Virus record (IMG/VR): IMGVR_UViG_3300031566_000240
Span: 1-30,963 of that record
Length of the DNA stretch: 30,963 nt
Strand: one strand, 5' to 3'
Source of the DNA: a virus
Of the stretch, positions 1 to 30,963 are shown piece by piece. The translations under genes and the position numbers were made by a program. Each line of letters opens with the position of its first letter. Positions within the stretch are counted from its first letter, which is position 1. The notes beneath the pieces are model-generated. The model was not told the DNA's origin. It searched no databases and saw only the letters and a list, made by a program, of their open reading frames with translations.

Positions 1-126
1 TATATGAAAAAGGCACTACCAAATGCTTATAATATAGATGCTCGTAGTGCTCCAAAACGACTCGGATCTATGAACTATGGTCCTAAAATTCGTGAACGAA
101 TATGGAAAGATGTTGAATCTGTTTAA
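1..126 (+). CDS. C-terminal end of an unidentified virion-region protein (partial)
   Basis: An open frame runs in from the left edge and ends at TAA 124-126, giving the last 41 residues of a protein that ends in IWKDVESV. An in-frame ATG at position 4 exists, but no ribosome site can be judged, so I treat this as the tail of a longer gene. Its position just upstream of a small beta-rich virion gene would suit a capsid or portal-type protein, but no family motif is visible. Confidence 0.55.
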   Translation, partial: YMKKALPNAYNIDARSAPKRLGSMNYGPKIRERIWKDVESV

Positions 127-178
127 TGTAGCCCGACTCCGGGTGATGATCCCTGAAAAATTGGGAAAGGAGAATTAA

Positions 179-751
179 ATGAATCCTGCGACATTCCTTA
201 AAAATTCAGATCGTATCGTGACCGGCGAAGGTTTTAAGAAAGTAATTCCCGGTCTGGACATCAACAGTTTACGCTTGACTACTGGTGGTATATTAGCAGC
301 CGATAGCGGCAATCCTATGCGAGCATCATTGGAAACAAGCTTTGAAGGTGTCCAATTAGCATCGAGCCAGACAAGTTTAGGAACACTTACTTTTGTGGTT
401 CCTGAAGATTATGATGAATCCCGTAATAAACTTCGGATCAGATTTCTGGCTAATTCTGCTGGTGATACTAACACACCCACTATTGATGCAGCAATTTATC
501 GTAAAAGAGCCGCTGCTTCATTATCAGCAGACCTTGATCCAACTATTTCTGGTGCTGTCAACACCAATACCGCTAAGGCTGGTTGGGTAGAAATTAACGC
601 CGATAGTCTTAGCCTTCAGGCTGGTGATGCAGTTACAGTAGTATTTACCACAAGTGCTCATACAACTGATGCGTTAAATGTTTATGGGCTTGAAGTTGTA
701 TATGCTGCCTGTTTGGTGTACTTCGATCCTACAGATCGTAGTTTCTCATAA
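179..751 (+). CDS. Beta-rich virion protein (190 aa), head-decoration type candidate
   Basis: The start ATG is preceded by a strong ribosome site (AAAGGAG, 7 nt upstream). The protein has no signal peptide or membrane segment and alternates short hydrophobic strands with Ser, Thr, Asp and Asn turns, for example LGTLTFVVPEDYDES and GDAVTVVFTTSAHTTDALNV. This pattern suggests a beta-sandwich. Placement at the head of the structural block suggests a capsid decoration or minor virion protein. This is inferred from composition and context; I recognise no named family. It is followed by a hairpin at 766-791. Confidence 0.6.
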   Translation: MNPATFLKNSDRIVTGEGFKKVIPGLDINSLRLTTGGILAADSGNPMRASLETSFEGVQLASSQTSLGTLTFVVPEDYDESRNKLRIRFLANSAGDTNTPTIDAAIYRKRAAASLSADLDPTISGAVNTNTAKAGWVEINADSLSLQAGDAVTVVFTTSAHTTDALNVYGLEVVYAACLVYFDPTDRSFS

Positions 752-765
752 TATACCTGGTATCC

Positions 766-791
766 GGGGGCCAGTAATAAGGCTGGCCCCC
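766..791 (+). promoter_or_regulatory. Perfect 9-bp intergenic hairpin (GGGGGCCAG / CTGGCCCCC)
   Basis: The arms at 766-774 and 783-791 are perfectly complementary around an 8-nt loop, between two structural genes. No T-run follows on the plus strand, so it is not a textbook rho-independent terminator. It may be a weak terminator or an RNA-processing or stability element. The same core stem (GGGGCCAG/CTGGCCCC) occurs again at 28549-28573. Confidence 0.6.
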
Positions 792-808
792 ACATATGGG
801 AGACTTAA

Positions 809-1042
809 ATGGCTAATTTTGCTATTCCGTTTCCAAGAAAAGGCATAGATAAATCCAGTGTTACGATTGCACAGCCACCAATGACATCTGTGGATATGAA
901 TAATATGCGGTTACGTGATGTATTTGACGAGCGTACACGCGGGGGACAACGCCCTGGCCTGGATAAATGGGGTGCTGGCACTCAGATTGGTGCTGCCGAT
1001 AATCCTGTAGTTGCTATGTGTACTGTTAGCACGGTGAGTTAA
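809..1042 (+). CDS. N-terminal fragment of a phage tail/connector protein (77 aa)
   Basis: The start follows GGGAGACTTAA. The protein opens with FAIPFPRKGIDKS and ends soon after RTRGGQRPGLDKW. From memory, this resembles the opening of longer phage structural proteins (a 'PFP..GID...RGGQRPGL' type start) rather than a complete small protein. It ends in TAA, which overlaps the next ATG as TAATG (1040-1044). The likely continuation is the 553-aa protein at 1627, separated by an inserted beta domain. It could still be functional as a separate peptide if the three chains co-assemble. Confidence 0.6.
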   Translation: MANFAIPFPRKGIDKSSVTIAQPPMTSVDMNNMRLRDVFDERTRGGQRPGLDKWGAGTQIGAADNPVVAMCTVSTVS

Positions 1043-1623
1043 TGGCTACATTATATGATTATTATAATACTGGCGACAATAATCATAGTATATTTGTTCA
1101 GAATAGACAAGTAGCTCAAACCTTTACTGCCAGTGAAAATTATACTATTAGTTCTTTGAAATTAAAAATATATCGAGATGCCCTTTGGACTCCTGTTCCT
1201 ACCATAGATCTAAAAGTTGAAATACAAGGAACAGATGAAAATGGACATCCCGATGGAAATGTGTTGGCATCGGCTACTATAGCCTATGCTAATATACCTG
1301 TTACTACGGCTGATTGGGAAGAAATTGCTATTTCCTGTGATCTTACAAATGGCGAAAAATATGCCATAGTTTTATATCATACGCCTGATAATGATATTAG
1401 CGTAAATTATCATTGTTATTGGAGAGTTGATTCAACTTCTCCCATATATACTGGTGGAAATTATGAATATTCAAATAATGATGGAGGAACTTGGGCAAGT
1501 GCGGGAAGTGATTTTATGTTTGAAGTATGGGGACAACTAACATTCAGACCTCCAAATGATGTGGTGACACTTAGGCGGTTAGTAGCAGCAGCTAACAATA
1601 AGATCTGGTACGAGGATATATAA
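1042..1623 (+). CDS. Beta-sandwich (carbohydrate-binding-like) insert protein, 193 aa
   Basis: Translation is coupled to the upstream gene by TAATG. Residues 1-165 read like a jelly-roll module: VAQTFTASENYTISSLKLKI, then DLKVEIQGTDENGHPDGNVL, WEEIAISCDLTNGEKYAIVL and a final SDFMFEVWGQL strand. This is the pattern of the 'anchor/carbohydrate-binding-like' domains common in metagenomic phage and bacterial surface proteins. The last 20 residues (174-193, ending NNKIWYEDI) repeat a segment near the start of the next protein. The domain therefore seems to be inserted into a pre-existing tail gene. Ligand binding is inferred, not shown. Confidence 0.6.
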   Translation: MATLYDYYNTGDNNHSIFVQNRQVAQTFTASENYTISSLKLKIYRDALWTPVPTIDLKVEIQGTDENGHPDGNVLASATIAYANIPVTTADWEEIAISCDLTNGEKYAIVLYHTPDNDISVNYHCYWRVDSTSPIYTGGNYEYSNNDGGTWASAGSDFMFEVWGQLTFRPPNDVVTLRRLVAAANNKIWYEDI

Positions 1624-1626
1624 AAA

Positions 1627-3288
1627 ATGGCAGTTACTTTGACGGACAAGGTTACAAAGAAATGGCTCGTAGCTGCCGGTAATGATGAAATTTGGTATGA
1701 GGATACTGACGTGGCAAAAGGAACAATGGTAGAATTAGATACAAGTGGTGGTGCTATTGATACATCGGACCAACTGGTAATGTTTGAGGCATTTCAGAAA
1801 GTATTTGTGGTCAATGGGGCCAAGTTAAAAGTGGCTGATTTTGCCAATACTAAGTTGACATGTTCAGCACTTACATATCCACCGGCACATGGGGACATAT
1901 TGATACAGGCCACAAGTCTCGCCCAAATGGTTGTAGATTATGTTAATACAGCCAAAACTGCTGTATATGGATATGTTACTACCGGCACTTTTAACACCGC
2001 CAATTCCGTATCTATTTTAAGTTCTTCTCAAAATACTGTTATGACGCCATCTTCCTTTATTCCATCTGATGCTGCTGCTGCACCACATTGGTATGCCTGG
2101 ACAGCATATCCTGATACCAAAGATGATGAAGATGTCGTGAGAACTTATGGATCTTTACCAACGTCAGCATATCTCGGCTGTTTATATCGTGGCCGATGTG
2201 TATTATCTGGTGATCCGCATTATCCTCATCAATGGTATATGTCACGTGTAGCTAATCCCTGGGATTGGAAATATGTAGTTAATGATTCGCTTGCTCCGGT
2301 GGCAGGCAATAATACTGATGCTGGAGAAATTGGTGATATAGTGCGTGCACTTATTCCATACAAAGATGATTATCTTGTATTTGGATGTTCCGATTCGATA
2401 TGGTTCTTAAATGGTGATCCAGCCGCAGGTGGATCTTTGAATGAGTTGAGCCTTGTTACCGGCATATATGGAGCATTTAGCCATTGTTGGGATGATATTG
2501 GAAATCTATATTTTTGGGGTATTGATGGTCTTTACAGAAGCAATATTCCAGGATTTCCTACAAATATATCCAAAATGAGATTGCCGAATATAATAGTAGA
2601 CGAAGCAGCAGATCCCAATACTCATCGTGTCGTTCTTGGTTATGACCGCAAACGACATGCTGTGTTAATATCCATAGTTACGATAGCAACAGGGGCAAAT
2701 TCCAATTATTTTTTTGACATATCTGAAGAAGCATTTTATCCAGAAAGTTATCCGACAGCAGGTGGGCCATATTCACTATTCTATTATGCAGCAAATGATC
2801 CAGCATATTCAGATCTGTTAGTCGGTTGCAAAGATGGATATATTCGTAAATTCAACAATTCACTGAAAAGTGACAATCTTGCTGCTGATGCTGTTGGTGT
2901 GGGTACATCAATTATAAGTAGTTATGTAGTTCTCGGGCCTATGCCGTTAAACAAAGATCCAGATAACTTTGGAAAGATAAGTATGATAAATGTTACAACT
3001 GCCGGTGGAGGAAGTGGAGGAACACAGGCTGATTCAAACGATATTCAATGTAGAATATTCACTGGTTATACGCCAGAAGAAATTATAGAAAATGTAGTAG
3101 CAAATTCGGGATTTGATTTTACTGTGACGATCCTGGGACCAGCTAAGAGATTTGGCAAAGGACAAACATTACGACAAAGGGCACGTGGAATGTATGCCGC
3201 TATCAGACTTGCCAATTCAACAGTAGATGAATCCTGGGCATTTGAACAAGTTACAGGCGTTATTCAACCTTCGGGAAAAATGAGGTAA
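1627..3288 (+). CDS. Tail/connector structural protein, main part (553 aa)
   Basis: It starts 3 nt after the previous stop, with GAGG about 10 nt upstream. Repeated strand-turn units such as WLVAAGNDEIWYED, DDYLVFGCSDSIWFLNGDP, DDIGNLYFWGIDGLYR and SDLLVGCKDGYIRKFNNS look like blades of a beta-propeller-like virion protein. The C-terminal third (GPMPLNKDPDNFGKISMINV onward) forms another beta-rich segment. With the 77-aa fragment at 809 it probably corresponds to one protein in related phages. A tail tube, connector or adhesion-platform role is inferred from position between head genes and the fibre. Confidence 0.65.
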   Translation: MAVTLTDKVTKKWLVAAGNDEIWYEDTDVAKGTMVELDTSGGAIDTSDQLVMFEAFQKVFVVNGAKLKVADFANTKLTCSALTYPPAHGDILIQATSLAQMVVDYVNTAKTAVYGYVTTGTFNTANSVSILSSSQNTVMTPSSFIPSDAAAAPHWYAWTAYPDTKDDEDVVRTYGSLPTSAYLGCLYRGRCVLSGDPHYPHQWYMSRVANPWDWKYVVNDSLAPVAGNNTDAGEIGDIVRALIPYKDDYLVFGCSDSIWFLNGDPAAGGSLNELSLVTGIYGAFSHCWDDIGNLYFWGIDGLYRSNIPGFPTNISKMRLPNIIVDEAADPNTHRVVLGYDRKRHAVLISIVTIATGANSNYFFDISEEAFYPESYPTAGGPYSLFYYAANDPAYSDLLVGCKDGYIRKFNNSLKSDNLAADAVGVGTSIISSYVVLGPMPLNKDPDNFGKISMINVTTAGGGSGGTQADSNDIQCRIFTGYTPEEIIENVVANSGFDFTVTILGPAKRFGKGQTLRQRARGMYAAIRLANSTVDESWAFEQVTGVIQPSGKMR

Positions 3289-3293
3289 AGAAA

Positions 3294-4199
3294 ATGGCAA
3301 ACGGAATCCCAACTTTAGGAAACATTTATTCAGAAATGATGGGCCGGTATGCTGAAGGCGGTTCTGCTTTGAAGTCGGCATTGGGCGATATAGAAGCAGG
3401 AAAAAGAAGGGCTGTTTCAGAGGGCACACAAAATCTCATAAGCGGTGGATTGTTTGGCACGACCATAACTCCAACTGTATCTGTAGCTGCTGAAGAAACA
3501 GCCGGGAGACAACGGCTTGCTGCACGTGGATCGCAGGAACAGATGCTTTCTAATTTACAATTAGCTTTAGCTCAACTGGCTGAAAGTGCCCGTGAAACTC
3601 AGACTCAAAGAGAATTTCAATCTGCTGAAGGAGAAAAGGAACGAGCCGCAGCATACGAGCGAGCACTCATAGGTCCACGTACTCAGGTTGGCTTAACAAG
3701 AGAGGCACAACAGTATCAGGCTCAACAGGAAATGGCAGCAAGAAATGCTGCAAATTATGCCAGTGGTAGTAATTATATGGCTAATCTATTTCCTGATGTA
3801 TATGGCAGACAAGGAAGTGTGTTTAGTGGCAGTAGAGGAACGACTGGTGGTGGTAGTGGAACTTATGGCGGTGGTGGTATGGTATCGGCTTCCAACTTCC
3901 CAAATTTATTTGGTGGACAGGAATCATCTTGGATTGGTCCAACGCCACAGGAACAAATTTCGGCTGCTGAAGCCAGGGGTGCTGTTTATGACGCATCAGG
4001 AAATCTTGTACGTAGTGGGGATGGTGGCATTGAACAACAGACTAAAACACAAGTAACAGCAAATTTACCTGAATCAGCACAAGAATCGGGTGGATTTGAA
4101 GCACAAGGAATAACTACTAAACAAGAGACAGATAAGTTTGGTAAACCAATATTGGTTTATTATAAAAATGGTGTACGTGTAGGATCAAGGAGTATGTAA
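3294..4199 (+). CDS. Gly/Gln/Ala-rich virion protein (301 aa)
   Basis: The start follows GAGGTAAAGAAA. Residues 1-150 are mostly helical and rich in Ala, Gln and Glu (LQLALAQLAESARETQTQ, REAQQYQAQQEMAARNAA) and could form a coiled coil. Residues 170-200 are a Gly/Ser-rich flexible stretch. The C-terminus ends with a short YYKNGVRVGSRSM motif. No enzyme motif is visible. A minor tail or internal virion role is likely from the neighbours. The stop overlaps the fibre start as TAATG. Confidence 0.55.
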   Translation: MANGIPTLGNIYSEMMGRYAEGGSALKSALGDIEAGKRRAVSEGTQNLISGGLFGTTITPTVSVAAEETAGRQRLAARGSQEQMLSNLQLALAQLAESARETQTQREFQSAEGEKERAAAYERALIGPRTQVGLTREAQQYQAQQEMAARNAANYASGSNYMANLFPDVYGRQGSVFSGSRGTTGGGSGTYGGGGMVSASNFPNLFGGQESSWIGPTPQEQISAAEARGAVYDASGNLVRSGDGGIEQQTKTQVTANLPESAQESGGFEAQGITTKQETDKFGKPILVYYKNGVRVGSRSM

Positions 4200-6733
4200 T
4201 GGGACTTGTACCAGTAATAAAACCTAATGATTGGAAAAGTGTTCAAGACGCTATTAGGAAACTTGCAACCATACGTCTTGGACCAACTGCAAGTCCAACT
4301 TTTGTAGGCGTATCTCTAACTGGATTAAGCGGTAATAGAATAGTCGCCACTGATGTTAATACTGCATTTGAATCTATAGATCTTGTAGATTGGATAGCAG
4401 GAACAGCGAATCAAATAGTTGTTACCGATGATACTGATGGTACAGTTACATTATCCATAGATGATCCATTAACTGTACCTGGTAAGGTGACAGCAGGTTC
4501 TTTTGGATCTCCGACAGATGTAACAGCAACCCGTAAATATGGGTTTGAGCTTCATTATTCTGGTAATAACTATGATGTTACTGCATTACGTTCAAGGGCA
4601 CAACTTGTAACGACAAACACAACTGCTTCTGCTATAGGAGCAGAAATACAAGCTGCCAATAATGCTGGTATCAATGCTGGTGTTTTAACTGGACTTCTGG
4701 CCGAAGCTATTGGTAAGGGTTCGTCAACTATAGGCACTATGCGTGGTGCATTGATAGGAGCAGAATGGGGAGTAAGTGACGTTATAACGGATCTCCGTGC
4801 CTTGCACGTGCGAGTGCATACACGAGATGCTGGCGACGTTACTGCGGGCTATGGAATATATCTTGAAAATGAAGCTGTAGGTGGAAATGGTGAAACCCTC
4901 GATGCTGGCATATATTTTAAGGATACTAATATATCGGGTGGCAATTATGCTTTTACATACGGCATAGACTTTACTGGTGGAACTTACGCAACTGCTGATA
5001 TTAAAATGTCAGCAAGCGGTGTGCTGGATGTAAATGACGGCGATATAGTAAATTTATCCGATCCTGTAAGTGCCCAAGATGCAGCTACAAAGGCTTATGT
5101 GGATAGCGGTGGTGGGGGAGCAATAGCCCATAGTTCATTGTCAGGTCTTACCGTTGGTGACGACCACACACAGTATGTCTTGAATAATGGCGAGGCTACT
5201 GATATTACTAATGGCACATTTGGCCTTACAACTACAGGTTTGGGTACGTTTGGTTCACTTACGGTTGATAATATCACTCTTGATAATGCCAACATTGATT
5301 TTGGAGCCATTGCAGCTACTCTGACTTCAATTAATGACATTGGAATTATAGCACAGACTGACCTTGCGTTGACTGGTACAGCTCAAGTGGTGATGAATGG
5401 CAATTATATCAGCATATATTCTGATAGTACCGGTATAGACATAACCTCTGCTACAGAAATAAATGTAATAGCGGAAGATGGTTCAATAGTCTTTGACGCA
5501 ACAGGAGATGGCGAGGTAATATCTTTTACGGCAGAGGGATTAACTTTTATAGCGGAAGCAAGCGGAATTTCCTTCACAAGTCTTTCGTCCATGCTTTTCA
5601 GGCCGAGCGGGGATAATACCAATTATTTTGTCTTTCAGACTGCCGGAGGCGTGCCGAATCTACATACTTCAGGCAGTTGCAATCTCAAGATAACCTCTGC
5701 CGGTGGCACGATAGATTTTGACAATGAGAACTTGATTGGTACAGGTTATTGCCAATTTGACTTGGGGTATAACACTGCGAGAGATGTCACATTAACTGGC
5801 GGTATGGATAGCCAATTTTATTTGAAAAAGGTTACAACGTCTTGGCTTACAATTACTGGTGATATTACGGGTAATATGACTATCTCTGCGGATGTGGCTG
5901 GAAAAAGTTTAACACTAAGCTCTGGTGCAGGTACGAATACCGTTACGGTAGCACAGGCCAAAGCTGCTTATACCCATTCACAAATAGCCGGTGGCGATTC
6001 GGTTCACGTTTCTACTACCGAGAATACTAATTGGGACGCAGCCTATGCCCATATCTCAAATAATGGCACAGACCATTCTTACATTGACCAAGACGTTACT
6101 ACTACCGGCACGCCGCAGTTTGCATCGGCAACCCTTACGGGCGCAACTCCGCTGGACCTCACCAACGGCACACCCATTATAGACTACGGCGATGCGGGAG
6201 CAATAGACTACTTGAATTTTAAGGGCAATGGCACTATTGCAAATCAGGTCCAGTTTTCCGCAGCGGGCTACGCTAATGTTTTTGGTCTTACATTAACATC
6301 CGTGGGGTCGGCGTTTGCAACCGCCGGAAACCTGTCTTTTTCTTCTTTTGATCAAGCCATAAGTTTTTCGGCAGCTACGGCGGGGAAAGATATAACCCTG
6401 GCTTCGCCGAGCGTGAAGGTTGACGGCAAGTTTGGATTCATAAGCAGAACCGGTCTGGCCATAAGCACTGGTTCAATTACGCCAACAAAAAGTTATCACA
6501 CTGTTTCGGGTGGCAGCGGGGCCGGTTCTTACGACCTCGATACGATGGTCGGAACCTACGATGGGCAGATAGTTGTTATTCGCCCCAACTATGACGACAG
6601 AACCATTGTAGTCAAAAATGGAACGGGCAATATCGTCTGCGGAAAGACCGGGGGAGACGTAACCCTTGACGATTATACGGATACGTTTATGGCGATATAC
6701 GACACCACGTTATCGAAATGGCTGGAACTATAG
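4199..6733 (+). CDS. Tail fibre protein (844 aa)
   Basis: The start overlaps the previous stop (TAATG). An N-terminal attachment part is followed by fibre-type sequence: SDPVSAQDAATKAYVDSG (a motif frequent in phage fibres), LSGLTVGDDHTQYVL, and long Thr/Ser/Gly/Asn-rich beta repeats such as TTGTPQFASATLTGATPLDL. The last ~60 residues (IVVIRPNYDDRTIVVKNG, then a Trp near the end) look like a globular tip. The protein probably binds the host surface. From about nt 5600 the DNA becomes progressively richer in G+C, so the distal part is probably a recombined module. Confidence 0.8.
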   Translation: MGLVPVIKPNDWKSVQDAIRKLATIRLGPTASPTFVGVSLTGLSGNRIVATDVNTAFESIDLVDWIAGTANQIVVTDDTDGTVTLSIDDPLTVPGKVTAGSFGSPTDVTATRKYGFELHYSGNNYDVTALRSRAQLVTTNTTASAIGAEIQAANNAGINAGVLTGLLAEAIGKGSSTIGTMRGALIGAEWGVSDVITDLRALHVRVHTRDAGDVTAGYGIYLENEAVGGNGETLDAGIYFKDTNISGGNYAFTYGIDFTGGTYATADIKMSASGVLDVNDGDIVNLSDPVSAQDAATKAYVDSGGGGAIAHSSLSGLTVGDDHTQYVLNNGEATDITNGTFGLTTTGLGTFGSLTVDNITLDNANIDFGAIAATLTSINDIGIIAQTDLALTGTAQVVMNGNYISIYSDSTGIDITSATEINVIAEDGSIVFDATGDGEVISFTAEGLTFIAEASGISFTSLSSMLFRPSGDNTNYFVFQTAGGVPNLHTSGSCNLKITSAGGTIDFDNENLIGTGYCQFDLGYNTARDVTLTGGMDSQFYLKKVTTSWLTITGDITGNMTISADVAGKSLTLSSGAGTNTVTVAQAKAAYTHSQIAGGDSVHVSTTENTNWDAAYAHISNNGTDHSYIDQDVTTTGTPQFASATLTGATPLDLTNGTPIIDYGDAGAIDYLNFKGNGTIANQVQFSAAGYANVFGLTLTSVGSAFATAGNLSFSSFDQAISFSAATAGKDITLASPSVKVDGKFGFISRTGLAISTGSITPTKSYHTVSGGSGAGSYDLDTMVGTYDGQIVVIRPNYDDRTIVVKNGTGNIVCGKTGGDVTLDDYTDTFMAIYDTTLSKWLEL

Positions 6734-6740
6734 GAGAAAC

Positions 6741-6863
6741 TTGAAAATATGCCCTGAAAAATACGATGAAGCAATAGGAAACGGCATCGGACTCACGCTC
6801 ACTATTGTTCTCTGGTTATGGACCATTTTCTGTATATTACCATCCGAATTGCTTAGGAGATAA
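6741..6863 (+). CDS. Small single-TM protein (40 aa), TTG start
   Basis: I read a TTG start at 6741 with GGAGA 5 nt upstream, straight after the fibre stop. The product has one hydrophobic segment, GIGLTLTIVLWLWTIFCIL, followed by a basic end (LLRR). It could be a holin-like or fibre-associated membrane peptide. No family is recognised. The start codon is unusual and the gene is short, so this is tentative. Confidence 0.45.
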   Translation: MKICPEKYDEAIGNGIGLTLTIVLWLWTIFCILPSELLRR

Positions 6864-6867
6864 TACC

Positions 6868-7002
6868 ATCGCTGACATACCTTTATATTATCGCAGGGAA
6901 CTACCACCGGACAGGGCGGGAATGGCGAAGCCGCCTCATGGCCTTACCGACCGGTCGGGCGAGATAGGTTTTGGCCCAACGCCGGGGAGGAGTAGCAGAT
7001 GA
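6868..7002 (+). CDS. Pro/Arg-rich short reading frame coupled to the next gene; start uncertain
   Basis: The frame reads IPLYYRRELPPDRAGMAKPP and on to PTPGRSSR, and stops at TGA 7000-7002. That stop overlaps the next ATG as ATGA, which argues that it is translated. No ATG, GTG or TTG lies at a sensible place. An AGGAG (6855-6859) sits 8 nt before an ATC at 6868. A TTG at 6805 and an internal ATG at 6922 are other options. G+C is about 70% over 6901-6960. Function unknown. Confidence 0.35.
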   Translation: MADIPLYYRRELPPDRAGMAKPPHGLTDRSGEIGFGPTPGRSSR

Positions 7003-7277
7003 GCGACGAGAAAATAATGCCAGAGTGGTGGCCGACGAACCCGTACTCTGAAACTATTTTCCCGATGCCGCGCGAGAAGTACGGCGAGATTGTACCGGAT
7101 CCAAAAACGCGGACAGCGTTGAGCGGGATGCTGGGCAGGGAATTTTGGGATATAGCCTCACGGGCGATTTGGGAAGCATATCTTGACCAACAAGACAACC
7201 TTGCGGAGCAGCTTGCGGCGGCGGAGGCAGGGAATTACAAGCCAAAAATGCTGTTGAAATTCCATCGAACAACTTAA
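6999..7277 (+). CDS. Small phage protein of unknown function (92 aa)
   Basis: ATGA overlap with the preceding frame and a GGAGG 12 nt upstream support this start. The protein has a Trp/Pro-rich opening (MPEWWPTNPYSETIFPMPRE), then a helical part (MLGREFWDIASRAIWEAYL) and a second helix rich in Ala, Glu and Gln. It is soluble, with no motif I can name. It lies in the G+C-rich island after the fibre, so it may have moved together with the fibre tip, perhaps as a fibre chaperone or accessory. That role is only an inference from position. Confidence 0.55.
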   Translation: MSDEKIMPEWWPTNPYSETIFPMPREKYGEIVPDPKTRTALSGMLGREFWDIASRAIWEAYLDQQDNLAEQLAAAEAGNYKPKMLLKFHRTT

Positions 7278-7292
7278 TAGAGGTAACTTAAT

Positions 7293-8159
7293 ATGCCAAA
7301 CAATATTACTCCAGAAAGTGTATTTGACGAGCAGATTCGTTCCGGGCAAGAGGCCATACAACAGGAATTTGAAACTAACCTGAATCTGCTTAACAATCAG
7401 CGTAAACTCAATCTCATAGAACCTGATAAATATCAGTTTGAGGCTCAGAAAATATATACATCGGCAAAACAAAAGGCCGGTCAATATACGATGAAAATGA
7501 ATGAGACTAAGCAGAAGCTTCAGAATATGCGAAGTCTGGTAGATCAGGGATCTATAGATCCAGCCCAGGCAGATGCCGCTGCCTGGAAGATGATGGGTAT
7601 AACTATTAGTCAACCCCAGGAACGAACCCCATCTGGTATGCCGTTTTCTCCACAACAGCAAATAGGTTATGAACCTTCCATAGATCAATATACAGAGGCA
7701 GTCAAACCCCATTTCTGGACCAATGTTCCGCAGGGTAAACTGATTGGGCAATACCTTAAATGGAGAGAGATGCAGGGATATTCAGATCGCACTCCCCGAC
7801 AACAATATCAACTTGATAAAATATGGGATGCTAAGATGAAGTCTGATGATGATCTGAAGTGGAACCCCGAAGATGCTGCCATCATTCAACTACGGGCCAA
7901 ATCAACTGATATATTTCAGCGTGTTCACACAGCCAGGTTATCAACCCCGCTATCCTCGCATTTAACTGCTGCGAAACCAAAGCCTTCTGGACCAGATAAA
8001 TCTGCGGCTGAAGTTGCACCGATGCGGTTTCATGCGTTTACGGGGCATCAGTTGGCTACACCCGCAAGATCAGAACCAGTTATTTATGCACGTAATTCCA
8101 AAACTGGTCAAAGAATTATGTCTAATAATGGTGGGAAAACATGGCAACCAGCGAAATGA
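7293..8159 (+). CDS. Internal virion protein candidate (288 aa)
   Basis: The start is preceded by GAGG at 9 nt. The protein is Gln/Lys-rich and helical: residues 8-90 carry long amphipathic helices (QEFETNLNLLNNQRKLNLIE). A Pro-rich middle and a short C-terminal module (YARNSKTGQRIMSNNGGKTW) of a type seen at the ends of phage structural proteins follow. It overlaps the giant downstream gene by 19 nt. I infer a virion-internal or ejection partner of the 1698-aa protein from this tight coupling. Confidence 0.55.
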   Translation: MPNNITPESVFDEQIRSGQEAIQQEFETNLNLLNNQRKLNLIEPDKYQFEAQKIYTSAKQKAGQYTMKMNETKQKLQNMRSLVDQGSIDPAQADAAAWKMMGITISQPQERTPSGMPFSPQQQIGYEPSIDQYTEAVKPHFWTNVPQGKLIGQYLKWREMQGYSDRTPRQQYQLDKIWDAKMKSDDDLKWNPEDAAIIQLRAKSTDIFQRVHTARLSTPLSSHLTAAKPKPSGPDKSAAEVAPMRFHAFTGHQLATPARSEPVIYARNSKTGQRIMSNNGGKTWQPAK

Positions 8160-11100
8160 ATTTACCCCCTGGGTTTGAATTAGAAACAGAGACAGAGACA
8201 CCGGCTGAAGTACCCGAAGGATTTGAAGTAGAGCCGATGAATCTTCCTGAAGGATTTGTTCTCGAAGAAACACCGGCTATGCCGGAGCAAGAGGGAGATG
8301 TGCTAAGTCAAATTGGTGGTGCTTTCATGCGTGGGTGGATGAGTCTCGGAACTGCTGTGGTTGATATGCCTAAGCATATTGTGACCCAGGTTAAACTCCC
8401 GGTTATGGCAACTATGGCTGATGAAGTTCTTGGGGCCAAAGACCCAAAACAGAAAATGACTAAACTTCAGGATATGCGTAAAGTAGAGGATTTCTTTGGA
8501 ACCGTTACTACTGAACTTGGTCGTGCTGGTGAATGGCATAGAGAAGGAGTTAAGGCCATAGTTGATAAACACCCTGAATGGGAAACTGAACCTCCTAAAA
8601 ACTTTGTTGATCTGGTAACAAGCCCGGATAAGATTGCTGTTGCCCTGGCTGAATCAACTCCTATTTTGCTTGGAGCGGGTATATTTACTGCTGCTGGAGT
8701 GCCTAATATGGCTATAGGGCTTATGTATGCCGCTGAGGGTCAACAGGCTTACGATCAGGCCATACAGGACAATGCCTCTAAAGATGATGCTGAAGCTGCT
8801 TATCATATTTATGGATCTGTGTCGTGTGCTCTGGAACAGATGCAACTTCAAGGAATAATGAAAATAGGCAAGGGAATGTTTAATGCCGTAACAAAGAGAA
8901 CGGCACAAAAAGTTGCTGCTAAGGGAATGAAAAGTCTGACTATGGACGTTATCAGAGTAGCCGGTCAGGAAGCCTTGGAAGAAATATCACAGGCTGCCTG
9001 GCAGGACATGACAGCGAAAATAGTTTATGATAAATCTATTCCAGGAGGTATAACAGGGACCATAGATCGGTATGCTCAGGCAGGTTTGATCGGTGGACTC
9101 ATGGGTATTATACCCGGTGCTGGTGGTGCAGCCGTTGGTAAATTCGCTGTAGCTACATCTGATGTCCGGGGGCACGTGCTGTCTGGTGTGGCCGAGGAAG
9201 ATATAGCCCAAGATCCAGATTTAGCAGATGAGGAAAAAGAAAAACGTCAGCTTATTGTGGGCAATATCCGTACCAGGCTTGTACAGAATGTTGTTCAACA
9301 ATTTCCTAAAGAAGTGACTAATCAGGCCACGCTTCAGGAAGTTGGCGATGCTATAGCAGGGCATCTTGGGGTAGAGAAGAAAATAAATTGGATGTGGTCT
9401 ACCCGTCCAGTTTTTAAGAGAATGGGATGGCATAGGAGCCGGGGGCCAAAGCAAAGTGAAATTACTATCAATGCTGAACACCCTCGTCATATCAATGATC
9501 AAAAGGCCATCAAAGAAACCATCATACATGAAATAGGCCATATTATGCGACCCCCGGAGGTAACAACTAAGGGTAGGCGTAAGATTCATCACAAAGCTTT
9601 CAACCAGTGGTATGAAAATAATAAAGGTGCTTTGGAACAACTTGTAGAACAACAAGAGCCTGTGGCAGAGCCAGTGGGAATGGACGTAACACCACCATCT
9701 ATAGATTATAGTGTGGCAACCACAAAGTCAGCTTTGCCGGATCGCAGGGGTGGCAAAAATCTATGGATGCGAAAGCAACATGATGCTGCCAGCAACAAAG
9801 GCAGACATTTACTAATTCAGTTTTCTTCACCATTGTTGACCACTGAAGAAGATCCAGAGGCTAAGGCATATTTTGACAAACTCTATAGTACACGTAAAGG
9901 TTATGATAGGCTTGAAGATTTTTGGGAAGTACCCGGTTGGATGGGAGCAGTAGCAAACACTGTTCCTAATTCCGATGCCTATGTTGTCAGGGATGTAGAT
10001 GAGGCTATACAGTTTCTTGCCAAATCTGGGTACAAGAAAATATTCTTTAGTTCACTTGATATAAATAAAGACTTTATCCGTCAGATAGCGGAGAATTTTG
10101 ACGGTGAAGTAATAGTGGGAGGATATGCACCGGCAGGATATTTTAAGGGCATAGATAACGTAAAAACATACAATAGCATAGAGGAAATGGCTAAGGTTGA
10201 AGGCTATGGGTTCAAGCCTGGTATTGATATGAGTTTCTTTGCCGGGTCAAGTGTGCAGGCCCGTTTGTGCATGTCTAAGGGTTGTTTGCATAAGTGTGCT
10301 TTTTGTACTGTGCCCAAGGGAGTAACTGAAGTAACGGATGAAATGATAGACAGCCAAATTGAAGCTATGGCCGATCTTGATGCCGAATATGTATACCTGG
10401 ATGATAAGACCTTTGGACAGAGTAAAAACTACAAGAAACTTGTGGGCATAAGAAAAAAACTTCAAAAGAAAAATCCAAGATTCAAGGGCTTTATAGTGCA
10501 GACTACTGCTGCTCAGATGGAGAAATTCTCTGATGAGTTTTTGCAGAAATCTGGAATTAAATATATAGAACTTGGCATTGAATCGTATAATGACCCGATT
10601 CTTAAAAAACTCCATAAACCAGCGAGAGAAGCACTCATAGATAAGGCCACAGAAAAACTTCGTAAAAACAGTATTGCCCTTATTCCAAATATTATGATCG
10701 GTCTGCCTGGTGAAGATGCTACTACGTATAGGCGTACCCTGGATTTTATTCGTCGTAATTTTGATATAATATCTCATCTCAATATCAACAATTTAGCTTT
10801 GTACGAGGGTACAGAACTGGCTGATGTTTTGGAGGCCAAGTCCACTCTTGATGTTGATGAAAATACAGTAGTAAAGTCATTCCACGATAATCCGCAGGAC
10901 CATATCAATTTTTCTAAAGAGGTATTTGCCCTGGGTAATGAACTACTGGATAAACCTTCAATAATTGAACTTGCTGAACCTCCGGCTGAAGCCAGAGTGG
11001 AGAAACCCACTAAAGATATACGCCGACAGTTTCTTATCAAAGGCCACCAGATCCCACGTCAACTCGGAATGGACGAAATAGAACGACGCAAGTATATGGG

Positions 11101-13237
11101 GGCTATCACAGGCAAGACTTCCATGAAAGATATGACGCTGAAGGAGATGCGTCAGTACGTGGGCCAACTGGAAGCGGCTGCTGTTGAGGTTGGCATTACT
11201 CCTGAGACTCCTGAGATGCCTGAAGATCCCACCGGAGAAATGATTCAGTCCATAGATCAGGCACGTCGTAAACCGATCCCGGAAGATATTGAAGAATTAA
11301 ATAAACCTAAATTGCAACAGTGGTGGGACCAAACAAAGAATATGCTTACTACTGCGTATGATCAGTTCCGTAGGATGGAGCGTACTCTCGAATTTCTTGA
11401 TGGGCATAAGGAAGGTCCAAACTATAACAATATATGGAAACCCATTAAAGCCGCTGAAGAAGCTACCGTTGAAACGACCAATAGCGACATAGCCAATTTC
11501 ATGTCGATCCTGGAGGAAAAAAATATACCTGTTGACCAATGGGTAGGCAAAGCCCAGGATATAGAAGGAGAAACAATCTCCGGCAAGAAACGTACCTTCA
11601 GGCTTACCCCGGCACAGCGTATCGGTGTTCACACCCTAAAGCAGAATAAGAATGGTCTACGCTATCTGCGACGCGGCATGGGGTTTTCTGATGTTGATCT
11701 CCAGCGTATAGAAGAATCTATGAGTAATCAGGAGAAGGAAGTTGCTGAGTGGTTGCTCGATCAATATGATAAACAGTTTCCGATCCTGGAAAAGACAGCC
11801 AATATTGTAGGTTTAACCGTAGGGAAAGAGATTAGATATGCCCCAATTATACGGAGAGATCTGGATCTTGAATTTCAACCCGATTTCTTGTCCGAACTTG
11901 CCAGTACATTTACTTCCGAAAAGACCGGCCCCGAAGCTGGTATGATCCAGGAACGTAAACCTGGGGCCTATGGAAAACTGGAATTGGATGCTTTTGTATC
12001 CTATATGTATAATCTAAGCCGGGTTAATAGGTTTATCAACATGGCTCCGGTTGCAGCTAATCTCCAGATAATAATGCGAAACAAGGAATATAAAGCTACT
12101 GTTAATTCAAGGACCGCAGGCCAGGGGACAAGGTTACTCAATACTTTTATAAAGGATTCTGTGCGTGGTACAACTGGTGAATCATATACTTGGTTTGAGC
12201 GTTTTGTTTCTATTTTTAGACGAAACGGCATAGCATACGCTATCGGCTGGAGCATACCGTCAAGTCTCAGGCAGACGCTATCAATGTCTAATGCTGTAGC
12301 CGTAGACCCACTTATGACTAAATACACGCCTATAAATATAGCGAGGGCTGCTTATCCAAAGGGCTATCAGGCTATGGAAAAATTTGTCCATGACCGATCT
12401 GCTGTAGCCAGGACCAGAAGTTTTGATCGAGATCTGAGAAGAATTTGGAATAAACGGACCATAACAAAACGGCTCAAAGGCAAGTCATTATCCCCCCCAT
12501 CCCTGGCCTGGATACGTTGGATGGATCGTCATACTGTCGTAGTGGCCTGGAAATCTCTATATGACACGGCCTTAGAAAAGGATATGAAAGAACAGGATGC
12601 TATAGCATACGCCGATAAGTGGATCGGGCGAACTCAGCCTATGGCAAATCCGAAGGATCTCCCGGCGTTCTACAGGGGTGGAGTAATGGAACGGCTTGTC
12701 ACCACATTCCAAAACCAGGTTAATCAAAACTTCAACTTCTATCTGCATGATATAGGTGGGGCATATAGATACGGCAAGATCAGCCCCGCTATAGTTGCCT
12801 ATAGAACTATGTTTTCCTGGATCTTACCGGCCATATTATATGGCATGATTGGCCGGGCGAGATTGCCTAAAAAACCGAGCGAACTTATTATTGATCTTGC
12901 AACATATCCACTTGCCGGTGTTGTACTGTTTGGCCGATGGATTCAGGCAGCTATTAAGGGATGGGGGGATAGTGGAACTGTTGCAACCATAGCTCCAACA
13001 GAAGCACAGAAAACCGTAGCTGCTGCCAGACGGGGCAATCTTTTTGATGTGATAATTCACGCCAGTAAAGCCATTGGTGCCGCTACTGGAATGCCGACTG
13101 CTCAGATGGTTCGCACAGCAGAAGGGGCAGTAGCCCTTGCAAAAGAAGAAACAAAAGATCCCCGTAGGTTGATCTATAGTAAATGGGCACTTGAAGAAGG
13201 CAAACCAAAAAAGAAAAGAGGATTGTATTATGACTAA
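8141..13237 (+). CDS. Giant polyvalent (putatively ejected) protein with zinc-metallopeptidase motif and B12-type radical SAM module (1698 aa)
   Basis: Order of parts by residue: three degenerate L/V-P-x-G-F repeats (8-39); hydrophobic Ala/Gly-rich segments near 167-200 and 314-333; a zincin motif HEIGH (463-467); a Rossmann-like stretch (about 600-690, FFSSLDIN then GEVIVGGYAPAGY) where B12-binding domains sit in B12 radical SAM enzymes; the radical SAM signature CLHKCAFC (C715, C719, C722); radical SAM-type strands ELGIESYND (about 811) and IMIGLPGED (about 851). After ~940 the sequence returns to phage polyvalent helical segments, with further hydrophobic stretches near 1553-1572 and 1585-1605. 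Giant proteins of this kind are ejected with phage DNA; here that is inferred from size, position and membrane-like segments. The B12-ligand DxHxxG motif is not seen. Substrate unknown. Confidence 0.85.
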   Translation: MATSEMNLPPGFELETETETPAEVPEGFEVEPMNLPEGFVLEETPAMPEQEGDVLSQIGGAFMRGWMSLGTAVVDMPKHIVTQVKLPVMATMADEVLGAKDPKQKMTKLQDMRKVEDFFGTVTTELGRAGEWHREGVKAIVDKHPEWETEPPKNFVDLVTSPDKIAVALAESTPILLGAGIFTAAGVPNMAIGLMYAAEGQQAYDQAIQDNASKDDAEAAYHIYGSVSCALEQMQLQGIMKIGKGMFNAVTKRTAQKVAAKGMKSLTMDVIRVAGQEALEEISQAAWQDMTAKIVYDKSIPGGITGTIDRYAQAGLIGGLMGIIPGAGGAAVGKFAVATSDVRGHVLSGVAEEDIAQDPDLADEEKEKRQLIVGNIRTRLVQNVVQQFPKEVTNQATLQEVGDAIAGHLGVEKKINWMWSTRPVFKRMGWHRSRGPKQSEITINAEHPRHINDQKAIKETIIHEIGHIMRPPEVTTKGRRKIHHKAFNQWYENNKGALEQLVEQQEPVAEPVGMDVTPPSIDYSVATTKSALPDRRGGKNLWMRKQHDAASNKGRHLLIQFSSPLLTTEEDPEAKAYFDKLYSTRKGYDRLEDFWEVPGWMGAVANTVPNSDAYVVRDVDEAIQFLAKSGYKKIFFSSLDINKDFIRQIAENFDGEVIVGGYAPAGYFKGIDNVKTYNSIEEMAKVEGYGFKPGIDMSFFAGSSVQARLCMSKGCLHKCAFCTVPKGVTEVTDEMIDSQIEAMADLDAEYVYLDDKTFGQSKNYKKLVGIRKKLQKKNPRFKGFIVQTTAAQMEKFSDEFLQKSGIKYIELGIESYNDPILKKLHKPAREALIDKATEKLRKNSIALIPNIMIGLPGEDATTYRRTLDFIRRNFDIISHLNINNLALYEGTELADVLEAKSTLDVDENTVVKSFHDNPQDHINFSKEVFALGNELLDKPSIIELAEPPAEARVEKPTKDIRRQFLIKGHQIPRQLGMDEIERRKYMGAITGKTSMKDMTLKEMRQYVGQLEAAAVEVGITPETPEMPEDPTGEMIQSIDQARRKPIPEDIEELNKPKLQQWWDQTKNMLTTAYDQFRRMERTLEFLDGHKEGPNYNNIWKPIKAAEEATVETTNSDIANFMSILEEKNIPVDQWVGKAQDIEGETISGKKRTFRLTPAQRIGVHTLKQNKNGLRYLRRGMGFSDVDLQRIEESMSNQEKEVAEWLLDQYDKQFPILEKTANIVGLTVGKEIRYAPIIRRDLDLEFQPDFLSELASTFTSEKTGPEAGMIQERKPGAYGKLELDAFVSYMYNLSRVNRFINMAPVAANLQIIMRNKEYKATVNSRTAGQGTRLLNTFIKDSVRGTTGESYTWFERFVSIFRRNGIAYAIGWSIPSSLRQTLSMSNAVAVDPLMTKYTPINIARAAYPKGYQAMEKFVHDRSAVARTRSFDRDLRRIWNKRTITKRLKGKSLSPPSLAWIRWMDRHTVVVAWKSLYDTALEKDMKEQDAIAYADKWIGRTQPMANPKDLPAFYRGGVMERLVTTFQNQVNQNFNFYLHDIGGAYRYGKISPAIVAYRTMFSWILPAILYGMIGRARLPKKPSELIIDLATYPLAGVVLFGRWIQAAIKGWGDSGTVATIAPTEAQKTVAAARRGNLFDVIIHASKAIGAATGMPTAQMVRTAEGAVALAKEETKDPRRLIYSKWALEEGKPKKKRGLYYD

Positions 13238-13412
13238 AAGAGAGAATGAACAACTTGCTCAGTTACAAACTGATATGTGTTGGGTCAAGAAGATCCTCGG
13301 CAATCACCTGCAACATCACCAGAAGTTAAATATAGCCCTTTTAGTCGTGGCTCTCTCCGCTGTTGGGGGTCTTGTCGTCAACATCCTCGTTGTTTATACC
13401 AGATCCCGCTAA
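13230..13412 (+). CDS. XhlA-like small holin candidate (60 aa)
   Basis: The ATG at 13230 overlaps the end of the giant gene by 8 nt. An in-frame start further upstream would only extend into that gene. The protein has a helical N-terminus (QLQTDMCWVKKILGNHLQHH) and one membrane segment (LNIALLVVALSAVGGLVVNI), ending with a basic tail. This layout matches XhlA/haemolysin-type phage holins. No endolysin is visible in the window. The last 72 nt overlap a gene on the opposite strand. Confidence 0.6.
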   Translation: MTKRENEQLAQLQTDMCWVKKILGNHLQHHQKLNIALLVVALSAVGGLVVNILVVYTRSR

Positions 13413-13694
13413 AAGTATCCTGGCTACTTTAGATGATACAGGCGTACCCATTTCCCAATGTAATGTAGAGTTCCAGGATTTCTCAGTCTTACTTAATTTT
13501 TGACGCATTATAATAGTTTCTATGGCATCTTTTATAAATTCAATAGGTATAAGAGTAAATGCACCTTTATATTCCAATAATATTGGTGCAGGATTAGAAC
13601 ATATTTCATCAGTTGCCCGCACACAGAATTTTGGTTGGATGCTTTTGCTTATGCCTTGTGAAATAGCTTTTCGATAATAGAATTGTCCGATCAT
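13341..13694 (-). CDS. Unknown protein at the end of the minus-strand operon (117 aa)
   Basis: The start overlaps the stop of the upstream HTH gene as ATGA, which supports real translation. The protein is soluble with mixed strands and helices (APILLEYKGAFTLIPIEF, FIKDAIETIIMRQKLSKTEK). The C-terminal 23 codons lie antisense to the holin gene. No family recognised. A role with the neighbouring HTH protein is possible but only by position. Confidence 0.5.
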   Translation of the reverse strand: MIGQFYYRKAISQGISKSIQPKFCVRATDEICSNPAPILLEYKGAFTLIPIEFIKDAIETIIMRQKLSKTEKSWNSTLHWEMGTPVSSKVARILLAGSGINNEDVDDKTPNSGESHD

Positions 13695-13912
13695 TCATTT
13701 ACCTCTTTTAGAAATTCTGTAACCCATTCTTCAGTAGTAAAGGGGTGACATCCACGCAATTCAACTTTAAGTTTTATTATACGTTGGCTATAACTTGCCT
13801 TACCTGTATCGGCCCATCTTCTAAGAGAATAATAGCTAACCCTTTTCCCGGTTAGTTTTAGGATTAACCGAGGGGCATCTTTGAGTTTTATGAAGTCTTT
13901 GTAAGGTTTCAT
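13691..13912 (-). CDS. Small HTH DNA-binding protein, excisionase/DUF1580-like (73 aa)
   Basis: I take the ATG at 13912 (MKPYKDFIKLKDAPRLI). The middle reads LTGKRVSYYSLRRWADTGKA, a winged-helix pattern in which the recognition helix SYYSLRRWADTG is typical of MerR/excisionase-like and DUF1580-type proteins. The end (HPFTTEEWVTEFLKEV) matches the usual last helix. It overlaps the gene upstream by 77 nt and the gene downstream by 4 nt. It may act as an operon regulator or excisionase; no integrase is visible in this window. Confidence 0.6.
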   Translation of the reverse strand: MKPYKDFIKLKDAPRLILKLTGKRVSYYSLRRWADTGKASYSQRIIKLKVELRGCHPFTTEEWVTEFLKEVNE

Positions 13913-14225
13913 AGCGAATAGGATTGTCTCCAGAATAAAGATTGTTTGGTTTATTGCCAACCCAATTTTCCCAGGGTATATCCTTAAGAACATCGGTAAC
14001 AAGACTGTTCCTCGTCCATCCAGAATACCACACACCAACATCCCAGGTTTTTCCAAATCGAGAAGTTACACGGACGATCCAGCCTGGGGAAAATTTTCCT
14101 GGTATAGCCGGAACAAACCCACCAAGATGTTCTATCGGCTGACCTTCCCGGATAGCCCGGCGTATACACGGCCTTGGCCCATGTTCCTCGATCCAGTTTA
14201 TTAACTGTTTGCGTGTACGGATCAT
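13836..14225 (-). CDS. Small phage protein of unknown function (129 aa)
   Basis: The start ATG at 14225 overlaps the stop of the preceding mini-gene (ATGA); a TTG 12 nt upstream is less likely. Sequence includes INWIEEHGPRPCIRRAIRE, then a strand-rich part (GWIVRVTSRFGKTWDVGVWY) and IPWENWVG with NNLYSGDNP. It looks like a compact beta domain with a helical N-terminus. No named family; probably an accessory early protein. Confidence 0.55.
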   Translation of the reverse strand: MIRTRKQLINWIEEHGPRPCIRRAIREGQPIEHLGGFVPAIPGKFSPGWIVRVTSRFGKTWDVGVWYSGWTRNSLVTDVLKDIPWENWVGNKPNNLYSGDNPIRYETLQRLHKTQRCPSVNPKTNREKG

Positions 14226-14350
14226 TTCTTCACCCAATAATTATATACTACGATACTCAATATAAGTACACACTCAATACCAAGTACCCACCATATTTTA
14301 CCAGAGTGGAAAAAATTACACCACCAACATCCATCACAATAATGTAACAT
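14222..14350 (-). CDS. Cys/Trp-rich single-TM mini-protein (42 aa)
   Basis: The start is preceded by AGGA at 7 nt (AAAGGAAAACTA). The stop forms ATGA with the next start. The protein begins MLHYCDGCWWCNFFH, a CxxCxxC cluster, then one membrane helix (IWWVLGIECVLILSIVVY) and a basic end. It sits between two other small genes in the same operon. The Cys cluster could bind metal or form disulfides; function is unknown. Confidence 0.55.
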   Translation of the reverse strand: MLHYCDGCWWCNFFHSGKIWWVLGIECVLILSIVVYNYWVKK

Positions 14351-14362
14351 TAGTTTTCCTTT

Positions 14363-14596
14363 CTATTCATTCCACAAAAAATGGCCTATTACTATTCCCC
14401 ACATGACGTGGGTAAACAATATCCAGCTGCCAAAATACCATACAGCAGACATAGTTAAAATCATTATAACTTTATCAACTGCTTTTGGGAATAGCCCTTG
14501 AATACGCTGTGATATTGTTGGTTGCTTTTTATAAACTAAGTATAGGTCGTAGATTCCCATTAGAATCAATGCTATAAATAGAATTATGTTAATCAC
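14363..14596 (-). CDS. Two-TM membrane protein, holin-like (77 aa)
   Basis: I chose the GTG at 14596, which has AAGGCGG 6 nt upstream; an upstream ATG would overlap the preceding gene more. Two membrane segments (INIILFIALILMGIYDLYL and the stretch from KVIMILTMSAVWYFG to the end) flank a short basic loop (PTISQRIQGLFPKAVD). The loop plus two helices recalls small phage membrane proteins often placed near lysis genes. Holin function is possible but unproven, and a plus-strand holin candidate already exists at 13230. Confidence 0.6.
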   Translation of the reverse strand: MINIILFIALILMGIYDLYLVYKKQPTISQRIQGLFPKAVDKVIMILTMSAVWYFGSWILFTHVMWGIVIGHFLWNE

Positions 14597-14615
14597 TTGA
14601 CACCGCCTTTCTGTT

Positions 14616-14768
14616 CTAAACACCATACGGGTCTATGGCGTCAGGCCCGATTGGATGGAAAGACCTGCCGACACATTCTTGCTTCTGCAATGCCTGTATC
14701 TCCGCAAGTTGTTTTTTTAACGACCTAACCTGCCGCCTTAACTTCTTAATCGCTTCTTTCTCGTTCAT
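14616..14768 (-). CDS. Coiled-coil mini-protein (50 aa)
   Basis: The ATG at 14768 overlaps the upstream stop as ATGA, with AAGGTGG 7-8 nt before it. The first 30 residues form a strongly basic coiled coil (EAIKKLRRQVRSLKKQLAEI). The end is short and Pro-rich (SFHPIGPDAIDPYGV). Its G+C is higher than that of its neighbours. The function is unknown; a partner of the membrane protein encoded just upstream is plausible. Confidence 0.55.
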   Translation of the reverse strand: MNEKEAIKKLRRQVRSLKKQLAEIQALQKQECVGRSFHPIGPDAIDPYGV

Positions 14769-15289
14769 AAATTACCACCTTCCTTAATCTTCTTAACTAT
14801 AGCCTGGGTTTCGGGAGATTGGACTTTGGATAAAAGTCTATTGGCCTTCTGTCGTTCTACAACTAATACTCCTTCATCTTTAACATTCTGCACCCCAGTT
14901 ATAATCTGGAGTAATGCCTTCCGATTGAGGTATATGGTCAGAGCCGGTAGGCCAATGGCACAAGCTCCAGTGATCCAGGCTACCCAAGTTCCATATCGGG
15001 TAATCCATAAGGTAATACCCAGGACCACTAAACAGGCGGCAGCAAATTTAATGCCCTTTAGATGTCCATTAAAAAAAGCGTAAGCTCCACCGCCTATACC
15101 AAGTATAGCCAGGGTAACTAACCAATCGGTTTTCATCACTGTCCGATATAGAACTTGTGTCGGCGTAATCGGTTCAATAATTGGACCAGGATCAGTGTGA
15201 ATTAGACTACAGCCAGCCGGAAGTGTAACCAGAACAATAAATAATATAACCAACAATATTAAGATAAAAGTAGTTATAGCTATTTTCAT
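14765..15289 (-). CDS. Multi-pass membrane protein with possible lipoprotein-like N-terminus (174 aa)
   Basis: The start overlaps the previous stop (ATGA). Residues 3-26 are a hydrophobic helix ending in LPAGC (C27), which resembles a lipobox although position -3 is Pro. Then come hydrophobic segments near 56-75 and 79-121, and a charged helical C-terminus (LLSKVQSPETQAIVKKIKEG). It is likely an inner-membrane protein with a cytoplasmic helical tail. In this small-membrane-protein cluster it could serve lysis or superinfection exclusion, but nothing in the sequence decides. Confidence 0.6.
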   Translation of the reverse strand: MKIAITTFILILLVILFIVLVTLPAGCSLIHTDPGPIIEPITPTQVLYRTVMKTDWLVTLAILGIGGGAYAFFNGHLKGIKFAAACLVVLGITLWITRYGTWVAWITGACAIGLPALTIYLNRKALLQIITGVQNVKDEGVLVVERQKANRLLSKVQSPETQAIVKKIKEGGNL

Positions 15290-15459
15290 AATTTAACTCC
15301 TAACTTAAACAGTACAGATTTTGCTCGTTTGCCTTTATCTTCACTTACTTTATCAGGATAACTTTCTTCAGAGGCATAAAACTGTAAAACTTCTATGACC
15401 CTGGTAATGTCGATCTTCTGTAATTTTTTATTCAAAATGATGAATCGTGTTTTTTCCAT
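15286..15459 (-). CDS. Small basic protein of unknown function (57 aa)
   Basis: The start ATG at 15459 overlaps the primase stop as TAATG. The stop overlaps the next start as ATGA. The sequence (IDITRVIEVLQFYASEESYP, then DKGKRAKSVLFKLGVKL) suggests one helix pair and a basic tail. It is soluble. No family recognised. Confidence 0.5.
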   Translation of the reverse strand: MEKTRFIILNKKLQKIDITRVIEVLQFYASEESYPDKVSEDKGKRAKSVLFKLGVKL

Positions 15460-17705
15460 TATGGTTTTCCTAAAAAGTCCTTGTAAACCCATGCTCTTAT
15501 TCTAAGGCCGTTATAAATAGGAACAGATCTATCTTGCCTTGTAGAAACATCCATAGAAATATCGGGCAATACACACATAAGCTTCTGGCAGAACTGAGCC
15601 TGGAAACCTGGATGCAGCCCATGTATACCACACCATCCCCTCCATGCTTCATAGAGGTCATTAACATCTGCCGTACCATTGCCTATCTCACAACATTCAT
15701 TTATGAATGAAGAAGCCGGAGTAGTAACAGCCCTAAACTCATTTATAATAGGTTCCGATGATGTTGGTATGATCAAATCTTTTTCTTCTCTGAGATCTCG
15801 TAAGCCATCTAAGGCCCACATACATATTCCTTGGGCCTCGGCTTGAATTTTACGTTTTAGGCTTCTATCCTCTCGGCCCACATAAGAATTTGGAAAGTGC
15901 AAAAGGGCAAGCCGTGATTCAAGAGCCTGGGCATGATCAGGCAAAGATGGTAGCACGTTGACAGCTATAGTGAATCGGCATTTTAACTGGATATTTGGGA
16001 GTGCGGCCAGGCATTTTCTATTTATACTAACCGGATCTCTACCAGTTATGGCTAAGATTCTTTCCAATGCCTGTCCCGCGTCCACACGCCTTGAAATTCT
16101 GGCATCGCTAAGGAGTGCGGCCAGCTTACCTATAAGTGGTTGTAGCCCAAAGGGACCACAGATTTCGGCAAAGCTTATGGAAGCGACTTGTTCAGACCCA
16201 AGCATAGCTGTCAGGGCCGATATAACAGTCCCTTTACCTGAACGTGGTCGACCCACAAACACCATTAGCCTTTCCAAACCCATATCAGGTACGAGGTTAT
16301 ACCCAAACCACTGTTGAAGAAGTCTTATGCGTTCTGGATCTTTGTTGAAAACGTCGTTAAGAAAATTTAACCATACTTCAGGCTTCTTGGCCTTTTCCCA
16401 GGGATAAGGCAAAGCCGTAAAACTAAAGTATTTTGGGGTTGGGGGCTTTAGGATATTGTGGTTACATTCCAATATACCATTTTCAAATACTATAAGATCA
16501 ACCGGATCAAAGTTTTCTTTATCATCAAGCCATACCGGAGGATCTTCTCCTATCGGACACCATTGACAACAGGCATCCAATATGTCACTTACTTTGGAAC
16601 GAGTGGGTTTATATGGAGTTATGGTAATGCCGCCTTTTGCGTCTGTCCTTGGATATTTTTTATCTTCAAGAAACCTGTATACATCACCCCGCACTCGTTC
16701 AATGAGAAGCTGAATGTATTTATTGCCGTTGTATTCTACCCACTGGCCTTTCCAATTTCGTAGCATACATTGGTCAATAAGATTATACTTGTTCTTTAGA
16801 TATACTTTAGCAATATCAGCAGCTACGTCACTTGGCAAAATATCGGGATCTATCTCCGTGTCACTGTGTTGGTCCACGTATTTGAGAAGGGTTTCGAGTT
16901 TAAGCTCCCCTCTATTTTTCCAGTCCCGAAGATCCTTAAAACCTTCCAGTGGTAGTATCTTATTAACTTTTGGACAAACGGATTTGAGCGTTTGGAAAGC
17001 TGCCTCCATTCCTTCCTTGCCTGCACCGGAATCATTTTCTCCAACAACAATAATGTTTCTACCGGCACATACTTTCGCCAGAAGATCCATTTTACCCTGT
17101 GCAGAGGGTCTGCCTACAGCAACAAAACCCATTTCCATAGCAGCAATAACATCCGAGTGACCCTCGACCACAATGACCGGATATTCTGATACTGGCAGCA
17201 ATCCTCTTGTGGTGTTAGCCATTGACCGGGCTTGATCGAGAATATGGAGAAACCCCGCTGCCCCAGGTATGGGTTTGACTGATCCATCTCGAACTTTGGT
17301 ACATAATACGGCGGCGGGATTTCCTGGAGATTCACTTGATACCATGCAGTATTTAATCCTTTGACAAATAGGACATGGCCGATCCTTAGTTGTTCTGGTC
17401 CAGTTATGTTTTCCTGGGGCATAACGCTTTTCTCCTCTTTCATAATTTTGGTTTAGGTAATAGGCAAGACCCCGGTTAGAACCTGTTTCCATGAACTTTT
17501 TGCCGTCTATGCCGCGATAAACAATTCCTATAATCTTGCCTTTTTCATCGCGTTCTGCAAATGCCCAAGACTGATAACGCGGGCAGAAGCCGACACCTAA
17601 TTTATCAATATAAATGGGATCAAGCTGGAGATCTTTCGCCAATACATCCAACATAGCCGATGAAACATTGGTGCAGTAAGTCTCAAAAAGTAAGGCTAAG
17701 TCCAT
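15459..17705 (-). CDS. Phage primase-helicase: zinc module, TOPRIM, SF3 (D5-like) helicase (748 aa)
   Basis: I start at ATG 17705, which has GGAG 9 nt upstream; an earlier in-frame start would run through a hairpin. Cysteines 111, 114, 120 and 135 form a zinc-ribbon-like module. A TOPRIM domain lies at about 177-250, with VVEGHSD (E181) and GENDSG (D222). A D5_N-type region is followed by Walker A GRPRSGKGT (about 485-493) of an SF3 helicase. It would prime and unwind at the replication fork, working with the split polymerase upstream in the same operon. The C-terminus (LYEAWRGWCGIHG) is a winged-helix-like end. Confidence 0.9.
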   Translation of the reverse strand: MDLALLFETYCTNVSSAMLDVLAKDLQLDPIYIDKLGVGFCPRYQSWAFAERDEKGKIIGIVYRGIDGKKFMETGSNRGLAYYLNQNYERGEKRYAPGKHNWTRTTKDRPCPICQRIKYCMVSSESPGNPAAVLCTKVRDGSVKPIPGAAGFLHILDQARSMANTTRGLLPVSEYPVIVVEGHSDVIAAMEMGFVAVGRPSAQGKMDLLAKVCAGRNIIVVGENDSGAGKEGMEAAFQTLKSVCPKVNKILPLEGFKDLRDWKNRGELKLETLLKYVDQHSDTEIDPDILPSDVAADIAKVYLKNKYNLIDQCMLRNWKGQWVEYNGNKYIQLLIERVRGDVYRFLEDKKYPRTDAKGGITITPYKPTRSKVSDILDACCQWCPIGEDPPVWLDDKENFDPVDLIVFENGILECNHNILKPPTPKYFSFTALPYPWEKAKKPEVWLNFLNDVFNKDPERIRLLQQWFGYNLVPDMGLERLMVFVGRPRSGKGTVISALTAMLGSEQVASISFAEICGPFGLQPLIGKLAALLSDARISRRVDAGQALERILAITGRDPVSINRKCLAALPNIQLKCRFTIAVNVLPSLPDHAQALESRLALLHFPNSYVGREDRSLKRKIQAEAQGICMWALDGLRDLREEKDLIIPTSSEPIINEFRAVTTPASSFINECCEIGNGTADVNDLYEAWRGWCGIHGLHPGFQAQFCQKLMCVLPDISMDVSTRQDRSVPIYNGLRIRAWVYKDFLGKP

Positions 17706-17721
17706 ACAAATATCTCCAAAA

Positions 17722-17751
17722 GGCCGGTAGCGGCTGGTCCCACTACCGGCC
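17722..17751 (-). promoter_or_regulatory. Intercistronic hairpin (9-bp stem GGCCGGTAG / CTACCGGCC)
   Basis: The arms 17722-17730 and 17743-17751 pair perfectly with a 12-nt loop, in the 72-nt gap between the SSB-like gene and the primase gene. No T-run follows, so attenuation, mRNA processing or differential stability is more likely than strong termination. A separate palindrome lies at 17756-17767. Confidence 0.6.
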
Positions 17752-17755
17752 ATAA

Positions 17756-17767
17756 TGCCCGCGGGCA
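17756..17767. repeat. 12-bp perfect palindrome TGCCCGCGGGCA
   Basis: A perfect palindrome between the SSB-like gene stop and the primase hairpin. It could be an operator or protein-binding site, or part of a composite RNA structure with the neighbouring hairpin. There is no further evidence for a specific protein. Confidence 0.5.
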
Positions 17768-17777
17768 CAAGGGACTG

Positions 17778-18593
17778 TTAGAACTTTATTTTGTTGACTG
17801 CTTCTACAGTAGCTTCGGCTATTCTGCCCCACTCTACGGGTGAAATATTTTTGTCATTGTCTTGCCCAGGACAGATAATTCCAATGGCTCTGGTCCATTC
17901 CTCTGCCCTTAGTGCATCATCGTAGCCCTCAGTTTTTTCAACTGTATATTCCCATGCCAGTTGCTTTGACATTGCTTTGGTCTTTTTGGGAGTAGCGAGG
18001 ACTGGAGGCTTGGTAACAGGAGCAGGCGGTGTCTCAGTTGGTACTGTGGGTTCTGGCGGAGTCGAAGCCGGGACAGTAGCCTCAGACTTTACTATAGCCT
18101 TTTTTCCTTTAGCCGGTGCTTTGGCAGCTTGAACTTTACCACCAGTGAGAAACTTAGACCACTTCTTGTCAAGATTCTTTAGCCCCTCAGAATCGAACTT
18201 CTTTACAGCACGGCCAGGGACAGCATCATATTCATCTATCCAGTTGACCTTGATCTGTGGCTTTCCCTCATATACAGATTCTTCAACCCTAAACTGTACC
18301 GGAGTTTCAGCATATTGCCCATCGTTAAGTTCGGCAAAAGAATTGCCTGACCAACCAAAAACCTTTTTGATCTGCTCACAGTTTAGAGTGGCCTGGCCCT
18401 TGCTGTCATATAAAACCAGATAGGCTGTGATTTCAGGGTCACCTTCTACCGCATACCATTGCTGATCTTCTGGATCCCAAACTTCCTGTGCAAATAATGA
18501 CACACAGAATTGAGGAAACCCATTTCTTGTTTCATTGACGCCCCAATCTGTAGGGGCACCACGATAATTTGCAGCTTGTGTAATTAAACCCAT
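17778..18593 (-). CDS. SSB-like / recombination accessory protein (271 aa)
   Basis: The start has AGGAG 7 nt upstream. Residues 1-155 form a compact beta-rich domain (YRGAPTDWGVNETRNG, PEITAYLVLYDSKGQATLNC, PQIKVNWIDEYDA). A Lys/Ala and then Pro/Thr-rich linker (about 155-205) follows, and a small helical C-terminal domain (LAWEYTVEKTEGYDDALRAE). Such proteins sit beside phage Sak4-like ATPases and are usually ssDNA-binding or DUF669-like. Here the assignment rests on context and domain shape, not on a diagnostic motif. Confidence 0.6.
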   Translation of the reverse strand: MGLITQAANYRGAPTDWGVNETRNGFPQFCVSLFAQEVWDPEDQQWYAVEGDPEITAYLVLYDSKGQATLNCEQIKKVFGWSGNSFAELNDGQYAETPVQFRVEESVYEGKPQIKVNWIDEYDAVPGRAVKKFDSEGLKNLDKKWSKFLTGGKVQAAKAPAKGKKAIVKSEATVPASTPPEPTVPTETPPAPVTKPPVLATPKKTKAMSKQLAWEYTVEKTEGYDDALRAEEWTRAIGIICPGQDNDKNISPVEWGRIAEATVEAVNKIKF

Positions 18594-18611
18594 ACATTTT
18601 CTCCTATTGAA

Positions 18612-18794
18612 TTATCGAACTCTAAAGTATACTTTTACGGGTGTTACTTGTGATTCTTCAAAAAGGTCAATTTCTCCAGTTGCCAAATGAACAGCACTTT
18701 CTCCACCTGAATCTTTGATATACAGTTTTCTTTTGTGCCTAAAATACTGTCCAGTTTTAAGTTCTTCAAACTTTACTTTCTTTTGTCTTGCCAT
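18612..18794 (-). CDS. Small conserved-looking phage protein (60 aa)
   Basis: The start has AAGGA 8 nt upstream, inside the end of the SEC-C gene (29-nt overlap). The sequence [20 protein letters not shown] then [12 protein letters not shown] reads as a compact five-stranded beta barrel. I recall similar 60-70 residue proteins in phage early regions ('F.dLk.G..F...g.ly.K...aVnL.tGe'). Function unknown. Confidence 0.6.
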
Positions 18795-18960
18795 CTGTTT
18801 TTTCCTTATAAATTTTCTGTATTTCTTCAGCTATTAACACTTCCATTATCTTACGGGCAGCATCCTCCACTAAAGCTTGTTTAATTGGATCACCATGACA
18901 CTTTTTATACTTCAGCCCGCTTCCACACGGACATTTAGCATTTCTCGGAATCTTACCCAT
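18766..18960 (-). CDS. SEC-C motif protein (64 aa)
   Basis: Residues 3-22 contain [18 protein letters not shown], the SEC-C zinc motif (CxCGSGxKYKKCH) known from the SecA C-terminus and many small proteins. The rest is a helix ([19 protein letters not shown]) and a charged tail. AGGGG precedes the start. In SecA this motif binds zinc and SecB; in a phage early operon its partner is unknown, perhaps the adjacent ATPase or a host chaperone. Confidence 0.8.
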
Positions 18961-19789
18961 TGTAATTATCCCCTAACAAAAATCTCCAAAGGCTATCATC
19001 TTGTGGTGTGTCAAACGAAATAACGGGTTTTCGGAGTGTCCGAGATTTGGCATAAAAATGAACATCCCCATCGGCAAAAATAACCCTGGTAGTATCGCCA
19101 GTAGCCTTACGTTCCTTGACCTGAAACTGCTGGTAGCCGATATGGAATATATGATCAGCCCACTCTGCAACCTGGGCCATATTGCTTGGTTTTCCGTTGT
19201 AAAGTCTTGGACCATATTTCAGATAATCCTCACCACCAGGATACGGTATCTTGTGGCTGTCAGCCTGGCAAATAAGGATAACGTGCTTGCCCATTCGTTT
19301 TAGGCCGTCAAGATCCTGGAGTATACGCGAGAAAGCATCATACAAATGCTTGTAACCTTCATTCCATCCGTATGCTTTCAAATTAGTAACTGGCTGGCCC
19401 TTAGAATTTGGTACGTGTGAAAATAACCAGGGTTCAGCAAGCATTTCCAAATAGGTTGCGGTATCAATGCACACGCCCTTAGCATCATCAAATAGAGCTA
19501 TCTGCTGTAAAGCATCACGGACATCTTGATAAGACTTTACTTCAGGCACATAAAGAAGATCCTCGCTGGTAATCGGGTTTTTTATCTTGGACCCGCCATC
19601 GTCCAAACCGATAAATACCATCCCTGTCATTTGGGCAACAAGGGTAGTTTTACCCATACCGGAATCGGCATAAACAACAACCTTTTCCCCTTCTTTTTCA
19701 CCACTCCAGCGTTTTACCGAGAATGTTTTCTTTGGCTTCGGCGGCATTGGTGGTGGTCCAGCGGATTTTTTAATAGGTAACTTTCCCAT
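18953..19789 (-). CDS. RecA-fold ATPase, Sak4-like recombinase (278 aa)
   Basis: AGGAG precedes the start. A Pro-rich N-terminal tail ([10 protein letters not shown]) leads to Walker [11 protein letters not shown] (K47, T48), with Ala in place of the first Gly. Walker B is [10 protein letters not shown] (D109), followed by HVILICQAD. The lack of a large helicase or lid domain and the company of an SSB-like protein and a Cas4/RecB nuclease fit the AAA_24/Sak4 single-strand annealing recombinases of phages. It probably promotes annealing or recombination during replication. Confidence 0.8.
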
Positions 19790-19792
19790 ATT

Positions 19793-20986
19793 TTACTCCT
19801 GAATAGAATGTTCTTGTCTGAATATTATTTCAAAACCATCCGGGGGATTATTTGGATCTACTGCCACATCATAGTAGCAAATAGGAACATAGGGACATCT
19901 AAAGGTTGCCTCACACTGAGTATCATTCTGCCACCACAGGCCGCGTTTTTCCATAGCCCTTGCAACCTGGTAGATGTTATACATTTCCTGCTCAAACTTA
20001 TCCAATTTATCATCTATTGTTGAGACTTCCCTGCGGGCAAAATAATACTCAGGTCGTGATGCTATATCTGAATATAACCTGGCCCCAAACATATCAGGCG
20101 TTTCCCGGATAGCAAAGGTTCCTTCTTTAGCTCCAGGTTCTATTTCGGCAGCTACGCCATTTATTCGTATTAGATTATCATCAACCTTAAATGGCATCCC
20201 ACAATATAAACCATCAGTTACAAACTTTTTGCTGTCGGCCTGGGTAAGTTTCTTTGGCCGAATCTGTGGCTTATGCCAAACATCATGGTATACGCCAGTG
20301 ATCAATGGATCTGTGGCCGATAGACAGTCCAGCTTACCTTGTGTTTGATACACCCTACCAGCATACGGATATAGATTAAACTGAGGATCGAGCCTGAGAT
20401 GTTGCCAATATAATGAATCCGATTCAATGCTTTTGCTGGTAGACTTATGCTCCATCAGTCTAATCACGCCATTTGATAGCCGCACAATCTTGTCGATCTT
20501 TCCCAAAACTATAACATCAGGAAGCGTAGCCCCGGTGAGAGGATTACATAATTTTAACCGGAACGGAATTTCAGTATCAATGACTTCGATCTCATCATCT
20601 TCCCAATATTTCTGATAGGCCAAAAAGCTATAGTAGAGGATATTGCGTTCCACTTCCCATTCATCAGTTGATTTATTGATTGGGCATGTTTCATACGCTG
20701 CATTGAGATACCTGGTGACAGCCTCAACAGGATCAGGCATAGCACCTGTACCATCACAGATAGGACATTTTCCGTGCCCCCCACCACCAGCACAATTTGG
20801 GCACATAGCCCCCTCTGGAGTGTTGCCAATCTCCAGAACACTATGCCAATTACTTCCCATTCGCAGGGCATCCGTTTCTTCAATGGGCCGCAGGCCCATA
20901 ACGTATGCGTATTTGCACCGCATGGGACATGCCTTGAAACATTTCAACCAGGATGCAGACAATCGCCATTCATCTCTTTGGGTCAT
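19793..20986 (-). CDS. Cas4/RecB-like PD-(D/E)XK nuclease with Fe-S cysteines and an inserted DnaJ-type zinc knuckle (397 aa)
   Basis: Nuclease core: H48 in MGSNWHSVLE, D165 in GKID, E179-x-K181 in LMEHKS, and Q202. Cysteines near both ends (C16, C20 or C24, with C358, C364, C370) fit the Fe-S cluster of Cas4/AddB-type nucleases. Residues 62-81 carry CPNCAGGGGHGKCPICDGTG, a DnaJ-like CxxC...CxxC zinc knuckle between motif I and the core. It likely resects DNA ends for the adjacent Sak4-like annealer. The start ATG overlaps the VRR-NUC stop (ATGA). Confidence 0.85.
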   Translation of the reverse strand: MTQRDEWRLSASWLKCFKACPMRCKYAYVMGLRPIEETDALRMGSNWHSVLEIGNTPEGAMCPNCAGGGGHGKCPICDGTGAMPDPVEAVTRYLNAAYETCPINKSTDEWEVERNILYYSFLAYQKYWEDDEIEVIDTEIPFRLKLCNPLTGATLPDVIVLGKIDKIVRLSNGVIRLMEHKSTSKSIESDSLYWQHLRLDPQFNLYPYAGRVYQTQGKLDCLSATDPLITGVYHDVWHKPQIRPKKLTQADSKKFVTDGLYCGMPFKVDDNLIRINGVAAEIEPGAKEGTFAIRETPDMFGARLYSDIASRPEYYFARREVSTIDDKLDKFEQEMYNIYQVARAMEKRGLWWQNDTQCEATFRCPYVPICYYDVAVDPNNPPDGFEIIFRQEHSIQE

Positions 20987-21597
20987 TCTATTATCCTCAA
21001 TTCAATTAGCTTAGTTCTGAGTTCATCTGCCGAATGAACAAGCAGGTATACGCCATTATTTGCTTCTATATTAGCCTGAAACCATTCTTGATCCGGGCTT
21101 TGCTTGCCGCCTACTCTACGCTTTACTTCAATAGCCAGGAATTTGCCATCAGGACAAATGCCAATAATGTCTGAAGATCCTTTGGTCCCAAAGCCGATAT
21201 ATCTTGATCCCATTTGAAATACGCCAGTATTATTACGCCAGGCGAATATGCCAACTTTTTTTAGAAACGCTTTACACTCTTTAAGTACAGTCGCTTCGAG
21301 ATCTTTTTTGGGCTTTCTTGGTTTTCGTTCTGGAATTTTGGGCGTAACATCCAGTTGAGGATCAAATGTCACTTCAAGAGCAAGGGCATCTGGACTAAAA
21401 TTGAGCTTTTGTGCTGCCATTTTCCAGCCAGCTTCCCATAGTTTATATGCTTCTGTTCCTGGACGATATGGATTTGGTATTGCAAGTGTTGATTCAGGAT
21501 TATATGCTTTACCACCCTCGGCCATGATAGCGAATTTCTTTGCTTGCTTTTGTAGTTTAGCCTTTTCTATTAGGATATTTTGCCGTCTATTTCTCAT
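20983..21597 (-). CDS. VRR-NUC nuclease with N-terminal RMF-like segment (204 aa)
   Basis: The C-terminal half (about 100-204) is a VRR-NUC domain: helix around E101, GSSDIIGICPDGKFLAIEVK with D143, E157 and K159, and Q170. The family cuts structured DNA such as Holliday junctions and flaps. The N-terminal half contains NPYRPGTEAYKLWEAGWKMA (42-61), which resembles the ribosome-modulation-factor/phage RMF-like motif, then a basic linker (ERKPRKPKKD). It overlaps the polymerase palm gene by 11 nt and the next gene by 4 nt, so it is part of the replication operon. Confidence 0.8.
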   Translation of the reverse strand: MRNRRQNILIEKAKLQKQAKKFAIMAEGGKAYNPESTLAIPNPYRPGTEAYKLWEAGWKMAAQKLNFSPDALALEVTFDPQLDVTPKIPERKPRKPKKDLEATVLKECKAFLKKVGIFAWRNNTGVFQMGSRYIGFGTKGSSDIIGICPDGKFLAIEVKRRVGGKQSPDQEWFQANIEANNGVYLLVHSADELRTKLIELRIIE

Positions 21598-22462
21598 ATT
21601 TCTTTCCCGTTGCTATTTCAACATCTACTGGTAATCCCGCTGCCCACTCCGGTACAGACTTCATTATCTGTTCTACAATCATAGAAGTAAGCAATATATC
21701 TTTATCGGGTACAATACATACCACTTCATCGTGGACATGGAGCACAATAGGTATGCCCTGTTTTTCTATTTCCAATATCCACCACCCCAACAGGTCACGG
21801 GCTATGGCCTGGATTATGTTCTCCACCAGGCTACCACCCCACAGTGCTCCATAATGCCACCGGATTTCAGATCTATTGAGGGTCCGTTTGAGCCGGGCGT
21901 GGCGGTATCTGAGGCATCGACCCGATGGAAGTTGGATTATGGCTGTTCCATCTTCATTCCAAAAAGTAAGCAATGTTTTGGCTACCCATCCTTCAGACAC
22001 AAAGTCACTACCGTAAGCCATTACTTTATCTGGATATTTCAACACCCACTTAAAACACTTTTCAACCGTATTCCATAGTTTAGGGATTCTGGCATACTTA
22101 CTACGATACGTATCTATAATATACTTTATGAATGGAAGATTATATTGCCCAGATTCAAATAGGGGTCTAAGTGCATCATTCTCCAGACATCGAGAATAAA
22201 ATTTGTCAGCACCCATCCCGTATCCTGCACCAAGTATGGCATCTTTTCCAAATCCACGCCGCAACTTCAGCAGCTTCGCAACAGGCTCAGGATCAGTTTC
22301 ATTCGGCTTGTGAATATGACATTTGAATAATTCTGCTGCAAGGGTAGAATATATATCTTCATTGTTGGCAAAGCCCTGGGTAAGATCATCTTGACCGGCT
22401 AACCATGCCAATGCCCTTGCTTCAATCTGAGCAGAATCAGCTATGATCATAGATTCATTCAT
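21587..22462 (-). CDS. polA: Family A DNA polymerase, C-terminal polypeptide: palm and fingers (291 aa)
   Basis: Motif A IIADSAQIEAR (D9), motif B around RGFGKDAILGAGYG (R69, K73, Y81) and motif C HVHDEVV (H244, D245, E246) are all present, so the catalytic metal ligands are intact. The protein lacks exonuclease, thumb and the TGRWSG segment, which lie in the separate upstream polypeptide. The start overlaps that gene's stop as ATGA, so the two chains should be made in similar amounts and are expected to assemble. The gene name refers to family, not to host orthology. Confidence 0.85.
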   Translation of the reverse strand: MNESMIIADSAQIEARALAWLAGQDDLTQGFANNEDIYSTLAAELFKCHIHKPNETDPEPVAKLLKLRRGFGKDAILGAGYGMGADKFYSRCLENDALRPLFESGQYNLPFIKYIIDTYRSKYARIPKLWNTVEKCFKWVLKYPDKVMAYGSDFVSEGWVAKTLLTFWNEDGTAIIQLPSGRCLRYRHARLKRTLNRSEIRWHYGALWGGSLVENIIQAIARDLLGWWILEIEKQGIPIVLHVHDEVVCIVPDKDILLTSMIVEQIMKSVPEWAAGLPVDVEIATGKKYEK

Positions 22463-23616
22463 TCGGTTATTATCAACTCCCGTATTTGCCCGATCAATGG
22501 ATGCAATGCTCTCATTCTACCCCGGCCACCAAAGTTTTGCGGATTTATGCCTTGGGTTCCACTCCAACGGCCCGTATGTCCACCATAATAATATAGAGGT
22601 ATCCGCAGTTTACCTCCAGAGGCTTTGGCTTGGGCAACCATAGACTTGATACGTTTTATATGATTGGGCCAGGAACTTATGGCCTGTTTTGCTATTGCTA
22701 ATTGTCTAACCTCTGGATTCTTATGCTGGAGAAGATACTTCATTCCATCATCATTCTGTGCCAGGGCCGGTATTTTTCCAGGACCAGTGATCGGGATCAT
22801 GTTTTTAGTAGGTTCGCCTGGTTTTACTGGTAATAGTTCCTTGCCCAAAGCCTCTTGAATTATCCTGGCGAACGAAATGTCACCCGATATATCTTCAGCC
22901 GTATGCCCTGTAGCTTCGACAGCAGCATCCAATTCTGCTTGCATTTGTTCTATTAGTTCTTTGGCTTTAGCATAATCTAATGTCAACCGGGGTTCAAGAT
23001 ACATTTTCAGAGTATGCCGCTGAAGCGGTATTTCAAGTTCTGGATTTGTGAGTAATGGTAGAAACTTTCGGAATAATTCTACTTCTATTTCAATATCATT
23101 GCGACAATACTCAACCATAGCTGCTATATCAATTTCGGCTGTATGCTTACCGAGGAATTGTTTAGTATCACCTTTCGGCTGTAAACCACAGGCAGGAGCT
23201 ACATCCTTCATTTTATGACTCATACGAGCATCATAATATCGCAATAGATTATCAATATCAATAATATACAGTGGTACAATGCCAAAATGGACTTGCATTA
23301 GGGTAATATCAAACATTGCATTTTTGACTACTACAGTACAGCGTTCCAGGTTCTTGCCGTAATTTGTTTGCAATATATTGATCCATTGGCTTATCCTATC
23401 TGCATCTATGAATTGAGAATTAGCGTTGACCGCAGCAAATGGCTGGTGCATTTCAAATATGCCGAAACCGTGTAATTCAAAACGAGGATCGGTCAGGTAT
23501 TCTATCGTTGACATTTTACTAAGGCTGTACTTGCTGTCGAAATACGTTTCAAAATCAATGATCAGGGCCGTTGTGGGCCAATTAACAGATTGTAGAACAT
23601 CTTGCCAGTTCATCAT
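22459..23616 (-). CDS. polA: Family A DNA polymerase, N-terminal polypeptide: 3'-5' exonuclease and thumb (385 aa)
   Basis: The start at 23616 overlaps the stop of the preceding mini-gene (ATGA), which decides it. Exo I IIDFETYF (D21, E23), Exo II VVVKNAMFDITLM and Exo III EYCRNDIEIE give a complete DEDDy proofreading site. After the helical thumb comes GGHTGRWSGTQGINPQNF, the conserved segment just before motif A. The protein then stops at RELIITE, just short of the DxxxIEAR motif A strand carried by the next gene. This is the point where uninterrupted phage polymerases read straight through. Confidence 0.85.
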   Translation of the reverse strand: MMNWQDVLQSVNWPTTALIIDFETYFDSKYSLSKMSTIEYLTDPRFELHGFGIFEMHQPFAAVNANSQFIDADRISQWINILQTNYGKNLERCTVVVKNAMFDITLMQVHFGIVPLYIIDIDNLLRYYDARMSHKMKDVAPACGLQPKGDTKQFLGKHTAEIDIAAMVEYCRNDIEIEVELFRKFLPLLTNPELEIPLQRHTLKMYLEPRLTLDYAKAKELIEQMQAELDAAVEATGHTAEDISGDISFARIIQEALGKELLPVKPGEPTKNMIPITGPGKIPALAQNDDGMKYLLQHKNPEVRQLAIAKQAISSWPNHIKRIKSMVAQAKASGGKLRIPLYYYGGHTGRWSGTQGINPQNFGGRGRMRALHPLIGQIRELIITE

Positions 23617-23792
23617 ATAAAATCTGGACAATCGGCGGGTATAATGTGGTAGGTATAAGAGTTTAAGTGTTCAAACCGCCAAACACATTCTAACCAGCAC
23701 CACCTACCATCTTTAAGTTGAACAGGATACCACGCAAACCATTTTGTTTGCCGGTGTATTTTTTGTTCTTTGTATGTTTTACCCCATATCAT
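23613..23792 (-). CDS. Trp-rich mini-protein (59 aa)
   Basis: The start has a perfect GGAGG 7 nt upstream and overlaps the previous stop (ATGA); the stop overlaps the polymerase start (ATGA). The sequence (QTKWFAWYPVQLKDGRWCWL, then ECVWRFEH) has the WFAWYPV...DGRW.WLE pattern I associate with small phage proteins of unknown function. It is probably a small soluble beta domain. Confidence 0.65.
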   Translation of the reverse strand: MIWGKTYKEQKIHRQTKWFAWYPVQLKDGRWCWLECVWRFEHLNSYTYHIIPADCPDFI

Positions 23793-24085
23793 CTCACATC
23801 CTCCAAGTTCACGGCGTCAAGTTCACTTATAGGTCCATTCTCCAAACGCTTTTTGTTTTCATAAGGATTCATTACAGCATTGTTATACTCATCAAGGGCA
23901 TCAGCTAAAATTGATTTTCCTTCGCTACGGGCCATATAATTATACGCAGGACATGCATATTTAACCCATTCATGCGCTAACTTTGAAATAGCATAGGTAA
24001 TGTCGCCCTTAAATAAGTGTTTATTTAAGATTTCAGCAATCGCTTTATCAATATCAACTCTACGTTCAGGGTCTATGTACGGCAT
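23789..24085 (-). CDS. DUF6899-like phage protein (98 aa)
   Basis: It begins MPYIDPERRVDIDKAIAEIL and ends near NPYENKKRLENGPI. This is the layout of the small phage family I know as DUF6899 (MPYI..R...., GDITYAISKL, PYE..K...NG). It is helical and soluble. The start overlaps the previous stop (TAATG) and the stop overlaps the next start (ATGA). The role is unknown; it is usually found among early genes. Confidence 0.65.
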   Translation of the reverse strand: MPYIDPERRVDIDKAIAEILNKHLFKGDITYAISKLAHEWVKYACPAYNYMARSEGKSILADALDEYNNAVMNPYENKKRLENGPISELDAVNLEDVR

Positions 24086-24480
24086 TATTTTTTCTCCAAT
24101 TCATAGCCTTTAATTCTATCACCTTCGAGCACAAAAGCATCCAGTCCTCGCCCATCTATTTCTTCAAGCTGATCCAGGACTTTTTCAAATTTTCCATGAT
24201 CGCTCCCGCCACTCCATAAAAAACAGGCATGTTGAACTAATGCAAGTACACACGCCCGTTTTCTTCCTCGCTGTGCTTTGGGAGCAGTATATTGAAATAC
24301 TGGATAGGTATCGGGAGCACTATCAAGACAATTAGCAAACCGTAACAATGAATCGGCATCACCTGGGTGTTGTTTTGCTATTGTGCTGCTTAGTGCCTGG
24401 AGCACACGTAGAAAGCGTACCCGCAGGGCTACTTCTTCCTGGTACTTTTCAAAATCTCCAAAGGGTGTTTCTTTAATCAT
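24085..24480 (-). CDS. Unknown early protein (131 aa)
   Basis: I choose ATG 24480, which has GGAG 8 nt upstream, rather than an earlier start inside the neighbouring gene. The protein is helical (EEVALRVRFLRVLQALSSTI, then RGRKRACVLALVQHACFLWS) with an acidic C-terminal part. No motif is recognised. It is coupled to the next gene by TAATG. Confidence 0.55.
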   Translation of the reverse strand: MIKETPFGDFEKYQEEVALRVRFLRVLQALSSTIAKQHPGDADSLLRFANCLDSAPDTYPVFQYTAPKAQRGRKRACVLALVQHACFLWSGGSDHGKFEKVLDQLEEIDGRGLDAFVLEGDRIKGYELEKK

Positions 24481-24676
24481 TTTTCCATCTCCAAACTGCA
24501 AAATAGATTTTGAAGCACAAAATTTCCATTGAAATAACGAAATATTTGGTTTTTGTAAAAAAGGGTTCGCAAACCCAGGAAATGCAGAATGGAAAGGCTA
24601 TATTTCCATTTTTCCTATCAAAAGTATGACCAATATAAAGATGATAATCAGGATTTTTTCCCCAATGAAATTCCAT
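24473..24676 (-). CDS. Small aromatic-rich protein (67 aa)
   Basis: GGAGG precedes the start by 8 nt. The sequence opens MEFHWGKNPDYHLYIGHTFD and continues with NGNIAFPFCISWVC. It ends in a basic, Trp-containing tail (VWRWKND). It may be a small beta domain. It overlaps the next gene by 8 nt. No family is recognised. Confidence 0.55.
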   Translation of the reverse strand: MEFHWGKNPDYHLYIGHTFDRKNGNIAFPFCISWVCEPFFTKTKYFVISMEILCFKIYFAVWRWKND

Positions 24677-24679
24677 TAT

Positions 24680-24844
24680 TTATTCCTCCCACGTAAATTT
24701 GGTAATGCGTATCATAAAGCATAAAAACAATATAAATAGGTGGCGGCAATAAAAACCCCGATCATAACCTATTCCCAGGGCTAAAGCCCATCTTCGCAGT
24801 CCATAGCTAATTTGAAGCTGGTATCGCCCGCGATCAAATATCAT
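24680..24844 (-). CDS. Small basic protein with hydrophobic C-terminal segment (54 aa)
   Basis: The start overlaps the upstream stop as TAATG. The N-terminal half is basic and amphipathic (YQLQISYGLRRWALALGIGY). The hydrophobic stretch HLFILFLCFMIRI could be a membrane anchor. The ribosome site of the next gene lies in its last codons. Function unknown. Confidence 0.45.
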   Translation of the reverse strand: MIFDRGRYQLQISYGLRRWALALGIGYDRGFYCRHLFILFLCFMIRITKFTWEE

Positions 24845-25098
24845 TAACTATCCCCCCTTACTGAAATATTAACATCCACAAACCTATCAATATTGCAGAG
24901 TGTACCTGCGTTTTCCCAAGTAGCAATCGGGCTATCAGCAAGTATAATCGCGGAATAGGTAATGAGATAAAGACCATATCCACCTTGGCTACATGTGCCC
25001 AAAAAAGCAGTTCTTGTCTCCTTGAAATTTGCTCCTATAAGCTGGCCGACATGACAGATTTGTTTCCCCTGATTTTTAGATTGATCTACAAAATTCAT
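24844..25098 (-). CDS. Unknown small protein (84 aa)
   Basis: The start overlaps the previous stop (ATGA), and the stop overlaps the next start (TAATG). The sequence includes GANFKETRTAFLGTCSQGGY and LYLITYSAIILADSPIATWE, mixed hydrophobic strands with three cysteines. No membrane segment is certain and no family is recognised. Confidence 0.5.
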   Translation of the reverse strand: MNFVDQSKNQGKQICHVGQLIGANFKETRTAFLGTCSQGGYGLYLITYSAIILADSPIATWENAGTLCNIDRFVDVNISVRGDS

Positions 25099-25244
25099 AA
25101 TCCACGCTCCAAAATAATTTCAACATAGGCATCTTCATTCGGTTTGACAATACGCTTGACCTCAGCGATCTGACAATCATTTATTTTAACCTGATCTAAA
25201 CATGCAAATTCCTCTAACGCTTGTACCAATTCTTCAACAGTCAT
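25095..25244 (-). CDS. Small acidic protein (49 aa)
   Basis: It is coupled at both ends by ATGA overlaps. The sequence (MTVEELVQALEEFACLDQVK, then PNEDAYVEIILERGL) gives an N-terminal acidic helix and a short beta hairpin. No family is recognised. The double coupling and the sensible composition support it being real. Confidence 0.5.
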   Translation of the reverse strand: MTVEELVQALEEFACLDQVKINDCQIAEVKRIVKPNEDAYVEIILERGL

Positions 25245-25471
25245 TCTCCAGCATCCTTATACACTTGACGACCAGCTAATTCATTAGCTTTAATCCTGAG
25301 CTTCTTTCGTTTTACTTCACAGAAGGCACATTTACAAATATTTTCAGCCGCACAATGATTACAATCACAACCCTCTGGATGTGACCTGGGAAGTGCAAAT
25401 TTCTTAGTATGGATCAGTTCCCAATTAACCCGATATAATTCACTTGTGGGCTTTTGCTTTTCGTTGATCAT
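25241..25471 (-). CDS. Cys-cluster zinc-binding mini-protein (76 aa)
   Basis: Two CxCxxC clusters occur in CDCNHCAAENICKCAFCE (residues 35-52), followed by a basic helix (VKRKKLRIKANELAGRQ). This suggests a compact zinc-binding domain that could contact nucleic acid. It overlaps the gene upstream by 32 nt and the next by 4 nt. The ribosome site is weak, so the start is less sure than the reading frame. Confidence 0.55.
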   Translation of the reverse strand: MINEKQKPTSELYRVNWELIHTKKFALPRSHPEGCDCNHCAAENICKCAFCEVKRKKLRIKANELAGRQVYKDAGE

Positions 25472-25577
25472 TCTGTATTTGCCAATACTTTTTTAATAGA
25501 TATTGTCCATGCAATCTAAATTTTTTAGGACAAGCCGCATATTTTTTACATGCTGTTTCTTCTATGTAAAAGTTCAT
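25440..25577 (-). CDS. Small Cys/Lys-rich protein (45 aa)
   Basis: The start overlaps the previous stop (ATGA) with GGAG 9 nt upstream. It begins MNFYIEETACKKYAACPKKF and is basic throughout. The two cysteines, separated by five residues, could bind metal or form a disulfide. It overlaps the next gene by 32 nt, a larger overlap than most here, which lowers confidence. Confidence 0.45.
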   Translation of the reverse strand: MNFYIEETACKKYAACPKKFRLHGQYLLKKYWQIQNDQRKAKAHK

Positions 25578-25678
25578 TTATTCTTTCTCCGGCCCCAGGC
25601 TGAAGCAGTCAGACCCTTTAGGAGCTTTCGCCTTGCTTTTTTGCGTTCATTTCGTGACGGTTTTATTTTCTTGGACAT
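25574..25678 (-). CDS. Very basic mini-protein (34 aa)
   Basis: AGGGA precedes the ATG at 25678 by 5 nt. The protein is almost all Lys/Arg in its first half (KKIKPSRNERKKARRKLLKG) and ends SAWGRRKNK. It could bind nucleic acid. It overlaps the HAD gene by 32 nt and the next gene by 4 nt (ATGA). Confidence 0.45.
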   Translation of the reverse strand: MSKKIKPSRNERKKARRKLLKGLTASAWGRRKNK

Positions 25679-26048
25679 CTTTTTCCCTGATCATTTTCAA
25701 AGTTTCTTGTGCTGTTTCTAACCAATCACCTTTATGCTGAACAGCCCGATCATCTATATATGCCATTGCAAATGGTTTACCAGGATTTACAAGAATTTCA
25801 TCATAGGGGAGGTTGTGAACTGACATATATGTTTCTATAATAGAAAGATGTTTACATTGGGATGCAAAACCCCAATTTTTATTAATCCTAATAGAATGAA
25901 TCACTATCTCAAAGCCTGCATTTTTTAGCTTTTGTAATCCCTCTTGAACATGCGGTTCTGGTGGTCCAGTATCAGGAAAGGCAAAACCACAGATTGTTCC
26001 ATCAAAGTCAACAATAATACGCTTTGGATAGGGCCTATCATTTTCCAT
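25647..26048 (-). CDS. HAD-superfamily phosphatase (133 aa)
   Basis: HAD motif I is VDFDGT (D14 nucleophile, D16), motif II Ser is in VIHSIR (S52), motif III Lys is in PGKPFA (K91), and motif IV is YIDDRA (D99, D100). The catalytic set is complete, but the protein is short and lacks a large cap, as in small phage hydrolases with a YIDDRAxxxxGDW ending. I start at ATG 26048 rather than an upstream GTG at 26078. It overlaps the phosphoesterase gene, suggesting they act on related phosphorylated substrates. Confidence 0.8.
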   Translation of the reverse strand: MENDRPYPKRIIVDFDGTICGFAFPDTGPPEPHVQEGLQKLKNAGFEIVIHSIRINKNWGFASQCKHLSIIETYMSVHNLPYDEILVNPGKPFAMAYIDDRAVQHKGDWLETAQETLKMIREKDVQENKTVTK

Positions 26049-26742
26049 TTCGCAATTTATCCTTGCTGAATTTTTCACTTGGATTTATGGGCATAATCTC
26101 ATGGTAAGGTGTGCCATTTATGACCACGCCACAAGCTAACACCGGGCGTTCCTTGATATGCCTGCCGTATGCAAATTGCCATGCCTTCACGTCCACGCCA
26201 CAGCCAACGTCCATTGCAAATATCCTCGTAATCGGATTCACTTTCCACTTGACCCCGGCCCTGGCATGGCAATGGCCCATAACAACAGACATGAGCATTT
26301 TACATGCTACGTTATAGGCGGGATGGATTCCACCGTGACCTGTGCCGTGAAGATAATATACATTATCAATAACAAAGTCATAATCCCATTTCCATCCAGG
26401 CGTTCCCCATATTTTCTTATCGTCACGGAGATATTTCACTGGTATGTTGACAGATTCAGCTAATCGTCTAATACGATCATCGTGATTTCCAATACAGACA
26501 CAAGCCTTTGGAAATGCTTTATACCATTTACGAATAGCCTGTTTAGTCAAAAGTCGTTCATCTTCTGGTCCTGGACATTGCGGATTGCTGGCATGAAAGC
26601 TAATAGCCTGGAGATCGGCTATATCACCAATAAGTACTGTCTTGTTGCACTTATATTTCTTCCCGATAGACTTACAGAACGGCAGATATTGTGGGTGTGA
26701 AACAGGTTCATGGATGTCACCGCAGACTAAAACACGCGCCAT
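26038..26742 (-). CDS. Calcineurin-like metallophosphoesterase (234 aa)
   Basis: Metal ligands appear in order: GDIH (D9, H11), GDIAD (D40), GNHD (N86, H87), HGTGH (H132), GHCHA (H157, H159). This is the full two-metal phosphoesterase core. Phage relatives act on nucleic-acid ends or nucleotides; the substrate here is not visible. It starts 1 nt after the stop of the deoxyribosyltransferase-like gene and overlaps the HAD phosphatase. Confidence 0.85.
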   Translation of the reverse strand: MARVLVCGDIHEPVSHPQYLPFCKSIGKKYKCNKTVLIGDIADLQAISFHASNPQCPGPEDERLLTKQAIRKWYKAFPKACVCIGNHDDRIRRLAESVNIPVKYLRDDKKIWGTPGWKWDYDFVIDNVYYLHGTGHGGIHPAYNVACKMLMSVVMGHCHARAGVKWKVNPITRIFAMDVGCGVDVKAWQFAYGRHIKERPVLACGVVINGTPYHEIMPINPSEKFSKDKLRNGK

Positions 26743-26743
26743 A

Positions 26744-27121
26744 TTATAACCTCAAAATAAGATCAATGTCAATGGGATCAGTTACTATCATTATCTGTTT
26801 ATTTGCTACAGAAGCAGCATCATGCTCTTTTTTCATGCCCAATGAAAGTTCGCCTTCAAAGTTATAAAATATCACAAGGTCTGACGCTGTTACAATTTGA
26901 CAGTCTATGGCAAGAATCTGTTTTATAGTCAAATAGCCTTCGTCAAATGCCCGTGATATAAAATCCTCGGATTCAGCAGGAACGTAAAGACCAATATCAG
27001 GCCGTATTGCCCGAATAATCTTAGCTAATCGCTTGGCCCTATCGCAATTAGCCCGCTGCATAGCAGGCGTGGCGTGTACCCCGGCAAACCCTCTGATCGG
27101 ATGGCTTAAATATGCTTTCAT
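26744..27121 (-). CDS. Nucleoside 2-deoxyribosyltransferase-like / DUF4406 protein (125 aa)
   Basis: The sequence opens KAYLSHPIRG and continues with NCDRAKRLAKIIRAI then GLYVPAESED, and ends with ASDLVIFYNFEGELSLGMKK. These are the parts of the deoxyribosyltransferase-like Rossmann fold (DUF4406): phosphate-binding start, N..RA helix, VP..., D...D and G...E. It would act in nucleotide salvage or modification. The catalytic Glu cannot be assigned with certainty. Confidence 0.65.
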   Translation of the reverse strand: MKAYLSHPIRGFAGVHATPAMQRANCDRAKRLAKIIRAIRPDIGLYVPAESEDFISRAFDEGYLTIKQILAIDCQIVTASDLVIFYNFEGELSLGMKKEHDAASVANKQIMIVTDPIDIDLILRL

Positions 27122-27124
27122 TAG

Positions 27125-27601
27125 TTACCCCCCACATCCCAAGCAAACAATAGCAGATGGAACAGGTGGACAAAACAGTTCATTGCATATTGCACATCGC
27201 TTAGGCTGTCGAAGTCCATCAGATGATCTAACCTGCTGTCCCGCTGCTTCTGCTGGTGAGGGTATGTCTGCCAACTCCGCAGGCAATATACCCTGCCGTA
27301 TCCGCAATTTAGTGGCAAGATATACCACAGCACACCACGCAAGTGCCCGGTCGTGACTTTCATCTGTCAAGCCCATTTTTTCCTGGGCGATATGCCGTTC
27401 AAGTGAGTTTATTAGCTCACTTAGCGGTATGCCCTTTTCCCAATTTCTGCTACCGTGTAATGTAGCACCTTCTTCAAAATGTTTACATATTTCAAGGTAG
27501 GCATCCCCAGGAAAAAGAACAGGAGTACCCTTATCTTTAGCTGGTTGTTTGTGTGCTCCGGTGCTAAATTGACGTGCTTCGCCTTCTTCTTTTTTGATCA
27601 T
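27125..27601 (-). CDS. MazZ/DUF5664-like dNTP diphosphohydrolase with C-terminal zinc ribbon (158 aa)
   Basis: Residues 9-100 follow the DUF5664 pattern: EARQFSTGAHKQ, HFEEGATLHGSRNWEKGIPL, SLERH and SHDRALAWC. Family members hydrolyse dATP/dGTP, and one branch (MazZ) serves synthesis of 2-aminoadenine DNA. The C-terminal part adds CAICNELFC (C136, C139, C144) and CLGCGG (C153, C156), a zinc-ribbon-like tail I do not associate with the family. No PurZ is visible in the window. The start overlaps the upstream stop (TAATG). Confidence 0.7.
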   Translation of the reverse strand: MIKKEEGEARQFSTGAHKQPAKDKGTPVLFPGDAYLEICKHFEEGATLHGSRNWEKGIPLSELINSLERHIAQEKMGLTDESHDRALAWCAVVYLATKLRIRQGILPAELADIPSPAEAAGQQVRSSDGLRQPKRCAICNELFCPPVPSAIVCLGCGG

Positions 27602-28044
27602 TATTTTATCCTCACTTGATCCAGGGTAACAACATCGTTATAGTATCTTATGCTGGATTTTTCATTCTCCTGTAGCCAAGCATTAGTAAGCCGTCCATCT
27701 TCAGCAACACAAATAATTTGACCCTTGTAGGTGGAGCGTAAAATGTAATCTGGTAATCGCAGAATCACGCGGTCATACGCCGGTCCGCTAAATTTTCCCA
27801 ACCTCACTGCTGATAGTGGAACGGGTTCTTGCCTCTTGGTAAAAACTTCTTCACCATCAAGGAGTAGCTTTATTTCACCCTTATGTGCATCAACTGAAAA
27901 GCTCAAACTTTCTTTGCCTGCAAATAATTGTACTTTCATACTTTTCTCTTTTCTAACATACCACCATGTTTGTCCACAAAAATCAACATATTTGGTTCCC
28001 AACGAATATTGTGGAGTCTTGTCAAATTTACTTGTATCTATCAT
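27601..28044 (-). CDS. Unknown protein with YxxGTKY motif (147 aa)
   Basis: The start overlaps the previous stop (ATGA). The N-terminus PQYSLGTKYVDFCGQTWWYV resembles KYRIGTRYIDGIKQVFRYVK of the 58-aa protein upstream, so the two may be paralogues or share a beta module. The rest is beta-rich (YDRVILRLPDYILRS, GQIICVAEDGRL). No enzyme motif is visible. Confidence 0.5.
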   Translation of the reverse strand: MIDTSKFDKTPQYSLGTKYVDFCGQTWWYVRKEKSMKVQLFAGKESLSFSVDAHKGEIKLLLDGEEVFTKRQEPVPLSAVRLGKFSGPAYDRVILRLPDYILRSTYKGQIICVAEDGRLTNAWLQENEKSSIRYYNDVVTLDQVRIK

Positions 28045-28319
28045 TCTTCCAATGGATAGCCAGAGGCCAAATCATCAAATTCAGAATCACCGTCTATCCA
28101 TTGACGAGCCTCTAATGCAGCAGGCACAACTTCCTCGTCAATACCGCTATGACCATATTTATCAAAAATGTCAGTGCTATCTAAGTTATTTTCCAAAACA
28201 TCAATTTGAGCATCTAATTGAACCAAATTGTCAGTCCCAAATACGCTATAAGGACGAACTTTTGGTCTGACTTTTTTCAATGCTTCAATCTGTATTTTTA
28301 TTTCTGCTGGAGTTTTCAT
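28041..28319 (-). CDS. Helical phage protein of unknown function (92 aa)
   Basis: I start at ATG 28319, with GGAG 9 nt upstream. The sequence is helical and acidic: KTPAEIKIQIEALKKVRPKV, FGTDNLVQLDAQIDVLENNL and LEARQWIDGDSEFDDLASG. From memory it resembles a small phage early family with the fG.DN...idaqi.vL pattern. The stop overlaps the next start (ATGA). Confidence 0.55.
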   Translation of the reverse strand: MKTPAEIKIQIEALKKVRPKVRPYSVFGTDNLVQLDAQIDVLENNLDSTDIFDKYGHSGIDEEVVPAALEARQWIDGDSEFDDLASGYPLEE

Positions 28320-28346
28320 AGTATTTTTCTCCAATAATTATATCTA

Positions 28347-28523
28347 TTATTTTACCCTTATCCACCTATACAATATACACCGTATTGTTTTTCCATTTAT
28401 CTTTCCCAATGAACCGAAGTCCATTTTGACATACCTAAATACTTGTTTTATCCCATCTATATATCTTGTTCCTATCCGATATTTTCGTTTGGAGTCTATT
28501 TTACTTAGGTCCGGGTACGGCAT
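28347..28523 (-). CDS. Small basic protein with YxxGTRY motif (58 aa)
   Basis: ATG 28523 has AAGGA 7 nt upstream. It contains KYRIGTRYIDGIKQVFRYVK, shared in pattern with the 147-aa protein two genes downstream. The C-terminus is basic and aromatic (CILYRWIRVK). It is the first gene after the promoter/leader element at 28535-28700, so it may be the gene most directly controlled by it. Confidence 0.5.
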   Translation of the reverse strand: MPYPDLSKIDSKRKYRIGTRYIDGIKQVFRYVKMDFGSLGKINGKTIRCILYRWIRVK

Positions 28524-28536
28524 TATTACATCCTTC

Positions 28537-28573
28537 AAAAAAGAGGATGGGGCCAGCGGAGGTAACTGGCCCC
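28537..28573 (-). terminator. Rho-independent-like terminator in the leader before the 58-aa gene
   Basis: On the minus strand an 8-bp perfect stem GGGGCCAG/CTGGCCCC (28549-28573, 9-nt loop) is followed after six bases by six T (28537-28542). The 3' arm also continues into CCCATCCT, which is complementary to a segment 80 nt upstream in the leader (28632-28639), so an alternative antiterminator fold is possible. Confidence 0.6.
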
Positions 28574-28666
28574 GGTGAGTGAATAGGAATGATTGCCGGG
28601 GGTGTGTGCCGCAGATTGCTCAAGCCCCACACCCATCCTAAAATGATACGTACCGTGTATAAACAT
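28574..28666 (-). ncRNA. Candidate structured leader RNA (about 90 nt before the terminator)
   Basis: This is the only gap above 100 nt in the minus-strand operon. The expected transcript, from about 28666, carries a potential stem GGGTGTG/CACACCC and an AGGATGGG segment that can pair with the 3' part of the terminator. It is either an attenuator/riboswitch-like leader or a short RNA. It is open in one frame for 43 codons, but no ribosome site precedes that frame. Confidence 0.4.
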
Positions 28667-28672
28667 ACTTAT

Positions 28673-28700
28673 AGTATAGCACTTCATATCAAAAAGTCAA
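28673..28700 (-). promoter_or_regulatory. Sigma-70-type promoter on the minus strand
   Basis: TTGACT (28695-28700) and TATACT (28673-28678) are separated by 16 bp, close to the host consensus (TTGACA, TATAAT). It overlaps the end of the zinc-finger gene upstream. It would start transcription near 28666 and drive the nucleotide and replication genes through the structured leader. Confidence 0.6.
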
Positions 28701-28846
28701 GTCTTTTTTTCTGCTCCGGCCATTTTTATTTCCATCCGGCATCTATAACAGTGTTTACCCTTCTTGGTAAATTGCTTGACAGGCTTTACAAATAAACAGC
28801 CTCTACAGAACCGCGTCATTATGGGACCAGGGTGTTTACGTGGCAT
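28697..28846 (-). CDS. Zinc-finger mini-protein (49 aa)
   Basis: ATG 28846 has GGGA 6 nt upstream. A CxxC pair (CRGC) and a second CxxC pair (CYRC) lie 16 residues apart around LFVKPVKQFTKKGKH. This is the knuckle pattern of HNH/endonuclease VII N-terminal zinc fingers, but no nuclease domain follows. It may be a stand-alone nucleic-acid binder. Its end overlaps the -35 box of the promoter. Confidence 0.6.
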   Translation of the reverse strand: MPRKHPGPIMTRFCRGCLFVKPVKQFTKKGKHCYRCRMEIKMAGAEKKT

Positions 28847-29000
28847 CTTGTTCCCGTTTCTGGTGATGTTCACCTTCACAGTGATTTTGACCCCGGTTAT
28901 GGTAGCCACAGACACACCATTTATCGGATGTACGCGGAGTCTTGGGAATGGGGTGTTTATTCGCTCTGCAATAGGTCAGCCCTTGTTCATTTTTTCTCAT
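28836..29000 (-). CDS. Cys/His-rich mini-protein (54 aa)
   Basis: A strong GGAGG lies 6 nt before ATG 29000, inside the end of the winged-helix gene. The protein has an N-terminal basic part (NKHPIPKTPRTSD), then KWCVCGYHNRGQNHCEGEHH, a dense Cys/His cluster that likely binds zinc. It overlaps the next zinc-finger gene by 11 nt. Confidence 0.55.
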   Translation of the reverse strand: MRKNEQGLTYCRANKHPIPKTPRTSDKWCVCGYHNRGQNHCEGEHHQKREQDAT

Positions 29001-29394
29001 CTGATACCTCCACTATTTGTAATGGTAATCCCCACGTTTGCTTTCTGGTATGCCGGTCAAATTTTCTCATGCCAACAGAAGGAAGGGACGGCATAAGTGT
29101 TCTTAATATACGCCCAAAATGATTGCGTGATATAGAATATCCTGCATATTTTTTCTGTAGCCATTCGGAAAAATAGGCATAGATTTTTTCATTTGGCACA
29201 AACTTATCAGCATCAGAGCAAACCCTGAACACCCCCATCCATGCCCGAACCACATCTTCCGCAGATATTTTCTTAGAAGGAAAACATTCATAGAATAACT
29301 GCATCAGGGTTTCTTTACTGTTCGGACAATCCTGAAGGTCAGGTCGTGTCGCTGCCCACGCTAAAAAATGGGCATAAAACCCATCCTCATTCAT
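28987..29394 (-). CDS. Winged-helix protein, D5/primase C-terminal-like (135 aa)
   Basis: I prefer ATG 29394 (CGGAG 7 nt upstream). A start at 29490 that overlaps the previous stop (ATGA) would add 32 basic residues and is also possible. The C-terminal half (KIYAYFSEWLQKKYAGYSIS, FGRILRTLMPSLPSVGMRKF, WGLPLQIVEV) resembles the winged helix that closes D5-type primase-helicases and other phage replication proteins. Here it is free, so it may act as a DNA-binding replication accessory or regulator. Confidence 0.55.
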   Translation of the reverse strand: MNEDGFYAHFLAWAATRPDLQDCPNSKETLMQLFYECFPSKKISAEDVVRAWMGVFRVCSDADKFVPNEKIYAYFSEWLQKKYAGYSISRNHFGRILRTLMPSLPSVGMRKFDRHTRKQTWGLPLQIVEVSDEKK

Positions 29395-29486
29395 TACTTT
29401 ACTCCGCTTGATTATTTTCTGCCGTATCAAGATTCTGACACATCCCCGATAGAATAGTCGTATCAGAATTAGCTTACCTTGTTTTG

Positions 29487-30149
29487 TCATTGGTAAAATT
29501 CCTCCGCTTCTTCCTTAGTCATAAAGAAGTGAATGCCGTGTGAACATTCAACGCGAATATCATCATCGAAGCTATCAGCGTGAACAATTTTACCTTCTTC
29601 ATAATAAAGTTTTTTTATTGATGAGTATCCGCTTCCCTTCAAAACTTTTACAAACGCGGCCCTGCATTTACGGCCCACAAGAGAAGAAATACGTTTAGCC
29701 GACGCTGGTATGCGTATTTTGATAACGCCGTTTCCAGTTTTTTTCCACGCATCAAATGCACCAGTTTCAGGGCATATCTGAAAGTCAGGCAGGTTTGCTC
29801 CCTGTAGGTCCGCATCCCGCAGGTTTGCCCCCCGTAGGTTTGCTCCCCATAGATTTGCCCCCCGTAGGTTTGCATCCTGTAGGTCCGCATCCTGTAGGTC
29901 CGCTCCCTGTAGGTCCGCATCCTGTAGGTATGCCCACCGTAGGTTTGCATCCTGTAGGTCCGCTCCCTGTAGGTCCGCATCCTGTAGGTCCGCATCCTGT
30001 AGGTCCGCTCCCTGTAGGTCTGCCCCCCGCAGGTCTGCCCCCCATAGGTCTGCTTCCCGCAGGTCTGCCCCCCGCAGGTCTGCCCTTACACCTTCTAATT
30101 TACCCTGAATCCATAATTCATGTTTCTCTAAAATTTCTTGTAAATTCAT
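29487..30149 (-). CDS. Pentapeptide-repeat protein with DUF5758-like C-terminus (220 aa)
   Basis: ATG 30149 has GGAG 6 nt upstream. After a 22-residue helix, 20 tandem A(D/N)Lxx pentapeptides (residues 23-122) form a right-handed beta-helix. The C-terminal domain includes GSGYSSIKKLYYEEGKIVHA then DSFDDDIRVECSHGIHFFM, matching DUF5758. Some pentapeptide proteins (MfpA, Qnr) mimic DNA and bind gyrase. Whether this one does is unknown. Confidence 0.8.
   Translation of the reverse strand: MNLQEILEKHELWIQGKLEGVRADLRGADLREADLWGADLRGADLQGADLQDADLQDADLQGADLQDANLRWAYLQDADLQGADLQDADLQDANLRGANLWGANLRGANLRDADLQGANLPDFQICPETGAFDAWKKTGNGVIKIRIPASAKRISSLVGRKCRAAFVKVLKGSGYSSIKKLYYEEGKIVHADSFDDDIRVECSHGIHFFMTKEEAEEFYQ
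29784..30083 (-). repeat. 20 tandem 15-nt units encoding pentapeptides
   Basis: The 15-nt units (on the plus strand mostly TAGGTCCGCATCCTG or TAGGTCCGCTCCCTG) are nearly identical at DNA level, including synonymous positions, and a larger block of about three units recurs. This is expected of recent slippage or unequal crossing-over rather than of an old beta-helix. Confidence 0.8.
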
Positions 30150-30179
30150 TTTAAGCTCCAATATTTTTCTATCCGTATT

Positions 30180-30362
30180 TTATATTCCATTATACGCGAT
30201 AAAACTTTCTCGATTTTTTGCAGACGATATAAAGACAAATGACGGCACAAAGCCCCATTTTTGTATAATCCATTGCTTGCATCGGGCATACGTTTGCCAA
30301 TCGGTACGAATAATGTGTTGTTTGCCGTCGTCTTTCGTCCATACTCTATATTGCCTGGTCAT
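30180..30362 (-). CDS. Small basic protein (60 aa)
   Basis: ATG 30362 has GGAG 6 nt upstream. The sequence (MTRQYRVWTKDDGKQHIIRT, then RCKQWIIQKWGFVPSFVFIS) suggests a small beta-alpha domain. No family is recognised. Confidence 0.5.
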   Translation of the reverse strand: MTRQYRVWTKDDGKQHIIRTDWQTYARCKQWIIQKWGFVPSFVFISSAKNRESFIAYNGI

Positions 30363-30374
30363 ATTAGTCTCCAA

Positions 30375-30647
30375 TCAAGCGGAATAAAACCCATCTTCTT
30401 CGGACCATCGTTTTAGCACGTCATTTACTCGGAGTATTTCCGCAATGCAGCAATGTGAAAAGTCACCTTCTTCTGATAGATAATCTATTGCTCTGGCCGA
30501 CACGCATAATAGTGTTCTATCATCGGCAAGAAAAACTTCGTACCAATCAGCATTTGCAACAAGCTTTATTTCTTCATCAATTAAGTGCGTATAATCTGGT
30601 ATCCGCACTAAATCATCCGGTATGTTTTGTCCATATTGGTCTTGCAT
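30375..30647 (-). CDS. Acidic unknown protein (90 aa)
   Basis: The sequence is mixed helix and strand (NADWYEVFLADDRTLLCVSA, then GDFSHCCIAEILRVNDVLKR) with an acidic end. It starts 1 nt after the stop of the neighbouring gene. No family is recognised. Confidence 0.5.
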   Translation of the reverse strand: MQDQYGQNIPDDLVRIPDYTHLIDEEIKLVANADWYEVFLADDRTLLCVSARAIDYLSEEGDFSHCCIAEILRVNDVLKRWSEEDGFYSA

Positions 30648-30648
30648 A

Positions 30649-30828
30649 CTAACCTCTTGCCGGTGTGCAAATACCGGCTTCGATTAAAGCATTTGCTTGT
30701 CTGCCAAACCAACCCTGAAGCTGCCAGCATAGGCCCGTATCAATAAGGTGCTGCCACGCCTCTATTTGTTCTTCTTCGGTTCCTTCTTCAAAACCTTCTG
30801 CGATTGCTACTGCCATATAATTGGTCAT
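30649..30828 (-). CDS. Small helical phage protein (59 aa)
   Basis: ATG 30828 has GGAGG 7 nt upstream. The product (EEGTEEEQIEAWQHLIDTGL, then CWQLQGWFGRQANALIEAGI) is a helical protein of a type I have seen in many phage early regions ('EAWQ.LIDTGL.W.LQGWFGR...LI..GI'). Function unknown. Confidence 0.65.
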   Translation of the reverse strand: MTNYMAVAIAEGFEEGTEEEQIEAWQHLIDTGLCWQLQGWFGRQANALIEAGICTPARG

Positions 30829-30842
30829 GTTTTATCCTCCAA

Positions 30843-30963
30843 TCAAAATGGAATATATTCTTCTTCTTCTTCTGCAAACGCAAATACCTGTTGATTTTGG
30901 TCTTGCCCAACACTATAAAAACTAACGGGCCGATAGCCTGCATCGGCTCGCGTTCCTGTCCAT
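30843..30963 (-). CDS. C-terminus of a minus-strand protein entering from the right edge (partial)
   Basis: The frame ends at 30843 and is open to the window edge. The visible part reads GYRPVSFYSVGQDQNQQVF and then ends with a run of Glu followed by YIPF. The acidic run plus I-P-F end recalls the C-terminal tip of bacterial SSB proteins (DDDIPF), which recruits partner proteins. With so little sequence, identity is open. Confidence 0.55.
   Translation of the reverse strand, partial: WTGTRADAGYRPVSFYSVGQDQNQQVFAFAEEEEEYIPF

Follow-up and report, generated by a model that had tools for sequence, protein, structure and literature searches.

A radical-SAM enzyme module is embedded in the giant, polyvalent-type protein of the phage represented by IMG/VR record IMGVR_UViG_3300031566_000240, whose 30,963 bases are the stretch of DNA analysed here (the window). 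The match of this protein to PF04055 (Radical_SAM, residues 711-870, E=6.4e-12) is far beyond chance; the HMM check that was proposed with the original prediction gives 46.4 bits against a curated cut-off of 29.5. The module is the best conserved segment of the giant and, as predicted from its sequence and modelled fold, very probably catalytically competent. We tentatively favor the interpretation that it is the active effector domain of an injected polyvalent protein, most likely altering a DNA base, and that it acts with a DUF7178 protein. New with respect to the papers listed from the open-licence literature searched are the fusion, the apparently virus-restricted (in large part) enzyme family, and the predicted fold of DUF7178 together with its link to the enzyme; the parts themselves are of known kinds.

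The giant gene and its radical-SAM module

The radical-SAM part had been predicted to lie in a single uninterrupted frame and not in a neighboring gene, and the giant ORF (Table 1), which overlaps the upstream ORF (7293-8159) by 19 bp, is indeed intact. An identical giant protein is encoded by a sister contig of the same virus, IMGVR_UViG_3300031565_000100 (43,012 bases, hereafter G001), which matches window positions 2777-30378 at 99.94% identity over 27.6 kb with none of its 16 mismatches in the giant ORF; the two contigs may derive from related samples, and the independence of the second as confirmation of the frame is limited accordingly. The single frame, its occurrence without mismatch in two contigs and the presence of the same type of fusion in many others speak against a neighboring gene and, so far as can be judged, against a chimeric contig. 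Ten ATG, GTG or TTG codons between residues 498 and 601 were inspected with their upstream bases as internal starts for the radical-SAM part, and none stood out.

In G001, matches to terminase, portal and major head share the strand of the giant gene, and a 127-base overlap (127 being an assembler k-mer size) suggests that the right end of this contig joins the left end of the window. If the contigs join, the structural genes lie upstream of the giant gene, which would then close the late structural run. Among the replication genes on the opposite strand of the window are those for a primase, a Sak4-like annealing protein, an exonuclease and a split DNA polymerase.

By homology to free-standing relatives, the module extends over residues ~560-950 (window ~9818-10990). 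Its presence was correctly foreseen, but the limits first proposed (residues ~600-940, 9950-10960) set its start too late. The cysteines of the CX3CX2C motif, C715, C719 and C722, are exactly those that were claimed and the motif is retained in all 72 family ORFs examined; the strands ELGIESYND and IMIGLPGED are both present in the giant protein, and phage sequence flanks the module on both sides, the C-terminal 638 aa matching the C-termini of other phages' giants. Relatives were sought by comparing the window module with phage and plasmid collections, where they are only 21-30% identical, and the plasmid record with the best E value (Mesorhizobium) was aligned with the module. A search with this pair yielded 26 viral loci, one of them this virus, of which 22 (three near-duplicates and one fragment being dropped) form alignment A4. 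The invariant elements of these 22 viral domains are DDKTFGQ, GGY and GCxxxCxxC. The nearest relatives of the window module, in loci L175 and L129, both have the C-terminal backbone of the window protein. Identity to L175 is 59% in the module but 35% in the C-terminal module, and within the N-terminal 410 residues it is 27% over 246 of them; L129 shows a narrower difference, with 55% in the module and 48% in the C-terminal module.

Table 1. Features of the giant gene, and of the DUF7178 gene, by position in the window
Feature	Residues	Position	Strand	Basis or remark
Giant polyvalent-type protein, 1698 aa		8141..13237	+	Single unbroken ORF; rightward gene run ends with it
SprT-like/zincin metallopeptidase-like segment, HEIGH motif	412-497	9374..9631	+	PF10263 E=4e-5, 23.8 bits, slightly below cut-off 25.6
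Rossmann-like N-terminal half, conserved FWE(I/V)PxW and GGY	~560-705	9818..10255	+	Alignment A4, AlphaFold model, VIA-align
Radical-SAM barrel and C-terminal extension	~711-950	10271..10990	+	PF04055; AlphaFold model
CX3CX2C cluster-binding motif CLHKCAFC	C715, C719, C722	10283..10306	+	Placed correctly in barrel
Family signature DDKTFGQ	754-760	10400..10420	+	Invariant in 22/22 aligned viral domains
GemA / phrog_286-like segment	958-1017	11012..11191	+	phrog_286 E=3.8e-6 (958-1013); PF06252 E=0.0027, sub-cut-off
C-terminal module common to other phages' giants	1061-1698	11321..13234	+	phrog_9880 at 1291-1676; phage homology
DUF7178 gene, 3' end (39 codons and stop)		30843..30963	-	Complete gene (203 aa) in G001 at 27599-28210

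Predicted fold and the question of cobalamin

An AlphaFold model built on A4 (mean pLDDT 91.2, pTM 0.88) is aligned by VIA-align with AprD4 (Z 23.8; 345 aligned, 3.5 Å), MgmA (23.4; 312 residues), MiaB (21.9), CysS (21.4), RimO (21.0), OxsB (19.3) and TsrM (18.6). These matches start at model residues 1-38, those to MgmA, CysS, OxsB and TsrM from ~31 onward, and a profile search of solved proteins with A4 returned TM_1862, AprD4, RimO and MgmA (E 5e-9 to 4e-8). As modelled, the module is a two-domain radical-SAM enzyme, a barrel fold joined to a Rossmann-like half, that aligns end-to-end with solved enzymes; the radical-SAM fold and the Rossmann-like stretch of the original prediction are thus both borne out by structure prediction. 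In BFVD, a set of viral protein structures, the best rows are mostly radical-SAM proteins at low identity, with no close relative among them. AprD4 (PDB 6fd2) and MgmA (PDB 9ccb) share the arrangement of Rossmann domain and radical-SAM barrel but are only 15-16% identical to the module and have unrelated substrates; MgmA is called B12-dependent in a part of the text of PMC11796369. The best structural matches of the module act on sugars, proteins or tRNA, not on DNA.

In architecture the model belongs with the radical-SAM enzymes that bind B12, though its Rossmann half is reduced, and cobalamin binding itself is putative. Of the designation "B12-type", then, the two-domain architecture holds up, but the PF02310 (B12-binding) check gave no match in this module even at a threshold of E<=10. 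The same profile is weakly matched by 9 of 22 family members (E<=1, best E 0.001), two relatives reaching 17.3 and 24.1 bits under a cut-off of 32.1. The best matches to NCBIfam models are far below cut-off (bits/cut-off: PhpK 71/600, HpnJ 53.8/577.6, ladderane B12 52.8/360; AprD4 has 23.1/500), and the sub-cut-off matches also include the MiaB/RimO family. These methylthiotransferases hold a second cluster by three cysteines of the N-terminal domain. Residues 560-714 contain one cysteine, C710; as this is the only one besides the three of the motif, the auxiliary-cluster cysteines are absent from the N-terminal half and a standard methylthiotransferase is ruled out.

Distribution of the family and its setting in giant proteins

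A scan with A4 located at least 69 viral loci, this virus included, and three loci in the genomes of 84,980 prokaryote species (a Planctomycetia MAG with a 2540-aa ORF, a Neptuniibacter MAG and Rhizobium smilacinae); the scans were pattern-based, so the counts are lower bounds, and the near-absence from cells, which suggests a family largely restricted to viruses, is indicative only. Read from stop to stop, 47 of the 69 viral ORFs are 713-4989 aa long (some of them truncated where the contig ends), the other 22 having lengths of 263-562 aa; 39 large and 20 small ones remain without near-copies and one fragment. With 47 of 69 viral loci in large ORFs, the module is not unique to this phage: the search for the same fusion in other phages bore out the embedding of radical-SAM modules in phage giants, but not the notion of a one-off. 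The Rhizobium relative (32% identity) lies in a small-molecule operon with a cobalamin adenosyltransferase, an aldolase and a phosphorylase. In a quick tree of 62 members and 3 outgroups, whose root is unsure because the outgroup split apart, the label embedded or stand-alone needs 2 changes as against 18.4 in shuffles; this would fit a small number of fusions, after which the module spread to many different architectures.

Few of the proteins that phages inject have a known target, and as an effector a radical-SAM enzyme makes heavy demands, because an iron-sulfur cluster, SAM and electrons must be found in the host. That one family occurs in so many large phage ORFs (39 even without near-copies) against three cellular loci suggests that its chemistry is worth carrying. 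The papers listed from the open-licence literature (for several queries the top-ranked ones) include none that describes such a domain within a virion or polyvalent protein, which agrees with the earlier remark that no phage protein of this architecture was known.

The C-terminal module is 46% and 32% identical in two other radical-SAM giants, and tblastn against 50,697 phage records found 7 with C-terminal similarity, covering 20-37% of the query. In the four of these that were examined, vir555 (methanogen host), Cobetia Carin1, Pseudomonas HU1 and Caulobacter SR18, it sits at the end of ORFs of ~2000-2860 aa, and in vir555 a single gene separates the giant gene from the annotated gene of an internal virion protein that precedes it. 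From a comparison of a C-terminal-module alignment with IMG/VR, the best 80 of 120 candidates were taken, one of them being G001; the other 79 contigs and the four phages constitute a control set of 83 records from one backbone group. PF04055 over cut-off occurs in none of the 79 IMG/VR records and in none of the 83 controls as a whole, and sub-cut-off matches occur in 2 of the 83 (one of them, at 21.8 bits, in a 316-aa frame elsewhere in record G065). This survey wrongly suggested uniqueness because its pattern search missed L129/L130 and L175, the closest radical-SAM giants. A natural deletion is provided by record G157, whose giant shares the backbone (36% identity over 485 aa) and retains pieces of the Rossmann half split by ~117 residues, but is without the barrel and the cysteines; the record still encodes DUF7178. 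The module can thus be parted from the backbone, and loss of the enzyme need not entail loss of DUF7178.

Homology and gene position suggest that the giant protein is probably present in the virion. It resembles the polyvalent proteins of phages and conjugative elements, as portrayed in part of the text of Iyer et al. 2017 (PMC5512222), in its great size, its several domains and its zincin-like segment with an HEXXH motif, and ART-PolyVal, LPD38, LPD23, GNAT, NUDIX and GGDEF domains occur in other giants with this module. The main text of PMC5512222 contains none of the terms "radical", "adenosylmethionine", "AdoMet" or "iron-sulfur", and "radical" is also absent from a later jumbo-phage survey that cites it (PMC7824862). 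The N4 virion RNA polymerase is a giant capsid protein that is ejected with the DNA and has an HExxH domain, according to the portion of PMC12633501 available; it differs in being an RNA polymerase, and no radical-SAM domain is named in it there. In the same portion the N4 HExxH motif is compared with the motif found in zincins and in fusion proteins that include radical SAM.

Domain scans covered 17 more giants: 16 viral ones, picked from the 47 so as to keep size and redundancy low, and that of the Planctomycetia MAG. Radical_SAM is present in all 17, DUF7178 in 6, NUDIX, ART-PolyVal and GNAT in 2 each, and LPD38, LPD23, GGDEF, DnaJ, DUF3293 and a histidine-kinase-type ATPase in one each. 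The window protein itself has no LPD match in Pfam. In the giants of L175, L129, L131 and L143, Radical_SAM is accompanied at most by a weak match to GemA or to the B12-binding domain (two of the four), and none of these four has ART-PolyVal, LPD, GNAT, NUDIX, GGDEF or DnaJ.

DUF7178 and the putative substrate

In the clade of the window, DUF7178 is a separate gene of ~200 aa in three of four records (G001, G082 and G127, not G081); the window record itself scores zero because merely the last 39 codons lie inside. Whole-record searches (E<=0.001) found DUF7178 in 32 of the 69 records with the enzyme, the curated cut-off being exceeded in 28, and not in the other 37. In 17 of the 32 the frame is as long as the radical-SAM ORF, i.e., DUF7178 is in the same ORF, and in 15 it is in another. 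The controls, which are without the enzyme, have DUF7178 in 1 of 83 records (1/50 and 0/33). The figure is 26 of 60 radical-SAM records after dereplication and, among records of 30-50 kb, 12 of 20 as against 1 of 61 controls; in all of these comparisons the records share phylogeny and are not independent, and any IMG/VR record may be a fragment. PF18909 (dATP/dGTP diphosphohydrolase), of which the window has a gene, is similarly unequal (16/45 radical-SAM records and 1/50 controls, subsets of the 69 and 83), so the gene repertoire of the control lineage is different in general and the co-occurrence of DUF7178 is partly lineage bias. The genome-level statistic is weakened by this, and the link of DUF7178 to the enzyme rests mainly on same-ORF fusion and gene adjacency. 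There is no obvious tie between PF18909 and radical SAM.

Adjacency is seen at stand-alone loci, 8 of 24 of which have a DUF7178 gene within 7 kb (six confirmed by Pfam, two by the whole-record search); in L181 it overlaps the stand-alone enzyme gene by 4 bp. Counted in reverse, 5 of 37 DUF7178 records have the full enzyme and 2 more have fragments. The DUF7178 protein of this virus matched 24 of 50,697 phage records by tblastn; among the 15 matches listed, those in the isolate phages DroogsArmy, Francesca and Dorin are labelled "glycosylase", and tblastn showed no member of the window's radical-SAM family in the isolate phages with DUF7178 relatives. The case for and against the enzyme working together with DUF7178 appears to us evenly balanced.

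DUF7178 is predicted, by model and by profile, to have a helix-hairpin-helix DNA-glycosylase fold. All 50 rows listed by VIA-align for its model (pLDDT 86.7) are helix-hairpin-helix glycosylases or their homologues, the best being MjOgg (Z 11.1), and a profile search also gave MjOgg (E=0.0015), with the VTIDxx motif falling on IIDRHILR of that protein; Foldseek with the same model gave no significant match, no E being below 0.4. In OGG glycosylases, Lys and Asp have catalytic roles. K109 and D129 of DUF7178 are invariant in 8 of 8 proteins, and in the profile alignment the Asp aligns with that of MjOgg and the Lys is one residue off. DUF7178 is thus like the OGG2-type 8-oxoguanine DNA glycosylases (MjOgg, PDB 3knt/3fhf) in fold and in the comparable placement of an invariant Lys and Asp, but identity is only ~12% and its glycosylase role is putative. 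The name DUF7178 occurs in no paper of the open-licence literature searched.

A partial parallel to such an arrangement is thymidine hypermodification. The aGPT-Pplase enzyme has a glycosylase-related fold, and some hypermodification pathways include a radical-SAM step. Systems of this kind in phages were reportedly treated by Lee in 2018 and 2022. Part of the text of PMC11955845 describes phage thymidine hypermodification as DNA-base modification by several enzymes, aGPT-Pplase among them. The parallel is one of working principle, and it differs from the present case, in which the radical-SAM enzyme forms part of a larger, putative virion protein. Pfam shows no aGPT-Pplase match in six DUF7178 proteins (E<=0.1) or in the scanned subset of window ORFs, and neither a 5-hmU DNA kinase nor 5-hmdU synthesis genes were found among the scanned subset of window and G001 genes.

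The link to a protein of glycosylase fold favors a DNA base as the putative substrate, a tentative assignment that gives a concrete and testable idea of DNA base chemistry. On the interpretation that we favor, the giant protein would be packaged in the capsid and enter the cell with the DNA, where the zincin segment may cut the chain after ejection, as is proposed for polyvalent proteins in part of the text of Iyer et al. 2017 (PMC5512222). With a [4Fe-4S] cluster, SAM and electrons supplied by the host, the module would form a 5'-deoxyadenosyl radical and with it carry out a C-H modification at a carbon of a base, more probably in DNA than in another nucleic acid. The DUF7178 protein, which some other phages have as a fusion and this virus as a separate gene product, would flip the base out, exchange it or excise it. 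The outcome could be protection of the incoming genome or the marking of host DNA for attack. More broadly, the radical-SAM family and its glycosylase-fold partner might together make up a new system for modifying DNA bases, or for modifying and cutting, in which most carriers deliver the radical enzyme as a pre-made part of a capsid polyvalent protein that acts before phage transcription, a generalization that we regard as unlikely.

RNA, ribosomal proteins and cell-wall or lipid components had been suggested as targets in the original prediction. Protein and RNA stay serious rivals, although the DUF7178 link points rather to DNA: an injected enzyme that modifies a host protein or RNA (such as tRNA, a ribosomal protein or RNA polymerase) and turns metabolism phage-ward, with DUF7178 incidental, is somewhat unlikely in our judgement. 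It draws on the structural nearness of MgmA, a protein methylase, and of MiaB and RimO (Z 21-23), on the sub-cut-off NCBIfam matches to MiaB/RimO, and on the ART and GNAT domains of related giants, classes thought to act on proteins; the lack of auxiliary-cluster cysteines and the 17 of 69 records with DUF7178 in the same ORF speak against it. Small-molecule chemistry, by a cobalamin-dependent methylase or dehydratase acting on a metabolite or an envelope component in the manner of PhpK, HpnJ or AprD4, would account for the identity of the best NCBIfam matches, distant as they are, for the cobalamin adenosyltransferase, aldolase and phosphorylase beside the Rhizobium homologue and for the weak PF02310 signal in 9 of 22 members. 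That signal is under its cut-off wherever bits are given, however, and no biosynthetic enzyme is among ten scanned neighbors of stand-alone genes (a small sample), so this explanation is very unlikely.

The site of action could also be the producing cell, where the target would be phage DNA that is yet to be packaged, the virion or the giant protein that carries the module. The 22 viral members that are small stand-alone ORFs necessarily act after expression, and DdrB of phage P1 is cleaved before encapsidation according to part of the text of PMC5512222; but the embedded form is kept across many giant architectures, which fits a benefit in the delivered chain, and we consider action in the producing cell distinctly unlikely. 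That the module is a catalytically dead structural insert is extremely improbable, for even though the G157 backbone does without barrel and cysteines, the motif cysteines are kept in every one of the 72 ORFs and no segment of the giant is better conserved. A 2-aminoadenine genome is rejected as well, despite the PF18909 gene of the window, since adenylosuccinate synthetase (PF00709) is present in 1 of the 45 radical-SAM records searched (of 69), and not in this virus.

The favored assignment to DNA is approachable in practice, as the 390-aa domain and its stand-alone relatives of ~385 aa are of purifiable size. The occurrence of the enzyme in dozens of uncultured phages, often beside a glycosylase-fold protein, hints at an unknown chemical alteration of DNA or of other host molecules. 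DNA as the target is also favored by three of the stand-alone loci, two of which are apparently from one phage, where the preceding gene encodes a D12 DNA adenine methyltransferase.

A giant protein lacking the barrel, and neighbours of the stand-alone gene

The backbone of the window's giant protein is shared with the giant ORF of G157 (IMGVR_UViG_3300014613_000063; locus L244), in which the radical-SAM barrel and its cysteines are missing and the Rossmann half of the module is present as fragments separated by approximately 117 other residues.

Where the radical-SAM enzyme is instead a small separate gene, a small protein is repeatedly found nearby (four loci, listed in the table); one of the two copies that were scanned has a weak likeness to phage SAM lyase (PF23780, E=0.003). 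At three loci (L189, L190 and L191) a D12-class DNA adenine methyltransferase gene lies immediately before the stand-alone gene. The cellular relative from Rhizobium smilacinae (L127) has as its neighbours genes for a class II aldolase, an aldehyde dehydrogenase, a cobalamin adenosyltransferase and a nucleoside phosphorylase, together with those for an ABC transporter.

Other phage genes

The dATP/dGTP diphosphohydrolase N-terminal domain encoded in the window was found in 16 of the 45 radical-SAM records searched, versus 1 of 50 controls that have the giant-protein backbone without the enzyme. DNA polymerase is encoded as two ORFs, the upstream matching the middle of the phrog_17 profile and an exonuclease-subunit family, and the downstream matching the next part of that profile. 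Repeats within the 224-aa ORF include stretches 77-82% identical, some spaced by about 105 bp. In Tunturiibacter phage Tunturi_3, the deposited name of the protein resembling DUF7178 (a phage family with a predicted HhH DNA-glycosylase fold) is very likely a mis-annotation.

Coordinates of the features described
Feature	Location	Position	Strand	Remarks
DNA polymerase, two ORFs	window	21587-22462; 22459-23631	(-)	phrog_17; 4 bp overlap
dATP/dGTP diphosphohydrolase N-terminal domain	window	27125-27601	(-)	PF18909, E=1e-12
224-aa ORF, internal repeats	window	29487-30161	(-)	matches several unknown-function PHROGs
Small protein, ~90-100 aa	L172	6824-7105
Same	L184	11435-11713
Same	L181	7568-7870
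Same	L126	4076-4345
DUF7178-like protein, 198 aa	L243 (Tunturi_3)	5893-6489		deposited as 'portal protein'
458-bp segment	window	30379-30836

The window and its sister contig

The 458-bp segment, whose borders carry a 10-bp repeat, has no counterpart in the sister contig of the same virus (G001). At both ends of the window, the terminal 127 bp match elsewhere in that contig, as assembly-graph overlaps would.
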